Shown: in pieces, positions 1 to 64,000 of the stretch | Layout: every line of letters starts with the position of its first letter | Numbering within the stretch: the first letter of the stretch is position 1 | Assembly (NCBI GenBank): GCA_937922655.1 | Contig: CALAJH010000001.1 | Coordinates: 62,001 to 126,000 of the forward strand | Origin: an uncultured Bacteroidia bacterium | GTDB lineage: Bacteria; Bacteroidota; Bacteroidia; J057; CALAJH01 | Length of the DNA: 64,000 bases | Direction of reading: 5' to 3' | Made by a program: the position numbers and the translations under genes | The notes under the pieces: generated by a model | Database searches by the model: none | Seen by the model: the letters and a program-made list of their open reading frames with translations, nothing else | Told to the model about the DNA's origin: nothing

Positions 1-1
1 G

Positions 2-919
2 GACAACGCCTCGACCGACGGGAGCGTCGAATGGATACGCGAACACCACCCCGGCGTGCGCGTCGTCGAAGGCACGCAAAACTTCGGTTTCACCGGCGGA
101 AACAACCGCGCCATGGCCCTGATTGACGCGCCATTCGTCGCCTTAGTCAATACCGACGTTGAGGTAACGCCCCAATGGCTCACGCCTTTGGTCGAGCGCA
201 TGCTTGCCTCGCCGAAAATCGCGGCGGTGCAACCCAAAATTTTGTCCCATGCCGACAAAACCCGGTTCGAGTACGCCGGCGGCGCCGGCGGGTTTATCGA
301 CCGTTGGGGCTATCCTTTTTGTCGTGGACGGATATTCGACGACCTCGAAACCGACGCCGGACAATACGACCAACCCTGCCCCGTCTTTTGGACCTCCGGC
401 GCCTGCATGTTGGTGCGCAAGTCCGTCGTTGAAAACATCGGTCTTTTCGACGACGATTATTTTGCCCATTGGGAAGAAATCGATTTTTGTTGGCGGGCGC
501 AAAACGCGGGTTATGAACTTTGGTGCGAGCCGCGTTCGACGGTCTTCCACGTCGGCGGCGGAACTTTGCAAAGCACCCACCCTCGAAAAACCTACCTCAA
601 CTTTCGCAACAGTCTGGCGACGCTGGCCAAAAACCTTCGCGCCGACGAGGCGGCGGTCAAACTGGCCGTACGGGTCGTCTTGGACACGGTCGTCGTTCTT
701 AAAGCTTTGCCGGCAGGAAAACGGGCTTACGCCGGCGCCGTGGCCCAAGCCCAATTCGATTTTTGGCGCAAGTTGCCCAAGACGTGGAAAAAGCGCAAAC
801 GCATCGCCCCCCGACCCATGCGAAACTTGCGCGGCGTCTGGCGGGGAGCGGTGGTTTGGGCTTACTTCGTTCGCAAAAAAAAACGCTTTTCCGACGTTAC
901 CGGGTCAAAAGGTACATGA
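2..919 (+). CDS. GT2 family glycosyltransferase, WbbL-like (5' truncated)
   Basis: The reading frame is open from the window edge, so the N-terminus lies outside; 305 residues are visible. It opens with DNASTDGS, the nucleotide-sugar motif of GT-A family 2 enzymes. It continues with a GFTGGNNRA segment, a metal-binding NTDVE (DXD-like), and HWEEIDFCWRAQNAGY, the acceptor/base motif of WbbL-type rhamnosyltransferases. The C-terminal tail is very basic (KKRKR, RKKKR), which suits peripheral association with the inner membrane. The likely role is adding a sugar to a lipid-linked surface polysaccharide; donor and acceptor cannot be read from sequence. The 3' end overlaps the convergent DUF4159 gene by 23 bp. 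Confidence 0.9.
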   Translation, partial: DNASTDGSVEWIREHHPGVRVVEGTQNFGFTGGNNRAMALIDAPFVALVNTDVEVTPQWLTPLVERMLASPKIAAVQPKILSHADKTRFEYAGGAGGFIDRWGYPFCRGRIFDDLETDAGQYDQPCPVFWTSGACMLVRKSVVENIGLFDDDYFAHWEEIDFCWRAQNAGYELWCEPRSTVFHVGGGTLQSTHPRKTYLNFRNSLATLAKNLRADEAAVKLAVRVVLDTVVVLKALPAGKRAYAGAVAQAQFDFWRKLPKTWKKRKRIAPRPMRNLRGVWRGAVVWAYFVRKKKRFSDVTGSKGT

Positions 920-1568
920 TGATGTTCGTGCCCATTTGAAAGGCTTTTCGCCGTACCTCTTCGGGGTTGTTGTGTATGGCCGCATCCTCCCACCCGTCGC
1001 CCAAATCCGTTTCGTAGGTAAGCATGAGCGCCAAGCGTCCGTCCAAGAATATGCCGAAGGCTTGGGCCGGCTTGCCGTCGTGTTCGTGGATTTTGGGTAT
1101 GCCGTTGGGGAACTCGTAATGTTGGTGGTATATCGGATGAGAAAACGGTATTTCGACCAACGGCACGTCGGGAAACAGTTTTTTGATTTCGCGCTTGGCG
1201 TAGTTGTGCAGGCCGTAGTTGTCGTCGATGAGCAAAAATCCGCCGGCGTAAAGGTATTTTCTCAGGTTTTCGATCTCGGCTTGGGAAAATTCGATGTTGC
1301 CGTGACCCGTGATGTACAGCATCGGATATTGAAAAATCAAGGCGCTGCCCGGTTCGACGACCTCTTCTTCGAGGTAAATGTTCATCTTGGTGTTTTCGCG
1401 GATGTAACGAAACAAATTGGGCAACGAACTGGGATTGGCGTACCAGTCGCCGCCTCCGCCGTATTTGAGTTTGGCGATTTTGAAGCCGTAGCCTCCGCCT
1501 TTTTGTCCGTGTGCGCCGTGCGCCAAGGTCAAGGCCACCAGCCCGGCCGCCAAGATTTTTAACGTCAT
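897..1568 (-). CDS. DUF4159 domain protein, secreted
   Basis: 223 residues with a Sec signal peptide (MTLKILAAGLVALTLAHG, then AHGQ). The mature part matches the DUF4159 pattern: an N-terminal YGFKIAKLKYGGGGDWY block, a central PMLYITGHG, then FLLIDDNYG and a C-terminal LTYETDLGDGWED. DUF4159 resembles a glutamine-amidotransferase-like fold and in other bacteria often sits near MoxR/BatA-type genes; no such genes are visible here. The function is unknown. The start is the ATG preceded by TATTTTTG and four bases, so the mRNA is probably leaderless. The gene is convergent with, and overlaps by 23 bp, the glycosyltransferase. Confidence 0.85.
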   Translation of the reverse strand: MTLKILAAGLVALTLAHGAHGQKGGGYGFKIAKLKYGGGGDWYANPSSLPNLFRYIRENTKMNIYLEEEVVEPGSALIFQYPMLYITGHGNIEFSQAEIENLRKYLYAGGFLLIDDNYGLHNYAKREIKKLFPDVPLVEIPFSHPIYHQHYEFPNGIPKIHEHDGKPAQAFGIFLDGRLALMLTYETDLGDGWEDAAIHNNPEEVRRKAFQMGTNIIMYLLTR

Positions 1569-1572
1569 GGAG

Positions 1573-1603
1573 CAAAAATAACGCCCGTCGCGCGGATTTC
1601 AAA
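1573..1603 (-). promoter_or_regulatory. Bacteroidota-type promoter of the DUF4159 gene
   Basis: On the minus strand, TTTG (1600-1603), a 19-nt spacer and TATTTTTG (1573-1580) match the -33/-7 consensus TTTG-N19-TAnnTTTG exactly. The -7 box ends four bases before the ATG at 1568, so transcription should begin at or within a few bases of the start codon. Confidence 0.7.
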
Positions 1604-1896
1604 GTCCCGCAAGGATTTTGTTGCACGTTTAATCGACGCGCGCGGTATTCGCCCCGGGCGGCCGGCCAACGGCGCATCGCTTGAGGCGGGGCTTGGGTCG
1701 CTTGACGGAACCCGTTTTACGAATCTTCGTTGTTTGATTTGCGCGACCCCCGGGTCGTTTGGCCGAAAAGCCCGCGTTTTGCGGGGTGCGTCCCAATCTT
1801 TGCGCCGCCGTTTTATCGGCATTATCCTCTCCGCTTTTTTGCGCCGGCGACTTTCCTAATTTTTTCCGGGGTTTTGCCCGCGAAGCGATGCGGGCT
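1604..1896. other. Intergenic region with no supported gene
   Basis: About 290 bp between the DUF4159 promoter and the 3' end of the Omp85 gene. Open frames exist on the minus strand, but their translations are rich in Arg, Pro and Lys with no signal peptide, motif or recognisable family. No tRNA-like fold or strong hairpin was seen. Confidence 0.5.
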
Positions 1897-3759
1897 TCAA
1901 AATCCGGCGGCCCAACCGATGTGAATGCGTCCTCGCAAGGGTTGAAAGGCGATTTCGTGCGTCGCGCCAACGGCGTAAGTCAGGCCGACCACGCCCGCCG
2001 GCGTTTTAACGTTGAACGTAAAACCCACCGACCACGGCAGGGTTTGACCGTCGGGACGGGCGGCGGAGCGATAACCCACGTATCCGCCTTCGACAAACAC
2101 GCCCGTATATCCTTCCCGCCCCAGTCGCAACCGATATTCGACCGTCCCCAGCGCATAAAAGTCGGTAAAAAATTGGTTTTCGTTGAAGCCGCGCAAGGTT
2201 TTCGGTCCGCCGATTTGAGCCAAGTCGTTGTCGAAATATTGTTGCAGAAAAATGCGGTGGCCCGTCGCTCCCAATACCAGCACTTGTCTTGGGAAAACGG
2301 GAAAATAGGCTCGTGCCGTTAGCGTCGCCTCCTGACGGACTTGCCGCATCGTCAGGCGTTCGTATTCCAAAGAATCCAAACCCGGCGTTTTTTTTAAGAG
2401 TCGCGGCCCCGCGGCATAGTCCACCGACAAATGCAAACCTTTGGAGGGGTTGAGGCGAAAGTCCGTGTTGTCGAAAGTCAGGCGCATGCCGAAAAGTTGG
2501 CTGCGCGAATCCATGGCGGGCGGGGGCGGAAAACGTAACTTTCGATACGGCGCCGTACTGAGCAAACCCGATTCCACGAACCGGTAGTAGCCTTTAAGCG
2601 AAAGCGTTTGGGTAAGCTCGTAGTGGACGGCGGGTTCGATTTTCCGCGTCAAAAAAAGCGTGTCCTGTTTGAGCAAAAAAAAACGAAATTCGACTTTGAG
2701 CGGCAAACGGAAAAGATAGGGATGGAGGTAGGAGGCGTCGAGCAGTTGGGAGGTACGGGTGAGTTTTTGGTAATTGAGCGTCAAAATTTCGCCCCAACGC
2801 AAGGCGCTGACCAGCACAAAGTCGGCCAAGGCCGTAAAAGAAAACGTTGTTTCGTTGGCGCGGGGGGGAAGCAGGCCCGCCAGCACGTCGAAACGGTTGG
2901 CGCGTTCGCGTTCCAACGTGATTCTCGGCAGAAAATAATATTTTCCGTCTTTTTCGTAAAACAGGGTTTCAACCCTGCTCTTTTGGTAATAGGGGCTGTT
3001 GTCGAGGACGAGGGGCCAACGTTCGACGACGTCGCGACGGTAAAGCTCTCCCGGACGGATTTGCGCCACGTTCATGACGAAGCGGTATTTTTCGCGGATG
3101 TTTCCCGAGATTTGCGCGCTGTCTCCCATGACGACGGGCGGTCCCGCGTCAAAACGATATTCAAGCACGACAAGCGCCGAGTCGCCCGAAAGGCGGTATT
3201 CGGCACGTTCGTTTTCGATTTGGGCGAAGGGGAAGCCCCGGTTTTCGGCGGAGTGCAAGACTTCGGCCAACTTTTTTTTAACCGTTGCCCCCGAATAAGG
3301 ACGACGCTTTTCGCCCAAACGTCGCATGGCCGCCGCGTCGTAGAACGCCGGCGAAACCCCTTCCAACCCCAAACGCTCAAAATAAAACCGTCGCCCCAAG
3401 TCGTACTCGACGAAAAGAACGGGGCGGCGGGCGGCGGTGTCGCTTGTCAGCCGCGTTTGCGACACGCCCGCGTAACCCCGGCGCCGCAAAAACGACAGCA
3501 CAAATTCGGATTTTTTCGCCAACTCCGACGGCGTTTTCACCGAACGAAATTGGAACCTTGCCCGACGCGCAAGGTTTTTGGGCAATCCCGAAACGACGAT
3601 ACGGTCAAAGAGCGCCGTGCCGGAGCGTGCGGAAAAAGCGGCAAGCGTCGCTTGGTCTTGGCGGCGTAAAGAATCGCGGGTCAAACTGTCGGGAACCTGC
3701 GCCCACGCCGTGCCGCAAGACGCCCAAAGAACAAAAAACAAAGACCGGCCGCCGAACAT
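1897..3759 (-). CDS. Omp85/BamA-superfamily outer-membrane protein
   Basis: 620 residues. A signal peptide ends near the AWA-QVPDS junction. Residues of about 45-260 have a POTRA-like character, including a segment on small growing ORFs such as VLSFLRRRGYAGVSQTRL. The C-terminal half is a 16-strand-type barrel with alternating aromatic residues. It contains GGPKTLRGFNENQF, the conserved L6 motif (V/L-RGF) that lies inside Omp85 barrels, and it ends in phenylalanine (GRIHIGWAAGF), as expected for a BAM substrate. The family inserts or exports proteins at the outer membrane. BamA itself usually has five POTRA domains and is longer, so this is more likely a TamA-like or patatin-linked relative than BamA. 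pstA ends 6 bp upstream on the same strand, so co-transcription is possible. Confidence 0.85.
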   Translation of the reverse strand: MFGGRSLFFVLWASCGTAWAQVPDSLTRDSLRRQDQATLAAFSARSGTALFDRIVVSGLPKNLARRARFQFRSVKTPSELAKKSEFVLSFLRRRGYAGVSQTRLTSDTAARRPVLFVEYDLGRRFYFERLGLEGVSPAFYDAAAMRRLGEKRRPYSGATVKKKLAEVLHSAENRGFPFAQIENERAEYRLSGDSALVVLEYRFDAGPPVVMGDSAQISGNIREKYRFVMNVAQIRPGELYRRDVVERWPLVLDNSPYYQKSRVETLFYEKDGKYYFLPRITLERERANRFDVLAGLLPPRANETTFSFTALADFVLVSALRWGEILTLNYQKLTRTSQLLDASYLHPYLFRLPLKVEFRFFLLKQDTLFLTRKIEPAVHYELTQTLSLKGYYRFVESGLLSTAPYRKLRFPPPPAMDSRSQLFGMRLTFDNTDFRLNPSKGLHLSVDYAAGPRLLKKTPGLDSLEYERLTMRQVRQEATLTARAYFPVFPRQVLVLGATGHRIFLQQYFDNDLAQIGGPKTLRGFNENQFFTDFYALGTVEYRLRLGREGYTGVFVEGGYVGYRSAARPDGQTLPWSVGFTFNVKTPAGVVGLTYAVGATHEIAFQPLRGRIHIGWAAGF

Positions 3760-3765
3760 GGCGGT

Positions 3766-4629
3766 TTATCGTTTAAGGCGGCGTTCCATACGCGTGCGCA
3801 CTACGCCGGCGACGGCGTTCAGTACGGCCACAAAAATCAAGAGCGCCAACGCCGTTCCGAACGCCGTCGGCAAACTTTTGTCGGGGTCGGGCGAACTGAC
3901 CGACAAAACATAAAGGTGGTAAGGCATGGCCATGACGGGGTCGAACGGACTGCGTGGTAAAACCGGAAGATACAAGGCCGCAACGGTAAACATAATCGGC
4001 GCCGTTTCGCCGGCGACCCGGCCAATGGAAAGAATAACGCCCGTCAGAATCCGAGGTGCGGCTATTGGCGTCACCACCCGTACCAACGTTTGAAAGCGCG
4101 TCGCCCCCAAGCCCAAGCCCGCTATACGCATCTCCCGGGGAACGTCCCGAAAAGCCTGTTCCGTCGTGCGAATGACCACCGGCAAAACCATTAACGCCAA
4201 AGTCAGTCCGCCGGCAAGTATCGAGTCGCCGAAACCCAAGCCGACGACGAAAAGCGTCATGCCGAAAAGTCCGAAAACTATCGAAGGAATACCCGCAAGG
4301 TTGTTGGTCATCACGTCGATAAAACGTTTGAACGCAGAATCTTTGGCGTATTCGGAAAAATACATGCCCGCAGGAACGCCGATAAACACCGCCGTCGCAA
4401 TCGAAACGAGCGTCAGGCATAAAGTACCGACAAGCGCGGGAAAGACGCCGCCCGCTCTAAGGGAATCTTTGGGAAATTCCAACCAAAACGACGGGCGAAC
4501 CACCGCGCCCATTCCTTTGTACGCAACGTAACCCACGACAAAGACCAAGATTGCGACGACGAATGCCGCCGTCAGGCGCATGACGCCAAAAGCCAAGCTT
4601 TGTGCCGATTTGGGACCTAGCCGAACCAT
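3766..4629 (-). CDS. pstA: Phosphate ABC transporter permease PstA
   Basis: 287 residues from the ATG giving MVRLGPKSAQ; an in-frame ATG 24 bp upstream would add eight residues. Five to six hydrophobic segments are visible, with the permease EAA-type loop in FRDVPREMRIAGLGLGATRFQT. The family-specific stretches NNLAGIPSIVFGLFG and GRVAGETAPIMFT are characteristic of PstA. It would pair with PstC in the inner membrane and be driven by PstB after PstS binds phosphate. None of pstS, pstC or pstB lies within this window on either side, which is unusual because they normally form one operon. The gene lies directly upstream of the Omp85 gene (6-bp gap). Confidence 0.92.
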   Translation of the reverse strand: MVRLGPKSAQSLAFGVMRLTAAFVVAILVFVVGYVAYKGMGAVVRPSFWLEFPKDSLRAGGVFPALVGTLCLTLVSIATAVFIGVPAGMYFSEYAKDSAFKRFIDVMTNNLAGIPSIVFGLFGMTLFVVGLGFGDSILAGGLTLALMVLPVVIRTTEQAFRDVPREMRIAGLGLGATRFQTLVRVVTPIAAPRILTGVILSIGRVAGETAPIMFTVAALYLPVLPRSPFDPVMAMPYHLYVLSVSSPDPDKSLPTAFGTALALLIFVAVLNAVAGVVRTRMERRLKR

Positions 4630-4674
4630 AAAGTAAAAATGGACGGGCCGCAAGGCCCGAATGTGGCCGCAACG

Positions 4675-5109
4675 TTATTTTTTTGTTTTTGTGCTGTCGG
4701 ATTCGGCGGCTTTCTTCTTGAAACCGGTTTTGCACGCGCCGCACTTGGCGTCGTTCGGACCCGTTACCCGCAATATCATCGTTACCGAGTCGCAATCGGC
4801 GATGGTAACGGAGATTTTTTTGCCGTCGGCGGGTTCGTGGGTAAGCATGTACAACGGACACGGCTTCATGCCTTGCCAACGTTCGGTGGTTTTGATTTTC
4901 GCCGTACCCAGTATTTGCCGTATTTTTTTGGGTTTGATGTTGTTACAGCGCATTTGGCACGCCGCGGTATAGGAGTATTTGATTTTTCCGTTGGTCAGGC
5001 TTTCGTTGGTGGGGACGTTGTGGACGGATTCGGCCGCTTGGCCCGGACCGCGCGAACCGCATGCCGTCATAACGGCCAAAAAAACCCATGCTATCGTCAT
5101 TCGCTTCAT
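4675..5109 (-). CDS. Small lipoprotein with DUF4258-like domain
   Basis: 144 residues. The start chosen gives MKRMTIAWVFLAVMTACGS, a lipoprotein signal with lipobox VMTAC. A longer reading from further upstream would place a Cys-rich stretch before the signal and is unlikely. The mature part (YSYTAACQMRCNNI, then a hydrophobic strand with TIADCDSVTMILRVTG) resembles DUF4258 proteins, a small family related to toxin-like folds. Six cysteines lie after the lipobox. The C-terminus is Lys/Thr-rich. It is probably periplasmic and anchored to the membrane; the function is unknown. The nearest possible -7 box (CAAAAATA on the plus strand, 5210-5217) lies about 100 bp upstream. Confidence 0.6.
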   Translation of the reverse strand: MKRMTIAWVFLAVMTACGSRGPGQAAESVHNVPTNESLTNGKIKYSYTAACQMRCNNIKPKKIRQILGTAKIKTTERWQGMKPCPLYMLTHEPADGKKISVTIADCDSVTMILRVTGPNDAKCGACKTGFKKKAAESDSTKTKK

Positions 5110-5384
5110 ATCTTTTTCTCGTTTAAAGTATATTGGGCACGTTGCTACGTTTTCGCAAAATTCGCAAATTTTTTTCAAAAAATCGTTACAACGGATATTT
5201 TCTACCACGCAAAAATAGTTTTTCACATCGGCGACGGCGGCCGCGTACGTTCATCGTCGTAAATGCGCCTTTCGTCTAAGAATTTCATGAGTTTATCGAA
5301 TATTTGCAACCTCGCCCCCTTTGTGAACGTATATTGACAAGACACGCCTCTTCTTCCTTTACCTAATTAAAAACACGCCGGACG

Positions 5385-5705
5385 ATGAAGCATTACAAAG
5401 TGATTAGCGATAAAAACGGGGTACGCTACGACCTCATGCTGCCCAACGGCTTGATAGTTCAGGCCGAGTACGAAAATGCGGGTAAACGCAAGGACGGCGA
5501 CAACGGCGGCAATCGCTTCGTCGTTTTCGACCCCGACATGAACAACATCACCGACGTCGTTCTCGAGCACTACTATCAACTCTATGAAAGCGACCTTCCG
5601 TCCTCGCCGTCGCAAACCATCAACCAAATGATACGTCTTTGCATGGACTATTCGTTGGATTATTGGACGGGCATGGCGCGTCGGGGTGCGGTCGGTTTGG
5701 CTTAG
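5385..5705 (+). CDS. Hypothetical protein, 106 residues
   Basis: A compact protein (MKHYKVISDKNGVRYDLML...) with no signal peptide or membrane segment. The N-terminal half is beta-rich, with an Asp/Asn/Gly-rich loop at about residue 36-42. The C-terminal half looks helical (TINQMIRLCMDYSLDYWTGMARRG). I do not recognise a family. Codon use matches its neighbours and the frame is intact from ATG. The stop overlaps the convergent pyrD stop by 4 bp. Confidence 0.7.
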   Translation: MKHYKVISDKNGVRYDLMLPNGLIVQAEYENAGKRKDGDNGGNRFVVFDPDMNNITDVVLEHYYQLYESDLPSSPSQTINQMIRLCMDYSLDYWTGMARRGAVGLA

Positions 5706-6694
5706 GCGTTTACCCAAGCACGCAGACACTCTTCTATCAATTTCGGTCCTCGATATACGAACCCGGTATAAATTTGAACCAAATCGGCGCCGGCACGGAA
5801 ATAGTCGTCGGCGTCTTGGGCGGAAAAAATCCCGCCGACCCCGACGACGGGCAAACCTACGGGTTTCAACGTTTCGACTAAACGAAGGTTGGCGGCCTTG
5901 ACGGGGGCGCCGGAAAGCCCACCCGTTTGACGGGCGTCGGGGTCTTTAAGTCCGTTGCGTGCGAGGGTCGTGTTGCCGGCGACAAAGCCCGAAACCCCGG
6001 CGTTGGCGGCAAAACGGGCCAGCTCCGCCGCGTCTTCGACGGCCAAATCGGGCGCCAACTTCACCAATATCGGTTTGGGACGGGGTCGGCGGGCGTTTTC
6101 TTCGGACAAGGCCCACAATATCGGCCCTAATCCCGACGCTTGTTGCAAATCGCGCAAGCCCGTTGTATTCGGAGAACTGACGTTTACGACGAAAAAGTCG
6201 CCGTGGTCGTAAAGCGTACGGAAAACGGCGGCATAGTCTTTGTAGGCCTCGTCGTTGGGCGTGTCCTTGTTTTTGCCGATGTTCACGCCGACGACGAGGT
6301 CGGGGGGGCGGTTTTCGAGCCGTCGGGCGACGGCCGTCATACCCTCGTTGTTGAAACCCATGCGATTGACAAGCGCCCGGTCTTGAACGAGGCGAAAAAG
6401 ACGAGGCTTGGGGTTGCCGGCTTGGGGACGAGGCGTTACCGCTCCGATTTCCACGTGGCCGAAGCCTAGTTTTTTCCATACGGACAGCAGACGCGCGTTC
6501 TTGTCCATGCCTGCCGCAAGGCCCAAAGCGTTGGGAAAGTCTATGCCGAAAACGTTTTTTCGCAAGTCGGGACGCCGAGCGTATGAGGGCGTTCGTATCA
6601 ACGCCGCCAAGGGCGTTTCCAGCGCCTTAAAAGTTAGTTCGTGCGCCCGTTCGGCGTCCAAAAGAAAAAGCGCGCGTTTTATGCCGTTGTACAT
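5702..6694 (-). CDS. pyrD: Dihydroorotate dehydrogenase (quinone), class 2
   Basis: 330 residues from the ATG giving MYNGIKRALFLLDAERAHELTF, the usual class 2 start with an amphipathic membrane-binding helix; upstream in-frame sequence is not needed. It oxidises dihydroorotate to orotate in pyrimidine synthesis and passes electrons to menaquinone. Visible motifs are NALGLAAGMDKNA (FMN site), EIGAVTPRPQAGNPKPR, NRMGFNNEG, and VNVSSPNTTGLRDLQ, which contains the catalytic serine of class 2 enzymes. The C-terminus has GVGGIFSAQDADDYFRAGADLVQIYTG for FMN phosphate binding. Length is typical. No other pyr gene is adjacent. Confidence 0.96.
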   Translation of the reverse strand: MYNGIKRALFLLDAERAHELTFKALETPLAALIRTPSYARRPDLRKNVFGIDFPNALGLAAGMDKNARLLSVWKKLGFGHVEIGAVTPRPQAGNPKPRLFRLVQDRALVNRMGFNNEGMTAVARRLENRPPDLVVGVNIGKNKDTPNDEAYKDYAAVFRTLYDHGDFFVVNVSSPNTTGLRDLQQASGLGPILWALSEENARRPRPKPILVKLAPDLAVEDAAELARFAANAGVSGFVAGNTTLARNGLKDPDARQTGGLSGAPVKAANLRLVETLKPVGLPVVGVGGIFSAQDADDYFRAGADLVQIYTGFVYRGPKLIEECLRAWVNA

Positions 6695-7018
6695 TTTTGA
6701 GAAGATTTTTGGAACTTTTCGACGTCGCCGTTTTCCGAAACGCAAAACAAGGCAAAACCCGCCGTTCGGCAACGGGAAACCGCCGCGACAAACGTTGGAA
6801 AACATCCCGATTTTGTCGTTTTACTTGTAGAACGCAAGCCATATTTTCGGAAGCGCACAACGGATGCAAAATCGGTGTTGGCTAGGGAAATATATTCATC
6901 TGCCCTTAACGGAAAAAGACCATTTGAAATCCCCCGCTATCGTCGTTATCTGTTTAACGCTATCGTTCACACCTTCTTTTTTCGGGCAAGCGGCGGTTTT
7001 GTGGGCGTTGCCCTTCGC
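6695..7018. other. Intergenic region upstream of pyrD
   Basis: About 320 bp between the pyrD start and the 3' end of the Rpn-like gene. It must hold the pyrD promoter, but I could not find a convincing TTTG-N19-TAnnTTTG pair. Nothing else was recognised. Confidence 0.4.
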
Positions 7019-8041
7019 TTAATCGGTCGGGTTTTTGTCCAAAGCGATGGCGGCCACCTTCGCAACGTCGAGTTCCGTAAGGTCGGCCACCTCTTCGACG
7101 CTCATGCCGCGCCGCAAAAGTTTGGCCGCCAATTTCAAGCTTTTACCCAATTCGCCTTTGGAGAAACCTTTTTTTTCGCCTTCGGAAAGTCCCTCGGAAA
7201 AACCCTCGGAAAAGCCTTTTTTTTCGCCTTCGGAAAGTCCCTCGGAAAAACCCTCGGAAAAGCCCTTTTTTTCGCCCTCGGAAAAGCCCTGAGAAAAACC
7301 CTCGTCCAAACCCTCCTCGTAGCGCATCTCGTAAAGCACCTCCAAAACCGGCGCCAACTCCTCTTTAAGTTTACGAATCTTCTCCGCCTCCGCGGTCGTT
7401 TGCAATAATTCCATAAATTTCCTGAAAAATTTTCCGTCCTTGACCGCGGCCGAAAACGCGAAAACTATCGACGCCCAACCGCGCCATTCCCGTTCGTCCT
7501 CGACCGCGTTCAACCTTTCTACGATTTTATCGACCGCAAGGTTGCGTTCGTCCGACAAAACCGCCAACGCACCCCCCGCAATCCCCTCGACGCCCAAACA
7601 CCGTTCAACCGGCAAACACGGCACGACCACGTGCGGAACGACAATCTCGGGCAGGCCCGAAAGCGAAAAACTCGCCCCCGAAGGCGGATGCGTCAAAACC
7701 ACCGCCCCCGCGTACACCGCCGCCGACTCCTTGTGCGCCGAAAGATGCTCCCGATGCTTGCCCGTCTTGTATTCGACGACCCGCACGGCGATGTTTTTGT
7801 CGTAGCGCGTGAAGGCCTCGCACCAAAAAAACGCCGCCTCGCCAACGCCCTCCACCTTGGCCGACCACGAACCGTCGCCGCGCAAAGTCCGTTCCGATTC
7901 CACCAACTCCTTGTCGCCTCCCGGAACGACGAGCGTCGCCCGCAAACCCGGAAACAACAAGCCCCAAAAAAATTCCGGATTACGGTTCATTATCCGTTTG
8001 ATGCCCGTGTCGCAAACAAAAGCGTCCAATCCGCCGTTCAT
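7019..8041 (-). CDS. Rpn/PDDEXK-type nuclease-like protein with EG-repeat tail
   Basis: 340 residues. Residues of about 1-200 have the layout of Rpn (recombination-promoting nuclease)/putative-transposase proteins: an opening helix GIKRIMNRNPEFFWGLLFPG, a beta-rich core with VEGVGEAAFFWCEAFTRYD and VRVVEYKTGKH, and a helical second half. A low-complexity linker (about residues 255-305) carries repeated EGEKKGFSEGFSEGLS units. The C-terminus, RRGMSVEEVADLTELDVAKV, is the helix-turn-helix-like tail common in this family. The usual D-x(n)-E-x-K triad is not obvious, so nuclease activity is uncertain. Such genes are typically multicopy and mobile within genomes. The family call rests on pattern reading only. 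Confidence 0.6.
   Translation of the reverse strand: MNGGLDAFVCDTGIKRIMNRNPEFFWGLLFPGLRATLVVPGGDKELVESERTLRGDGSWSAKVEGVGEAAFFWCEAFTRYDKNIAVRVVEYKTGKHREHLSAHKESAAVYAGAVVLTHPPSGASFSLSGLPEIVVPHVVVPCLPVERCLGVEGIAGGALAVLSDERNLAVDKIVERLNAVEDEREWRGWASIVFAFSAAVKDGKFFRKFMELLQTTAEAEKIRKLKEELAPVLEVLYEMRYEEGLDEGFSQGFSEGEKKGFSEGFSEGLSEGEKKGFSEGFSEGLSEGEKKGFSKGELGKSLKLAAKLLRRGMSVEEVADLTELDVAKVAAIALDKNPTD
7169..7290 (-). repeat. 48-bp in-frame tandem repeat (about 2.5 copies)
   Basis: Two nearly identical 48-bp units begin at 7169 and 7217, followed by a partial third from 7265. Each encodes the 16-residue unit EGEKKGFSEGFSEGLS. The length is a multiple of three, so copy-number change by slippage keeps the frame. 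Confidence 0.85.
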
Positions 8042-8171
8042 GCGCTAAATTTAATCGTTTTACTCGGTAGTGTTCAACAAGTAATGATGAAAAATCTATA
8101 CGGATAAAAGACGTTAATCATTTATCCATGATACGAAGGAATCATTTTAAAGGCGCCAAAGAATGTAATCT

Positions 8172-8222
8172 CCATTATTATCATTATTTTTAAAAGAATA
8201 ATCCCCATTATTATCATTATTT
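8172..8222. repeat. AT-rich 18-bp direct repeat in intergenic DNA
   Basis: CCATTATTATCATTATTT occurs at 8172-8189 and again at 8205-8222, a spacing of 33 bp. It lies in the roughly 300-bp gap between the Rpn-like gene and the beta-helix lipoprotein gene. No gene is supported here; a 61-codon minus-strand frame across it encodes only simple Ile/Met-rich sequence. Confidence 0.6.
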
Positions 8223-8339
8223 GTTTAAAGGTATCAATTTTCAGCATGGCCAACCGGCTTGCCCGCTTTGAACGAGATTTTTTAGAAATTGCCGTAAACT
8301 TGGACACGAGCCTGTTTTCGTCCGCGCGGCGAAAGGGGT

Positions 8340-9809
8340 CTATTCCAAGTCGCGATATTCGTAAGCGCCGATGTCGGGTTGGGGGCCGAAGGGACGCGGC
8401 TCGAGGTTGAAGTCGTAAAACGGGGCGAAAAGGGCTTCGGCGGCGTCGCGGGCGGGGCTGGTCGAACGGATGCGGAAATCCCGCTTGAAAACGTTTTCAA
8501 ATTGAGGGTCGCGGTTCATTAAGTTGCCCGCCGACTCCAAGGCGTCGAAGAGTTCAGGCGACGACTCGCGTTTGGCTTTAAATATATTTCGAAAAAGCAG
8601 GATGGACGTCGGTTGGGGATTGCCGAAATCGGCAAGCGAGTACGCAAAACTCCAATCCTTCACCCCCCAAACAATAGAATTAAGCAAGACCAAACGAAGA
8701 GGAAAGTTTTCGCGTATCGTTTCTCCGGCCTCGTTTTTGTATTCCCATGCGTTGCCGGCGGATACGGTCAATCCGTGTTGAACGGAAACCTCGTTGTCGT
8801 TGTAAAACGTGCAATTGAGAAATTCGTACCATCCTCCGAGAGCCATGGCGGCAACGCTTTCACCCGCCCGGGAAAAAACACAGTTCACGGCCGCGACCCC
8901 CGGCGCCCGGCCCGTGTCGGGAGAATAACCCACCGCATACAGGCAATGGGACGCCATGTTGCGAATATCGGTTTGTTCGAGGGTAACTTTGGCACGGACG
9001 GCCGTGGAAATCGAGTCCACCCGAACGCCTATCGTGCCGTTCTTTATCAGTGCATGCTTGACGCGGTTGCCTTGACTGGTCGGGGAAAAAATCAGACCGT
9101 ACCATTGCCCGGCCAACTCTTGATACCTTTCGTTGATGCGGAAGTTGGTCATCAGTACTTCGGCGCCTTTTGCGCCTTCGACCAAAAGCGTACCCTCGAC
9201 CTGCAGTCTCGAAATAAAATTAAAGCGTGCGTCGCGTCGGGCGGTGAAAAAAAGCCGGGTGCCGGCGGGGATGGTCAGCGTGCAACCCTCGGGTACGTAG
9301 AGCGGCCCGTCTATGACGATGGGTTTGTCGTTGGGCAAAACGGCGTTGCAATCGACGGTGTCGAAACGGAAAAAGCGGGCGTCGAGCGTTCGGGCGAATA
9401 AAGCGATGCGGTAAACGACGTTGTCCAATTCGACGACGAGCCGGTCGGTAACGTCCTCGTCGCGCACAACCTCCTTTTGAAAAGTAAAGAACGCATAAAG
9501 GCTGTCGTCTTTTGCGAGTTCGTAATCGGCATGCGTCTGTCCGGCGACGGCGTCAAGCGTGAGCCGAAACGGCGACGATTCCCCGCCTTCAACGTAGACG
9601 CGCTTGATGCGCAGACCTTTGCCCGAACGGTTGTAGATGTAAAGCCGTTGCGTGGGAGAGGGCAGTCCGGAAAAAATGGTGTCGAACTTGACCGAATCGC
9701 GGGGGGAAAAAACCAGTTCCCCTTCGGTTCCGAAGTCGCGCGGCCTCCGGCACGACGCGACCCATAGAACGACCGCTACCGCTCCGACGCAAAAAAAAAG
9801 GCTTTTCAT
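8340..9809 (-). CDS. Lipoprotein with right-handed parallel beta-helix (choice-of-anchor Q type)
   Basis: 489 residues from the ATG giving MKSLFFCVGAVAVVLWVASC, a lipoprotein signal. The N-terminal third has the Bacteroidota pattern FDTIFSGLPSPTQRLYIYN, then RIKRVYVEGGESSPFRLTLD, then an extended-anchor segment. A beta-helix follows (about residues 170-440), with repeated short strands and Asn/Gly turns such as VEGTLLVEGAKG and VKHALIKNGTIGVRVDS. The C-terminus FGPQPDIGAYEY is the hallmark ending of the choice-of-anchor Q group. It is probably surface or periplasmic; a carbohydrate target is possible but unproven. An exact-consensus promoter lies 52 bp upstream and argues against the longer frame that opens before it. 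Confidence 0.8.
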   Translation of the reverse strand: MKSLFFCVGAVAVVLWVASCRRPRDFGTEGELVFSPRDSVKFDTIFSGLPSPTQRLYIYNRSGKGLRIKRVYVEGGESSPFRLTLDAVAGQTHADYELAKDDSLYAFFTFQKEVVRDEDVTDRLVVELDNVVYRIALFARTLDARFFRFDTVDCNAVLPNDKPIVIDGPLYVPEGCTLTIPAGTRLFFTARRDARFNFISRLQVEGTLLVEGAKGAEVLMTNFRINERYQELAGQWYGLIFSPTSQGNRVKHALIKNGTIGVRVDSISTAVRAKVTLEQTDIRNMASHCLYAVGYSPDTGRAPGVAAVNCVFSRAGESVAAMALGGWYEFLNCTFYNDNEVSVQHGLTVSAGNAWEYKNEAGETIRENFPLRLVLLNSIVWGVKDWSFAYSLADFGNPQPTSILLFRNIFKAKRESSPELFDALESAGNLMNRDPQFENVFKRDFRIRSTSPARDAAEALFAPFYDFNLEPRPFGPQPDIGAYEYRDLE

Positions 9810-9861
9810 GAAATGAAACCACCGGGCGTAAAACACCCCGGCTTGCGGATAATTCAAAACA

Positions 9862-9892
9862 CAAATATACGCAATTTGGCGACGACTACAAA
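9862..9892 (-). promoter_or_regulatory. Promoter of the beta-helix lipoprotein gene
   Basis: Minus strand: TTTG (9889-9892), 19-nt spacer, TATATTTG (9862-9869). This is an exact match to the Bacteroidota -33/-7 consensus and leaves an untranslated leader of about 45-50 nt before the ATG at 9809. Confidence 0.7.
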
Positions 9893-10002
9893 AAAACGGC
9901 GTGCTCGCGCGGGGCAAAACGTTTCGACGTCGGCCGAACACACTTTATCCCGCACGAGCGTTCCCAACGCGAAGGAAAATCTTATACGTCTTAAACGCTT
10001 TT

Positions 10003-11304
10003 TTATTGCCCGTGGCTTTGACCGCGATTAACGATGCTCGCCGCGACATCCAAAAGATTGACGACGCCGTCGCCGTTGGCGTCGAGGTATTTACGATTGA
10101 CGTTCACGCCCTTGTAAGAAGCGAAAGTGGACCAGTCGCCGGCGGCGGGCTGGGCCGCCCAAAGCGTGGACACGTTTGCGCGTGCCGGACCCGTTGCGGC
10201 GTAACCCGATGAAATCAAATAAAAGTCGTCCAAATTAACGCTGCCGTTGGCGTTGGCGTCGCCGGGCCAAACCGCCTCGGCGCCAAGGGTAATTGTACGG
10301 GAATCGACGCAGCCTTCGGCGTCCTTTATCCGAACAACGTATACCCCCGCGGCCAAATCGACAAAACCGTTGGACGTTTGATAATTCCCGCCATTGAGCG
10401 AATATTGGTAAGACGACGCGTCGCCGGCGGGCAAGACCCAAATTTGACCCGTCGGCACGCCAAAAACTATCCATTCGGCCGGAATTTGCCTTTCGACCAC
10501 CGTTATCCTAACGGTATCGCGTTCCACGAAACCCACTTGGTCGACGACCTCCAAAACATAATCCGTCGTTTCGGACGGCGAAGCCGTCAATTCATAACCC
10601 GTCGCCAAAACGTCGCCCGAAAGATTTTTCCATTGCACCGCGGTGTAGTTGCCCGAACCGCCCGAAACGGAACCCGTCAACGTCGTCGTCAAACCCAAAC
10701 ATATTTCTTGGTCGGGACCGGCATTGGGAACCAAACGGTTGTAAATCGGGATAAAAAACTTAATGCGTACGGGATTGATACCCGCCTGAACGTTGTTGGC
10801 GTTGATTTCACCACACGTGGGACAAAGACGGATGTATGCGTTGCAAACGATTTCGGCGGAATCGCCCGCGGACGTGGCTTGAAGGGGAACGCCCTGATAG
10901 TTTATACATCCGTGGATACCAATGCGCGTGGTGGCGGGAAAATTGGAAGGAATGGTCATGTTGTAGGGCGTGGACACTTGCGGCGGGGTAACCAGTATGC
11001 CGTTGGCCGTTGCGCCGCTGCGCATGGTTTGGGTAATGCCCGGAGGAAGGTTGTTTACCTGCGTAACCTCCAAACGGGAAATGGTGATGTCGAAACCGTT
11101 AAGTATCGAACCCCGAAGAATATTGATGACAACGGACTCGTCGTAAGGCTCGCCCGCATAACCGGGCGGCAGTTGGGTAGGCGTGGCGCATATCGGTTGT
11201 TGAAGACTCGGCGGCGTACACGCCGAAGTGTCGGGCGTACATTGACCGTAGGCCAAGCCGACGCCGAAAAACACGGTTAGGATAAACGCGGAAATATTTT
11301 TCAT
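10003..11304 (-). CDS. Secreted protein with Ig/PKD-like module and dockerin-like C-terminus
   Basis: 433 residues with a Sec signal (MKNISAFILTVFFGVGLAYG). Residues of about 20-205 are a Cys-containing beta-rich region with no family I recognise. About 205-285 is an Ig/PKD-like module opening NAGPDQEICLGLTTTLTG. About 285-350 is a short SprB-like repeat ending AGVYVVRIKDAEGCVDSRTI. The C-terminus has two calcium-loop-like segments, GDANANGSVNLDDF and DANGDGVVNLLDV, spaced about 50 residues apart, as in dockerin type I or Bacteroidota dockerin-like tails. No T9SS sorting domain follows, so the protein may be retained by the dockerin-like part or exported by another route. The partner is unknown. 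Confidence 0.75.
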   Translation of the reverse strand: MKNISAFILTVFFGVGLAYGQCTPDTSACTPPSLQQPICATPTQLPPGYAGEPYDESVVINILRGSILNGFDITISRLEVTQVNNLPPGITQTMRSGATANGILVTPPQVSTPYNMTIPSNFPATTRIGIHGCINYQGVPLQATSAGDSAEIVCNAYIRLCPTCGEINANNVQAGINPVRIKFFIPIYNRLVPNAGPDQEICLGLTTTLTGSVSGGSGNYTAVQWKNLSGDVLATGYELTASPSETTDYVLEVVDQVGFVERDTVRITVVERQIPAEWIVFGVPTGQIWVLPAGDASSYQYSLNGGNYQTSNGFVDLAAGVYVVRIKDAEGCVDSRTITLGAEAVWPGDANANGSVNLDDFYLISSGYAATGPARANVSTLWAAQPAAGDWSTFASYKGVNVNRKYLDANGDGVVNLLDVAASIVNRGQSHGQ

Positions 11305-11401
11305 TTGAGAAATAAGGATGACAACGCCAAATTACGACGCGTCGGGTTCAATCGAAAATAATTTTCGTTAAAATGCGAAATTAACCCGATGAAATGGGCG
11401 C

Positions 11402-12103
11402 TTACCCTACCCTGCGGGTCGGATTGATTTCGTCGGACTCGATGCTGCCGTCGCGCAATCGGACGATGCGCCGGGCGTATCGGGCGATATCCTCTTCGTG
11501 CGTTACCAAAATGATGGTGTGGCCTTTGGCGTAAAGTTCGTCGAAGAGGGCCATGATTTCGTAGGAGGTTTTGGTGTCGAGGTTTCCGGTCGGTTCGTCG
11601 GCCAAAATAATGGAGGGGTGATTGACGAGGGCGCGGGCGACGGCCACGCGTTGGCGCTGGCCACCGGAAAGCTCGTTGGGTTTGTGGTGCATGCGATCGC
11701 CCAAACCGACGCTTTTCAACGCGGCCTCGGCTTTTTCCATGCGTTTGCGTTTGGAAAGGCCGGCGTAAATCAAAGGCATGGCGACGTTTTCCAACGCCGT
11801 CATGCGCGGCAAAAGGTTAAAGGTTTGAAAAACAAAGCCGATTTCTTTGTTTCTTACCGCCGCCAACCGGGCGTCGGACAAATTGGAAACGTCGGCGCCG
11901 TTGAGCCGGTACGTTCCCGACGACGGCGTGTCCAAACAACCCAATATATTCATCAGCGTGGACTTTCCACTTCCCGAAGGACCCATGAACGCTACGTAGT
12001 CGCCGCGCTCGATAACCAACGAAATCGACCTGAGCGCGTATATCTTTTCCGCGCCCATAACATACTCCTTGCGGATGTTTTCCAATTCAATGACGGCGTT
12101 CAC
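11402..12103 (-). CDS. ABC transporter ATP-binding protein, MacB/LolD/FtsE type
   Basis: 233 residues. The GTG start ([14 protein letters not shown]) is preferred: the only upstream in-frame start is a TTG lying inside the -7 box. Motifs are Walker [14 protein letters not shown]-loop [17 protein letters not shown], signature [15 protein letters not shown], Walker [13 protein letters not shown] and switch His in LVTHEEDIA. The DEPTGNLD form and the [10 protein letters not shown] insertion mark the MacB/LolD clade, which works lipoproteins, peptides or cell-division factors rather than importing solutes. No permease gene is adjacent, so the partner must be encoded elsewhere. Confidence 0.93.
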
Positions 12104-12139
12104 CTGTGCGTCCAAAAACAATTCGGCCTTTCGACAAGG

Positions 12140-12168
12140 CAAAGATACAAAACGAACGTTTATTCAAA
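12140..12168 (-). promoter_or_regulatory. Promoter of the MacB/LolD-type ATPase gene
   Basis: Minus strand: TTTG (12165-12168), 17-nt spacer, TATCTTTG (12140-12147). It places transcription start near 12133 and so excludes the upstream TTG at 12142, fixing the GTG at 12103 as the likely start. Confidence 0.6.
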
Positions 12169-12364
12169 ACGAAATTCAAAACACCACAAACCAACGTCCT
12201 CTTCTTCCAAACGTCTACATGGGTAAGGTAATCGCGGCCGGCGGAGAAAAAACGTCGAATTCGAAGTAAAGGACTTCGCACGCCGAGCATTCGCGTCGGT
12301 TGCACGGTCGGCGTGGCGATTTGCAAGACGGTGAATGATTCTCGTCGCCGTTGTTGTGAACCGG

Positions 12365-13132
12365 TTATAAATCCGCTTTTAAAAATCTTTTTCCCGCCCA
12401 AAATGCGGGGACGGCGGCTTGAACCAGCATCATGCCGACGGCCACGAGCCACCCCAAAGAATCGTCCAAAAACTCTTTGAAAAGCGCGCCGGTAAGCCCC
12501 AAAAGTGCGGCGTTTTCAAGTTTAAGGAGCACGAGGGTTCTTGCCAAATCCACGGGGTTAAGGAACACCAAAATCAAAAGCGGTTTTTCAAAAGGATATT
12601 CCCGAAAAATAAAGACCGATTGTAGCACAAGAGCGTCGTAAACAAAAGTAAAAAAAAGCCAAAACATCAAACCCGCCCCCATGCCCATGGACTTGTCTCT
12701 GATCCAAGAATGAATCCGGAACGACAAAGCGACAAAAACCAAAGACATCAGTTCGCCAACTCCAAACAGAGTCATAGCGGCCTCGGAGCGCGTCCAAAGG
12801 ATTAAAGGCACGCCGACGCCCACGGCGTAGGCGCTTGTCATAGCAAGGGACAAAGCGGCCAAACGCCCGAGATACAAGTTGGCACGACCAATGGGCTGTG
12901 CCGCCAAAAGCGTAACAAACTCGCGAGAATCATACAGATAAGCGACGCCAAAAACGAGGTTCGTCAACGGTACGACGGAGAACACCACGTTTTGAAGGCC
13001 GGCCAACGCTTTGGCCTCGCTCGGCGAAAACCCCAAAAACAACGTCGAAACCGCAAAAAGCAACAACGAGTAGGCAACCACCGTCCGATTGCGTACCACG
13101 TCGCCAAAAATGAGCCTAAATATTAGCCACAT
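12365..13132 (-). CDS. nosY: Nitrous oxide reductase maturation ABC permease NosY
   Basis: 255 residues from the ATG giving MWLIFRLIFGDVVRNRTVV; an ATG 15 bp upstream is also in frame. Six hydrophobic segments are visible, the topology of the NosY/ABC-2 permease. Motifs include the N-terminal RNRTVVAYSLLLFAVS and the FSVVPLTNLVFGVAYLYDSREF segment typical of NosY. It forms the membrane part of the NosDFY machine, which delivers a sulfur or copper species for CuZ-site assembly in the periplasm. It is the last gene of the nos cluster and its start overlaps the end of nosF by 17 bp, indicating translational coupling. Confidence 0.9.
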   Translation of the reverse strand: MWLIFRLIFGDVVRNRTVVAYSLLLFAVSTLFLGFSPSEAKALAGLQNVVFSVVPLTNLVFGVAYLYDSREFVTLLAAQPIGRANLYLGRLAALSLAMTSAYAVGVGVPLILWTRSEAAMTLFGVGELMSLVFVALSFRIHSWIRDKSMGMGAGLMFWLFFTFVYDALVLQSVFIFREYPFEKPLLILVFLNPVDLARTLVLLKLENAALLGLTGALFKEFLDDSLGWLVAVGMMLVQAAVPAFWAGKRFLKADL

Positions 13133-13823
13133 GGGTGAGCCGTGCAAGAATTTTACTTAATTTTTCCTCTCCGTATTGACTTCTAAGCTCGGCAATGGTG
13201 GAAAAAAACAATATTTTGCCGTTGAGAAGATAGGCGACGTGGGTGGCGAGTTCGTCCAAGTCGTTGAGTATGTGGGAGGTGATTAAGATAAGCCTGCCTT
13301 TTTGCGCTTCGTTACGAATTTTTTCTTTGAGTATTTCGGCGGCCCATGGGTCGAGACCGGCGGTAGGTTCGTCCAAAACGTATATTTCGGCGTTGAACAT
13401 AAAAGTCAAGGCGGCGCTCAACTTTTGGGTCATTCCCCCCGAAAGCATGCCCGTACATAAAGGAAAAAAGTCCCGGACGCCAAAGGTATCCAAAAGCTCC
13501 TCGTCCGGATGCTCTACTCCCCGCAGTTGCACAAGGAGTTCGACCACCCGAGCCGTAGTCATATACTCGGGGTAACGAGGCAGTTGGGGCATGTAACCCA
13601 CAAACCGGCGATAATCCCATTGACCGCCAATGTCTTTTCCCATGACCTTGATTTGTCCGCCGTCGTATCGCACCAATCCCAGAAGACATTTGATAAGCGT
13701 GGTTTTGCCACTGCCATTGGCCCCAAGAAACGCCACCGTTGCCGCCCCGGGAAGGTGTAAATCTATTCCGTCAAGCACCTGTTTTTGTCCGAACCTTTTT
13801 TTCAATGCAACAATTTCTACCAT
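13116..13823 (-). CDS. nosF: Nitrous oxide reductase maturation ATPase NosF
   Basis: 235 residues from the ATG giving MVEIVALKKRFGQKQVLDGI; upstream in-frame sequence lies in nosD and has no family similarity. Motifs are Walker A GANGSGKTTLIK, Q-loop YMPQLPRYPEYM, signature LSGGMTQKL, Walker B IYVLDEPTAGLDP and switch His in ITSHILNDLDEL. The sequence groups with drug/NosF-type ATPases. It powers NosY and NosD for copper-site maturation of NosZ. The gene starts 53 bp inside the 3' end of nosD and ends inside nosY, so nosD, nosF and nosY are read as one unit. Confidence 0.93.
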   Translation of the reverse strand: MVEIVALKKRFGQKQVLDGIDLHLPGAATVAFLGANGSGKTTLIKCLLGLVRYDGGQIKVMGKDIGGQWDYRRFVGYMPQLPRYPEYMTTARVVELLVQLRGVEHPDEELLDTFGVRDFFPLCTGMLSGGMTQKLSAALTFMFNAEIYVLDEPTAGLDPWAAEILKEKIRNEAQKGRLILITSHILNDLDELATHVAYLLNGKILFFSTIAELRSQYGEEKLSKILARLTHVANI

Positions 13824-15030
13824 AATGTGGATAAAGGACGGGATGGGTATCGATGAGTTTGTGCGGAATGGATTCAGGAAACGCTTTTTCGAGTCGGTCC
13901 AACATCCAATGCAGAAAACTTCCGACAAAAATCGCGGTATGCGGCGTCTGCTCGATTAGCCTCGAAAAAAGACTTACCGGACGGTAAGCAACGTCTCCAA
14001 CTCCGTCCCGATTAAGGTCGTAACCTTCGTATTTGTCCCAATAATTTTGAGAGAAGGTGTTTTCCACAACGTTGCCGTTGGTGGAAACGTCGAAGGTGTT
14101 GTTAAAAAAATCGTTGGCGTCGACCTTGTTCGATTCACAGCTTGCCTGTATGCGCAGCGCCCAACCGTTGTTGTCAAAGACGTTGTCGGTTATAAGCATT
14201 CGCGACGATCCTTCGACAAACAAAGCCGAAGTGTTATGCAAAAAACAATTGCCGCTTATAGCGCCGTCGGACATGTCTTTGAGCAAAATTGCGTAAGACG
14301 AAGGGCCGTGGTGTTGTACAAAAACGTTGCCAAGCATTTGCACGCGCTTTGAATACATTACCGCGCACCCCGCGCCGTTGCCTTCGAAATGGTTGTCGGC
14401 ATAAACGTCGTCATGAGAAAACATAAAATGCAAACCGTAACGAATGTTGTTCGACGAGACGTTGCCTCGAATTTCGGAGTCGGTTACAAACTCAAAATAA
14501 ATGCCGTCGCGCTGTCCGTTGATACGGTTGTCGGTTATGCGCAGGGCCTCGGATTTCCACGCGTGGATTCCGTTGCCGGCGTTGAACTCTTCACGAAATC
14601 GACCTTCGACAACGTTTCGTTCGATGGTGCATCTGCGGGCCTTTGCCAAATAAACGGCAAAATAACATTGTATAAAAAGGCAATCCGAAATGTGAACGCC
14701 TTCGGCGCCAACGACCTTGAGGCCGGCGCGGTCTTCGAGGTGAGCCGTTCCGGTGTTTTGCAAAACAAGACGACGAATAATTACGCCGTCGGCGGCAACG
14801 GTCATAATTTCACCGCCGTATTGCCCGTCCAAAACGGCATTGCCCCGTCCCAAAAGGACGACGTTCTTTTGGATTACAACGGGCCCCTCCCTATAAATGC
14901 CTTCGTTCAACCAAAGGGTGTCGCCGTTGTCGGCACGCTCCAGCGTCTTCCGCAATCCGCCGGGACGGCACTCCCACTGCGCCGCCCAAATCAAAGCCGG
15001 CGCTAAAAAGAAGAGAATACTTGCGGCCAT
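13771..15030 (-). CDS. nosD: Nitrous oxide reductase maturation protein NosD
   Basis: 419 residues. A signal peptide (MAASILFFLAPALIWA) directs it to the periplasm. Residues of about 40-350 are right-handed beta-helix repeats (CASH/carbohydrate-binding sugar hydrolase type) with many short N-x-I/V turns such as RCTIERNVVEGRF and DSEIRGNVSSNNIRYG. The family motif YWDKYEGYDLNRDGVGDVAYRPV near residue 340-365 is diagnostic of NosD. The last part holds a hydrophobic stretch and a final basic tail. NosD docks to NosFY and hands a metal or sulfur species to NosZ. The start overlaps the 3' end of the NosL-fusion gene by 28 bp. Confidence 0.95.
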   Translation of the reverse strand: MAASILFFLAPALIWAAQWECRPGGLRKTLERADNGDTLWLNEGIYREGPVVIQKNVVLLGRGNAVLDGQYGGEIMTVAADGVIIRRLVLQNTGTAHLEDRAGLKVVGAEGVHISDCLFIQCYFAVYLAKARRCTIERNVVEGRFREEFNAGNGIHAWKSEALRITDNRINGQRDGIYFEFVTDSEIRGNVSSNNIRYGLHFMFSHDDVYADNHFEGNGAGCAVMYSKRVQMLGNVFVQHHGPSSYAILLKDMSDGAISGNCFLHNTSALFVEGSSRMLITDNVFDNNGWALRIQASCESNKVDANDFFNNTFDVSTNGNVVENTFSQNYWDKYEGYDLNRDGVGDVAYRPVSLFSRLIEQTPHTAIFVGSFLHWMLDRLEKAFPESIPHKLIDTHPVLYPHYGRNCCIEKKVRTKTGA

Positions 15031-15983
15031 GTGAGTTTTTGGGCGCCTTCGCGGGACAAATATTCTTTGGCGGCGGCGGTGGATGAAAAAGCCCCGATAT
15101 CCGCCCGCATCGGACTCTTGAACGAAGCATGCGCGACGAACACCGCACTGTCAACGTCGATGAACTCCCCGGTTTTGAGGTAATTGATTACAACCTTGTG
15201 CGATACGTCGGCCTCTTTCAAATTCTCTTTTTTCATGAACCCCACCATGCAGTTGAGGTCGTCGAAAATAAAAACGCGCCCTTTGGCGGTAACGATTTCG
15301 CAACCGAATTTGGGGTCGGTGAGCATCATGCGGCAGTGGGCGCAGGTGTCTTTACCGTATTTAATCGCAACGGGGCCGACGTTGCACCCCCAATGCCAAA
15401 AGGCAACGGCAAGAAACGCGAGGCTCGCCGAAGGCTTGCGCATACGCCGAAGCGCCAATACCAGCGCCAAAACGCCCGCCATAATCAGCAATGCGCCTCC
15501 CAATGCAGGGTACGAATGCACTTCAAAATTGACAATGGTTTTTTTGCCGATTATCGGCGGCGACAAAACCCCAATATCCAAAGGCGCTTTGGGGTCTAGG
15601 TTGCTGCTGTAAGCGTCCAACCATATGGCAAAATCCACAATCCCGGCAACCGCCAATAGAATCAATCCAACGCAAAAAGCGTACAACAGCCAAACGCGCC
15701 CCGTCATCGCCGTCGCCAAGCCCATAAGTCCCAAGCCGCCGATAATCCATCCCAAATATTGAAATTCGGGAAAGTCTTCTTCTTTTAGAACCTTCATGCC
15801 GATGTAATGGTTGAGGCCGTTTATGGTGTCCACATCCCCTCCGAGTTTGTTGTGCGAAATATACATGGTAAGTCCCCCCGGATATTGCGGGGCAAACAGC
15901 AGTATCTGCCAAATAGGCGTAAACAAACCCATAAAAACCAAGAATGAAGCAATCGCGGCAATAATTTTTTCGGTTTTATTCAT
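15003..15983 (-). CDS. NosB-like membrane protein fused in frame to NosL copper chaperone
   Basis: 326 residues. Residues 1-180 form a membrane protein with about four transmembrane segments and the motif APQYPGGL...GLNHYIGM, seen in proteins encoded beside clade II nosZ. From Met181 the sequence starts MRKPSASLAFLAVAFW and reaches HWGC, which looks like a lipoprotein signal, although His at -3 is unusual. It continues as NosL: YGKDTCAHCRMMLTDPKFG and DDLNCMVGF supply the Cys/Met copper ligands. No stop codon separates the halves. The ATG at 15443 could start a separate 146-residue NosL from the same mRNA. Elsewhere these are usually two genes, so this is a real fusion or a read-through arrangement. 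It lies between nosZ and nosD in the nos unit. Confidence 0.8.
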   Translation of the reverse strand: MNKTEKIIAAIASFLVFMGLFTPIWQILLFAPQYPGGLTMYISHNKLGGDVDTINGLNHYIGMKVLKEEDFPEFQYLGWIIGGLGLMGLATAMTGRVWLLYAFCVGLILLAVAGIVDFAIWLDAYSSNLDPKAPLDIGVLSPPIIGKKTIVNFEVHSYPALGGALLIMAGVLALVLALRRMRKPSASLAFLAVAFWHWGCNVGPVAIKYGKDTCAHCRMMLTDPKFGCEIVTAKGRVFIFDDLNCMVGFMKKENLKEADVSHKVVINYLKTGEFIDVDSAVFVAHASFKSPMRADIGAFSSTAAAKEYLSREGAQKLTWPQVFSSF

Positions 15984-16205
15984 GATTTAATTTTTTTGGT
16001 TGTTGTTCAATGCGATAACAAATAACAAGCGCCGTAATACGCGTAAATAATGAAAAAGCCCTCTTTTACGGACGGCAACGCCTCCCCCCGCGAAGAATAT
16101 TCCGATAAAACGCAACGATGCGTTTGTGCGAGCGACGCGTCGTTTTTCATTATTCTCTGTTTGACGTACCGAATTTTAGGTCGAAACCATAGGCCGAAAA
16201 GTAAA

Positions 16206-16236
16206 CGTGGGGCGGGCTTCCCCCCCGCCCCACGCT
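16206..16236 (-). terminator. GC-rich hairpin between nosZ and the NosB/NosL gene
   Basis: An 11-bp perfect stem (16206-16216 with 16224-16234) and 7-nt loop lie 11 bp past the nosZ stop. On the minus strand it is followed by TTTACTTTT, a weak U tract. It may terminate or attenuate transcription after nosZ, or stabilise the 3' end of a nosZ message, setting nosZ apart from the maturation genes in amount. Confidence 0.55.
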
Positions 16237-16244
16237 CCGCTTGC

Positions 16245-18227
16245 CTAGCTGGGTTTTTGGTCTCCGACGCCGTACTTGATTTTAACGTCCGAATTGGGGG
16301 GACTGACCCGAATGTATCCTTGCATCTCCTGATGAAGAGCGGAGCAGAAGTCGGTGCAATACATCGAATGCACGCCAACACGGTCGGGTACCCATTTAAG
16401 CGTTTGGGTTTCTCCGGGCATGACCAAGATTTCGGCGTTGGTGTTTCCTTTTACGGCGAAACCGTGCGGGACGTCCCAGTCCTGTTCAAGATTGGTCAAG
16501 TGGAAATAGACCTCGTCGCCGAGTTTGACGCCTTCGATGTTGTCGGGCGCAAAGTGCGAACGTATCGACGTCATATAAACATGAACTTTGTTGCCTTCCC
16601 GTACCACTCGCGCTTCTTTTTCGCCCTTGGTTGCGTACGGGTGTTTGTTGTCCTCGATTTTAAAGATTTTGACGGAATTCGGGGCCACCAAGTTGGCGGG
16701 GATGGCTTGCGCATAGTGAGGTTCGCCGTTGGTCGGAAAATCCAACAACAATTTCATCTTATCGCCGCTGATATCGTAAAGTTGCGCGGACTGGGTAAGT
16801 TCGGGTCCGGTAGGCAGGTAGCGATCTTTGGTAATTTTGTTGTAGGCAATCACGTATTTGCCCCAGGGTTTTTTGGTGTCGCCGCCGGGAATGCAGAGAT
16901 GGCCGATCGAATAGTAAGTCGGTACCCGGTCTACTACCTGAAGGGTTTCCAAACTCCATTTGACGATTTCCGACGACAGGAAAAACGAGGTGTAGCCATA
17001 CCCTTTGCCGTCAAATTCGGTATGCAACGGGCCAAGCCCGGGTTTTTGCACTTCTCCTTTAATTACGGCGTCGTATTTGAGAACGGGAAGGCCGTCGTAT
17101 TCGCCCTCAAAGTTTTTCGAGGCGATCGCGTCCTGCATCTTTTTAAACGAAAAGACGGGAATAAGCGCCGCAAGTTTACCACTTCCCACGATGTATTCCC
17201 CGCTCGGGTCGACGTCGCAACCGTGAGGCGATTTGGGACAGGGCATAAGATAAACGAGGCCTTCGAGTTCTTTGGGATCGAGCACAATAACTTCGTTTTT
17301 GATTTTGGAAACGACGGTGTGCGTGCTTTCGTCCAACAAGTTGTGCGCGTAACGCACCGATTGTTTTTGACCTTTTCCGGCCTTAACGTACTCCTCGGCT
17401 TTTTTCCAGTTCACCGCGACGATAAAGTCCTTGTCGTTTTGGGACGCATTGACTTCCAAGAGCGTGTTGGCTTTTTCGGAATTGTAGCACGAGAAGAAAA
17501 ACCAACCGTGGGAAGGCCCTTTACCCGCACGGCTCAAATCCAAGTTTACGCCGGGAAGCATGATTTGGAAGGCGATGTCCATTTCCCCGGATTTTGGATC
17601 GACCTTGATGAAGCTTGCCGTGCTTCGAAAGTTTTCTTTGTAGGTTTCGATGCCGACGTCGGGGTTGTTGTCCAAGGGCACGCTAAAACGCGTACCCGCA
17701 ACGACGTATTCGGTGTTTTCGGTCAAAAACGGCGAGGAGTGATTGCCGTTGCTGTTGGGAATTTCGATGATTTCGTGCGTACGGAAGGTTTTGAGGTCGA
17801 TTCTGGCTATGCGAGGGGTATTGTTGGCGTTGATGAACGCCCAGCGTCCGTCTTGTTCCCCGTTGGTTTGGGACAAGGTCGGGTGATGGGTGTCGTCCCA
17901 CGGAACGTAGCCATGGGAGGTGTTGAGCATGGGCTTGGTTTCTTCGCTGTAACCGTAGCCACTTTCCGGACTTGCACTGAAAACGGGGATTATCCGAAGC
18001 AAACGTCCGGAGGGTAACCCGTAAACCGTTACCTGCCCGCTAAAACCGCCGGAGACGATGTTGTAAAATTCGTCGTGTTTACCCGGCTCCACGTACACTT
18101 TGCTTGCCGCATCGCTAAAAACCGAGCCTGCGGCGTTTTGCGACGAACATCCCGTCGTCAATCGCCCCGACACGACTATCGCAACGACGGCCAAAGCCCC
18201 TAAAATTAAAAATTTAAAACTTTTCAT
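16245..18227 (-). CDS. nosZ: Nitrous oxide reductase NosZ, clade II (Sec-dependent)
   Basis: 660 residues. It reduces N2O to N2 in the periplasm. The N-terminus is a Sec/lipoprotein-like signal (MKSFKFLILGALAVVAIVVS, then TTGC) with no twin arginine, the mark of clade II. Residues of about 50-480 form the seven-bladed propeller carrying CuZ histidines, for example VPWDDTHHPTLS, SNGNHSSP, KSPHGCDVDPSGEY, LGPLHTEFDGKG and GHLCIPGGD. The C-terminal cupredoxin domain has the CuA site YCTDFCSALHQEMQGY with two Cys, His and Met, plus an upstream His in DVPHGFAV. All expected ligands appear to be present and the length is typical. A cytochrome c gene precedes it and maturation genes follow. Confidence 0.98.
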   Translation of the reverse strand: MKSFKFLILGALAVVAIVVSGRLTTGCSSQNAAGSVFSDAASKVYVEPGKHDEFYNIVSGGFSGQVTVYGLPSGRLLRIIPVFSASPESGYGYSEETKPMLNTSHGYVPWDDTHHPTLSQTNGEQDGRWAFINANNTPRIARIDLKTFRTHEIIEIPNSNGNHSSPFLTENTEYVVAGTRFSVPLDNNPDVGIETYKENFRSTASFIKVDPKSGEMDIAFQIMLPGVNLDLSRAGKGPSHGWFFFSCYNSEKANTLLEVNASQNDKDFIVAVNWKKAEEYVKAGKGQKQSVRYAHNLLDESTHTVVSKIKNEVIVLDPKELEGLVYLMPCPKSPHGCDVDPSGEYIVGSGKLAALIPVFSFKKMQDAIASKNFEGEYDGLPVLKYDAVIKGEVQKPGLGPLHTEFDGKGYGYTSFFLSSEIVKWSLETLQVVDRVPTYYSIGHLCIPGGDTKKPWGKYVIAYNKITKDRYLPTGPELTQSAQLYDISGDKMKLLLDFPTNGEPHYAQAIPANLVAPNSVKIFKIEDNKHPYATKGEKEARVVREGNKVHVYMTSIRSHFAPDNIEGVKLGDEVYFHLTNLEQDWDVPHGFAVKGNTNAEILVMPGETQTLKWVPDRVGVHSMYCTDFCSALHQEMQGYIRVSPPNSDVKIKYGVGDQKPS

Positions 18228-18487
18228 ATTTTAATGGATTTATAGGTGAAAAAATTCTTTTGTGCAATTAACGCCTACGCGACTTAAAGAGAACTCCGCC
18301 GGAAAATCACCACAATCGAAACATCAAGAATTTTGGCATAAATAGTCCGCCAGCCCCGCCAAACAAAGTTTTCACTTTATTGCGGGTTGTACACTTGTTT
18401 CTCAAACGGCGTTCATTTAGCCAAATCCCACACACCGAAATTTCGACACTTGATTAAGGCGTAGGGCATGCCGTGGGTACGTACGGC

Positions 18488-18970
18488 TTACTTTTCTCCG
18501 TCCACGCTTCGCATAAATTCCAAAATCGAACGGGCGTCGGGTTCGGAAACGTTTTGGTTGGGCATTCGAACCATACACTGTTCGAGAAGGGCTTGGGCGG
18601 TCGAGTCGGTTTCAAGCATCATATCCACGTTGGTTATCATGTTCATGAGCCAAACGGGTTTACGTTTTTTGGTCAGACCCTCCCACGAGGGACCCACCAA
18701 TCGATCGCCGGTTAAACGATGGCATGCCGCGCATTTTACTTCGTAGATGGACTTCCCGTCCGCAACCATTTTAGGGTCCAAGGGATTGGAAAGCTTGACC
18801 TCCGTAATTTCGTTTCCGCGCTTAATCTCCCCCCGCAATTTGGGTTTGTTTTCGTTTGCACCGCCTTGATTTTCGGAAGATGTGGATTTTCCACCGCATC
18901 CAACGACAACGAGCGCGAAAGCCAAAATCCAGCCCCTTGCCAACAATCCAAAATTTAATATTGTGTTCAT
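18488..18970 (-). CDS. Lipoprotein c-type cytochrome of the nos cluster
   Basis: 160 residues. The N-terminus has a hydrophobic segment ending in a lipobox (FALVVVGC), so it is probably anchored on the periplasmic face. After a flexible Asn/Gly/Lys-rich linker comes a single class I haem site, CAACH (about residue 82-86), with a downstream axial Met candidate in QCMVRMPNQNVSEPDARSI. The spacing and the GPSWEGLTKKRK segment fit mono-haem cytochrome c. Clade II nos clusters commonly carry such a gene beside nosZ, where it likely delivers electrons from the quinone pool to the CuA site. The 260-bp gap to nosZ leaves open whether they share one transcript. Confidence 0.9.
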   Translation of the reverse strand: MNTILNFGLLARGWILAFALVVVGCGGKSTSSENQGGANENKPKLRGEIKRGNEITEVKLSNPLDPKMVADGKSIYEVKCAACHRLTGDRLVGPSWEGLTKKRKPVWLMNMITNVDMMLETDSTAQALLEQCMVRMPNQNVSEPDARSILEFMRSVDGEK

Positions 18971-19268
18971 ATGGTTTAATTTAGGTTAGGTTTATTCCAT
19001 CTTTTAGCTTTTGAAATACTCTGCATCGGGCTTACGTTGCATCGATACGTAATATTTTTTAAAACTTTCAAAGACGGTAAAAAATTAAAATAAGGACGCG
19101 TCAATTCCAAATTAAACGACAAAAAGGCGGACAAAAACGAAAAAAATATTCACGGGCTTAAAACGTAAATTTGCCGCCTATAAATTTGTTCTTGCAGCCG
19201 CAAACATCGCGCAACAACGCTCCCGCGAAACCGTATCGACGCGGCACACGAATAAAATTTATTGTCGT

Positions 19269-19541
19269 CTAATCTTCACGGCGCCTTCGGTAGCGCAAAC
19301 AAAGCACGGAAACAAATACTTTTCTTTCGACGAAAAGGGCGTCGGTTTGTTTGGCGCGTTCGATGAGTTCGTCGAAAAGGTCGTAATGCGGTTTGCCGGG
19401 TTTGTCCTCGAACAAACGTCGGGGGGCGCCGATGCGTTCGGCAAAGGCGTGAAGCTCGTCGAGGCTGTCGGCGGTGCAATGCGCCGTTAGGCGACAGCGT
19501 CCCCGATAAAAAATCGTTCTTGGCGTATCAACGTAAACCAT
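19269..19541 (-). CDS. DUF4031 domain protein
   Basis: 90 residues from the ATG giving MVYVDTPRTIFYRGRCR. The pattern VYVD-x-P-(10-15)-H-x4-DSLDELHAFAERIG-x3-R-x-F-x2-KPGKPHYDL is that of DUF4031, a small bacterial protein family of unknown biochemical role, usually about 80-100 residues. The C-terminus ends in a run of arginines. No neighbour suggests a function. A TATATTTG box ends six bases before the ATG, so the transcript is probably leaderless, and the earlier in-frame start at 19550 would lie within that box. Confidence 0.8.
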   Translation of the reverse strand: MVYVDTPRTIFYRGRCRLTAHCTADSLDELHAFAERIGAPRRLFEDKPGKPHYDLFDELIERAKQTDALFVERKVFVSVLCLRYRRRRED

Positions 19542-19547
19542 TAAATG

Positions 19548-19555
19548 CAAATATA
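19548..19555 (-). promoter_or_regulatory. -7 box of the DUF4031 gene
   Basis: TATATTTG on the minus strand, six bases before the chosen ATG at 19541. A TTTG is present only 15 nt further upstream (19571-19574), shorter than the usual spacer, so the -33 element is uncertain. Confidence 0.45.
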
Positions 19556-19692
19556 TTCAAAATTTATACCCAAAATTTGCACCGAAGCGAAAATGTGGAA
19601 AACCACGGCGGAAAGGTCGCCGTTTTGACGTATTTTTGTCCCGTCAAATCGACGAAAGCGTCGAAACAAACGGTTATTTATCCCAAATTTCT

Positions 19693-20886
19693 ATGCATCC
19701 GCAAGAACCGATTTCCATTCTCATCGTTGACGACGAAAGCGCCAACCTTCAAGCCTTTATTTCGTATTTGCAAAAATCGGCTTTAAACCTAAACATTCTC
19801 AATGCGGTCAATGGTGAAATGGCCTTGAAGATTGCCGAAATAAAACGACCGGACCTCGTCATCATGGATTGGGAAATGCCGGTGATGGACGGAATCGAAG
19901 CCTTAAAGCAACTCAAAGCCCGGCCTGAAACCGAAGACGTCCCCGTCATCATCGCCACCGGGAAAATGACCGAACCCAAATACATCGAAGAAGCCTTCGA
20001 CGCGGGCGCGGCGGATTTTTTGCGTAAGCCCGTCGAGCAAATCGAATTGCTTTCCCGCGTCCGTTCGGTGCTCAACCTTTCGCGATCGTATCGAAAAATC
20101 AAACAACAAAACAAAGAAATTCGGGATAGCATCACTTACGCCAGCCGTATCCAGCAGTCGCTTCTGCCGCCGCTCGTTGATTTGACGCGCGCCGTATCCG
20201 ACGCCTTCGTACTTTACCAACCCCGGGACATCGTTTCGGGAGACTTTTATTGGCTGCGCACCAAACGCAAACAACTCGTTTTGGCCGTAGCCGACTGCAC
20301 GGGCCACGGCGTTCCCGGCTCGTTCATGACCATTCTCGGCATGAACCACATCACCCAAATCTACCGCGATTTTCGAGACATCGAAATCAACATCCTGCTC
20401 GACGAACTCAACGAGCGTATTTGCGCCATTCTACGCCAGACCTACGGCAATTTGGAGGAAGTGGTCGTCCCGCCGATGGACGGTATGGACATCGCCTTGT
20501 GTAAAATCGAAACCGACACGGGAAAAGTCGCCTTCGCCAGCGCAGGACGACCCATGTATTTGGTCAAAAACGGACAACTCGAAGTCGTCAAGGGGTCGCC
20601 GCGCCCCATCGGCGGCACCTCCCTCATGTATCAGTACAACTATGAAAAATACGAGGCGGACGTCTCGCCGGGCGATTGCGTTTATTTGTTTTCCGACGGC
20701 ATTACCGACCAGTTCAGCGCCGACAACAGCCGAAAATTCGGCGCCAAGCGAATGAAGGAAATGATTTTGGGGATGTACCACGAACCGATGGACAAACAAA
20801 AACAAATCGTCGAACAGACCCTTGCCGCGTGGAAGGGAAACAACGAACAGACCGACGACATTTGCGTCGTCGGTTTGCGAATCTAA
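19693..20886 (+). CDS. Response regulator with PP2C/SpoIIE phosphatase output
   Basis: 397 residues from the ATG giving MHPQEPISILIVDDESAN; upstream in-frame codons (TTG) lie outside the receiver domain and a TATTTTTG box sits at 19631. Residues of about 8-125 are a receiver with the acidic pocket VDDE, phospho-acceptor Asp in VIMDWEMPVMDG, and Lys in FLRKPVEQ. A coiled linker (YRKIKQQNKEIRDSITYASRIQQSLLPP) leads to a SpoIIE/PP2C phosphatase with metal-binding Asp in VSGDFYWL, ADCTGHGVPGSFMT, LFSDGITDQ and QTDDICVVGL. It probably dephosphorylates an anti-sigma-antagonist protein when its receiver is phosphorylated. No kinase is adjacent; partners are unknown. Confidence 0.92.
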   Translation: MHPQEPISILIVDDESANLQAFISYLQKSALNLNILNAVNGEMALKIAEIKRPDLVIMDWEMPVMDGIEALKQLKARPETEDVPVIIATGKMTEPKYIEEAFDAGAADFLRKPVEQIELLSRVRSVLNLSRSYRKIKQQNKEIRDSITYASRIQQSLLPPLVDLTRAVSDAFVLYQPRDIVSGDFYWLRTKRKQLVLAVADCTGHGVPGSFMTILGMNHITQIYRDFRDIEINILLDELNERICAILRQTYGNLEEVVVPPMDGMDIALCKIETDTGKVAFASAGRPMYLVKNGQLEVVKGSPRPIGGTSLMYQYNYEKYEADVSPGDCVYLFSDGITDQFSADNSRKFGAKRMKEMILGMYHEPMDKQKQIVEQTLAAWKGNNEQTDDICVVGLRI

Positions 20887-20923
20887 ACGAACTTTCATAC
20901 ATCGCTTTTTGTTTTAGGATTTG

Positions 20924-21268
20924 ATGGAAACAACGGTTGCACCGCCCATACTTTTCAGTCCCCGGGCGATAGAAGAATTAAAGGCCATACGCGAACGCGA
21001 AAATCGTTCCGAAAGCGAATGTCTTCGCGTCGGGGTCAAAGGCGGAGGATGTTCGGGCATGACCTACGTCTTAAATTTTGACGCAAAAACCGATTGGGAC
21101 AACGTTTTCGATTTCGACGGCCTCAAAGTCGTTTTGGACAAACGGCATGAAACGTACCTGACGGGCATGCGGGTGGAATTCAACGACGGACTCAACGCAC
21201 GCGGCTTTTCTTTCGAGAATCCGAACGCCAAAACCACTTGCGGATGCGGCACCTCGTTTTCGGCTTAA
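20924..21268 (+). CDS. HesB/IscA-type iron-sulfur cluster assembly protein
   Basis: 114 residues from the ATG giving METTVAPPILFSPRAIEEL. The three conserved Cys of A-type carriers are present: one in VKGGGCSGMTYVLNF and two in the C-terminal TTCGCGTSF. The family carries or delivers Fe-S clusters, or iron, to client enzymes. IscA, SufA and ErpA subtypes cannot be told apart here, since no other isc or suf gene is in the window. The gene lies 37 bp after the phosphatase gene on the same strand, perhaps by chance. A strong terminator follows at 21428. Confidence 0.93.
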   Translation: METTVAPPILFSPRAIEELKAIRERENRSESECLRVGVKGGGCSGMTYVLNFDAKTDWDNVFDFDGLKVVLDKRHETYLTGMRVEFNDGLNARGFSFENPNAKTTCGCGTSFSA

Positions 21269-21427
21269 CCGCCGGGCCGTTTTTAAAGCCCCACCGAAAA
21301 AATTGGTCGGCCAAATACGCCGTTTAATCGAAAATTATTCGAAAACGCTGAAACAAACGCCTAATTTTGTCGTGAATCCGGTCGAAAATTTTGCGATTTT
21401 GGATTCGGTTGCTAGGTTGTTTGTTGG

Positions 21428-21468
21428 AATCCGCGAGCGTAAAGCTTCGCGGATTTTTATTTTTTTTT
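21428..21468 (+). terminator. Rho-independent terminator upstream of glnN
   Basis: A perfect 9-bp stem (21428-21436 with 21447-21455), 10-nt loop and a following T-rich tract to about 21468. It lies about 160 bp after the IscA-type gene and separates it from glnN. Confidence 0.85.
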
Positions 21469-21512
21469 AAAATTGTGGGCTGATTTTCACCTCAACTTTA
21501 ATACTATAAGCT

Positions 21513-21520
21513 TAATTTTG
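21513..21520 (+). promoter_or_regulatory. -7 box of glnN
   Basis: TAATTTTG, 15 bases before the glnN ATG. A TTTC-like candidate for -33 lies about 25 nt upstream, so only the -7 half is convincing. No obvious nitrogen-control operator was seen. Confidence 0.45.
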
Positions 21521-21535
21521 CAAAAATTATAAAAA

Positions 21536-23707
21536 ATGAATCCGCAAAGGATATTAATCGAACGCTCGGAACGCGCAACGAAAGCCAACGGAAGCTTGGA
21601 AGTCTCGAAAGTGTTTGGCGAAAACGTTTTCAACCTCAAAGCCATGCGCGAGTATTTGACCGACGAGGCTTTGGAAGCCGTATTGCGGGCGCGAAAAAGC
21701 AAGTCCCGCATAGACACCGGCGCCGCCCAAATCATCGCCAAAGGTCTGAAACAGTGGGCGTTAAACAAGGGCGCCAGCCATTACTCGCATTGGTTTCAAC
21801 CGCTGACGGGCATGACGGCCGAAAAACACGACGCGTTTTTCAAACCCCATCCATGGGACGCCTCGGGCGTCGAAAGCCTTTCGGCCCAAGACCTCATACA
21901 ACGCGAGGCCGACGCCTCTTCTTTCCCCAGCGGCGGACGGCGAAGCACCCACCGCGCCCGCGGCTACACCATCTGGGACCCCAGTTCCCCACCCTTCATC
22001 CTCGACGTCAACAACGTCAAAACCCTATACATCCCCGCCATCTTCATTTCCTATACCGGTGAAGCCCTCGACTATAAAACGCCGCTTTTGCGCTCGATTG
22101 AGGCGGTCGGCAAGGCCGCAAGCGACGTTTGCCGCCTTTTCGACCCCAAAGTCAAAGACGTATACGCCACGCTCGGCTGGGAACAGGAATATTTCGTCAT
22201 CGCCCGCCAATACTACGAAGCCCGACCCGACCTCATGTTGGCCAAACGCACCCTTTTCGGCGCCCCGCCCGCCAAACACCAAGAAAAGGCCGACCACTAT
22301 TTTGCCTCCATCCCCGAAAGCGTGCAAGCTTTTATTCATGAATTCGAAGAAGCGTGCTTTAAACTGGGCATCCCCCTTCAAACCCGCCACAACGAAGTCG
22401 CCCCCGCACAATACGAAGTCGCACCGATGTTCGAAGAGCTAAACGTCGCCGTCGACCACAACCTTTTGCTCATGGATGTCATGAACCGTATCAGCGCACG
22501 GCACAAACTCCAAGTCCTTTTCCACGAAAAACCCTTCGCCGGCATCAACGGCAGCGGAAAGCACAACAATTGGTCTTTGTCCACCGATTCGGGCGAAAAT
22601 CTTCTTTCCCCCGGCGCCAACCCCGCCGAAAATCTGCGTTTTTTGACCTTCTTCATCAACGTTTTGGCGGCGTTGAACCGTTACGAATCGTTACTGCGGG
22701 CTTGCGTCGCAAGCGCGGGCAACGACCATCGCCTCGGCGCCAACGAAGCCCCCCCGGCCATTATTTCCGCCGACATCGGCGACGCCCTCATGGACGTTAT
22801 CGTCGGTTTTATCGAAAACCGCCCGCCGCAAACCACGCCCGCCGTCCGTCCCGATTCCCTCGTCAGTTTGGAACGCATCCCCGCGCCCACCGTCGACAAC
22901 ACCGACCGCAACCGAACCTCCCCCTTCCCATTCACGGGCCACAAGTTCGAATTTCGGGCCGTCGGCGCCAACTTCAACTGCTCTTTCCCCATGACGGCCC
23001 TCAACACCATGTTGGCCGACCAACTCACCGAATTTTATCAAAAAGTAACACAAAAAACGGCCGACGGCATGGAAACCGAGGCCGCCGTCCGCACGGTGTT
23101 GATTGAAGAGGCCCAAAACGCCATGCGCATCGTTTTCAACGGCGACGGTTATTCCGACGATTGGCAAAAGGAAGCCGCAAAACGCGGACTTTCCAACCTC
23201 AAAAACACCCCCGAAGCCCTTGAACAACTCATTGCGCCCCAAGCCGTCCGGCTTTTCCAAAAACACGGCGTGCTGACCGAAGGCGAACTTCGCGCCCGTT
23301 ACAACGTCTTTTTGGACTACTACTGCAAAGACATGGAAACCGAGGCGCACCTTTATCTGGAAATGACCCGCGTACACATCCTTCCCCCCGCCTTGCGATA
23401 TCTCAAAGAATTGGCCGAAGTCTCCAAAGGATGCAACGAACTCGACTTGCAAAACGACGTCTGGAAAAAAACGGCCGCAAAAATCGACAAGCTCGTCCGC
23501 GAAATGATTTCCGCCGTAAAAGACCTCAAAAAAATCGTTCACGACGTCGAATCCAAAGAAAGCGTCGAAGAAAAAGCCCGAGCTTACGCCAACGAATGCC
23601 GCCCGCTTTTTGCCGCCATCCGCACCGCCGCCGACGAACTCGAAACCCTCGTCCCCGACGACCTTTGGAGCCTGCCCAAATATCGCGAAATGCTGTTTAT
23701 ACGATAA
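21536..23707 (+). CDS. glnN: Glutamine synthetase type III
   Basis: 723 residues, typical of GSIII (about 700-730), the form common in Bacteroidota, which makes glutamine from glutamate, ammonia and ATP. Visible GSIII features are the N-terminal VFGENVFNLKAMREYL, SHYSHWFQPLTGMTAEKHD, the metal-binding GWEQEYFVI, RHNEVAPAQYEVAP, and NGSGKHNNWS. Further residues include GHKFEFRAVGAN and the long helical C-terminal extension. The start is the ATG 15 bp after the -7 box. The gene stands alone, with a terminator before and one after it, so it is probably transcribed independently and regulated by nitrogen supply, though no operator was identified. Confidence 0.98.
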   Translation: MNPQRILIERSERATKANGSLEVSKVFGENVFNLKAMREYLTDEALEAVLRARKSKSRIDTGAAQIIAKGLKQWALNKGASHYSHWFQPLTGMTAEKHDAFFKPHPWDASGVESLSAQDLIQREADASSFPSGGRRSTHRARGYTIWDPSSPPFILDVNNVKTLYIPAIFISYTGEALDYKTPLLRSIEAVGKAASDVCRLFDPKVKDVYATLGWEQEYFVIARQYYEARPDLMLAKRTLFGAPPAKHQEKADHYFASIPESVQAFIHEFEEACFKLGIPLQTRHNEVAPAQYEVAPMFEELNVAVDHNLLLMDVMNRISARHKLQVLFHEKPFAGINGSGKHNNWSLSTDSGENLLSPGANPAENLRFLTFFINVLAALNRYESLLRACVASAGNDHRLGANEAPPAIISADIGDALMDVIVGFIENRPPQTTPAVRPDSLVSLERIPAPTVDNTDRNRTSPFPFTGHKFEFRAVGANFNCSFPMTALNTMLADQLTEFYQKVTQKTADGMETEAAVRTVLIEEAQNAMRIVFNGDGYSDDWQKEAAKRGLSNLKNTPEALEQLIAPQAVRLFQKHGVLTEGELRARYNVFLDYYCKDMETEAHLYLEMTRVHILPPALRYLKELAEVSKGCNELDLQNDVWKKTAAKIDKLVREMISAVKDLKKIVHDVESKESVEEKARAYANECRPLFAAIRTAADELETLVPDDLWSLPKYREMLFIR

Positions 23708-23720
23708 ACTTATGCCGAAA

Positions 23721-23763
23721 AAAGCGCCGCCGTTGCAAAGCATCGGCGGCGCTTTTCATTTGT
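23721..23763 (+). terminator. Terminator of glnN
   Basis: A perfect 12-bp stem (23721-23732 with 23744-23755), 11-nt loop and T-rich tail, 13 bp after the glnN stop. The symmetric A and T runs also allow it to serve the convergent minus-strand gene ending at 23785. Confidence 0.9.
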
Positions 23764-23784
23764 TTTCGGAAGGTTGCGTACCCG

Positions 23785-24174
23785 CTATTCCAACCCGACG
23801 CGATGAATTTTGTATCCTATAATGCGCACCGGCGCCGTGCCCGCGTAATGCTCTTCGACCCATTCGGAATAATAAAGCGTATAAAGCACGCCTTTGAGGC
23901 CGAAATTGAGCTTGCGAAAAAGCGTACCCGACTTTTCCGACGCTTCCATTTTTCGCACCAAAAATTTTAGCACGAACCCCGGCATAAACGCCAAGACGTT
24001 AAGGAGAAAAAGCATGTCCTTGCGGTCGTGGGCATAGGCGTTGGCCAGTACGCGCCCCAAATATCGAGCGCATCCCGTCTCTTCAAACGAAGGAAACGGC
24101 TCGTTTTTGGGCAATACGATGTTGCCTATCCGGTTCAACGCACGTATTTGACGTTCCGTAACAACCACGTCCAC
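23785..24174 (-). CDS. Hypothetical protein, 129 residues
   Basis: Starts with GTG (MDVVVTERQIRALNRIGNIVL); other GTG or GTT codons just downstream make the exact start uncertain. The protein is mostly helical, with a Cys at about 35 and a hydrophobic segment LLNVLAFMPGFVLKFLV at about 57-73, perhaps a membrane-associated helix. The LNRIGNIVLPKNEPFPSF opening recalls subunits of small membrane-bound dehydrogenase complexes, but the match is too weak to name. It is followed 11 bp later, in the minus direction, by no gene; it lies directly downstream of the TPR gene and may be co-transcribed with it. Confidence 0.55.
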   Translation of the reverse strand: MDVVVTERQIRALNRIGNIVLPKNEPFPSFEETGCARYLGRVLANAYAHDRKDMLFLLNVLAFMPGFVLKFLVRKMEASEKSGTLFRKLNFGLKGVLYTLYYSEWVEEHYAGTAPVRIIGYKIHRVGLE

Positions 24175-24185
24175 AAAAATTAATT

Positions 24186-25511
24186 TTACTTTTGTAAGTT
24201 TTGCAAACGTTCGTTATAGAGATTGTATTTGTCGGTAAGGTTGAGGTTCAATACGATTTGAACCAGCGTACGAAGGGCTTTTTCGTTGCGAGGGTCGGCG
24301 TTGTGGGCTTTTTCCATGTACGGCAGCGCCTTTTCCAGATAACCGATTTTTTCTTTTTGCAAGCGCTCGTTTTCCGCCGCTTGTTTGTAGTCGAGTTTGT
24401 TTTGTTTGTTGCTGACGGCGGCGGCCATGTTGTTGTAGATGGCGCCGAGGTTGAAGTTGGCCAGTTGATTGTTCGGTTCGATGGCCAAGGCTTGCTCGTA
24501 AAGTTTGGTGGCTTTGTCGAGATATTCTTTGTATTGGGGCGAATCTTCTCCCGCGCGGTCGGACGCTTGTTCGTAGACGTTGGCAAAGGCCAAAATCGCG
24601 GGAACGTCTTTGGGATTTTTTTGGATTTGCTCCTCAAATTTTTTGACGGCCTCGTTGAAAAGGTTGGGATGGTTGCGGTAAACCTCAAGCTCGGCTTTGA
24701 CGATGTCCTCGTCCCCCGGATAACGCTTTTTACCCTCGTCGGCCAACTGCGTGGCTTTCATCGGGTCTTTGCCCACCGTGCTGTAAAGCGTGATGAGCGT
24801 GGCGTAAATTTTGGGGATGGTGTTGTCTTTTTTGAGTTCGTCGGCCTGCTCCTTGGTTAATTTCTTTTCCGCGACCAATTTTTCGGTTTTGGCCACCGTT
24901 TCGTCGAATACCTTCAAGGATTCCTGCAAATCTTTTAGAGCGGCAAGGGAGTCGGACGGCGTTTTTTTCGCCAAAAAAATCGTGCCTCGAAAAGAATAAA
25001 TATTGTAGGTCGGCGGTTGGCCCAAGTCCTTGAAAATGCGTTCGACCTTCGTTATCGTTTCGAGGGCTTTGGAAAAGTTGTCGGCCTGATAGAACTTTTG
25101 CACGTCCAAAAGCAGATACTGCGAGAGCTTGACGCGATAAATTTTGAGTTGGTCGTACCAAGTTTTTTGGTCGAGTTCAAGGGCTTTTTCGAGGTCGTCG
25201 TAGGCGTCCAAGCGGCTGGATTCGTATTTTTCGAGCAGGGCTTTGTCGTCTTTGGCGTAAGCGAGGGCGAAAACCTCCAAATACGAACGTCCGCGGACGG
25301 CATAAGCCTTCGCCAGTTGGTTGGGTTTGAGCAGTTCGGGTTTGGCGAGTGCGGCCGTCGCCTCTTTGATGGCGTTCTCAAAACTTTTCAAGTCTTGATT
25401 CTGCATCCCGGCGTCGTATTCGATGGCGGCGTTGGTTACCTTCGTGTTTTGGCCCCGGACGGTCGCAACCGCGACCAGCGTCACGAAAAACGCCATAAAC
25501 GTCCCTTTCAT
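24186..25511 (-). CDS. Secreted tetratricopeptide-repeat protein
   Basis: 441 residues from the ATG giving MKGTFMAFFVTLVAVATVRG-Q; upstream in-frame codons add only a basic low-complexity stretch. The signal peptide predicts periplasmic or outer-membrane location. Repeated 34-residue helix pairs cover most of the mature protein, for example near residues 40-110 (AKAYAVRGRSYLEV) and 320-440 (ATKLYEQALAIEPNNQLANFNLGAIYNNMA and YMEKAHNADPRNEKALRTL). TPR proteins of this sort scaffold complexes or bind peptides; the partner is unknown. A TAACTTTG box lies 23 bp upstream of the ATG. Confidence 0.85.
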   Translation of the reverse strand: MKGTFMAFFVTLVAVATVRGQNTKVTNAAIEYDAGMQNQDLKSFENAIKEATAALAKPELLKPNQLAKAYAVRGRSYLEVFALAYAKDDKALLEKYESSRLDAYDDLEKALELDQKTWYDQLKIYRVKLSQYLLLDVQKFYQADNFSKALETITKVERIFKDLGQPPTYNIYSFRGTIFLAKKTPSDSLAALKDLQESLKVFDETVAKTEKLVAEKKLTKEQADELKKDNTIPKIYATLITLYSTVGKDPMKATQLADEGKKRYPGDEDIVKAELEVYRNHPNLFNEAVKKFEEQIQKNPKDVPAILAFANVYEQASDRAGEDSPQYKEYLDKATKLYEQALAIEPNNQLANFNLGAIYNNMAAAVSNKQNKLDYKQAAENERLQKEKIGYLEKALPYMEKAHNADPRNEKALRTLVQIVLNLNLTDKYNLYNERLQNLQK

Positions 25512-25585
25512 TGTATTCTTATTTCGTTTACACGCAAAGTTAAGCAATTTCTTTGCCATTACACAATACGTGCGGCGATTTCGAT

Positions 25586-27109
25586 TTAAGGAATCACGAC
25601 CCCGCCCGTCGGGAACGCCGCCACCTCGCGGGGTATTTGTCGCTCGACGGTCAAATGCGGCAAAACAATGGCGTTGATTTGTCCGGGAACTTGGGGGACG
25701 CCCGTAACGGCGTGATGGCTTTCGCCGTTTTGGTTTTCGCACGTTACCCATACCCGCCGATAATTCGCATCGTAATCGATGCCGTGAGGCTGGTGGCCCA
25801 AACCGTATACGTTTTTTATCCAGTTGCCGTCAAGGTCGAAAACCGAAACGCACCCTTCCCTACCCCGGTTGGCCGACGACGCGCATTTTTCTTTGTAACA
25901 AACCACAAAAAGCTTGTCTTCGGCCAAAGCCATCAACTTCGGAAAAATCCCCAAACCCTCGTTGCATTGACCCGCGCCCGGAGAGTTTATCGTACGCATC
26001 AAAACCGGCTCGGCGCCCGAAACATCGTAAATATAAACGGCGTTAAGTTTTGAGCAGGCAACGTAAAGACGGGTTTCGTCCTCCGAAAGCACGCATTGAT
26101 AAGGGGATACCGTCGCCGACGCTCCCGGCGTCGTTCCCGAAATGACCGTCTCGGAATATTCGCCGGTAAATTTTCCCGTCGCGGCATTGACGTCAAGCGC
26201 AACAAAGTAATTGCCGTCGTTGGCCGTGACGTAGGCGCGTGTAAAATCTTTTTTTATCGCCAAACCGTGCGGGCGGTGAATGAACGAACCCGATATTTGG
26301 TCGGTGATTTGCATCGTATTTTTATCCAAAATCGTAACTTTTTCCCCCGTCGATGCGGGATTCCAATGGGTTACCATCAAATATTTTTCCCCAACCTTGA
26401 CGTGCGCGGGCGACGTTCCCACTTCGGCCCGGGCTACAAAACTCAAATCGTCGGCACGATATTTTTCCACCTTGCCTCCTTCTATCAGCGTCAAATACAA
26501 AAATTCCCCGTCCGAAACGATAAAATGAGGCGATTCGACTTTCGCGGCTTCCGCCCCCACCGAAGCATATCGCGTAACCACGCCCGTTTCCGTATCCACT
26601 TGACCGATTAAATCCGCACCGCTGGACAAAAAGAAGTATTTTTTTTGTGGAGAAAAGTTTTTTTCCGCCCACATTGCCTCGCCTTTATCGTTTGGGGCGC
26701 CGGCGGCTATCCAGTCGCGCAACATTTTGACCGTTGCGTGGCGCATGGCCCCCGCGCTGTCCCCCACCCATTGGTTGTTGCTCAACTTGACGGGCATAAA
26801 CGGTTCCCCACGAACCCCCAAATCTTCATACAAATTCACATGCCAAAACAAATACGAATATTCGGGTGAATACGGAGTCAACGAACCCGAAACTTTCAAT
26901 TTTTGCCACGTGGACAAATCCAAACCGCCGTATTGCACTCCTTCCGCGTGGCAATCGAAACATCGGTGGTTTTTAAAAGCTTCGTATACTTCGACGGGAT
27001 ACTTGGGCCCGTCATCCACAACCACGGGCGCCTCGGGTTCGTTTTTACACGAAGAAAGCGCCGTTGCCAATAAAAGCGCCGTCAAAACCGGCGGAAAAGT
27101 TTTTTTCAT
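25586..27109 (-). CDS. Lipoprotein with single c-type haem site and beta-propeller
   Basis: 507 residues from the ATG giving MKKTFPPVLTALLLATALSSC, a lipoprotein signal. One haem-binding motif, CFDCH, lies near residue 50, within a short cytochrome-like domain (about 40-150) that includes HATVKMLRDWIAAGAP. Residues of about 155-500 form a YVTN/YncE-like seven-bladed propeller, with blades such as SPHFIVSDGEFLYLTL, HRPHGLAIKKDFTRAYVT and LSEDETRLYVACSKLNAVYIYD. The combination suggests an extracytoplasmic electron-transfer or sensor role; no substrate can be inferred. A TATATTTG box lies 18 bp upstream of the ATG. Confidence 0.8.
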   Translation of the reverse strand: MKKTFPPVLTALLLATALSSCKNEPEAPVVVDDGPKYPVEVYEAFKNHRCFDCHAEGVQYGGLDLSTWQKLKVSGSLTPYSPEYSYLFWHVNLYEDLGVRGEPFMPVKLSNNQWVGDSAGAMRHATVKMLRDWIAAGAPNDKGEAMWAEKNFSPQKKYFFLSSGADLIGQVDTETGVVTRYASVGAEAAKVESPHFIVSDGEFLYLTLIEGGKVEKYRADDLSFVARAEVGTSPAHVKVGEKYLMVTHWNPASTGEKVTILDKNTMQITDQISGSFIHRPHGLAIKKDFTRAYVTANDGNYFVALDVNAATGKFTGEYSETVISGTTPGASATVSPYQCVLSEDETRLYVACSKLNAVYIYDVSGAEPVLMRTINSPGAGQCNEGLGIFPKLMALAEDKLFVVCYKEKCASSANRGREGCVSVFDLDGNWIKNVYGLGHQPHGIDYDANYRRVWVTCENQNGESHHAVTGVPQVPGQINAIVLPHLTVERQIPREVAAFPTGGVVIP

Positions 27110-27154
27110 GATTTCAAAGGTTTCTTGCAAATATATGAAATTGTTTTGAGCCCC

Positions 27155-27189
27155 ATAAAAAACAAAGCCCCCTCTTGCGAGGGGGCTTT
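27155..27189 (-). terminator. Terminator of the giant adhesin gene
   Basis: An 11-bp perfect stem (27164-27174 with 27179-27189) and TTGC loop lie 20 bp after the adhesin stop. On the minus strand it is followed by a T-rich tract (GTTTTTTA). It separates the 12.4-kb gene from the propeller lipoprotein gene. Confidence 0.88.
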
Positions 27190-27209
27190 TGCGTTTTCCG
27201 ATGAAGGGG

Positions 27210-30200
27210 TTAGTTCAAGGACAGCTTCACGTGCGTTACCGCTTGGCCTTGAACGAATTCAAGGGTGTAAACGCCCGAGGTATAGTTTGAAACTTCCACC
27301 GGAAGTTCGACCGCACCGACGTTCACCTCGAAGGAGTTCGTGTAAATCGTCCGTCCGACCAAATCCGTCAAACGAAGCGTAACCGTACCTTGTTCTTGCG
27401 AATCAAAGATGACGGAGAACTTGCCGTTGTTCGGGTTGGGATAGACGGTGAAGGTTTGCGATTGGCCCGCCGCCGCTTGTTTGAGCGAAGGCGTGCGAAT
27501 ATCGCGGACGGACCAAGGAGAAACGTTACTGCCGCCGCAAAGCGAACGAACGCGGACGCGATAGCGGGTATCTTCCATCAAGCCGTTGATGCCGTAGAAG
27601 AGGTCGGTTACGTCGTTCACGCCGAACCAGTTGCCTACCAATACGCCGCCTTCGGTCAATTGGCGCCATTGTACCTCGTAACCCACGGGAGCGACGGGTT
27701 GGTCGGGGGCGAGCCAGCTGACGAATACCGAATCCGTAACCGGGTTGCCGTCGCCGTCGAAGTAAACGACGTTGGCCACCAAATTGCGTACCTCTTCGCA
27801 GGTTGCGGCAATACCGCCCGTCGTCGCCACGTAAGTAGCCGACCATGCGGATTGGGAATTGTCGGCACAAATCGCACGAACGCGAATGTCGTAGCTCGTC
27901 GCAGGGTTGAGGCCCGTCAATACGATGGGCGCATCGTTGACGTAGTTAAGGTCAAGGTCGGCGGGAGCGGCAACGACCAACGTCGTCCAGCCACCGTTCG
28001 TCGTTCCCGTTACGCGATAAGCGATACGATACGAAACCACGGGGTTCGAAGCCGTAACGTAGGGCGGCGCCACTTTTTGGCTCAGGTTCAGGTAAACGTC
28101 AATAGAGGTGGCCGAAGAGCCGTCGGTCAAGGCGTTGACGGTTGGGCCGGAGAAAGCGTTGTAAATGATGGCGGGATTTTGGCCCGGAATCGACGTATCG
28201 TATTCGGCCACGCAACCGTTCGCATCTTTGACCCAGCCGCCGTACGTTCCGGCAGGCAGGTTCACGAAACGACCGCTGTTGTACCACGGACCGTTCGGAC
28301 CCGTTACCGAGAACTGATACGGAGGCGTACCGCCGAACGCCGCCACCACCACCACGCCCGTGTTCAAACCGGGGCAATCGGTGATGTAAGCCACGTTGTC
28401 GTGGTCGTTTTCAATCAGAAACGTACTCGGGTCTTCGTCCACGTTCACGACGACCGTCGGTTTGGCGATAATCGTCAGCTCTTCGGTGTTTGTGGACAGA
28501 TTTTCCGCGCATATGCCCGCGCGGACGATGACGCGATAAAATCCGGTACCGAAAGAAAACTCGTTGGTAATCAAGACGTTTTCACCGTAACCTTGGGCAA
28601 CGTTTACAAACGTTCCCGGAGCGCCGGTAGACGAATATTGCCAACGATAATAGTAGTTGCCCGGGTCCGCGGGGGTAACGTTCGCCGTAAGGGCCACGTC
28701 GCCGCAGTAAGAGGTCATCGGGCCGTCCATGTTGCCGCTAACCGTAACGGTCGCGGTAGGCACGGTGCAAGCGCCGCCGGTTTCAAAGTAAATCGTCGAA
28801 GACCACGGAGAAACGTCGCCCGGATTGAATTCGTCGTAAGTGCAACCTGCGCAAAGCTTACGCACTTCGATTTCATACGGCGACTGCGGGAAAAGGCCCG
28901 TCAAGGTAATCGTCGCGGGAGCGGCGGCAAACGGGCCGATACACGAACCCGAACCCGGAAACTCTTGTTCGTAGACGATGGTTTCACCGTCCACCACGCC
29001 CGACAAACGATATTGAACTTCGTAAACCGCACCGGCTTCCCAGTTCCAATAGACGTAGGCCGTCGTCGGATTGACCGGGTCGACGTTCACGTACAAGCCG
29101 CCGGGACGGATGCAAGCTTCCACCAGCTGAGGCGTGGTAACATAAACAAAGTTGGAAATCGGGGAATTGAAATAGTTCGGGTCGTCGTAGCACGAAGCCC
29201 AAACGTAGAACTCGTAGCGCGTGTTGTTTTGCAAACCGCCGATGGTAACGATGTTTAGGTCGTCAACCACCACTTGGTCTTGGACAAATTGTCCCGGACC
29301 GCCGTCGGACGGAAACTCGGGATACACGCGATAGCGAACGAAGAAGAAACGATCGGGGTCGCCGTAGTTCGGATAGTCGATGGTCAGCTGTACCATCGAC
29401 GCATTCAACGCCACGATATTGCTGATAAACGGCGTGAACACTTGGTATTGTACGGTTTGGGTAATGACGCAACCCGCCGCGTCGGAAACGGTCAAGGTGT
29501 ACGTTCCCGCACCAAGTCCGTCGAAGAAACCGGTAGCGTTGGTTACGGGCGTGCTTAACGTTCCACCCGAAAGCGTGTACGAAATCGGGTTGGCGTCGGG
29601 GTCGAGGTTCGTCGTGGCTACCACCGTCAGTTCGTTGTCGAAGCAGTTGCCCGGGGTTTGCGTAATCGAAACTATCGTCAAGACGGATTGCGTCACGCGA
29701 ATCGGGTCGGAGTAGGCAAAGCATTCGGAGGGCACGCGTTCGGCACGGATGATGTAATAGTCCACGCCGCCCGTTACCGTCGAAACGTCGAAGGTTGTTC
29801 CCGAACCCACCGGCGCATAATCGTTGATGTTCAACGGGTCGCCGCCCTCGTTCAAGAGATACCATTGGTAGTTCGTCGAAGCTTCGGGAGTAACGGCCAA
29901 AGTCGCCGTTCCGCCGGCACAAAGAATCACGTCGTCGTCCACGGCAACGGGAGTCGGCGTGGATTGCGGCGTAAACGTATAAGGCACGGCGTTGAAGTTC
30001 GTACAGCCGTTCACCGTGTTTTGCAGAATCACCGTAACGTTGCGAACGGTCAAGTCCGTAATCGTAAACGTAATCGTGTGCGAAGAGCCCGAAGGAATGC
30101 CGTTAATCAACCACAAATACGTCGTATTCGGTTGCGCGGGCGGTACGCTCAACGTAACCACTTCGCCGATACATACGTCAAACGGAGAGTCGTCGTTGGC

Positions 30201-33200
30201 CGAAGTTGTGATTTCGGTCGTTATGTCGGGACGAGCGAAAATTTGAATCGTCAGCGGGTTGCTGGTAAACACACACGTACCTTGCGTGATAATCAAACGA
30301 TAGTCGCGGAATTGGTCGGCGAACAGCACTTCTTCCGACGTTACCAAAAGGGTGGGGCTCGTCGCGCCGTCAATATCCGTAAACGTTCCCGTCGTGTCGA
30401 TTTGCCATTGGTACGAGTCGCCCGGGGTGGCGTTGAGGTCGCCGATGGTTACCGAACCGCCTTGACAGAAAGCCAAACCGCCAATGCCGATGACGCCAAG
30501 ATTGATAACCACGGGGTCGGCGGGAACGACTTCTATCGAATCGGAGGTAATCGTACAACCGTTGTTGTCCGTGACGGTAAGGACGTAAAAGCCTGTCGCC
30601 AAGCCGCTGATATCCTCGGTGGCCGCCGAGTAACCATTCGGACCGCTCCATGCATACGTATAAGGCGCCGTACCGCCCGTTACCGTCGCGTTAATCGCGC
30701 CGTCGTCTTCGTTGGCGCAAAGTTGGTCGGTAACCACGAACGACAAGGCCAAAACGTCCGGTTCGGCAACGGTAAACGAAGCCGTCGCCACACAACCGTT
30801 GGCGTCGGTAACCTCCACCGTATAAACGCCCGGAACGAGCGAAGCGATGTCGCGAATATTGTTGCTGTAACCGCCGGGACCCGTCCACGAATAAGTATAG
30901 TTGGGAGTACCGTCGGTAATCGTCAGATTGATTGCGCCGTCGTTGGCGCCGTTACAGCTTATATCGACAACCGTAGCCGCGATTTGCGTCGGGGCGATGG
31001 TCGTTACGTCGTAGGTAAACGTTTCGGTACAGGCGTTGGAATCCACGACGACGATGGTATACGTACCGTCGGCAAGTCCCGTAATCGTATAAGTTCCTTC
31101 GACCACGTCGGTAAACGTTTCGTCGTAACCGCCCGGACCCGTAACGCTCAACACATAGGGGTCGTTTCCGCCGGCGAAACTCAATTCCAGTGCGCCGTCC
31201 GAACCACCCGGGCAGGTAACTTGCGTCATGGCGACCAAACTCGAAACGATTTGCGGCAACTCGAAGATATCCACACTCACGAATTGTTCGCAATTGTTGC
31301 CGTCGATGACGATGAGGTCGTAGGTACCGGGAGCGAGGTCGGTCAGCGTCGTTGCGTACGTTGCCGTCGTCTCCCAGAAGTAGATGTACGGGGGAACGCC
31401 GCCCGACGCCGAAACGGAAATAAAGCCGTCGTTGAAGCCGAAGCACGCGTCTTCGTATTCAACCGCGACTTGGATTTCCGCGGGCTGGGTAACCACTACT
31501 TGCGACATCCATATACAGCCGTTGGCGTCGGTAATGGTCAGGTCGTAAGTACCGGCGAAAAGATTGCTCAAATCTTCGCTCGCGGAAGTAAAGCCGTTGG
31601 GTCCCGTCCAATCGTAATTGTAAGGAGCCGTACCGCCGAAGACCGCAAGTTCAATCGAGGCCGTGTTGTCGCCATAGCAACGAACGTTTTCAACCGTGAA
31701 TCCGGCCCAAAGCATCGTCGGTTGCGCAACGTCGTAAGAAGCCGAAATTTGGCATCCGTTGGCGTCGGTAACCGTAAGGTCGTACGTACCGGCAACGAGG
31801 TTGTAAAGGTCTTGCGTCGCGTAAACCGAGCCGTTCGGACCCGTCCATGCATAGCTGTACGGAGCCGTACCGCCAATAACGTCGATGTCGATGCCGCCTT
31901 GCGCTTGTCCGAAGCACAATACGTCGGAGACCGATTCGGAAGCGAATTGGAGTTCGACCGTCGGGCCGGGTACCGTTACGTCAAAAATGTATTCGCAAAC
32001 GCCGGAGTGGGTTATCGTCAAAGTATAAAGGCCCGGATTCAAGTCGGCGATATCGGCCGTCGTCGCGGTGAATCCGTCGGGCCCCGTCCAAGAGATGTCG
32101 TAAGGCAATACGCCGCCGGTAACAACGGTCGTAACGGCTCCGTCTTGCGCGCCGAAGCAACTTACGCCGGCCACCGTAAACTCGGCCGAAATCGCCGTCG
32201 GTTCCGTAATCGTGTAATCGAGGGATTTAACGCATCCGTCGTCGGTGTTGACAACCGTCAAGTTGTAGCTTCCCGCCGTCAAACCGGTGTGGTTGGTTCC
32301 CGAAACGGGGTTGCCGTTGAGGTAGTATTCGAAATTGCCGCCGCCCACGACCGTCGCGTAAATCGCGCCGTTCGAGCCGCCGTTGCACGTTACGTCGTCT
32401 TGTCCGTTGGAAACCAACGCAAAGAGCGCCGGAGCGACCAAATCCACGCTCGCGAAATAAAAGCAGCTTACGCCGTCGATAATCGCAAGGTCGTAGGTTC
32501 CCGCACCGATGTCGTAAAGGTCTTCGGTCGATTCAACGCCATCGATAGTGCCGCCCGACCATACATAGATGTAAGGAGGCACGCCGCCCGAAACGCTGAT
32601 GTCAATGCTACCCGTGTTTTCGCCAAAGCAAGCTATCTCGACGATGTTTTCCACCGTAACGATGAGTTCGGGGTTTTGGGTAACCGTCGCCGCCGCGTCT
32701 ATCGCACAACCGTTCGCGTCGGTGATGCGTACGTTGTATTCGCCGGCAAAAACGCCCGTGATGGCGTTGGTTGTGGAAATGACCGTCGGATCGCCGATGA
32801 GCGTCCACTCGTAGGTATAGCCGCCGACGCCGCCGTTCACCGTAACCGTAACCGCGCCCGTGTTTTCGCCGTAGCAAAGCACGTTCACGATTTCAAATTG
32901 CGGCACAATCGGAGAAACGTTGTTTACCGTCAAGGTACCCGAAATCGTACATCCGTTCGCATCCGTAACCGTTCCCGTGTACGCGCCGGCGGGGATGCCG
33001 AAAAGGTCTTCTGAAACGACGATGTTACCCGAAGGCGTAACCCAGCTGTACGTGTAAGGAGGCGTACCGCCCGCAATCGTTATGTCAATCGCACCCGTGG
33101 CTTCGTTGTTGCAAAGCACGTCCGTAACCGTAACGTCGGCAATCGAAAGCGGGGCGCCGGGTTGGCCGACCGTGAACGGACCGAAGGTGTACAAGCAACC

Positions 33201-36200
33201 GTTGGCGTCCACAACGTTCACCGAATACGTACCGGCGGTCAAGCCCGAAACGTCTTCGGTAACTTCGCTGTTCGACCAGAGGTAGGTGTAGGGAGTCGTA
33301 CCGCCCGCAACCGTTACGTCAATGGCGCCCGTGGCGTCGCCAAAGCAGGCCACGTCGGTAACGACGGCCGTAATTTCCGCCGGCGCGGGTTGAGTGATAA
33401 CAATATTTTCGCACAAGACGCATCCATCGGCGTTGATGACGCAATAGAAGTAGTTGCCGGCCGAAAGTCCGGAAACGTCTTCGGTCGAGGGAAGGCCGTT
33501 CAAAAGGAAGGTCAAGCCCGTACCGAAAGCCGTTGCGTCAATCGCGCCGTCCGAACCGCCGTTGCAAGACACCGGCGTCACCGCGTCGATGGTTAAAACA
33601 AACGGATCGGGTTCGGCAAAATCCACGCTCGCAAAGTTGATACAGCCGTTGCCGTCGATAATCAAGAGGTCGTAAGTGCCCGGACCGACGTTGTACACGT
33701 CTTCGGTCGTTACGATGCCGTCTATCGTACCGCCCGACCAAACGTACACGTAAGGCGTTACGCCGCCGCCAAAGACCGTCAAATCTATCGAACCGTCGTA
33801 AACGCCGTAACACAGGTTGCCGGAAACTTGGATGTCGAAAAGAAGTTCCGCTTCCTGCCAAACGTCCACTTCGGCCAACCAAACACAGCCCACCGCGTCG
33901 GTAAGGGTCAATTCATACGTTCCCGCAAACAAACCGGAAAGGTTGGCGTCGGAAGAAGTAAATCCGTTGGGGCCCGTCCAAGAGATATTGTAGGGGGGCG
34001 TGCCGCCGATGGGAGTCATGTTGATGGCGCCCGTATTTTCGGCGTAACAACGAATATTGTATACGGAGATAGCGGCGTACAAAGTGTCCAAGGTGCGAAC
34101 TTCGAGCGTCGCCGTAATTTGACAACCCACCGCATCCGTTACCGTTCCCGTATAAACGCCGGCGGGAATGCTCAAAAGGTCTTCGCTAACGTTTTGATAA
34201 CCGTTCGGTCCCGTCCAAGCATACGTATAAGGCGAAACGCCGCCGACCACCGTAATGTCAATCGCGCCGAGAGCGGCGTTGGCACAGGTGATGTCGGTAA
34301 CCGTCGCGGAGGCAAAAGCCAGCGATTCCGTCGGGCCGATGACCGTATACTCTTGCGTCAAGTCGCATCCGTTGGCGTCGACGATGGAAACCGTATACAC
34401 GCCGCCCGTCGTCAAGCCGGAAAGGTCTTCGGTAACGGCGGAATAGGAGTCCGGGCCCGTCCACGCAAACGTGTAGGGTTGTGTGCCGCCGGTTACCGTC
34501 AGGTCTATCGAACCCAAACCGTCGCCAAAGCAAACTTCGTTGGTGATGGCCGCCGTTGCCGCCAAAACGTCGGGCTGACCGAGTTCAAAGACTACATCGT
34601 CGGAACAGCTGCCGACAAACACTTGCACGCGGTAAAAACCGGCGGGCAAACAGAAGGGCGAACCCGTAAACGTGGCCGTATACCCGTTGGCCGCGTAAAT
34701 GACGTTGTTGGTCAAGGCGTCGCGCAAAACAATAACCGGTTCTTCGGACGCATCGGTCACGCCAACGGTAATCACACCGTCGCAAAAACCGTTACAAGTA
34801 GGCTGCGTCAATTCGACTTCGATGCCGAACGGAGCGGGTTCAAAAATTTCTATCGAACCGGTAACCTCGCATCCGGCCACGGTGGTTACGACGTAAGTAT
34901 AAACGCCCGCCAACAGCCCCGAGGGATTTTGAACCGTCGAAGAGTAGTTGTTCGGTCCCGACCAGACGATGGTATGCGGGGGTTCGCCGCCCGTCAATGA
35001 CAAGGCTATCGCGCCGTTGGCGCCACCGTAGCAGGTAACGTCCGTTTTGTTCACTTGAACGTCGGGAATCGGACGCACGAACACCGAAATCGGAACGGAG
35101 GTCGTACATCCAAATTCGTTCGTTCCCGTAACGGTGTACGTATAGGTTCCCGATGCGTTCGGAACCACCGTAATTTCAGCCGTGTCGTCGCCCGTAGACC
35201 AAGCGTAGGAAGTCGAATTGCCCGAAGCGGTAAAGGTTACCGAACCGCCCAAGCAAATTTCCGAAGCCGAGGCCGCAACCGAAACTTCGGGAATCGGATT
35301 CACGGTAACGGAAATCGCTGCACTGTTTACGCATCCGTTCGCATCGGTGCCGACAACCGAATAAGTATAGGTACCGGCCGCATTGGGGGCCACCACAACC
35401 GAGGCGGTGGTTTCGTCGTTCGACCAAACGTAGGTCAAGGCCCCGGAAGCGGTAAGGGTCGTGCTTTCACCCACACAAATCGTCGAGGGAACGGCCGTTA
35501 TCGTTACCGCCGGCAAGGGATTGACGACGATGGTTATCGTAGCGGTATCCGAACAGCCTTGCGCCGTCGTCGCGTAAACGGTGTAGGTCGTCGTTTCCGT
35601 CGGGGCAACGGTCAAAGCGTTGGAATTGGACGTGGTGTGTCCCCACGAATAAGTAACGGACAAAGAAGCCGAAGCCACAATGAGCGTCGACTCGCCGGCA
35701 CAAAGCTCGTTGTCGCCCGCCGCAATCGACACCGTCGGCGTCGGATTGACGACCAGCGTATACGTCGTCGAATTGACGCAACCGTTGGCGTCCGTACCCG
35801 TGATGGTGTACGTCGTCGTTACGGGCGGATTGGCAACAACCGTCGCGCCCGTGGTGGAGCTCAAACCAAAATTGGGTTGCCAAACATAGGATACGGCTCC
35901 GGACGCGGTAAGCGTGCCGCTTGCATCGTCGCATATCGATGCGGGGCCGGAAATCGTAATGGTCGGCAAAGGATTGACCGCGACCGTCAGAGCCGCGGAA
36001 TTTTGACATCCGTTGGCGTCGATGCCCACAAGGGTGTAGGAGGTGGTCGTCGTCGGACACACTTGCAGAGTCGAACCGACGGCGGAACCGCCTCCGGGCC
36101 AAGTCCAGTTGTAAGCGATACCGCCCGAAGCGGTGAGCGTCGCACATTCGCCAATACAAATCGACGGGTTCGGCGTCGAAATCGCGATGTTCGGCAAGGG

Positions 36201-39200
36201 ATTGACCGTTACCGTTACCGGTATGGATTTCGGACAGTTTTGTGCGTTATACGCATTCAACGTATAAGTCGTCGTTACGGTGGGCGTTACCGTGATAACT
36301 TGGCCCGTTTGAACGTTGAGGCCGTCGTTCCATACCCATTCGTACAATACGACGTTCGGATTTTCGGACGCAACAAGATTCACCGACTGACCGGCACATA
36401 CGGTTTGAGGCAATGCCGTAGCCGTTATGTCTTGTATGACGGGAATCACGTTCACGCTTATCGATTGCGAGGACGAACATCCATTGGCGTCCGTTCCCAC
36501 CACGGAAATCGTTTGCGACGAGGTCAAGGCGGTGGTTATCGACTGACCGGACTGGCTCGTACTCCATTGATACGTCAAAGAAGCGTCCGACGCCGAAAGG
36601 ACAAAGTTTTGTTCGGCACAGACGGTAATCGACGTACCTTGGTTGATGCCAAACACGGGGTTGGGATTGACCGAGAAAGTGGTCGAAGCCGTGTTTTGAC
36701 ATCCGTTCGCATCCGTTCCCGTAACGTTGAGGGTATAAACCTCGGTGGCGCCGGGCGTAAGCGTGATGCTTTCCCCCGTATAGGTCATACCCGTATTGAC
36801 GTTAAGCCATTGATACGAGACGGCGCCCGAACCCGTTACCGTAATCGATTGTCCCAAGCATATCGCGGGGGAGGACGGCGTAGCCGTTACCACGGGCGGT
36901 AAACCGACGGTCACCGTAACCACGGCCGTCGACGAGCATTGGCCCGTCGTCGTTCCAACGGTGTAAGACGTCGTTTCTTCGGGGGATACGGAGATGGACT
37001 GAGTTGTTTCTCCCGTAGACCAGAGATAGGTGTCGGCGGGGGAAGCGGTTAGGGTTACCGATTGTCCGATACATATGGCCGGTTCGGCGGGCGTGATGGT
37101 CGTAGCCGGCGCCGTTACCGTCACCGTTACCGTCGCGGTGGCGTTGCATCCGTTGGCGTCCAAAGCATTGACGGTATAGACGGTCGTGGCGCCCGGAGAA
37201 ACACTGACCGAAGTACCCGTTCCAATCACACCGGTCGGGCCGGCCCAAACGTAGTTGGAAAGATTAGTCGGCGTAACGGACAACGTCGTCGCATCTCCGC
37301 CGCAGATGTTGTTGGGTGCAACGGAGGCAACCAAGGCGGTCGGATTATAAACGTCGATGGTGATGGTGGCCGAGGAGTTCAAGCAACCTTGTCCCGTAAC
37401 GTTCACGGTATAAGTACCCGTGGCGTTCGGGGTTACAGTAACGAGCGAACCGGAAGCGGAAAATCCGCCGGGCCCCGTCCACGAGTAGTTGTTGCCGACG
37501 GGACCGGTGGCGGTTATCGTTACGGGCGTGCCGGGGCAAACCGTCGTTTGCGACGCTTGCAGGCTTACTTGGCACGGGGCGACGATGTTTACATTATAAG
37601 TGATGATAAACGCGTCGTCGGAACCGATGCGCGAACCGGAAAGCGGAGCGGAAAACGAATTGGAGCCCGTTTGACCGACAACGGAAACACGCGAACCGTC
37701 GGCGTTGGCGGCGATGCCGCGGGCGATATCCGTCGCGGTACCGCCAATATACGTGGCATAATCGCGTACGCCGTTGTTCAACAACGTTATCAAAAAGCCG
37801 TCGGTGTTGCCGGCGTAAACGGTATGCTCGGCGCCCGCGGTCACGGGGAAGTTCGTACTGCGCGTCGAACCGACGACGTGAACACCCCCGTTGTCGGCAA
37901 TGGTGATATCGTAGCCTTCGTCGATATCGGCGCCGCCGATATAGGTCGACCACAGCAACGACTGGGTGGCGTTGTTGTATTTGGCGGCAAAACCGTCGCG
38001 GTTGCCACCGTAAACGGATTGGAAAGCGTTAAGCGTGGGGAAGTTGGAGCTGTTGGTCCAACCGGCGACCACGACGTTCGAGTTGGTGAAAACGGTAACG
38101 CCCGTTACAACCTCTTCACCCGACCCGCCGAGGTAGGTAGACCAAATGGGAACGGCGGCGTTGGTAAAGCGGGCGACAAAGGCGTCGCGCGAACCGTTAA
38201 GGGTAAGTTGCGGGCCGCCCGAAACGGGCAGGTTGGAGCTGGTGGTCGTACCGCCGATGGCGATGTTGCCCATCGGGCCGAGGTCGATGGCGTTGGCGAT
38301 ATCTTCACCCGCGCCGCCGTAATAGGTAAACCATTGCACCGCGCCCGAAGTGTTGAACTTGGCGATGAACGCGTCACGGTTGCCGCCGATGGTCAATTGA
38401 CCGACGGTGGCCAACCCGGGGCTGAAAGTACTCCCCGTCAAATAGATTTCTCCGGACGGACTGATGCCCACGTCTTGGATATCGTCCAAAAGCGCGCCGC
38501 CAAAATAAGACGACCATACAATGGAACCCGTGGGCGTAAACTTCATAATAAAGCCGTCGCCATTACCGCCGTAAGTGGGCTGGGAGGCGGCGAAGATCGG
38601 GAAGTTGGAGCTTGAGGTGCTTCCGCAAACGACGATGTTTTGGTTTACGGGGTTTACGGCAACGGCCAGCGCGTTGTCCACCGAACCGCCGCCGGCAAGG
38701 GTCGCCCAAACAACGGAGCCCGAAGTATTGAACTTGGTGATAAAGGCGTCGTTGGCGCCGCCAAAAGTGGATTGAAAGGCGCCCGTGGTGACGGGAAAAG
38801 GCGTGCTTTGCGTCAAACCAACGACGTAAAGCGAACCGTCGGCCGCGTAGGCGGAAGAATAAGCGCGGTCGAGGCGGCTGTCGCCGTAATAGCGCGACCA
38901 CGAACGGCTCAACGGGTCGATGACCAGCGTTTGCGTTTTGTCGTAATCGCCGACATTAAAAGTAACGACGCCGTCTTGGAGGCGGTAAGAGGCGGTAACG
39001 GTTTTTCTTCCCGCGGCCGATTCTTGGAACACGTAGGGCGCGGCTTCTTGGACGCCGCCGTAAGCGTGCGTCAAGGAAAGCGAACCATCGGCGTTGAGCC
39101 GAAGGTCGTCGGCCGCGTTGTAGCGAAGCCGAACGTCGCCGACATTACCGCCGGGACGCACGATAAAGTCGTATTTCAACGCTCCCGATTCGTCGGCCCC

Positions 39201-39650
39201 GTAGAAGACGAGGTCGACGTTCGGGTAAAGGTTTTCATAAACGACTTTGCGGTAGTTGCGGGCGGTTACGCCTTGGGGGACGTGAGGGAGGTAAAAATGA
39301 TTGAGGGCCTCGGTCGCGTCGGAGGCGGAAATTTTTGGGGACGGGTTGGCCCCCAAAAATTCCATGTCCATGCGGTAAAGGCCGGTCAGCAGGGGAGTAT
39401 CGTCCCGCCCGACTTCCACTTTGGAATACACGTAGCTGACCGCGTTGGGTCTGAAGAACAGCGAAACGCCGTTCACATCGGCCGTAAAGGATACGTCCGG
39501 TCTGGGTTTGCCTTCCACGTCCGCCACTTGGCCCCTGTTTTCGACAAAGGCTAGGCCGCTAGGCGGTATGGGTCGGCTTCGAGGGTTTTCTCTTGCCGAA
39601 GCCCACACCCCAACCAGTAGCAGGAGTAGGGTTAATAAACTTTTCTTCAT
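27210..39650 (-). CDS. Giant T9SS-secreted modular adhesin (4,146 residues)
   Basis: A Sec signal (MKKSLLTLLLLLVGVWASA) is followed by: a DUF7948-type domain (about 25-255, FVENRGQV...); seven SBBP repeats forming a propeller (about 256-690, recurring DAFI-x-KFN and WSTYLGG); 11 Ig/PKD-like modules (about 690-1530, each with ICxGxS...TLTASG and DANGC); 19 SprB-type repeats of about 80 residues (about 1530-3045, CFGDxxGAIDxTVxGGTxPYTYxWTGP...GTYxVTVTDANGC); more Ig-like and FN3 modules (about 3045-4060, RVRSLCGG...SPWS); and a T9SS type A sorting domain (about 4065-4146, FTVYPNPNNGKF...). SprB relatives act in gliding and surface adhesion. No frameshift or stop is seen in 12.4 kb. A terminator follows; no clear promoter was found in the 290-bp gap upstream. 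Confidence 0.95.
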   Translation of the reverse strand: MKKSLLTLLLLLVGVWASARENPRSRPIPPSGLAFVENRGQVADVEGKPRPDVSFTADVNGVSLFFRPNAVSYVYSKVEVGRDDTPLLTGLYRMDMEFLGANPSPKISASDATEALNHFYLPHVPQGVTARNYRKVVYENLYPNVDLVFYGADESGALKYDFIVRPGGNVGDVRLRYNAADDLRLNADGSLSLTHAYGGVQEAAPYVFQESAAGRKTVTASYRLQDGVVTFNVGDYDKTQTLVIDPLSRSWSRYYGDSRLDRAYSSAYAADGSLYVVGLTQSTPFPVTTGAFQSTFGGANDAFITKFNTSGSVVWATLAGGGSVDNALAVAVNPVNQNIVVCGSTSSSNFPIFAASQPTYGGNGDGFIMKFTPTGSIVWSSYFGGALLDDIQDVGISPSGEIYLTGSTFSPGLATVGQLTIGGNRDAFIAKFNTSGAVQWFTYYGGAGEDIANAIDLGPMGNIAIGGTTTSSNLPVSGGPQLTLNGSRDAFVARFTNAAVPIWSTYLGGSGEEVVTGVTVFTNSNVVVAGWTNSSNFPTLNAFQSVYGGNRDGFAAKYNNATQSLLWSTYIGGADIDEGYDITIADNGGVHVVGSTRSTNFPVTAGAEHTVYAGNTDGFLITLLNNGVRDYATYIGGTATDIARGIAANADGSRVSVVGQTGSNSFSAPLSGSRIGSDDAFIITYNVNIVAPCQVSLQASQTTVCPGTPVTITATGPVGNNYSWTGPGGFSASGSLVTVTPNATGTYTVNVTGQGCLNSSATITIDVYNPTALVASVAPNNICGGDATTLSVTPTNLSNYVWAGPTGVIGTGTSVSVSPGATTVYTVNALDANGCNATATVTVTVTAPATTITPAEPAICIGQSVTLTASPADTYLWSTGETTQSISVSPEETTSYTVGTTTGQCSSTAVVTVTVGLPPVVTATPSSPAICLGQSITVTGSGAVSYQWLNVNTGMTYTGESITLTPGATEVYTLNVTGTDANGCQNTASTTFSVNPNPVFGINQGTSITVCAEQNFVLSASDASLTYQWSTSQSGQSITTALTSSQTISVVGTDANGCSSSQSISVNVIPVIQDITATALPQTVCAGQSVNLVASENPNVVLYEWVWNDGLNVQTGQVITVTPTVTTTYTLNAYNAQNCPKSIPVTVTVNPLPNIAISTPNPSICIGECATLTASGGIAYNWTWPGGGSAVGSTLQVCPTTTTSYTLVGIDANGCQNSAALTVAVNPLPTITISGPASICDDASGTLTASGAVSYVWQPNFGLSSTTGATVVANPPVTTTYTITGTDANGCVNSTTYTLVVNPTPTVSIAAGDNELCAGESTLIVASASLSVTYSWGHTTSNSNALTVAPTETTTYTVYATTAQGCSDTATITIVVNPLPAVTITAVPSTICVGESTTLTASGALTYVWSNDETTASVVVAPNAAGTYTYSVVGTDANGCVNSAAISVTVNPIPEVSVAASASEICLGGSVTFTASGNSTSYAWSTGDDTAEITVVPNASGTYTYTVTGTNEFGCTTSVPISVFVRPIPDVQVNKTDVTCYGGANGAIALSLTGGEPPHTIVWSGPNNYSSTVQNPSGLLAGVYTYVVTTVAGCEVTGSIEIFEPAPFGIEVELTQPTCNGFCDGVITVGVTDASEEPVIVLRDALTNNVIYAANGYTATFTGSPFCLPAGFYRVQVFVGSCSDDVVFELGQPDVLAATAAITNEVCFGDGLGSIDLTVTGGTQPYTFAWTGPDSYSAVTEDLSGLTTGGVYTVSIVDANGCDLTQEYTVIGPTESLAFASATVTDITCANAALGAIDITVVGGVSPYTYAWTGPNGYQNVSEDLLSIPAGVYTGTVTDAVGCQITATLEVRTLDTLYAAISVYNIRCYAENTGAINMTPIGGTPPYNISWTGPNGFTSSDANLSGLFAGTYELTLTDAVGCVWLAEVDVWQEAELLFDIQVSGNLCYGVYDGSIDLTVFGGGVTPYVYVWSGGTIDGIVTTEDVYNVGPGTYDLLIIDGNGCINFASVDFAEPDPFVLTIDAVTPVSCNGGSDGAIDATAFGTGLTFLLNGLPSTEDVSGLSAGNYFYCVINADGCVLCENIVITQPAPAEITAVVTDVACFGDATGAIDVTVAGGTTPYTYLWSNSEVTEDVSGLTAGTYSVNVVDANGCLYTFGPFTVGQPGAPLSIADVTVTDVLCNNEATGAIDITIAGGTPPYTYSWVTPSGNIVVSEDLFGIPAGAYTGTVTDANGCTISGTLTVNNVSPIVPQFEIVNVLCYGENTGAVTVTVNGGVGGYTYEWTLIGDPTVISTTNAITGVFAGEYNVRITDANGCAIDAAATVTQNPELIVTVENIVEIACFGENTGSIDISVSGGVPPYIYVWSGGTIDGVESTEDLYDIGAGTYDLAIIDGVSCFYFASVDLVAPALFALVSNGQDDVTCNGGSNGAIYATVVGGGNFEYYLNGNPVSGTNHTGLTAGSYNLTVVNTDDGCVKSLDYTITEPTAISAEFTVAGVSCFGAQDGAVTTVVTGGVLPYDISWTGPDGFTATTADIADLNPGLYTLTITHSGVCEYIFDVTVPGPTVELQFASESVSDVLCFGQAQGGIDIDVIGGTAPYSYAWTGPNGSVYATQDLYNLVAGTYDLTVTDANGCQISASYDVAQPTMLWAGFTVENVRCYGDNTASIELAVFGGTAPYNYDWTGPNGFTSASEDLSNLFAGTYDLTITDANGCIWMSQVVVTQPAEIQVAVEYEDACFGFNDGFISVSASGGVPPYIYFWETTATYATTLTDLAPGTYDLIVIDGNNCEQFVSVDIFELPQIVSSLVAMTQVTCPGGSDGALELSFAGGNDPYVLSVTGPGGYDETFTDVVEGTYTITGLADGTYTIVVVDSNACTETFTYDVTTIAPTQIAATVVDISCNGANDGAINLTITDGTPNYTYSWTGPGGYSNNIRDIASLVPGVYTVEVTDANGCVATASFTVAEPDVLALSFVVTDQLCANEDDGAINATVTGGTAPYTYAWSGPNGYSAATEDISGLATGFYVLTVTDNNGCTITSDSIEVVPADPVVINLGVIGIGGLAFCQGGSVTIGDLNATPGDSYQWQIDTTGTFTDIDGATSPTLLVTSEEVLFADQFRDYRLIITQGTCVFTSNPLTIQIFARPDITTEITTSANDDSPFDVCIGEVVTLSVPPAQPNTTYLWLINGIPSGSSHTITFTITDLTVRNVTVILQNTVNGCTNFNAVPYTFTPQSTPTPVAVDDDVILCAGGTATLAVTPEASTNYQWYLLNEGGDPLNINDYAPVGSGTTFDVSTVTGGVDYYIIRAERVPSECFAYSDPIRVTQSVLTIVSITQTPGNCFDNELTVVATTNLDPDANPISYTLSGGTLSTPVTNATGFFDGLGAGTYTLTVSDAAGCVITQTVQYQVFTPFISNIVALNASMVQLTIDYPNYGDPDRFFFVRYRVYPEFPSDGGPGQFVQDQVVVDDLNIVTIGGLQNNTRYEFYVWASCYDDPNYFNSPISNFVYVTTPQLVEACIRPGGLYVNVDPVNPTTAYVYWNWEAGAVYEVQYRLSGVVDGETIVYEQEFPGSGSCIGPFAAAPATITLTGLFPQSPYEIEVRKLCAGCTYDEFNPGDVSPWSSTIYFETGGACTVPTATVTVSGNMDGPMTSYCGDVALTANVTPADPGNYYYRWQYSSTGAPGTFVNVAQGYGENVLITNEFSFGTGFYRVIVRAGICAENLSTNTEELTIIAKPTVVVNVDEDPSTFLIENDHDNVAYITDCPGLNTGVVVVAAFGGTPPYQFSVTGPNGPWYNSGRFVNLPAGTYGGWVKDANGCVAEYDTSIPGQNPAIIYNAFSGPTVNALTDGSSATSIDVYLNLSQKVAPPYVTASNPVVSYRIAYRVTGTTNGGWTTLVVAAPADLDLNYVNDAPIVLTGLNPATSYDIRVRAICADNSQSAWSATYVATTGGIAATCEEVRNLVANVVYFDGDGNPVTDSVFVSWLAPDQPVAPVGYEVQWRQLTEGGVLVGNWFGVNDVTDLFYGINGLMEDTRYRVRVRSLCGGSNVSPWSVRDIRTPSLKQAAAGQSQTFTVYPNPNNGKFSVIFDSQEQGTVTLRLTDLVGRTIYTNSFEVNVGAVELPVEVSNYTSGVYTLEFVQGQAVTHVKLSLN
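30530..35060 (-). repeat. SprB-repeat array with five-module super-repeat
   Basis: Nineteen SprB-type modules occupy this part of the adhesin gene. Modules 3-7, 8-12 and 13-17 recur in the same order, and 18-19 begin a fourth set. The conserved first Cys of modules 3, 8, 13 and 18 lies near plus-strand positions 34528, 33344, 32158 and 30956, giving steps of about 1184, 1186 and 1202 bp. Confidence 0.8.
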
Positions 39651-39941
39651 AGAGTTATGAAATGAAAAGGGAAAAAAATGTGCAATGCCATAGACGAAAC
39701 GCTCCCAAGGATTCGTTCCGGGGTTTGAATCGGCTTTTAGCCGGTCGATGAGGACGCGCTTTCAGCAAGGTTGTTCACGCTCGTATGCAAGCCCTTATCC
39801 ACCGTCCAACAGGTTACAATGCAACCCGTACCGTTTCAAGGCGCAATAATAAGAATTGTTTGGTCAAAAAAATAGTTTTTTCGCCAAAATGTCGATTCGG
39901 GCCGTTAGTAAAATTTATATTGTACATTCCTAACATAAACT

Positions 39942-41783
39942 TTACTCAACCGTTACGGATTTGGCTAAGTTTCGCGGCTGGTCAACGTCGCACCCGCGCA
40001 TGACGGCAATGTAATAGGCCAAAAGCTGAAGCGGCAAAACGGAAACCAACGGCGTCAAAGGTTCGGCTACCTCGGGAATTTCCAAATAGTAATCCGCAAG
40101 TTGGGGGGTGAAGGCGTCGCCTTCGGTAACGACGGCAATAACCACCCCCTTTCGCGCCTTGACCTCCATAATGTTGGATATGATTTTTTCGTGGGTCTTG
40201 TCGCGCGTGGCCAAAATGACGACCGGCATGTTTTCGTCTATCAAGGCGATGGGACCGTGCTTCATTTCGGCGGCGGGGTAACCTTCGGCGTGGATGTAAG
40301 AAATTTCTTTGAGTTTAAGCGCCCCTTCCAACGCCACGGGAAAGTTGTAGCCGCGCCCCAAATAAAGAAAATTGGCCGCGTCCTTGTATCTTTCGGCAAT
40401 GTATCTGACTTTGTCGTTCACCGAGGCAATGGTTCGTTCCACGACGTTGGGCAGGGAGACAAGCTGTTCGACAAGGGTGTTGAACCGTCCGTCGGGCAAA
40501 GTGCCGCGCATACGCCCCATCATCACGGCCATAAGGGCCAGTACCGTAACTTGGGAAGTGAACGCCTTGGTGGAAGCCACGCCAATTTCGGGGCCGGCGT
40601 GGGTGTAAACCCCCGCATGGGTCTCGCGCGGAATGGACGAGCCAACGACGTTGCATACGCCCAAAACCGTCGCGCCCTGTTGCTTGGCCTGTTGAATGGC
40701 GGCCAAAGTGTCGGCCGTTTCCCCGCTTTGGCTGATAGCCAGTACCACGTCGTCCGCACGGACAATCGGGTTGCGATAGCGAAATTCGCTGGCATATTCG
40801 ACCTCGACGGGCAAACGCGCCAAATCCTCAAACAAATACTCGCCTATCAAGCCCGCGTGCCAACTCGTTCCGCAAGCCACGATAATCATTCTTTCGGCGT
40901 TGAGCAGTTTTTCGGATACGTCCACCAAACCGCCGAGCTTGACCTCGCTGCGGTCTTGAGCGATACGCCCACGCATCGAGTCTCTAATGCTTCGCGGTTG
41001 TTCGAATATTTCTTTGAGCATGAAATGCTCGTAACCGCCTTTTTCGATGGCGTCCAATTCGAGTTCAAGCACCTTGATCTCGGGCGTGCGGGGAGCGTTG
41101 CGAATGGTTTTGAGCGTCAGTTCGTCGCGACCGATAATGGCGATATCGTCGTCGTTGAGGTAAATGACGTTCTTCGTATATTCGACGATGGGCGTGGCGT
41201 CGGAAGCGACAAAGTATTCTCCCGAACCCAAGCCTATCACAATCGGACTTCCCCGCCTTGCCACAACCAGCATATCGGGCGCCGAACGGCACAAAACCAC
41301 AATTCCAAAGGCGCCGTGTACTTTGGTCAAAGCCAATCGCACCGCGTCCTCGGGAGAAACGTTGCCCACCTCGTAAATCTCCTCGATGAGGTTGACAAGC
41401 ACCTCGGTATCGGTGTCGCTGGAAAAAACATAACCGCGGTCCAAAAGTCGACGCTTGAGTTCGGCGTAATTTTCGATGATGCCGTTGTGTATCAGACAAA
41501 ATTCACCCGAGGCGCTGAGATGGGGATGGGCGTTGACGTCGTTGGGTTCGCCGTGGGTCGCCCACCGGGTGTGGCCCATGGCCACGGTTACGCGGGCCGT
41601 GTATTCGGGTTCGAGCCTGTCGAGCTCCGCGACCCGCCCCTTCTTTTTAACCACCCGTATTTCTCCTTCGACCGGCATGGCCACGCCCGCCGAATCGTAA
41701 CCCCGATATTCCAACCTTTTCAGCCCGCCGATGACCACGGGCCACGCTTTTCTATTACCGACGTATCCGACGATGCCGCACAT
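39942..41783 (-). CDS. glmS: Glutamine-fructose-6-phosphate aminotransferase (isomerizing)
   Basis: 613 residues. It makes glucosamine-6-phosphate for peptidoglycan and lipopolysaccharide. It starts MCGIVGYVG, with Cys2 as the glutaminase nucleophile after Met removal. The glutaminase domain (about 2-240) has RLEYRGYDSAG, GHTRWATHG and HNGIIENY. Two SIS isomerase domains follow: SQSGETADTLAA (about 350) and the second near 460-600, with GRGYNFPVALEGALKLKEISY and the C-terminal QPRNLAKSVTVE carrying the conserved catalytic-loop Lys. Length is standard. It has its own exact-consensus promoter. No glmS ribozyme was seen in its short leader. Confidence 0.98.
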   Translation of the reverse strand: MCGIVGYVGNRKAWPVVIGGLKRLEYRGYDSAGVAMPVEGEIRVVKKKGRVAELDRLEPEYTARVTVAMGHTRWATHGEPNDVNAHPHLSASGEFCLIHNGIIENYAELKRRLLDRGYVFSSDTDTEVLVNLIEEIYEVGNVSPEDAVRLALTKVHGAFGIVVLCRSAPDMLVVARRGSPIVIGLGSGEYFVASDATPIVEYTKNVIYLNDDDIAIIGRDELTLKTIRNAPRTPEIKVLELELDAIEKGGYEHFMLKEIFEQPRSIRDSMRGRIAQDRSEVKLGGLVDVSEKLLNAERMIIVACGTSWHAGLIGEYLFEDLARLPVEVEYASEFRYRNPIVRADDVVLAISQSGETADTLAAIQQAKQQGATVLGVCNVVGSSIPRETHAGVYTHAGPEIGVASTKAFTSQVTVLALMAVMMGRMRGTLPDGRFNTLVEQLVSLPNVVERTIASVNDKVRYIAERYKDAANFLYLGRGYNFPVALEGALKLKEISYIHAEGYPAAEMKHGPIALIDENMPVVILATRDKTHEKIISNIMEVKARKGVVIAVVTEGDAFTPQLADYYLEIPEVAEPLTPLVSVLPLQLLAYYIAVMRGCDVDQPRNLAKSVTVE

Positions 41784-41833
41784 AAGTTTTGATTAAGTTT
41801 GTATGGGCGCCCTAAAATACGGAGACCCAAGCG

Positions 41834-41864
41834 CAAAATTAATAAAATAAAAAGGGGTGACAAA
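41834..41864 (-). promoter_or_regulatory. Promoter of glmS
   Basis: Minus strand: TTTG (41861-41864), 19-nt spacer, TAATTTTG (41834-41841), an exact consensus. The leader before the ATG at 41783 would be about 45-50 nt. Confidence 0.7.
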
Positions 41865-41889
41865 ATACGACCATCCCTTGGCAAATTGA

Positions 41890-42774
41890 TTAAAACCAAT
41901 GTTTGAGAGCGGCCCAAAAAGTCCTGTGAGCGACAATCGGAGGATACAACAAAAACGATTTCGTCCACTTTTTCAACACATTCAAACGCGAAGTTTTGCT
42001 TAGCGCCAAACACATGGCGGAATAAGCGGCGACGTACGCTCGAAACCTTCCCAATCTTTGGCGGTGTTTTTCCACAAAAACGGGGTCTTCGAGCGCATAT
42101 TTTTCCACCAGCTCCACGCTTTGGACTTTGGCGATAAAATTACCGACCATGCTTCGGGTAGAGTGGTCGATGGCGTGGGATGTAACGACGGTTGAACAGA
42201 CGGGCTCGTAACGTACGGACGTCAACAACCAGCAAAGCCAATCTTCCGATGGAGGAAGTCGTCGATCCTCGTGAAAACGCACCGTTTTGAATGCCGCCAA
42301 GCTGACAAATACCCCCAAAACCGAAAAATAATTGCCGTCCAACAACGCGACCGAACAGGGCTCCTTGGACGGCGACCAAGCATGCACCAATTCACCCGTT
42401 GGTTTGCGTACCTCGAACGCCAAATGCACAAACGCGGGACGTCCGTTCGATTCGATGACCTCTTTGGCCGTTTGGAGGTGATGAGGAAGCGCGATGTCGT
42501 CGGAATCGAAAAAATTCAAGTATTCGCCCCGCGCCAACGCCGCCCCGTAATTCCGCGCCGCCCCCCGTTCCCCGTTTTCCTTCCAATAATAACGAACGCG
42601 TGCATCGTCGAAAGCCTCCACCACCGACCTCGTTTCGTCCGTGCCGCCGTCGTCGACGACGATAATCTCAAAATCGGTGAACGTTTGTTTTAACAGGCTT
42701 TCTATCGTCTTGCCAATCAAACCGGCGCGTTGATAGGTGGGAATGACGACGGAGAAAAAAGGCGCCGAACTCAT
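41890..42774 (-). CDS. GT2 family glycosyltransferase
   Basis: 294 residues from the ATG giving MSSAPFFSVVIPTYQRAGLI; the extra upstream frame would begin inside the DsbA-like gene. It has the GT-A start VVIPTYQRAG, IIVVDDGGTDET for nucleotide binding, GERGAARNYGAALARGEYLNFFDSDD with the metal-binding DSDD, and a later PSEDWLCW that may hold the catalytic base. No transmembrane segment is evident except a weakly hydrophobic C-terminus. It likely adds a sugar to a surface glycan. Acceptor and sugar are unknown. It follows the DsbA-like gene by 19 bp on the same strand. Confidence 0.9.
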   Translation of the reverse strand: MSSAPFFSVVIPTYQRAGLIGKTIESLLKQTFTDFEIIVVDDGGTDETRSVVEAFDDARVRYYWKENGERGAARNYGAALARGEYLNFFDSDDIALPHHLQTAKEVIESNGRPAFVHLAFEVRKPTGELVHAWSPSKEPCSVALLDGNYFSVLGVFVSLAAFKTVRFHEDRRLPPSEDWLCWLLTSVRYEPVCSTVVTSHAIDHSTRSMVGNFIAKVQSVELVEKYALEDPVFVEKHRQRLGRFRAYVAAYSAMCLALSKTSRLNVLKKWTKSFLLYPPIVAHRTFWAALKHWF

Positions 42775-42793
42775 TTTGCCACAAAACGGAAAA

Positions 42794-43474
42794 TTACATT
42801 CGTTTTTTAATTTCGGTTTCAAGGGTTTTGTATTCGCAATAGCCGCGACACAAAACCTCGACTTGCTCACCCGCAACCCACAAAACCGTAGGGTAACCCG
42901 TAACGCCCAATTCTTGGGCGTACATAAAGTCGGCGAGGGCCGATTGAACGTTTGCCGGACTTTTCATTTCAACAACGAACCGGTCAAAGTCAAACCCGAA
43001 TTTTTGTGCAAGGCCGCGATAGCTTTCGTCGTCGTCGGGACCCAAACCGTCGTGATAAATCATTTTTTGGAGGGCGGCGGCAAAGGCCAAGGCCAAATCG
43101 GGACGGTTGTTTTTGACCCACGACAACGCCGTTGCGGGTTTCTCGGAACTCATAACGGCCGTTCCTTTTTCCAGCATCCCGTCGACGAAAGCCTTGCCAA
43201 ACTTGATTCCCGTTGTTTTTTCAACAACGGGATAGGCGGATTTGATGTAAGTGGCCATCTCGGAAATCGGTCCGACGCCTTCGCCCACGACCATACCGCC
43301 CGAAACAACTTCGAAGGCCAACGCACCCGAATAATTTTGATACAATTTTTCCATCACGGGGCTAAAGCCGTAGCACCAACCGCATAGCGCGTCGTAAACG
43401 TAAACGACTTTCGGTTTTTGGTCGAAGGGCTGTGCCCAAAGCAAGCCCGCCGACAAGACCATCGTCCAAATCAT
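42794..43474 (-). CDS. DsbA/FrnE-type thioredoxin-fold protein, exported
   Basis: 226 residues with a short signal (MIWTMVLSAGLLWA-Q). The thioredoxin-fold active site is CGWC in YDALCGWCYGFSP, followed by the helical insertion typical of DsbA-like proteins and a cis-Pro loop GVTGYPTVLWV. The CGWCYG form points to the FrnE-like branch rather than classic DsbA (CPHC). It probably exchanges disulfides in the periplasm. The ATG overlaps the stop of the DUF4249 gene upstream by 4 bp, so the two are translationally coupled. Confidence 0.9.
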   Translation of the reverse strand: MIWTMVLSAGLLWAQPFDQKPKVVYVYDALCGWCYGFSPVMEKLYQNYSGALAFEVVSGGMVVGEGVGPISEMATYIKSAYPVVEKTTGIKFGKAFVDGMLEKGTAVMSSEKPATALSWVKNNRPDLALAFAAALQKMIYHDGLGPDDDESYRGLAQKFGFDFDRFVVEMKSPANVQSALADFMYAQELGVTGYPTVLWVAGEQVEVLCRGYCEYKTLETEIKKRM

Positions 43475-44505
43475 TGGCAGGAACCCGAAGGACGCGGGGC
43501 GTTGTTGATGCGGGCCAGATAACGGGAACAGTCGGACCAGTTGGCATAACGGCTGGATTTTATTACCGAACCCAAAACCCCTAAACCGCCTTCGATGTTG
43601 GTGTACTCGGGCCGAACGGTGGTGAAGTCTTCAAAATTCGGAGCGTTGGCCCGCATATAGTTGTAAAGGAAAGTGTCTATGGCCGTGATTTCGATGCGCG
43701 TGGAAAGATTGAACGGGGCTTGGTCGGCATAAACCGCACCTTGGGGCAATTTTTCCATCACATGATTCAAAAAACCGCGGCCGACGTTGAAGCACGCTTC
43801 ATATTCCCATGTGGACGCACCGTATTTTTGCGGACATTGACCCGCGTCACCGGAAAAAGGCGGCCCCGTCGGGCCGTAAACGATTTCTTGGTCGTAGACC
43901 CCCGGCGTCGTGCCGTAACGAAAAAAGAAACGCACCTCATACGCCGAAGGACGAACCTCCCTTTGTCCCGAAACGCCCCGACGCTTTTCGCCGAAAGACA
44001 CGCTCAAACTGTTTGACTGAAAATTGTACGGGTACCACCCTTCCACGTTGCCCGGATATACGAACGTTTCGGGCGGAAAAAGAAATGTCGGAGGATTGGG
44101 AACGGTCGTCCGCGCTTTGACTTTCAAACCGCCCGGTAAAGAAACCTCCAATCGGTAGGTGGTGTTGGGCTTCAAAAATCCAAAGCCGCGAAACACCGTC
44201 ATGTCTTTCGGAAACAGCCCGTCGGCACGTTGGGTGTCCACGCGCGCAAAAAATATCGTCGTATCGCCGCCGGTCAAAACCACCACCGCCTCATTCAATT
44301 CGTCGCGATGTTTTCGGGCCGCTTCCACGGCATCCGACTCCGGCAGAAACAGGCGCCCCACCCGTATGTAATGAATGCTGTCGTTGGCGTTCAACACCCC
44401 AAAGACCGTCAGCATGTCTTTGGGCGGAGCGTTGACCACCGGTTCGTTGTCTTTGCAGGCAAACGCCGTAAAGGCCAGCGCCGCCGCCAAAAGGATTTTT
44501 TTCAT
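43471..44505 (-). CDS. DUF4249 domain lipoprotein
   Basis: 344 residues from the ATG giving MKKILLAAALAFTAFAC, a lipoprotein signal with lipobox AFAC; an ATG seven codons earlier is also possible and lies 18 bp after a TAACTTTG box. DUF4249 proteins are Bacteroidota lipoproteins with an N-terminal carboxypeptidase-regulatory-like beta domain (LTVFGVLNANDSIHYIRVGRLF) and a following beta-rich part (KPNTTYRLEVSLPGGLKVKARTTVPNPP). Many sit near TonB-dependent receptors, but none is here. The role is unknown; outer-membrane anchoring is likely. It is coupled to the DsbA-like gene by an ATGA overlap. Confidence 0.85.
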   Translation of the reverse strand: MKKILLAAALAFTAFACKDNEPVVNAPPKDMLTVFGVLNANDSIHYIRVGRLFLPESDAVEAARKHRDELNEAVVVLTGGDTTIFFARVDTQRADGLFPKDMTVFRGFGFLKPNTTYRLEVSLPGGLKVKARTTVPNPPTFLFPPETFVYPGNVEGWYPYNFQSNSLSVSFGEKRRGVSGQREVRPSAYEVRFFFRYGTTPGVYDQEIVYGPTGPPFSGDAGQCPQKYGASTWEYEACFNVGRGFLNHVMEKLPQGAVYADQAPFNLSTRIEITAIDTFLYNYMRANAPNFEDFTTVRPEYTNIEGGLGVLGSVIKSSRYANWSDCSRYLARINNAPRPSGSCQ

Positions 44506-44673
44506 TCTTTTTTTCGCGTCGTTCATCCGACGGGAAAATCGTTGCAAAGTTACGCAAATTCACAACAACGGAAACGAATTTTAGGTGCAAACCCGGCGCG
44601 GACAATAATTTCGCGTCAATTTCACGTCCCACCGAATCCCCTCCGTATTTTATGCCTTCGACTTTTTTCGACG

Positions 44674-44681
44674 TATTTTTG
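44674..44681 (+). promoter_or_regulatory. -7 box of ruvA
   Basis: TATTTTTG ends four bases before the ruvA ATG. The -33 element is not clear. The placement leaves no room for a ribosome-binding site and implies a leaderless transcript. Confidence 0.5.
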
Positions 44682-44685
44682 CCGC

Positions 44686-45252
44686 ATGTACGAATATCTA
44701 AAAGGGGAAATCGTAAAATCGGAGCCGGGGCAAGTCGTCGTCGAATGCAACGGCATCGGCTATGCCGTCAAAATATCGCCTTCAACCTACGAAAAACTCA
44801 AAGACAAAAGCCGGACGTTGGTTTACGTGCGTTTGGTCGTTCGCGAGGATGCGCACTTGCTTTTTGGTTTCGAGACCGAAGACGATCGCGCGGCCTTCGA
44901 CCGGCTCGTAGCCGTATCGGGGGTCGGTCCGAACACGGCCCTAACCATTCTTTCCGCCCTTTCCCCACCCGAACTGTATCGAGCCGTCGAAGCCGAAGAC
45001 GTCGCAATGTTGAAAAAAATCAAGGGCGTAGGACCGAAAACCGCCGCACGCATCGTCCTCGAACTCAAAGGAAATCTACCGCAAGGCAAGAAAACCGAAG
45101 CCTCGGAAAACAACGTCGTTCGCAACGAAGCCCTTGCCGCACTTGCCGTACTGGGTTTTCCCAAAAGTTCGATGGAAAAACGCGTCGACGACCTGATTGC
45201 CTCGGGCGTCAAAACCGTCGAAGAGCTCGTCAAACTCGCGTTAAGAAATTAA
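44686..45252 (+). CDS. ruvA: Holliday junction branch-migration protein RuvA
   Basis: 188 residues from the ATG giving MYEYLKGEIVKSEPGQVVVE; sequence upstream in the same frame is antisense to the DUF4249 gene. Domain I has the OB fold (YLKGEI...GIGYAVKIS...VYVRLVVREDAHLLFGF). Domain II has two helix-hairpin-helix DNA-binding motifs, VSGVGPNTALTILS and IKGVGPKTAARIVLEL. Domain III at the C-terminus contacts RuvB (RNEALAALAVLGFPKSSMEKRVDDLI). Length is normal. It binds four-way junctions as a tetramer and recruits RuvB. ruvB and ruvC are not adjacent. Confidence 0.97.
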   Translation: MYEYLKGEIVKSEPGQVVVECNGIGYAVKISPSTYEKLKDKSRTLVYVRLVVREDAHLLFGFETEDDRAAFDRLVAVSGVGPNTALTILSALSPPELYRAVEAEDVAMLKKIKGVGPKTAARIVLELKGNLPQGKKTEASENNVVRNEALAALAVLGFPKSSMEKRVDDLIASGVKTVEELVKLALRN

Positions 45253-45286
45253 GCGTTGAAAATCTCCCGCCGACGGCTACATTTGA

Positions 45287-48190
45287 CTAATTTTTCACCC
45301 AACGTCGGATTTCTTCGCCCGCATCGGTGCGTATTTTCAACAGATAAACCCCTGACGGACGGTCGGAAAAACACTGTTCGCCGCTATCCAAAACCGTCGT
45401 ACGCCAAAGAATTTTGCCCGTCAAGTCGCTAAGTTCAAGCGTTACGGGGCGGTCGGTTTCCCATTGCAGGCGCCCATCGGACGGGTTGGGGTATATCCTT
45501 ACGTCGGAAAACGCTTTGGACGGACGGGAAACGACCTCGGAAACGACGATGGTGCCGGCACAAGAATCGGCGCACCCCTCGGCGTTTTCGACGCGCACGC
45601 GGTAGTCGTAAGTCCCGATTTCGCGATAGGTGTGGGTCAGGCTGATGCTTTGTCCTTGCGCGGTAACGGTTGTGGGCGCCGCCCCGTCGCCGGGGCTGAA
45701 AACGAGCGAATACGGCGGCGTGACGTTCGTCGTCGCAAAGGTAAAGGCAAATTTGTTCGGCGCACCGCCGAACGTCTGAGAACACGTTACCGTCGGCGTG
45801 CGAACTTTGGTTGCCGTGAGCGTATCGCTCATCACCGCGGGCGTTTCCGATACGACCCTAAAACGATAAGTTGTGTTTGCCCAATCCGAACCGACCTCGA
45901 AACTCACGCTCAAATTATCGCCGCCCGTCGAGGCCAACGACGCCAATGCCGTCGGATTCGCAAAGCTTCCCGAAACCTCCGAACGTTGCAAAACGAAAAT
46001 ATTGTTTTGTCCAAAATTTGCGGACGCGGAAAATTGGGCTTCCACCGTCGCCCCCGAACACAGGTTGTTCGGCGAAAGCGAAAGCAGGTCGATAAAATAC
46101 GACGGTTCCGACGAGCTTTCCACCGTTATCGTTCCCGTGCATTCGTCCAAGCATTCGCCCCAACGCACCACCAAACGGTAGTTGTACGTTCCGTCGGCGG
46201 CATAATTATAGACGATGGGGTTGAGCGGATTGAAATTGTCGTTGACAACCGCAGACGCACCCTCAAAAGGGTAAAATTCCGTTCGATACGGCGCCTGTCC
46301 CGTCGAAACGGAAACGGTTAGGGTTGCGGTCAGATTGTCGGTTTGTACCGAGCAATTGGCTTCGAGTTCGACGACCGTCAGGTTGATTTCGTTGCTCGCC
46401 AGTCCTTGTTCGGCGCTGTAAACACGCACGCGGTAAACGCCCGGCGCCAACGACGTGGGAATGTTCAAGGGAATGGTTCCGCTAAGGTCGTTGCCCGCCA
46501 ATTGTCCGACGACGACGGGGTTGGCAAACGAACCCGAGGCGTCGGATAATTGCGCTTCGTAAACGTTGGACGGCGTAAACGTTCCCGTCGCCACGAAGGT
46601 CAATTCCGTCGTTCCGCCCGCACAAACCGTGTTGGGGTTCAACAAAACGGCGGTAAGGGTGTTGGAAGGATTGTCGGACGAGACGTTCAAGAGGCCGCCG
46701 CACGTACCCATACATCCGCTTTGGTCGTTGACGGTAATTTGGTAGGAATACACGCCGGGGATGCCGTAAACGTAGTTGAAATTATAGTTGTAGTCGGTGA
46801 CGTTGTTAAAATTTTGCGGGGCTTGTCCGCCGCCGGGGTTGAAGGTGATGTTGAACGGCGGGGTACCGTTTTGGGGAATGTAAACGAAAAACGTAGCGTT
46901 CTGTCCGGGGACGGGCAATGCGGGCGCGACCGAACATTCGACGCCCAAACCAATATTGATGGTAACGACGTTGGAATAAGCGGGGTCGCATCCGGTGACG
47001 AAGACCATGGCCCGAAAGTGGCGCGTGGCGTTGAGCGTCGGGGTGGTGTAGTTGGGCCCGTCGCCACCGCCCGTAACGTTGCTAAAATTTTGGCCGTCGG
47101 TGGACGTTTGCCATTGAATCGTGGTTCCGGGGCTGTAACCCGTGAGCGTCAGGTTGGCCGAAGACGGACTGCAAAACGAGGTTTGATTGGCAGAGGCGGT
47201 GCCGGGCGCCGGCGCCGAATTAACCAAAATCGTAACCGGTTCGGTGGTTGCCGTTCCGCAACCCGGCAGGGTGACGACGGCACGGTAGACGGTCGTTTGA
47301 TTGAGTTGGGAAGTGATGTAAACTTGGCTGTTGGCGCCGGGGATGTCGGTAAAGCTTGCACCGCCCGTCGTCGAAACCTGCCACTGAATGCTTCCGTTGT
47401 GGCCTTGCAAAAGCAAATTGACCGAACCTCCGCCCGAACACAAACCGGGTGGGTCGGCGGTGATGGTTCCCGCCTCCGGCGCGACCAAAGTGATGTTGCG
47501 CGTGTTGCTCGTCAGCGAAGGATTGCTTCCCACCACGCGAATCGAATAGGTTCCCGTCGGAAGGCCGGGAGGGATGGTATAGTTAATGGCGCCTTGCGCG
47601 TTGGTCGAAGCCAACGTACCGATGGTTGTCGGCGAGGCGAAACTGCCGTTGGCGTCGGAAAGCTGGACGGTGAAAACGTTGCCGCCCATCGGAGGGGAGC
47701 CGGTGGTGTAGTCCACCGTTCCCGAACCGCCGGTTTGGGCGCAGTATTGAACGGGATTTTCGTTGCCGATGGTCAATTGGGGCGCGGCGGGGCCGACGAC
47801 GATGGTGCCGTTTTCGGGCGGAAAGCCTTGATAGGATTCGTAAATCATAAGGTAATCGTCGTCGGCACGGTAGCGATAAATTCCGGGGACGGTGAGGGTA
47901 ATTTCGTAAACGCCGTTGGCCAACCACGTCGGCGCGGGAACGGTAAAGCCCCACGGCGCCGCTCCCGGAGGCCCCGAAACCAAATGCATCGTCGCGGGAA
48001 TCAAACAGACGGAAAGCAGGCATCCGACGGTTTCAAACCTGACAATGTCCCCGGACGCTATCTCCCGATAATTGGGATTGTAGCACGTGGGATGGTTCAT
48101 GTCGATGCGAACAACGTGGGTTTGTTGGGCATGGGCGAGGGTAGCGCAAAGCATAACGCCCGTCAAAAGGCTTGTTGAAAAAAACTTCAT
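45287..48190 (-). CDS. T9SS-secreted Ig/PKD-repeat protein with cupredoxin-like N-terminus
   Basis: 967 residues from the ATG giving MKFFSTSLLTGVMLCATLAHA-Q; the longer frame upstream would run through the -7 box region of its promoter. After the signal, residues of about 22-130 form a beta domain with HVVRIDMNHP and ATMHLVSGPPG, similar in layout to a plastocyanin-like fold (His/Cys-containing) but with incomplete copper ligands visible. Ig/PKD-like modules follow (about 130-860), with repeated GTYSIRVVGSNPSLTSNT and YTTGSPPMGG-type strands. The C-terminus (about 890-967) is a type A sorting domain: VRIYPNPSDGRLQW, LELSDLTGKILW, GVYLLKIRTDAGEE. It is expected to be exported by T9SS. A TAATTTTG box lies 23 bp upstream of the ATG. 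Confidence 0.85.
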   Translation of the reverse strand: MKFFSTSLLTGVMLCATLAHAQQTHVVRIDMNHPTCYNPNYREIASGDIVRFETVGCLLSVCLIPATMHLVSGPPGAAPWGFTVPAPTWLANGVYEITLTVPGIYRYRADDDYLMIYESYQGFPPENGTIVVGPAAPQLTIGNENPVQYCAQTGGSGTVDYTTGSPPMGGNVFTVQLSDANGSFASPTTIGTLASTNAQGAINYTIPPGLPTGTYSIRVVGSNPSLTSNTRNITLVAPEAGTITADPPGLCSGGGSVNLLLQGHNGSIQWQVSTTGGASFTDIPGANSQVYITSQLNQTTVYRAVVTLPGCGTATTEPVTILVNSAPAPGTASANQTSFCSPSSANLTLTGYSPGTTIQWQTSTDGQNFSNVTGGGDGPNYTTPTLNATRHFRAMVFVTGCDPAYSNVVTINIGLGVECSVAPALPVPGQNATFFVYIPQNGTPPFNITFNPGGGQAPQNFNNVTDYNYNFNYVYGIPGVYSYQITVNDQSGCMGTCGGLLNVSSDNPSNTLTAVLLNPNTVCAGGTTELTFVATGTFTPSNVYEAQLSDASGSFANPVVVGQLAGNDLSGTIPLNIPTSLAPGVYRVRVYSAEQGLASNEINLTVVELEANCSVQTDNLTATLTVSVSTGQAPYRTEFYPFEGASAVVNDNFNPLNPIVYNYAADGTYNYRLVVRWGECLDECTGTITVESSSEPSYFIDLLSLSPNNLCSGATVEAQFSASANFGQNNIFVLQRSEVSGSFANPTALASLASTGGDNLSVSFEVGSDWANTTYRFRVVSETPAVMSDTLTATKVRTPTVTCSQTFGGAPNKFAFTFATTNVTPPYSLVFSPGDGAAPTTVTAQGQSISLTHTYREIGTYDYRVRVENAEGCADSCAGTIVVSEVVSRPSKAFSDVRIYPNPSDGRLQWETDRPVTLELSDLTGKILWRTTVLDSGEQCFSDRPSGVYLLKIRTDAGEEIRRWVKN

Positions 48191-48290
48191 TGATGCTTTT
48201 ATTTTTTGCGCCTCAAAATTAAGCAAAAAATCATTGTCGCGAATCAACAAAAAATTTAAAAATTGCGGTTTTGGTGAAACTAAATCCGCG

Positions 48291-48309
48291 CCAAAGATTG
48301 TATCTTTGG
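48291..48309. promoter_or_regulatory. Perfect inverted repeat over the kinase -7 box
   Basis: CCAAAGAT and ATCTTTGG separated by three bases (48291-48298 and 48302-48309). It covers TATCTTTG (48301-48308), the -7 box of the histidine kinase gene, and ends two bases before its ATG. It could be an operator, or a chance palindrome created by the box. Confidence 0.45.
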
Positions 48310-48311
48310 GC

Positions 48312-50303
48312 ATGAAAACGCGGGATTGGACGGAGTTGCGTTGGCGGGGGGACGACGGATTGGAAAGCTACGCGGAACGGGCGTTGGCTTTGGCCGTCGA
48401 GTCGTTTGCCGCCTTGCAAGGAGTGTTTTATTACAAAACCGGGGAAGAAGAGCTGCGGGTGGTGGCGGGCCATGCGGTGGATTTGCAAAAGATACGCCGA
48501 CGCTACGCATGGGGCGAAGGCCTGCCCGGCCAATCGGCCCGCCTAGGCAAAACCTATTTTGTTGACGACCCCGCGCTCATCAACGCAGACGCCGCCGGCG
48601 CCATGTGTCGCGTTCCGATACGCGCTTTGACCGTCCTTCCCGCCGTCTATAACGATACGACCGAAGGCGTGATTGAATTGTCGTTTTCGCGTTATGCGGC
48701 CGACGCGACGGCGCTTGCCGAGTTCTGCGCCGCCGTCGGCGCCGCGCTCAACTTTTACCGCATGCAGTCGATGCGTCTCGAACTCTACGAGCAGATGCGC
48801 GAAAAAAACGCCATGCTCGAGGCTCGCGAACGCAGTTTGCAAACAACGCTTGAACGGCTACAAATCGCGCAGGAGGAATCGCAAAGAATGAGCCGGGAAC
48901 TGGCCGACAGCCAAGCCCGGCTCGCCGCCCTCATCGACAGCGCCGACGATTATATTTTCAACCTTGATTCGAAGGGGTTTTGCACCGTGGGCAACGAACC
49001 GTTTTTGCAAGCCGTACATCCGATCCGGCCGGTGGGCAAACATTTCTCGGTCTGGGCGGGCGCGGCCGAAGACGGTTTGACACTCGGCCTTCGCGCCGCC
49101 GTCAACGGGCGCAAACACAAATTTGAGTACCAAAGCCGCGGCGAACACTTTGAAGCCACGGTGCATCCCGCCCGCGATTCGCAAGGCGCCGTCGTCGGAG
49201 CGGGGGTTTTTATTCGCAACGTTACCGAACGCATCCGCCAAGACGCCGCCATCCGCGCCCTCAACGAAAATTTGGAAAAACGCGTCGCCGAACGCACCCA
49301 AGAACTCGAATCGGCGATGGAAAACCTCAAAAGCGCGCAAGGCCAACTGCTTCAAGCCGAAAAAATGGCCGCCTTGGGCCAACTCGTCGCCGGCGTCGCC
49401 CACGAAATCAATACCCCCCTCGGCGTCGTCAAAGGCGCCGCCGCCGACCTCAACGCCACCCTGCCCCCGATGCTCAAAAATTTCCATCGCTTCGTCAACG
49501 ACGTGCTCACGCCCAAATACGAAACGTTGTTTTTCGAATTCGTCGATAAATCTTTGAACGAAACCCTGCTGCTCACCAGCCGCGAGGAGCGCCAATATCG
49601 CAAATCCATTACCGAAAAGTTATTGGATTTGGGCGTGCAAAATCCCGGCGATATGGCTCGCGAACTCATTCGCATCGGCGTCGTCGAAAACATCGAACCT
49701 TATGCCGAACTCCTTCGCCACCCGCAAGCCGATAAAATCCTCGAAACCGCCTCGACCCTCGGTTGGGTCAAACGTCATCTTTCCAACATCGACAACGCCG
49801 TCGGACGAACGCAAAAAATCGTTTTCGCCCTCAAAAACTTTTCCCGTAAACAAAACGCCGAAGAGGCCGTTGCCGTAAACGTCGTTGAAACCATCGAAAC
49901 GGTATTGGTCGTCCACCAAAACCTCATGAAAAAAGGCGTGAAGTTGAAGCGCGAGTTCGCGCCCGACTTGCCGCCGATACACGGTTATCCCGACGAACTC
50001 ACCCAAGTATGGACCAACCTCATTCACAACGCCCTCCAAGCGATGAAGTACGAGGGCGAGCTCACCGTGCGTGCCGAAAAATGGAAGGACGGCGTACGCG
50101 TTTCCGTCATCGACAACGGCCCGGGCATTCCCCCCGAAATCATGCCAAAGATTTTCGACGTTTTTTTTACCACCAAACCCGCCGGCGAAGGCACGGGCCT
50201 CGGACTCGACATCTGCCGTAAAATCGTCGAAAAACACGGCGGCGAAATCAACGTCGAATCCGTTCCGGGAAACACCGTCTTTTACGTCTATCTGCCCCGA
50301 TAA
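48312..50303 (+). CDS. Soluble GAF-PAS sensor histidine kinase
   Basis: 663 residues from the ATG three bases after TATCTTTG; the upstream in-frame sequence is antisense to the T9SS gene. Residues of about 1-165 are a GAF-like domain (YAWGEGLPGQSARLGKTYFVDD). A coiled coil (about 150-205) leads to a PAS domain (about 205-310, LIDSADDYIFNLD... and AGVFIRNVTER). After a second coiled coil comes the DHp domain with the phospho-acceptor His in VAGVAHEINTPLG (about residue 365). A roughly 100-residue insertion follows before the second DHp helix. The HATPase domain (about 540-663) has NLIHNALQAM, VIDNGPGIPPE, FFTTKPAGEGTGLGLDI. No membrane segment is seen. No response regulator is adjacent. The stop overlaps the next start (TAATG). 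Confidence 0.93.
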   Translation: MKTRDWTELRWRGDDGLESYAERALALAVESFAALQGVFYYKTGEEELRVVAGHAVDLQKIRRRYAWGEGLPGQSARLGKTYFVDDPALINADAAGAMCRVPIRALTVLPAVYNDTTEGVIELSFSRYAADATALAEFCAAVGAALNFYRMQSMRLELYEQMREKNAMLEARERSLQTTLERLQIAQEESQRMSRELADSQARLAALIDSADDYIFNLDSKGFCTVGNEPFLQAVHPIRPVGKHFSVWAGAAEDGLTLGLRAAVNGRKHKFEYQSRGEHFEATVHPARDSQGAVVGAGVFIRNVTERIRQDAAIRALNENLEKRVAERTQELESAMENLKSAQGQLLQAEKMAALGQLVAGVAHEINTPLGVVKGAAADLNATLPPMLKNFHRFVNDVLTPKYETLFFEFVDKSLNETLLLTSREERQYRKSITEKLLDLGVQNPGDMARELIRIGVVENIEPYAELLRHPQADKILETASTLGWVKRHLSNIDNAVGRTQKIVFALKNFSRKQNAEEAVAVNVVETIETVLVVHQNLMKKGVKLKREFAPDLPPIHGYPDELTQVWTNLIHNALQAMKYEGELTVRAEKWKDGVRVSVIDNGPGIPPEIMPKIFDVFFTTKPAGEGTGLGLDICRKIVEKHGGEINVESVPGNTVFYVYLPR

Positions 50304-50515
50304 TGTTCGTAAAAAAAGACAACGATTCCCCCCTCATCGAAGGACGCGATTATTACATCGACAGCAACCAAATGTACGTTTTTACCTCGTGGGGATTGTT
50401 GCGGCGCGGCAAATGCTGCGGCAGCGCTTGCAAACACTGCCCCTACGGACATGAAAACGTACCGCCCAAACGCAAAGCCCAAACGCCTCCCCCCGTTCCT
50501 TATTTTCCCGAATAA
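50303..50515 (+). CDS. DUF5522 protein
   Basis: 70 residues. It matches DUF5522, a small Cys-containing family: EGRDYYIDSNQMYVFTSWGLLRRGKCCGSACKHCPYG. Four cysteines (CC-x3-C-x2-C) resemble a zinc or Fe-S binding site. The function is unknown. Its ATG overlaps the stop of the histidine kinase gene by one base, so translation is probably coupled. Its 3' end overlaps the convergent pabA/trpG gene by 16 bp. Confidence 0.88.
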   Translation: MFVKKDNDSPLIEGRDYYIDSNQMYVFTSWGLLRRGKCCGSACKHCPYGHENVPPKRKAQTPPPVPYFPE

Positions 50516-51051
50516 AGCCGCAAATTTTCCATCAAACGCAAACCCTGCGGGGTCAAAACGGATTCGGGATGGAATTGCACGGCCTCGATAGGCAAATTCC
50601 GATGCCGCAAACCCATGACGATTCCGTCCGAAGACGCCGCCGAAATTTCCAAGTTTTCGCCCAATCGGTCGACGGCCAACGAATGGTAACGACCAACGTT
50701 CATCGGGTTGGGAAGAGCCCGAAACACGCCTTTGCCGTCGTGACGAATTTTTCGCGCCTTGCCGTGGACGGGTCTGACGTATTTGAGCGTGCCGCCAAAA
50801 AACTCGTTCAACGACTGAAGACCCAAACACACCCCGAATATCGGCTTGACGGCATGGTATTTCTCAATGTAGCGCATCAACATCCCCGCCTCCCTCGGAC
50901 GACCCGGCCCCGGCGACAACACCAACAGGTCAAACTCCGTTTCCACCCAAACGTCGTTGCGAACCGTCTCCACCTCCCATCCCAAACTTCTCATATAACC
51001 CACCAAGTTGTAGGTGAAAGAGTCGTAATTGTCCACCATCAACGCCCGCAT
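50500..51051 (-). CDS. Glutamine amidotransferase of anthranilate/aminodeoxychorismate synthase
   Basis: 183 residues. A type 1 glutaminase with catalytic Cys in FGVCLGLQSL, His/Glu in VQFHPESVLT, and the oxyanion PGPGRPREAG. It starts MRALMVDNYDSFTYNLVGY, typical of TrpG and PabA. It would supply ammonia for anthranilate or 4-amino-4-deoxychorismate synthesis. TrpE or PabB is not adjacent, so trpG and pabA cannot be told apart; many bacteria use one protein for both. Length is slightly short but complete. It converges on the DUF5522 gene. Confidence 0.93.
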   Translation of the reverse strand: MRALMVDNYDSFTYNLVGYMRSLGWEVETVRNDVWVETEFDLLVLSPGPGRPREAGMLMRYIEKYHAVKPIFGVCLGLQSLNEFFGGTLKYVRPVHGKARKIRHDGKGVFRALPNPMNVGRYHSLAVDRLGENLEISAASSDGIVMGLRHRNLPIEAVQFHPESVLTPQGLRLMENLRLYSGK

Positions 51052-51110
51052 TGACTTTGTTTTCGATTAGGTTAAGCCGATAACGATAAGTTGCGGGATA
51101 AAAGCCGCGT

Positions 51111-51148
51111 ACGACAAATTTTTTACCGGCAACTTTACAATTTGTCGT
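51111..51148. repeat. 10-bp perfect inverted repeat upstream of the amidotransferase gene
   Basis: ACGACAAATT (51111-51120) and AATTTGTCGT (51139-51148) with an 18-nt spacer. It lies about 60 bp upstream of the amidotransferase start. It could be an operator or a remnant of mobile DNA; there is no adjoining T tract to support termination. Confidence 0.5.
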
Positions 51149-51265
51149 CAATGGCAAAATAATGATTTCTCCGATTCACGTCGATATTATTGGCGGTTTG
51201 GCGCCGGCTAAAACTTGCCCTCTCTACGAAAGGGGCGACGCGTTTTCTCGTCGGCGTACGTTTAA

Positions 51266-51613
51266 TTATTTGTGCGCGAACGAAAAAAAACAAGTACCGC
51301 ATCCGACCGATTCGACCGACCCGCAGGCGTAGGCCACGCGCACTTGATAGGTCGTCGAAGACGAAAGACCCGCAAGGGTGTAAAGGTGTCGGCAATGTCC
51401 GCGACGATGTTCCACACGCCCCACGCGCCATTGCAACTCAAAACGACCGTTCGGGTAGCCCGGCTTGGCTTGCGCACGATTCCAAAGCGGACGCGCCGAC
51501 GTCGAAAGCAGGTTGCCCACCGCGACGATGTTCTTTTTTTCGCAAACGACGACTTCGACCGCTTCCGTAACATGCCGTTTGTGTCGTACTTTTTTTGCAA
51601 AGAAATCATACAT
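51266..51613 (-). pseudogene. Decayed fibronectin type III domain fragment
   Basis: A frame of 115 codons holds FELQWRVG and, further on, YTLAGLSSSTTYQVRVAYACGS, which match the FN3 modules of the giant adhesin (YEVQWRQ... and RYRVRVRSLCGGS). Between them the expected strand VWNIVADIADTF is found only in another frame. A +1 G in the G run near 51419-51423 and a missing T near 51378-51381 would together restore one continuous FN3 domain. No signal peptide or sorting domain is present. It is probably a fragment of a former T9SS protein; alternatively the two homopolymer differences are sequence errors and a short FN3 protein is real. Confidence 0.6.
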
Positions 51614-51801
51614 TCGTAAAAAAAACGAATATGGGGTAAAATCAAATTTTTTTACAAAAGTTTAGCATAAAATAGAATTCAAAACGGGGTCTCGTCGGAA
51701 TCGTGTCGGTTGAATAGTCCGTGTACAAAAAAAATTATTGGTTGGCCGCAATCGTCCATCGTTGCCGGGGCAATTGTTATGGTTGGGTTGCGGAAATTGG
51801 T

Positions 51802-51833
51802 TTTGTCAAAGCGGCGGTTGTAACGTAAATTTG
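51802..51833 (+). promoter_or_regulatory. Promoter of gcvT
   Basis: TTTG (51802-51805), 20-nt spacer, TAAATTTG (51826-51833). The box ends four bases before the ATG, so the transcript is predicted to be leaderless. Confidence 0.65.
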
Positions 51834-51837
51834 CGCT

Positions 51838-52950
51838 ATGTCCAAACGCACGCCGCTATACTCCAAACACCTCGCCGAAGGCGGGAAAATGATACCCTTT
51901 GCGGGTTGGGAAATGCCCGTCCGCTATTCGGGCGACGCCGCCGAACACAACGCCGTCCGTCAAGCGGCGGGTCTTTTCGACGTTTCGCACATGGGCCAAT
52001 TTTTGGTTCGAGGGCCGAAAGCCTTGGCTTTGTTGCAATACATTTCCACCAACAACGTCGCGACCGTTCCCGTCGGCAAAGCCCAGTACAACTGCCTGCC
52101 CAACGGTCGCGGCGGAATCGTCGACGACGTCATCGTTTACCGCCTCGAAGACGAACTCTACATGGTCGTGGTCAACGCGGCCAACGTGGACAAGGATTGG
52201 GCATGGTTCAACGAGGTAAACGCCGGGTTTGGCGCGGCGCTCGAAAATATATCCGACGCTACGACGCTTTTGGCCCTTTCCGGCCCCAAGGCCCACGACG
52301 TTCTCCGCCCCCTCACCCCCGTGGACATCGACTCCATGCCTTATTACGGGCTCGTGCGTTCGAGCGTCGCGGGCATAGAAAACGTACTTATCGCCACGAC
52401 CGGCTATACCGGCGAGGCGACCTTTGAACTCTTTGTCCGCAACGACGCGGCCGAAACCCTATGGAACGCCTTGCGCGAGGCGGGCGCCGCCCACGGACTC
52501 GTTCCCGCAGGCCTCGGCGCACGCGACACCCTCCGCCTAGAAATGGGATACATGCTCTACGGCAACGACATCGACGACGCCACCTCCCCCATCGCCGCCG
52601 GTCTGGGTTGGATTACCAAATTCGACAAAGGCGACTTCATCGACAAAGAACTTTTCGCCAAACAAAAAGCCGAAGGCACGCCCGAAAAATTGGTCGCCTT
52701 CAAATCTCTCGACCGTGCAATCCCCCGACACGGTTATCCTATTACGCGTAACGGGGAAACGATCGGACGGGTAACGTCGGGCGGGTTTAGTCCGTTGTTG
52801 AAATACGGCATAGGCTTGGCGTATGTAAAAACGGAGTTTTCGGCCGTTGGAGAAACGCTCGAAATCGACGTAAGGGGCAAAGCCGCGCCCGTTCAAATCG
52901 TCAAACCGCCTTTGGTCGGTACGACCAGCCTTCAACGTTGGAAAAAATAG
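51838..52950 (+). CDS. gcvT: Glycine cleavage system T protein (aminomethyltransferase)
   Basis: 370 residues. It transfers the aminomethyl carbon from the H protein to tetrahydrofolate, releasing ammonia. The start MSKRTPLYSKHLAEGGKMIPFAGWEMPVRY is typical. Conserved features are FDVSHMGQ, QYNCLPNGRGGIVDDVIVYR, the folate-binding Asp in that region, GYTGEATFELF, LGARDTLRLEMGYMLYGNDID and the C-terminal VTSGGFSPLLKYGIGLAYV. Length is normal. gcvH and gcvP are not adjacent. A non-coding stretch containing an FN3 remnant precedes it. Confidence 0.97.
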   Translation: MSKRTPLYSKHLAEGGKMIPFAGWEMPVRYSGDAAEHNAVRQAAGLFDVSHMGQFLVRGPKALALLQYISTNNVATVPVGKAQYNCLPNGRGGIVDDVIVYRLEDELYMVVVNAANVDKDWAWFNEVNAGFGAALENISDATTLLALSGPKAHDVLRPLTPVDIDSMPYYGLVRSSVAGIENVLIATTGYTGEATFELFVRNDAAETLWNALREAGAAHGLVPAGLGARDTLRLEMGYMLYGNDIDDATSPIAAGLGWITKFDKGDFIDKELFAKQKAEGTPEKLVAFKSLDRAIPRHGYPITRNGETIGRVTSGGFSPLLKYGIGLAYVKTEFSAVGETLEIDVRGKAAPVQIVKPPLVGTTSLQRWKK

Positions 52951-52999
52951 CCATTGTTTGCGTCGATAAAATCGACGTTTGCTTTAATTCAAAACGGGT

Positions 53000-54280
53000 A
53001 TGGAAACCGACCGCAGAACATTTTTTATGCAACTAAGCGCGGGGATGACGGCATTGGCCCATGGGGGGGTATGGGACGAGGTGGCCGAGCAAGCCGCCCG
53101 CACGGCCGACGCCGCTCCGCAAACCGTTGCAAGCGACGAGGATTTTTGGGCGCCGATACAACGGGCGTACCTGCGTTCGCCTTACGTAATCAACCTCAAC
53201 AACGGCGGCGTCAGTCCCCAACCCGTCGTCGTGCAGGAAGCTTTCGAGCGCTTCAATCGCTTTGCCAACGAGGCGCCGGCGTACACGATGTGGCAAATAC
53301 TGGACAAAGGACGCGAAAAAATCCGTCAAGAATTGGCGGAACTGGGCGGTTGTTCGCCGGAGGAAGTCGCCGTCGTGCGCAACACCACCGAAGCCTTGGC
53401 CATTGTTGCTTTCGGTTTGGAGCTCAAAGCCGGAGACGAGGTCGTACTGACCAAACAAGACTACCCCAACATGATTCACGACTGGAAACTGCGCGAAAAG
53501 CGCGACGGGGTTAAACTCGTGTGGTTGGATTTGGATTTGCCGTTTGAAAATCCGAACTATGCCGTCGAAAAGTTTGCCGCCGCCTTTTCGCCGCGAACCA
53601 AGGCCGTGCAAATCACCCAAATGATTAATTGGACGGGACAAATCATGCCCGTTCGGCAAATTGCGGACCTTGCCCGGGAACGCGGCGTGGCCACGATTTG
53701 CGACGGCGCCCACACTTTCGCCCAATATCCGTTCAAAATTCCCGACCTCGGTTGCGACTATTTTGGTACCAGCTTGCACAAATGGCTGTCGGCGCCGTTC
53801 GGAACGGGAATGTTGTACGTCAAAAAAGAAAAAATCGGCGGATTGTGGCCCCTGTTTCCCAACCAACTCTTCGACACCGACGACATACGCAAGTTTGAAT
53901 GGATGGGTACGCGTTCGATACCGACGGAGGCGGCCATCGCCACGGCCTTGGAGTTTCACCGGGCCGTGGGCGCCGAACGCAAGGCCGCCCGTTTGCGTTA
54001 CCTAAAAAATTATTGGGCGAAAAAAGCCGCCCAAATTCCCGGAGTAAAAATTCACACCTCGTTTAAGGACGAATTTTCCGGCGCCCTTGCGCTTTTTTCC
54101 ATCGAAGGCAAAAAGCCCGCCGAAATCGAAAAATATTTGATGGACAAACATCGGATTTACGTCGTTTCCATCGAATGGGAAAATATTTCGGGCGTTCGGG
54201 TTACGCCCCACATTTACACCACGCTCGAAGACCTCGACCGTCTGGTCAAAGGCATTGCCGAAATCGCCGAAAAAAAATAA
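53000..54280 (+). CDS. Class V PLP-dependent aminotransferase, exported (Tat-like signal)
   Basis: 426 residues. The N-terminus METDRRTFFMQLSAGMTALA has a twin-arginine pattern (RR-x-FF) followed by a moderately hydrophobic stretch. The enzyme belongs to the class V family (isopenicillin N epimerase/cysteine desulfurase-like): YVINLNNGGVSPQP, RNTTEALAIVAFGLEL, PLP-binding CDGAHTFAQ, and the Schiff-base Lys in TSLHKWLSAPFGTGML. EWMGTRSIPTEAAI follows. The substrate cannot be inferred; roles could include a racemase, an aminotransferase or C-S lyase. Tat-exported enzymes of this fold are known in Bacteroidota. The gene lies 49 bp after gcvT and could share its transcript. Confidence 0.9.
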   Translation: METDRRTFFMQLSAGMTALAHGGVWDEVAEQAARTADAAPQTVASDEDFWAPIQRAYLRSPYVINLNNGGVSPQPVVVQEAFERFNRFANEAPAYTMWQILDKGREKIRQELAELGGCSPEEVAVVRNTTEALAIVAFGLELKAGDEVVLTKQDYPNMIHDWKLREKRDGVKLVWLDLDLPFENPNYAVEKFAAAFSPRTKAVQITQMINWTGQIMPVRQIADLARERGVATICDGAHTFAQYPFKIPDLGCDYFGTSLHKWLSAPFGTGMLYVKKEKIGGLWPLFPNQLFDTDDIRKFEWMGTRSIPTEAAIATALEFHRAVGAERKAARLRYLKNYWAKKAAQIPGVKIHTSFKDEFSGALALFSIEGKKPAEIEKYLMDKHRIYVVSIEWENISGVRVTPHIYTTLEDLDRLVKGIAEIAEKK

Positions 54281-54358
54281 GCTTGTCGTTTTGCCCCAAA
54301 ACCAAGTCGTTTTTACAACAAGCCCGCACCCAACGATAATTTTTTAAGGAAATTTTTG

Positions 54359-54366
54359 TATTTTTG
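54359..54366 (+). promoter_or_regulatory. -7 box of adk
   Basis: TATTTTTG ends seven bases before the adk ATG. A matching TTTG is not clear at -33. A leaderless or near-leaderless transcript is implied. Confidence 0.45.
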
Positions 54367-54373
54367 AACCGTC

Positions 54374-54940
54374 ATGTCACACATTGTTTTATTCGGACCG
54401 CCGGGTGCGGGCAAAGGCACGCAAAGCGCCATGCTTAAAACCGAGGCGGGACTGGGACACATTTCCACGGGCGACGCGCTTCGCGCCGAAGTGGCCGCCG
54501 GCACCCCGTTGGGCAAAGAAGTGGGAGCCGTGATGGCCTCGGGCGCGTTGGTTTCCGACGATTTGGTCATCGGGGTGTTGAAAAGTCGTTTGGAAAGTTT
54601 GAACGGCGTCAAAGGCGTGGTTTTCGACGGTTTTCCGCGTACCGTCGCCCAAGCCCAAGCCCTCGACCAAATGCTCGCCTCGCGCAACGAATCGGTCGCC
54701 GCCATGGTTTCCCTCGTCGTGGACAAAGAAGAATTGATTGAGCGCCTGCTCAAACGCGCCGAGGCCGAAGGCCGCGCCGACGACACCCGCGAGTCCATCG
54801 CCAAACGTTTCGACGAATATCAAGCCAAAACCTTACCCGTCGCCGACTATTATCGCGGACAAAACAAGTTGGTCGAAGTAAACGGCTCGGGTTCGGTGGA
54901 AGAAGTGTTTCAACGCATTCGACAAGCCACCGGCGTATGA
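54374..54940 (+). CDS. adk: Adenylate kinase, short-LID form
   Basis: 188 residues. It interconverts ATP, AMP and ADP. The P-loop is FGPPGAGKGTQSAML. Conserved motifs are ISTGDALRAEV, VVFDGFPRTVAQAQAL and the DDTRESIAKRF segment that replaces the zinc-binding LID insertion, so this is the short form. Length fits. The ATG follows a -7 box by seven bases. The stop overlaps the next gene by four bases (ATGA). Confidence 0.97.
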   Translation: MSHIVLFGPPGAGKGTQSAMLKTEAGLGHISTGDALRAEVAAGTPLGKEVGAVMASGALVSDDLVIGVLKSRLESLNGVKGVVFDGFPRTVAQAQALDQMLASRNESVAAMVSLVVDKEELIERLLKRAEAEGRADDTRESIAKRFDEYQAKTLPVADYYRGQNKLVEVNGSGSVEEVFQRIRQATGV

Positions 54941-55389
54941 ACAAAGAAATTCAACTCCGTCTTTCGGCCATTCGTTGCAACAAGGCCACCGAAACCGAAG
55001 ACGAAATTTACTGCGCCTTGTCGGGGGAATACGTCGGGAGTACGTCTAAAATCAACCTCCGTTTTCCCGAAAACAACGTCTGGAAACTTAAATCGGGACA
55101 AAGCGTCGGCCCCGGAACCGTTCTTTTCGACGGTGAAATTTATCAAGGTGTTGCGCTCAAACTCCAACTTTTGGAGGAGGACGGCGGCGGCTTGGTCAAG
55201 ATGATGGACGACGTCGTCGGGGAAATCCACCTCAAAATCGACGCCGAATACTGCCCGACGTGGGCGTGCGCCCAAAAAACAACGGCTTATCAAGGCACAA
55301 ACGCCGGCGGAGAACATCTGTTCCATTGCACGGGCGCCAAGGGCGATTACGTCGTCGCTTTGCGCTTGTTTGTAAAAAATCCGATTTGA
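54937..55389 (+). CDS. Hypothetical protein, 150 residues, adk-coupled
   Basis: A beta-rich cytoplasmic protein with no signal peptide or membrane segment: MNKEIQLRLSAIRCNKATETEDEIYCALSG, a GTVLFDGEIYQGVALKLQLLEED strand pair, and a Cys/His-containing C-terminal part (AEYCPTWACAQ, EHLFHCTGAKGDYVV). The overall pattern resembles C2-like domain proteins of unknown role, but the similarity is too weak to name. It overlaps adk by 4 bp (ATGA) and so is probably co-translated. The next gene begins 5 bp after its stop. Confidence 0.7.
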   Translation: MNKEIQLRLSAIRCNKATETEDEIYCALSGEYVGSTSKINLRFPENNVWKLKSGQSVGPGTVLFDGEIYQGVALKLQLLEEDGGGLVKMMDDVVGEIHLKIDAEYCPTWACAQKTTAYQGTNAGGEHLFHCTGAKGDYVVALRLFVKNPI

Positions 55390-55394
55390 GCGTC

Positions 55395-56102
55395 ATGGGT
55401 TGGTTGGGCTTGTGCCTATGGATGGTTATGACGGGCGAAGCGGACGCACAAAGTTCCAAGCGCTCCGTTCCGCGTCCTTTTGTCCGAATGACCTACGGAT
55501 ACAACTTTTTTTGGGGTGCGGACAGCCTTGCGACGACCGTACGCGGATTCGGCTCGACGTCGCCGGGGCTGACGTTCGGCGCCCGGTTTTATTTCGGCAA
55601 ATTTTATATGGGCCTAGGCACGGGTTTGCAACATTTTGAATACCGTTTTGCCGAAGCCCGATTACCCTTTTACGACGGGGAACGTTTTTCCGCAACTTTG
55701 GACGAAACCCCGGGCCGCGAACGTAAAAAAAGTAAAATTTCTTGGTTGGCCGCCCGTCTTGCACCCGAAATCGGCTTTACCTTCGACAAACTCAACGTCG
55801 CGCTCGTCGCTCATGCGGACGTGCTGCTTCACGCACGCCATAAATACAAGTACCGTTCCGACGACGAGGGTACGATTTCGAGAAAACTTATCGGCAACAG
55901 GCGCCTGCACACTTCTTTCTACAAGGCGGGATTGACGCTTGCGGTGGACTATATGGGCGTCGGGGTGTATGCAAGTTGGTTTCCCACGCCGGTTTTCGGG
56001 CCTCAAGGTCCCCAATTTTCTTCTTTTCAGACGGGATTGTCGTTAACGGCGGCATTGGCCCGCAGTCCGTCCACGTGGATACGCAAAGCCCCCAAAACCT
56101 AA
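55395..56102 (+). CDS. Outer-membrane beta-barrel protein (PorT/OmpA-barrel type)
   Basis: 235 residues from the ATG giving MGWLGLCLWMVMTGEADA-Q, a Sec signal. Eight to ten alternating strands are visible: FVRMTYGYNFFWGA, PGLTFGARFYFGKFYMGLGTGLQ, RLAPEIGFTFDKLNVALVAHADVLL, and AGLTLAVDYMGVGVYASWF. Length and pattern fit a small outer-membrane barrel of the porin/PorT-like class, common in Bacteroidota. The function is unknown. It lies 5 bp after the hypothetical gene and ends the adk-led run of genes. Confidence 0.75.
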   Translation: MGWLGLCLWMVMTGEADAQSSKRSVPRPFVRMTYGYNFFWGADSLATTVRGFGSTSPGLTFGARFYFGKFYMGLGTGLQHFEYRFAEARLPFYDGERFSATLDETPGRERKKSKISWLAARLAPEIGFTFDKLNVALVAHADVLLHARHKYKYRSDDEGTISRKLIGNRRLHTSFYKAGLTLAVDYMGVGVYASWFPTPVFGPQGPQFSSFQTGLSLTAALARSPSTWIRKAPKT

Positions 56103-56127
56103 GCCGTCGTTTTTTTCGTCAAAATTC

Positions 56128-56145
56128 ACCCTTGCCGCCAAGGGT
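56128..56145. terminator. Short hairpin between convergent genes
   Basis: A perfect 7-bp stem (56128-56134 with 56139-56145) with a 4-nt loop lies right at the end of the HyfG-like gene and 25 bp after the barrel gene. The flanking T runs are modest, so it is only a candidate terminator for one or both strands. Confidence 0.4.
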
Positions 56146-57546
56146 TCAAAGGTCGAAGCCGCAATAAGAAAGGTCGTAACTTTTGTTGTTTATCGGAAAG
56201 TCGGCGATTTCGGTACCGCGCATCGAGAGTTCGAGCGCCTTCCAGTTGTGAAAAGAGGGGTCGACGATTTTGTAGGTTTTAAAACGGCCTTGTTCGTCGG
56301 TAACGGCGGCGTGAACCACCTCCCCCCTCCAAGCTTCGACAACCGAAAAAACGAGCGTTTGGGGTTCGAGCGCCGACGCGGCGGGATACGATTGGCATTG
56401 GGACTCGCTCGGCCATGGCGTTTCATCCAAAATCGTACGAATCAACGATACGGACTGTTCGATTTCCAAAAGCCGAAGGACGGCGCGGGCGTAAGCGTCG
56501 CCGTCGGGCAGGGTAATCGGCACGAAACGGGGAAAGAGCGGATTGCGGGTTCTGGCGTCGCGCGGCACGCCGCACGTTTTGGCGCACAGGCCCACCCAAC
56601 CCAATATTTCCGCCTGTTCGCGCGTAACCCTGCCGTTGCCTTGCAAGCGTTCGGCAACGCCGTTGCTTTCCCGAAATTCGGCGGCCATCGGACGGAATTT
56701 TTTTTCCACGCCGTCGAGCGTTTTGTGTAAAGCCGATTTCAACGCTTCGGTAAACGGGAAACGCACCCCTCCGGGCCGCAGCAAACCTTTTCCGAACCGG
56801 TTGCCGCACCACGACTGCATAAAGTTGACGACGGGCGTGCGCAAAACGCCAAAAACCGACGCGCCCGGACGATAAGCCAAATCCGTACACAACGCCGACA
56901 AATTGCCCAAATGCTGTCCCATGCGTTCGATTTCCAAGGCCATGGCCCGCGCCGCAAGGTCGTTGTAAGCCACCTCCCAACCCGCCGCTTTTTCCCAAAG
57001 TTCGCACGCGGCCCACGCGTGGCCGATGGCCGTATCGCCGCAAATCGATTCCGCCAACGTCGTCAAACGCGCGGGATGTCGGGCGTCGCGCATGAGTTTT
57101 TCAACGCCCCGACGTTGATAGCCCAAGGCGATTTCCAGATGCAAAACCTTTTCCCCCGAACAAGAAAAACGAAAATGCCCCGGCTCGATAATACCCGCGT
57201 GAACGGGTCCGACCCCCACCTCGTGCAAGCCTTCGCCCTCGACGAAAAAAAAATCGCGTGCACCCGGCTTGCGAACGGTATGCAAACGTGGATGCGCCGC
57301 CCATTCCACTCCATGTTCCTCCCAAAGTTCGCACTCGAAAAGGTGCGCGTGCGCATGTACCGACGACAAAGCCGGCAGTACGGGACGCGATTCGGGATAA
57401 AAATAACGCCAAACTTTTTCGTCGGAAACGTAAAATGCATCATAGCCGCCGGAAACGGGCGAAAAAAAGTACGCCAAACAACGCCCCGCACCGTCAAACA
57501 AGTTTTCGTATTCGACGACGGGAATGGAAGCAAGGGGAAGTTTCAT
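56146..57546 (-). CDS. HyfG/NuoCD-like large subunit without Ni-Fe ligands
   Basis: 466 residues. It has the layout of HyfG/HycE: an N-terminal NuoC-like part (about 1-120) and a NuoD/[NiFe]-hydrogenase large-subunit-like part. Diagnostic stretches are EGLHEVGVGPVHAGIIEPGHF, LEIALGYQRRGVEKLM and the C-terminal NNKSYDLSYCGFDL. [NiFe] group 4 enzymes need two CxxC motifs as ligands. Here the first is reduced to one Cys in SICGDTAIGHAWA and the second to one Cys near the C-terminus, so it cannot hold a Ni-Fe site and would act as a quinone- or redox-linked subunit. Its ATG overlaps the stop of the HyfF-like gene (ATGA). No NuoB/HyfI small-subunit gene is next to it. Confidence 0.85.
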   Translation of the reverse strand: MKLPLASIPVVEYENLFDGAGRCLAYFFSPVSGGYDAFYVSDEKVWRYFYPESRPVLPALSSVHAHAHLFECELWEEHGVEWAAHPRLHTVRKPGARDFFFVEGEGLHEVGVGPVHAGIIEPGHFRFSCSGEKVLHLEIALGYQRRGVEKLMRDARHPARLTTLAESICGDTAIGHAWAACELWEKAAGWEVAYNDLAARAMALEIERMGQHLGNLSALCTDLAYRPGASVFGVLRTPVVNFMQSWCGNRFGKGLLRPGGVRFPFTEALKSALHKTLDGVEKKFRPMAAEFRESNGVAERLQGNGRVTREQAEILGWVGLCAKTCGVPRDARTRNPLFPRFVPITLPDGDAYARAVLRLLEIEQSVSLIRTILDETPWPSESQCQSYPAASALEPQTLVFSVVEAWRGEVVHAAVTDEQGRFKTYKIVDPSFHNWKALELSMRGTEIADFPINNKSYDLSYCGFDL

Positions 57547-58952
57547 TTGAGGACAAGTTGGGCGGTTTGGGCGACGACGCGGGAAAATTCTTCGGGGGGA
57601 GCGACGGCCAAAACAACGACCGCCGCCATGAGCGCGTACTGCGAAACGGTTTCGATGTTTTTCAGCGGGGCCGGCAAAGGGCCGGAAGAAGGCGAATCAA
57701 TCACGCCCAACACGTTGCGTCCCATGGCAAACAAAACGACCGTCAGCATTCCCGTCATAAGCACGAAGGTAAAGTAGCGCTCGCCCGCGATAAGCGCCTT
57801 GAACGTCATCAATTCGGAAAAGAACAAACCGCCCGGCGGCATGCCCAAAGCCATCGCCCAAGCCAAAAGCAAAGCCGTCGCGCCCGCGGGAAAAACACGC
57901 ATATATCCACGCATCGCGCCCACGTCTTTGGCGTGAAATATCCTTCCCACTTGTCCCGCCTGAAAAAACAAGCCCGCCTTGACCAAGGAGTGAAAAAACA
58001 AATGCAAAAACGCGGCGGGCAACGCGCCCACGGCCAACGCCACCAACGCAATGCCTCCGTGTTCCATACTCGAATAAGCGAAAATACGTTTGAGGTTGCG
58101 CACTTTCAAAAGGAATACCATCGCCAAAAATATTGTGGCCGTGCCCGTAAAAAGCAGCACGGCGTTCATCCATGCGGCGGCGGGGCTTGCGGCAAAGATT
58201 TGATAAAAGCGAAACACGGCGATAAAACCGGCGTTCATCAGTCCGCCGGAAAGCAGGGCGCCGACGGGCGAAGGCGCCACGTCTTTGGCGTCAATGTCGA
58301 CGTTGAACAGCGGCACAACCCCCATTTTGACGCTAAAGCCCGTAAAAGCGAAAACAAAAGCGATTTTTAACCACAACGGGTCGAAACGCGAGGCGTTGCG
58401 GGCCAATTCGTCCACGAAAAGCTCGGCGTGGCGCTCGGGAATGGCGGCGGTTAAGCACAAGACCCCCAAAAAGGCGATGGCCACCCCTACCGAACAGATA
58501 AAACTGTATTTCCACGCGGCTTCAAGGGCGGCGGGGTCGCGCTTGTGATAAATCAACACACTGCCGAAAACGGTCGTCGCCTCCAAGAACGCCCACAAGA
58601 CCCCGAGGTGCCGAGCCAAAATTGCGCCCGTAGTCATGGCCACAAACATCACCATAGCCATATTGTGTAGGGCCACCACGTGCGCCGGCTCGTTGCGAGA
58701 TACGTTGTAATGATAACCGTGAAACATACTCAACACACTGACGACGCCCGTCGCCGCCAAAAGCATCCATCCCCCCGCGTCGGCTTTGAAGTAAACGCCC
58801 GTCGTTTCGTTCAAATGCACGTACTCGTAGACAACCAGCATGCATTGCAGCGCCGCAAAAACGGTCATAAGCGCCGCCGTCGCCCAGCGGCTGCGTAATA
58901 CGAACAACAACCCGGCCGTCGCCACCGCCCCGACAAAATACCTCTCTATCAT
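57543..58952 (-). CDS. HyfF/NuoN-type proton-antiporter-like membrane subunit
   Basis: 469 residues, mostly hydrophobic with about 12-14 membrane segments. It belongs to the Mrp-antiporter/NuoLMN family: an interrupted helix region with FSVKMGVVPLFNVDIDAKDVAPSPVGALLSGGLMNAG corresponds to the conserved LPDAHSxAPSPVSxLLSG segment. Expected Lys and Glu channel residues are partly visible (WKYSFICSVG, LKVRNLKRIFAYSSMEHGGIALV, HSLVKAGLFF). The usual His residues of the HSxxPSP motif are replaced here, a divergent form. The closest pattern is HyfF of hydrogenase-4-like complexes. It starts the two-gene unit with the HyfG-like gene. Confidence 0.85.
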   Translation of the reverse strand: MIERYFVGAVATAGLLFVLRSRWATAALMTVFAALQCMLVVYEYVHLNETTGVYFKADAGGWMLLAATGVVSVLSMFHGYHYNVSRNEPAHVVALHNMAMVMFVAMTTGAILARHLGVLWAFLEATTVFGSVLIYHKRDPAALEAAWKYSFICSVGVAIAFLGVLCLTAAIPERHAELFVDELARNASRFDPLWLKIAFVFAFTGFSVKMGVVPLFNVDIDAKDVAPSPVGALLSGGLMNAGFIAVFRFYQIFAASPAAAWMNAVLLFTGTATIFLAMVFLLKVRNLKRIFAYSSMEHGGIALVALAVGALPAAFLHLFFHSLVKAGLFFQAGQVGRIFHAKDVGAMRGYMRVFPAGATALLLAWAMALGMPPGGLFFSELMTFKALIAGERYFTFVLMTGMLTVVLFAMGRNVLGVIDSPSSGPLPAPLKNIETVSQYALMAAVVVLAVAPPEEFSRVVAQTAQLVLK

Positions 58953-58965
58953 TCTCTTTCGCTCT

Positions 58966-58973
58966 CAAAGTTA
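58966..58973 (-). promoter_or_regulatory. -7 box of the HyfF/HyfG unit
   Basis: TAACTTTG on the minus strand, 13 bases before the HyfF-like ATG. The -33 element is not convincing. It marks this gene as the first of the unit. Confidence 0.4.
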
Positions 58974-59181
58974 GGCCGCATGCCGCAAATTTACAACTCC
59001 CAAAAACTAAAACGATGGTATTTATCGCTTGGCCCCAACCGACGATAAAAAACATGCAAAAAAATTCTTTAACAACAACAATTGTTTTTAAACTGCCGAA
59101 AAATCCATTCCGTTGTTGGCCGTTTGGCGTCGGCGTGTTGTTGCGTATACACGCCGACGTTGTTTCAAAGACGTTCTTTCG

Positions 59182-61263
59182 TCAATCGGGATGGTAGACG
59201 CGCTCGGCGTTTTCGAAAATCGCCTTGCGGTCGAAGGTCATGGTTTTCGTTTTTTGATTGACGAAAAGCGCCATTTGGTCGGTGTAGTGACGGGAGTCGC
59301 GATTGTTCGACGCGCCGTAGGCATTGACCGTTTCGATGTGTTCGAGGCCGTTTTTTCCGTAGCGGGCGAACTGAATGTACGAATCGCCCGCCGCCGATTT
59401 CCGTCGTCCTTTTCCGCCCTTGAATTTTTCGGAAAACATCGCGCCCAAAACGTCGGGCATGCCGTACATCGGCAAATTTACGTTTCCTTTGATGTGGCGT
59501 TGAAGTTCTCCCAAAGAAACGTCTATGGTTTTGAAGTGTTTGAGCAGATATTTTTGGGCGTATGCTATCGATTCGACAAAGAGCTTTTTGTCGGCTTTCA
59601 AGCCCGTTTCCACTTCGTACGAACCCGCTTTAAGCTTTTTAAACATATACATAAAAGCGAGAAGGGCCATGGAAGCGTCTTTGTTGTGAATATCGGCGCT
59701 TTTGTTCCAAGTTTGAATTTTGCGGATGGCGGTGGAGATTTTAGGATAATTTTCGGCTTTAAGGTCGTAAAAGGGTTTGAGCGACTCGATAAACGCGCCG
59801 TAATCGGGATATTTTACGTCGTACTTAAAGCGTTTGAAATCGTCGTAAGATATTTTTTTGCCGTTGTCCATGAGTTCGGTATAACGACGACTGCGGTTGT
59901 TGTCGTATTGCTGGATACCCATGGTAGGGTCGAAATTTTCGGCTTTGAGATTGTTTTCTTTGCATGTAACGTTAAACGGCGTATGATTGGTGTTGAACAG
60001 GTATCCGCAGGGCGGATTTTGGAGTTGGGGCAAACGCTCGAAGGGAACGTAACTTTTCCAAAGGGTTTTGGAGGTGTTGCCGGGCAGGATTTTTTTCCAA
60101 TCGTAGGCGGGGTCGCGAACGGGAATGCAACCGTTGGAAACGTAATAAATGTTTTCGTTTTTGTCGGCGTAGACAAAGTTCACGCTTCCCAAGGCGGCCA
60201 TACGCAGGGCGTTTTTGAATTCGTCGAGGTTTTGGGCTTTGTTGAGGGCGTATTGTTGGTTGGGCAGACGAATGTCCATAATCGTCGAGGTGCGTATTGC
60301 GTAAACGCCCGACTTGTTTTTGAGCGCCGGGCCGTAAACGGTTTGGTACGCTTGGCGAACGATTTTGAGTTTAAACGGGCCGACTTTGACCTTCAACGGT
60401 ATTTTGACTTTTTCCAACGTTTTCCATTCGCCGTCGAACTTGTATTGTTTTTTTCTTCGGTCGGTTTCAAGTTTGTAAAAATCCACGAAATCGTTCCAAT
60501 TGAGGGTGCAGGCCCAACCGAGTTCTTTTCCGATGCCGTGAAAAATCATGTTTCCTCCGGGCCAAATGCCGCCCAACATATTCCAACCCTCTTCGGTATC
60601 CACGTAAACCTCGTACCACGAGAACAGACCTTCGAGCGGTTGGTGGGAGTTGGTGCAAAGGTAGGTTTTGCCGTCGATGGTTTTGTTGCCGTTGGCGGCA
60701 AACGCGTTCGACCCCCGAACGAAAAATCCTTCCTTGTATTCGTCGAGTTTGTTTTCGATAATGTGTTGAACCACGAAAGGAAAGCCGTTGAGGAGGGTAA
60801 CCGTGAAATTGAAACCGACGACCATATCCTTCGGGGTTACGGGAAAAGCGTCTTTAATCAATACTTGCTCGGGATGACGTGCGGCATAGCGGTTGAACGC
60901 CGCGCACGAAGCTTCCAAAAGCGTTTTGACTTTCGGGTCGACGTCCGTGTCGTAGCGCTGTTCGACGAGTTGCCGCAAACCCGTAAACCGCACGAGAAAG
61001 TCCAAAACCGCACCGTTGACGCCCATGTATTCCCCCGCTCGCGCTTTGCAGATGAGCATCATTTCCTGAATGGTTTTAAAGTCGTCTTCACAGTGCGCCC
61101 ATGCGATGCCGTAGGCGGCTTCGGCGTCGGTTTTGGAAAAAATGTGGGGAACGCCCCATTGGTCGCGGGCAATGGTGATGTTTTCGCGCTTGAACGGGGC
61201 CTCCTGAGCCCAAAGACAAGCCGATGACGCGAAAAACCACGCCGCCAATAACGCTTTTTTCAA
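59182..61263 (-). CDS. Penicillin acylase-family Ntn hydrolase, exported
   Basis: 693 residues from a TTG start giving MKKALLAAWFFASSACLWA-Q, a Sec signal. An ATG 114 bp upstream overlaps the preceding stop by four bases and would add 38 mostly basic and aromatic residues before the signal, which is less likely. The family is made as a precursor cut before the nucleophile Ser, here in RGSNAFAANGNKT at about residue 185, with the alpha region upstream (RDQWGVPHIFSKTDAEAAYGIAWAHCEDDF). The C-terminal beta chain holds other conserved blocks. Substrates could be N-acyl-homoserine lactones or other amides. It ends the cmk operon. Confidence 0.88.
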   Translation of the reverse strand: MKKALLAAWFFASSACLWAQEAPFKRENITIARDQWGVPHIFSKTDAEAAYGIAWAHCEDDFKTIQEMMLICKARAGEYMGVNGAVLDFLVRFTGLRQLVEQRYDTDVDPKVKTLLEASCAAFNRYAARHPEQVLIKDAFPVTPKDMVVGFNFTVTLLNGFPFVVQHIIENKLDEYKEGFFVRGSNAFAANGNKTIDGKTYLCTNSHQPLEGLFSWYEVYVDTEEGWNMLGGIWPGGNMIFHGIGKELGWACTLNWNDFVDFYKLETDRRKKQYKFDGEWKTLEKVKIPLKVKVGPFKLKIVRQAYQTVYGPALKNKSGVYAIRTSTIMDIRLPNQQYALNKAQNLDEFKNALRMAALGSVNFVYADKNENIYYVSNGCIPVRDPAYDWKKILPGNTSKTLWKSYVPFERLPQLQNPPCGYLFNTNHTPFNVTCKENNLKAENFDPTMGIQQYDNNRSRRYTELMDNGKKISYDDFKRFKYDVKYPDYGAFIESLKPFYDLKAENYPKISTAIRKIQTWNKSADIHNKDASMALLAFMYMFKKLKAGSYEVETGLKADKKLFVESIAYAQKYLLKHFKTIDVSLGELQRHIKGNVNLPMYGMPDVLGAMFSEKFKGGKGRRKSAAGDSYIQFARYGKNGLEHIETVNAYGASNNRDSRHYTDQMALFVNQKTKTMTFDRKAIFENAERVYHPD

Positions 61264-61373
61264 TTCAGAATGTTTGTTTGTGAGTTTACGGGCGCGAAAT
61301 TGCAAAAAAAATCTAAAAATTCGCCAATTTTCGTTGAAAACGACAAAAAAATTAACGTTTTTTTTGATTTTAA

Positions 61374-62258
61374 TCATTTTTTCAATCCCGCAAACTCATC
61401 GCCCGCCATAATTTCCGCCTCCGTCGCCTGATAATCGTAACCCGAGTTGCGCATTTTTTTTACGTGGTATTCGAGCTCCGTCGACGCTGGTTTGCGCAAA
61501 AGATGACGGGTGTAAAGTTGAGTGATTTGTCCGGCGATGTAGTCGTCGGAATCAAAAAAAATCTTGATGAAATTTTCTTTTGAATCTCCGGAGCGTAAAA
61601 AAACCACGGCGTTTTTGCCGTCGACCATACGCGTGGCTTGGTCGTACTCGTGGTCGGTGGGGTTGCGAAAAAGAAAAGATTCAAAGACCGAAAGCACGAA
61701 GTTGGCCGTACCCATATTGATTTGGTCGTAAAATTCGTTGTTTACCACCCGTGTATGAAAGTCGCGAACGGTCAGCGAACGATTGAAAAGTCCTTCGTCG
61801 GCCGCCAAAAACATCTTGCACCTTTCGAGGTCGTATTTCAACCTTCCCAATTCAAACTTCATCCAATCTTCGTACGGATTGGCGATAATCCGCTCTAAAA
61901 ATTCGATGTGCCGAACGACGTCGGAGGTGTCGAGGCCGCGCAAAAACTCGTTTATGGCCGCGTCGTAAAGCCGGCGAACGTAGGCGCTGTCGGCCATCAA
62001 GTTTAAAAGAAAATTTTTTCGGGCGGCAACGGAAAAATCATCGGCGCTTAAAGACAAAACGGCGGACGTGTTTTCCGCGTCGTTGGGTTTGCGGCCCAAG
62101 AGCGAGATGTACGAACGGCTTACAAAGTTTTCAACGGTTACCGTCGGTACGGCGTCGTCGGGCGGAGGGTTGTTTCCCCCAACCGTTTTCAATACCTCGT
62201 CTTGTTTGCAGGCGTTAAATAACAACGTCAACGCCAATAGCGGAACCGTATATCTCAT
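61374..62258 (-). CDS. Lipoprotein with repeated R-x-P segments (DUF4214-like, tentative)
   Basis: 294 residues. A lipoprotein signal with lipobox LLFNAC is followed by a short linker and a helical mature part. YISLLGRKPNDAEN near residue 55 and LYTRHLLRKPASTELE near 265 are similar segments that recall the Y-x-x-LxR-x-P-D/S pattern of DUF4214, but the match is weak. The rest is mixed alpha/beta without a recognised family. It sits in the cmk operon: its ATG overlaps the DUF697 stop by 4 bp, and its stop overlaps the next in-frame ATG of the acylase region. Confidence 0.7.
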   Translation of the reverse strand: MRYTVPLLALTLLFNACKQDEVLKTVGGNNPPPDDAVPTVTVENFVSRSYISLLGRKPNDAENTSAVLSLSADDFSVAARKNFLLNLMADSAYVRRLYDAAINEFLRGLDTSDVVRHIEFLERIIANPYEDWMKFELGRLKYDLERCKMFLAADEGLFNRSLTVRDFHTRVVNNEFYDQINMGTANFVLSVFESFLFRNPTDHEYDQATRMVDGKNAVVFLRSGDSKENFIKIFFDSDDYIAGQITQLYTRHLLRKPASTELEYHVKKMRNSGYDYQATEAEIMAGDEFAGLKK

Positions 62259-62959
62259 ATTTCGCTAATGATTTTGGCTTTGAGTTCGGAAAACTCCTCG
62301 GCGGTGACCACGCCCATGTCGAAAAGTTGTTTGAGTTCGGCGAGTTTGGCGACGAGCGCGTCGATATCCGCAGATTTTTGGGCTTGGGGCGGCGGTGCGG
62401 CGCCGGCTTCTCCCGATTTTCCTCTTTGAAATTTTTCGGCGTATTTTTTCTTTAAATTTTCGGCATACGCCCTGCCTTTTTCGTAGCTTTCTTTAAAGTA
62501 TTCTTTGAACGTGGCGGGGTCGAAATTTAGATACGTGCCGCCGGATTCAAAATGTTTAACAAACACTTTGCCGAGGGCATAAGTCGTTGCGCCCGAAAGC
62601 GCCGACTGTGCCACGCCACCGACAATCGTGCCGACGACGGGAATAAATTTAAGTGCGTCGGCGGCAAGTCGTGCGCCCGTCGAACCCGCCAACGCCCCCA
62701 CCCACGCTTTTACTTGGGTTTCCGACGCCGGCTGCCGGTACTTGTCGGATATGCGTTTAATCAGATCGACTTGCAGGGCGGTAACGGCGGCGATATCCAA
62801 GAGCGGCAACGGCAACAGTCCCGCTCCCATCGACCACATGACGTAGTTGCGGATGAGTTGGTCCAACGCCTTGCGGCGCTCGTCGTCGTTGACCACTTCG
62901 TATTCGACGGTTTCGACGTCGGCGGTTTCGTCTTTTTCGTAAAAAAAAGGATTGCTCAT
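62255..62959 (-). CDS. DUF697 protein with C-terminal SHOCT domain
   Basis: 234 residues from the ATG giving MSNPFFYEKDETADVE. The middle (about 35-150) holds the DUF697 pattern: QLIRNYVMWSMGAGLLPLPLLDIAAVTALQVDLIKRIS and LKFIPVVGTIVGGVAQSALSGATTYALG, with two hydrophobic membrane-associated helices. The C-terminal LAELKQLFDMGVVTAEEFSELKAKII is a SHOCT domain, often found on membrane proteins. DUF697 often follows GTPase domains, but none is fused here. The role is unknown. The ATG overlaps the cmk stop by four bases. Confidence 0.85.
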   Translation of the reverse strand: MSNPFFYEKDETADVETVEYEVVNDDERRKALDQLIRNYVMWSMGAGLLPLPLLDIAAVTALQVDLIKRISDKYRQPASETQVKAWVGALAGSTGARLAADALKFIPVVGTIVGGVAQSALSGATTYALGKVFVKHFESGGTYLNFDPATFKEYFKESYEKGRAYAENLKKKYAEKFQRGKSGEAGAAPPPQAQKSADIDALVAKLAELKQLFDMGVVTAEEFSELKAKIISEI

Positions 62960-63648
62960 ACGGGAACGGGAATGGCGGTGCGTTCGTGAACCCAAGAGAT
63001 GATTTGCGCCACCTGCCCTTCGACCGAAAGATGGGTGGTGTCGAGTTCGAGGGCGTCGTCGGCTTTGCGAAGGGGGCTGTCGGCGCGGCCGGCGTCGAGT
63101 TGGTCGCGGCGGACAAGGTCTTGACGAACGGCGTCTTCATCGACCTCGAAACCGGCGGCTCGAAGTTCGGCCACGCGCCGAACCACGCGCGCATCCAATT
63201 CCGCAACCATGAACACTTTGAGTTCCGCGTCGGGAAAAACGACCGTGCCAATATCCCGGCCGTCCATGACCACGCCGCCGCCGGCGCCGATTTTTCTTTG
63301 CCGTTCGACCATGTATCTACGCACGGCGGGATACGCGCTCACGACGCTCACCCCCGCGGATACCTCGGGGGAACGAATTTCCGTGCCAAGCGCCGTGTCG
63401 TTTAAGGTTACCCGTTTGATTTTTTCGTCTTGGGTAAAGCCGACCTTTACCCGGGAAAGATAATCCAATACGCCCGTTGAGTCGTCGAAATCAATTTTTT
63501 CCAACAGAAGGCCGTAGGTAAAGGCTCGATACATCGCGCCGGTGTCGATGTACAAATATTCCAATACTTGGGCGACTTGTTTGGCGGTCGTGCTTTTGCC
63601 CACCGCCGCGCCTCCGTCTATCGCTATCGTTATCCGACGCGCTTTCAT
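62956..63648 (-). CDS. cmk: Cytidylate kinase
   Basis: 230 residues from the ATG giving MKARRITIAIDGGAAVGKST; upstream in-frame codons precede the -7 box. It phosphorylates CMP and dCMP. The P-loop is GGAAVGKSTTA; LYIDTGAMYRAFTYGLL holds the CMP-site Asp and Arg; GGVVMDGRDIGTVVFPDAELKVF and DQLDAGRADSPLRKADDALELDTT follow, with the LID Arg residues. Length is normal. It is the first gene of a four-gene run whose neighbours are DUF697, a lipoprotein and an acylase, each joined by short overlaps. A TATCTTTG box ends four bases before its ATG. Confidence 0.97.
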   Translation of the reverse strand: MKARRITIAIDGGAAVGKSTTAKQVAQVLEYLYIDTGAMYRAFTYGLLLEKIDFDDSTGVLDYLSRVKVGFTQDEKIKRVTLNDTALGTEIRSPEVSAGVSVVSAYPAVRRYMVERQRKIGAGGGVVMDGRDIGTVVFPDAELKVFMVAELDARVVRRVAELRAAGFEVDEDAVRQDLVRRDQLDAGRADSPLRKADDALELDTTHLSVEGQVAQIISWVHERTAIPVPV

Positions 63649-63652
63649 GCCC

Positions 63653-63660
63653 CAAAGATA
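63653..63660 (-). promoter_or_regulatory. -7 box of the cmk operon
   Basis: TATCTTTG on the minus strand, ending four bases before the cmk ATG; a clear -33 TTTG was not found. A leaderless start is implied. Confidence 0.5.
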
Positions 63661-63767
63661 CAACAATTCGACGAACCCCGGCGCCCCTTGCACACGGAAT
63701 TTTTCAATTGTTCGGTTGTAATTTTTGTAAAAACGTTCCGAAGATAGGGATAAAACGCCCCGAGGCG

Positions 63768-64000
63768 TTATTGCATCAATATTTTACGGGCTTCGTCGAG
63801 GGCTTTGGAAAGGTTATGGGGTTCTTTTCCGCCGGCGGTGGCGTAATATTTTTGTCCCCCGCCCCCGCCTTTGACTATCGGCCCGATGGCTTTTATCAAC
63901 GCGACCGCGTCGATTTCCGTCAAATCTTCGGTGGCCATGACGCTCAAATAGGCTTTGCCTTCGGCTTCGGCCCCCAAAACAAAAAGCGTATTTGTCGCGT
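63768..64000 (-). CDS. alaS: Alanyl-tRNA synthetase, C-terminal end (5' part outside window)
   Basis: The frame stays open to the window edge; the visible part encodes about 77 residues. It matches the C-terminal DHHA1 domain of AlaS: LFVLGAEAEGKAYLSVMATEDL, then IKAIGPIVKGGGGGQKYYATAGGKE with the glycine-rich loop, and LSKALDEARKIL at the very end. The start seen within the window is only an internal codon. The gene reads away from the cmk operon's 5' end in the same direction, 107 bp before the cmk -7 box. Confidence 0.9.
   Translation of the reverse strand, partial: ATNTLFVLGAEAEGKAYLSVMATEDLTEIDAVALIKAIGPIVKGGGGGQKYYATAGGKEPHNLSKALDEARKILMQ

Follow-up and report, generated by a model that had tools for sequence, protein, structure and literature searches.

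The hyfF- and hyfG-like genes in this stretch of DNA (64,000 nucleotides, referred to here as the window) probably encode two of the six subunits of an Ehr-type membrane ion-translocating complex, with the other four subunits encoded at three unlinked sites elsewhere in the genome. This assignment is based on sequence comparisons, and the features of the window that bear on it are as follows.

57543..58952, minus strand: hyfF-like antiporter subunit, 469 aa (PF00361, 4e-34; NCBIfam hydrogenase 4 subunit F, 1e-59)
56146..57546, minus strand: hyfG/ehrL-like large subunit, 466 aa (PF00346, 4e-30), NiFe ligands lost
57043..57054, minus strand: position of the first NiFe-ligand motif in HyfG, where CGDT replaces CGIC (codons 168-171 from the ORF start; possibly 3 bases off)

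As originally predicted, the two adjacent minus-strand ORFs form a HyfF/HyfG-like unit, and the start of the hyfG-like gene overlaps the stop of the hyfF-like gene by four bases in the ORF list of the window. The HyfG-like protein consists of a short NuoC-like N-terminus followed by a NuoD/HyfG domain. Its top PDB match by sequence is 7z0s_E, subunit 5 (HycE) of FHL, the large subunit of E. coli formate hydrogenlyase (E 1.5e-75 with the family profile), and the same chain was the first Foldseek match of its AlphaFold model (pTM 0.80). The window HyfF retains its charged axis (E124, K209, H321, K325 and E380). The Glu of TM5, the Lys residues of TM7 and TM8 and the Glu/Lys of TM12 are found both in this protein and in the HyfB of its own genome, and are nearly invariant across the family. 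It was also correctly predicted that no NuoB-like, NuoH-like or further antiporter-type gene lies next to the pair among the window ORFs. The neighbours are an adenylate kinase, a penicillin amidase-like protein and hypotheticals, all unrelated to the pair. The penicillin amidase-family gene (PF01804; 59182-61377, minus strand) overlaps by four bases an upstream gene for a DUF4214-containing protein with a lipoprotein-like start (61374-62258, minus strand). A promoter and terminator scan at the hyfF-hyfG pair gave counts at chance level.

At most one of the four NiFe cysteine ligands of a group 4 [NiFe] hydrogenase is left in the window HyfG. In an alignment to E. coli HyfG, CGIC is matched by CGDT, with C1 kept and C2 changed to Thr, and DPCYSC is matched by DLSYCG, with C3 changed to Ser and C4 to Gly. 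The C-terminal Cys of the window protein precedes C4 by one residue, which puts it outside the ligand position. Since the C-terminal ligand region of the HyfG model has a pLDDT below 50, this register is taken from the alignment and not from the model. The alignment is able to detect the site, as L091, a genuine NiFe-type homologue from the same searches, reads CGIC and DPCYCC. In another column list the CGDT motif is numbered as residues 169-172, hence the possible 3-base shift given above; in that numbering G170 and D171 are family-invariant. C1 is Ala or Ser in the relatives tabulated, and also Val or Gly among plasmid homologues. HypD of the Hyp maturation system is absent from the window genome, and the control genomes with a match include E. 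coli. The expectation that the Ni-Fe ligands are missing is therefore borne out by both the alignment and the lack of HypD. The more specific claim of one Cys in each Ni-Fe motif stands for the first motif, but not for the second, where the Cys is out of register. Taken together, these comparisons support the loss of the NiFe site, with its ligands lost throughout the family, and the complex is predicted to be one that cannot make or use H2. A NiFe enzyme with alternative ligands was also considered and found to be unsupported, as a single ligand position is kept and there is no HypD.

The original prediction allowed that the other subunits might lie elsewhere, and a search of the window genome (3.58 Mb in 84 contigs, listed as 100% complete) for hyfB, hyfC, hyfE and hyfI-like genes located them at three other places, with one in-family copy of each.

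Contig C11, L033 5377-7194: HyfB, in-family homologue
Contig C64, L026 6001-6915: HyfC (PF00146), about 50% identical to relatives
Contig C64, L026 6915-7565: HyfE, directly after HyfC
Contig C30, L029 5711-6505: fused HyfH-HyfI (PF01058), a 2x[4Fe-4S] domain of the HyfH type joined to a NuoB domain of the HyfI type

Thus the absence of a small subunit, as first noted, is true of the pair's locus but not of the genome, where the HyfH-HyfI fusion shares 48-54% identity with the protein encoded beside hyfG in four relatives. The genome encodes eight PF00361, three PF00346, three PF01058 and three PF00146 proteins, and the eight antiporter proteins are classified by NCBIfam as NuoL (two), NuoM (two), NuoN (two), HyfB and HyfF. 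What had been named as counting against the original reading was a complete hyf cluster at another site, from which these two genes had been displaced. This holds in part: the other subunits do exist, but the cluster is dissolved, so that six subunits, in one copy each, are spread over four unlinked loci. The contigs that enclose their genes measure 48, 185, 195 and 312 kb, and the GC content around the genes (0.53-0.56) resembles that of the window (0.51-0.56 in 12-kb pieces). Given such long contigs with the genes in their interior, the matching GC and the single copies, an assembly artefact is an unlikely cause of the dispersal. Both complex I sets of this genome are likewise scattered singly, with two each of NuoL, M, N, H, B and D and none adjacent (sites in G000: C32, C8, C1:143030, C26, C30:101151, C21, C25, C1:51707, C33, C24, C58 and C45). 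Since they are scattered in a like manner, dispersal is a trait of the genome. PF00361 genes are also spread across many contigs in several genomes of the same order. A 1224-aa ORF with an N-terminus that is Cas9-like by eye only (L034 9379-13053) lies near a nuoL gene of the window genome.

When the conservation of the pair was examined in other Bacteroidota, as had been proposed, it was found within clusters of six or seven genes. The comparison set comprised at least 35 relatives, most of them from Bacteroidota, and a protein scan of public genomes yielded six relatives. Most of the genomes compared are probably metagenome-assembled. Profile searches gave matches in 17/395 genomes of the phylum and 15/395 of the class, each count including the window genome. 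The gene order (B)B-C-E-F-G-I was present in every relative with a long enough contig, and at a few loci G and I are separated by an additional gene. Since the relatives are clustered throughout, the family is a conserved six- or seven-gene unit to which the window genome is the exception. Similar NiFe-less clusters occur on plasmids of Variovorax, Allomeiothermus, Rhodococcus, Methylocalor, Azospirillum and Rhizobium, showing that the lineage is wide.

The relatives differ in how much of the Fe-S wire they keep. The fused small subunit has twelve Fe-S cysteine positions, which were compared across 37 sequences. All ligands of the three clusters are kept in the window protein (12/12 cysteines) and in 13 relatives, two of which have one Cys fewer, their first motif being variant yet complete. 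The first ferredoxin-type cluster, which corresponds by analogy to N6a of NuoI, has a broken ligand set in four relatives. In 19 further relatives both the N6a-type and the N2 ligand sets are lost. The second ferredoxin-type cluster (N6b type) has four invariant cysteines (37/37). At the N2 positions of the N2-less clade, C1 is Asp, C3 is Asp and C4 is Asn in 19/19 sequences, and C2 varies (Cys, Ala, Asn or Ser). Large-subunit trees place these 19 in one group nested among N2-keeping forms (87/91; 96), with the window sequence adjoining it. A concatenated tree with the ligand columns removed places the window, L076 and L103 together at the base of the group, so N2 may have been lost once or twice. 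The small-subunit tree by itself is poorly resolved. The Ehr-type small subunit on plasmid pMESIL01 of Allomeiothermus silvanus (L110 13284-14156) has T, D, E and S at the four N2 positions. As Allomeiothermus (Deinococcota) falls outside the N2-less group, this is an apparent second, separate loss.

The N2-less forms do not appear to be degenerating. Their HyfF has all five charged residues invariant, and those of HyfB are nearly so (one Lys for Glu and one gap). For HyfI of this clade, three pairs gave pN of 0.10-0.13 against pS of 0.72-0.73. The resulting pN/pS of 0.14-0.18, together with the invariant replacement residues, indicates purifying selection and a conserved function, and rules out decay. 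No intact paralogue that might rescue the N2-less clade was seen, with one HyfI-type match per genome (E <= 1e-45). AlphaFold modelling of N2-less HyfI (six sequences) gave a pLDDT of 53, and the model was not used.

With this in mind, we can propose how the complex may be built and what it may do. The six products of the four loci would assemble into one complex with the architecture of formate hydrogenlyase or hydrogenase 4, in which the antiporter-like B and F, HyfE and the NuoH-like foot C would make up the membrane part, and G and HI would make up a peripheral arm with three [4Fe-4S] clusters. The conserved job of B and F would most likely be the translocation of ions (H+, Na+ or K+). The window genome has kept its Fe-S wire, so redox drive is still possible there, and a low-potential donor such as ferredoxin may drive the arm, with a non-proton acceptor occupying the former NiFe cavity. 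Close relatives have cut the wire and retained the membrane part, which indicates that electron flow is not essential to the family's function. Since the wire is dispensable in these relatives, ion movement is the most promising place to look for the conserved function. These comparisons suggest that ion transport, and not electron transfer, is what the family conserves. The intact wire of the window genome counts against this explanation, as it argues that redox still matters there.

Going further, we tentatively consider, at somewhat less than even confidence, that the Ehr lineage includes machines of the complex I superfamily that move ions without any electron transfer, and that the window genome carries a dispersed, intact-wire sister form. 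Under this scheme the NiFe site would have been lost first, then N6a and then N2, with the N2 ligands becoming the invariant Asp/Asp/Asn. A single isolated cluster would be left, with the ion-pumping axis under strong selection. Such a machine may work in cation/proton antiport, or in the uptake of anions (SulP), with a link to K+ or pH homeostasis. By locus counts, the genes beside the cluster in relatives point to homeostasis of cations, pH or anions. At eight loci the cluster has a SulP anion transporter gene next to it or close by, and an HTH-EIIA protein is encoded directly upstream of hyfB at 12 loci (L077-L079, L081-L088 and L090). KdpA, KdpB and KdpD are next to the L076 cluster, Kup is next to that of L098 and a diadenylate cyclase is next to that of L021. 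The single SulP of the window genome is unlinked (contig C15) and shares 47% and 43% identity with the SulP proteins by the L076 and L103 clusters, which belong to the window's nearest relatives in the concatenated tree. In the HTH-EIIA protein, an HTH_17-like domain at the N-terminus is combined with a PTS EIIA_2 domain at the C-terminus. A SulP-STAS-EIIA fusion transporter lies between hyfG and hyfI in one relative (L089 6939-9137).

The strongest alternative is that all forms are redox-driven pumps, in which electrons pass from ferredoxin or formate dehydrogenase to quinone, polysulfide or another acceptor and ions are pumped in the manner of MBS and complex I. In its favour, the window genome and many relatives keep all three Fe-S clusters intact, and MBS and complex I are examples of an arm that has lost NiFe and still passes electrons to other acceptors. 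One group reported that Ehr abundance rises with growth on formate in Geobacter, and another supposes a formate dehydrogenase partner (an FDH-Ehr complex). Since the formate and FDH proposals require electron flow through the arm, they could apply to intact-wire forms only. The 19 relatives that lack N6a and N2, with the remainder still under selection, argue against a redox pump in all forms. So do the missing quinone-site Tyr, in a region that corresponds to CGIC and reads [ACS]GD[TS] rather than the complex I sequence, and the clusters themselves, where no conserved dehydrogenase was found beside those of the relatives. We therefore consider this alternative rather unlikely, although less so than those that follow. 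The broken-up cluster and the long end branches of HyfG and HI in the trees might suggest a relic in decay that is no longer needed, but the six ORFs are intact, their Fe-S ligands and charged residues are kept and the genome has scattered its complex I sets in the same fashion, making this very improbable. A stand-alone HyfF-HyfG complex of two proteins, suggested by the pair being the sole complex I-like genes at the window locus, is hardly credible given that the genome has one in-family copy of each missing subunit and that every relative on a long enough contig carries the full cluster.

A central question about complex I, still open, is how redox in the peripheral arm drives pumping in the distant membrane arm. 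Nature here provides a series of forms that have successively lost the NiFe site, the entry cluster and the exit cluster while conserving the membrane arm. The series shows the role of the arm once electrons stop, and the N2-less relatives offer a system for testing coupling without electrons. The result also constrains the function of Ehr. New here is the loss of N6a and N2 in the sister clade; NiFe-less complexes of the Ehr type were already known. The searchable literature held no report of N2 loss, but most subscription papers and the founding Ehr papers were outside reach, and an earlier mention is possible. Those founding papers are reportedly Coppi 2005 and Marreiros 2013.

The best match among known families is Ehr (energy-converting hydrogenase-related), judged by comparison with its published descriptions. 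Ehr has been described in publications as a group 4-like complex without NiFe ligands, and genome papers on Nitrospira and Sulfobacillus give its function as unknown. The Ehr of Geobacter, Nitrospira, Sulfobacillus and Margulisbacteria shares with our genes a group 4-like cluster with NuoL-, NuoH-, HyfE- and HyfF-like membrane subunits, a small subunit and a large subunit from which the NiFe motifs (CxxC) are missing. The NuoL-, NuoH-, HyfE- and HyfF-like subunits and the small subunit of this set are all present in the window genome, although unclustered. In contrast to Ehr, the window genes lie in four loci and HyfH and HyfI are fused, and the window's sister clade also lacks N6a and N2. E. 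coli Hyc and Hyf have the same subunit types and the nearest solved fold. In the present complex, however, all NiFe ligands but one are changed, there is no HypD, HyfA or HyfD, and the HyfH and HyfI that are separate in E. coli are joined. MBS (Mbx) of Pyrococcus, a sulfane reductase, is also a complex I relative with an antiporter module and a partly lost NiFe site. It keeps two of the four NiFe cysteines, whereas this family keeps at most one (one in register in the window HyfG) and has Hyf-type membrane subunits. Respiratory complex I has lost the NiFe site too and shares homologues of NuoB, NuoD, NuoH and the antiporters, but the cluster of the relatives has no NADH module. The quinone-site Tyr and His of NuoD are not matched in the alignment, with CGDT at the Tyr region and GPVHAG against the GPQHPATHG of complex I. 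The Mrp antiporter and the DAB/Mps inorganic-carbon systems use PF00361 ion-translocating subunits redox-free, and they are not known to have a NuoH-, NuoB- and NuoD-like arm. In contrast, the Ehr-type complex proposed here retains that arm.
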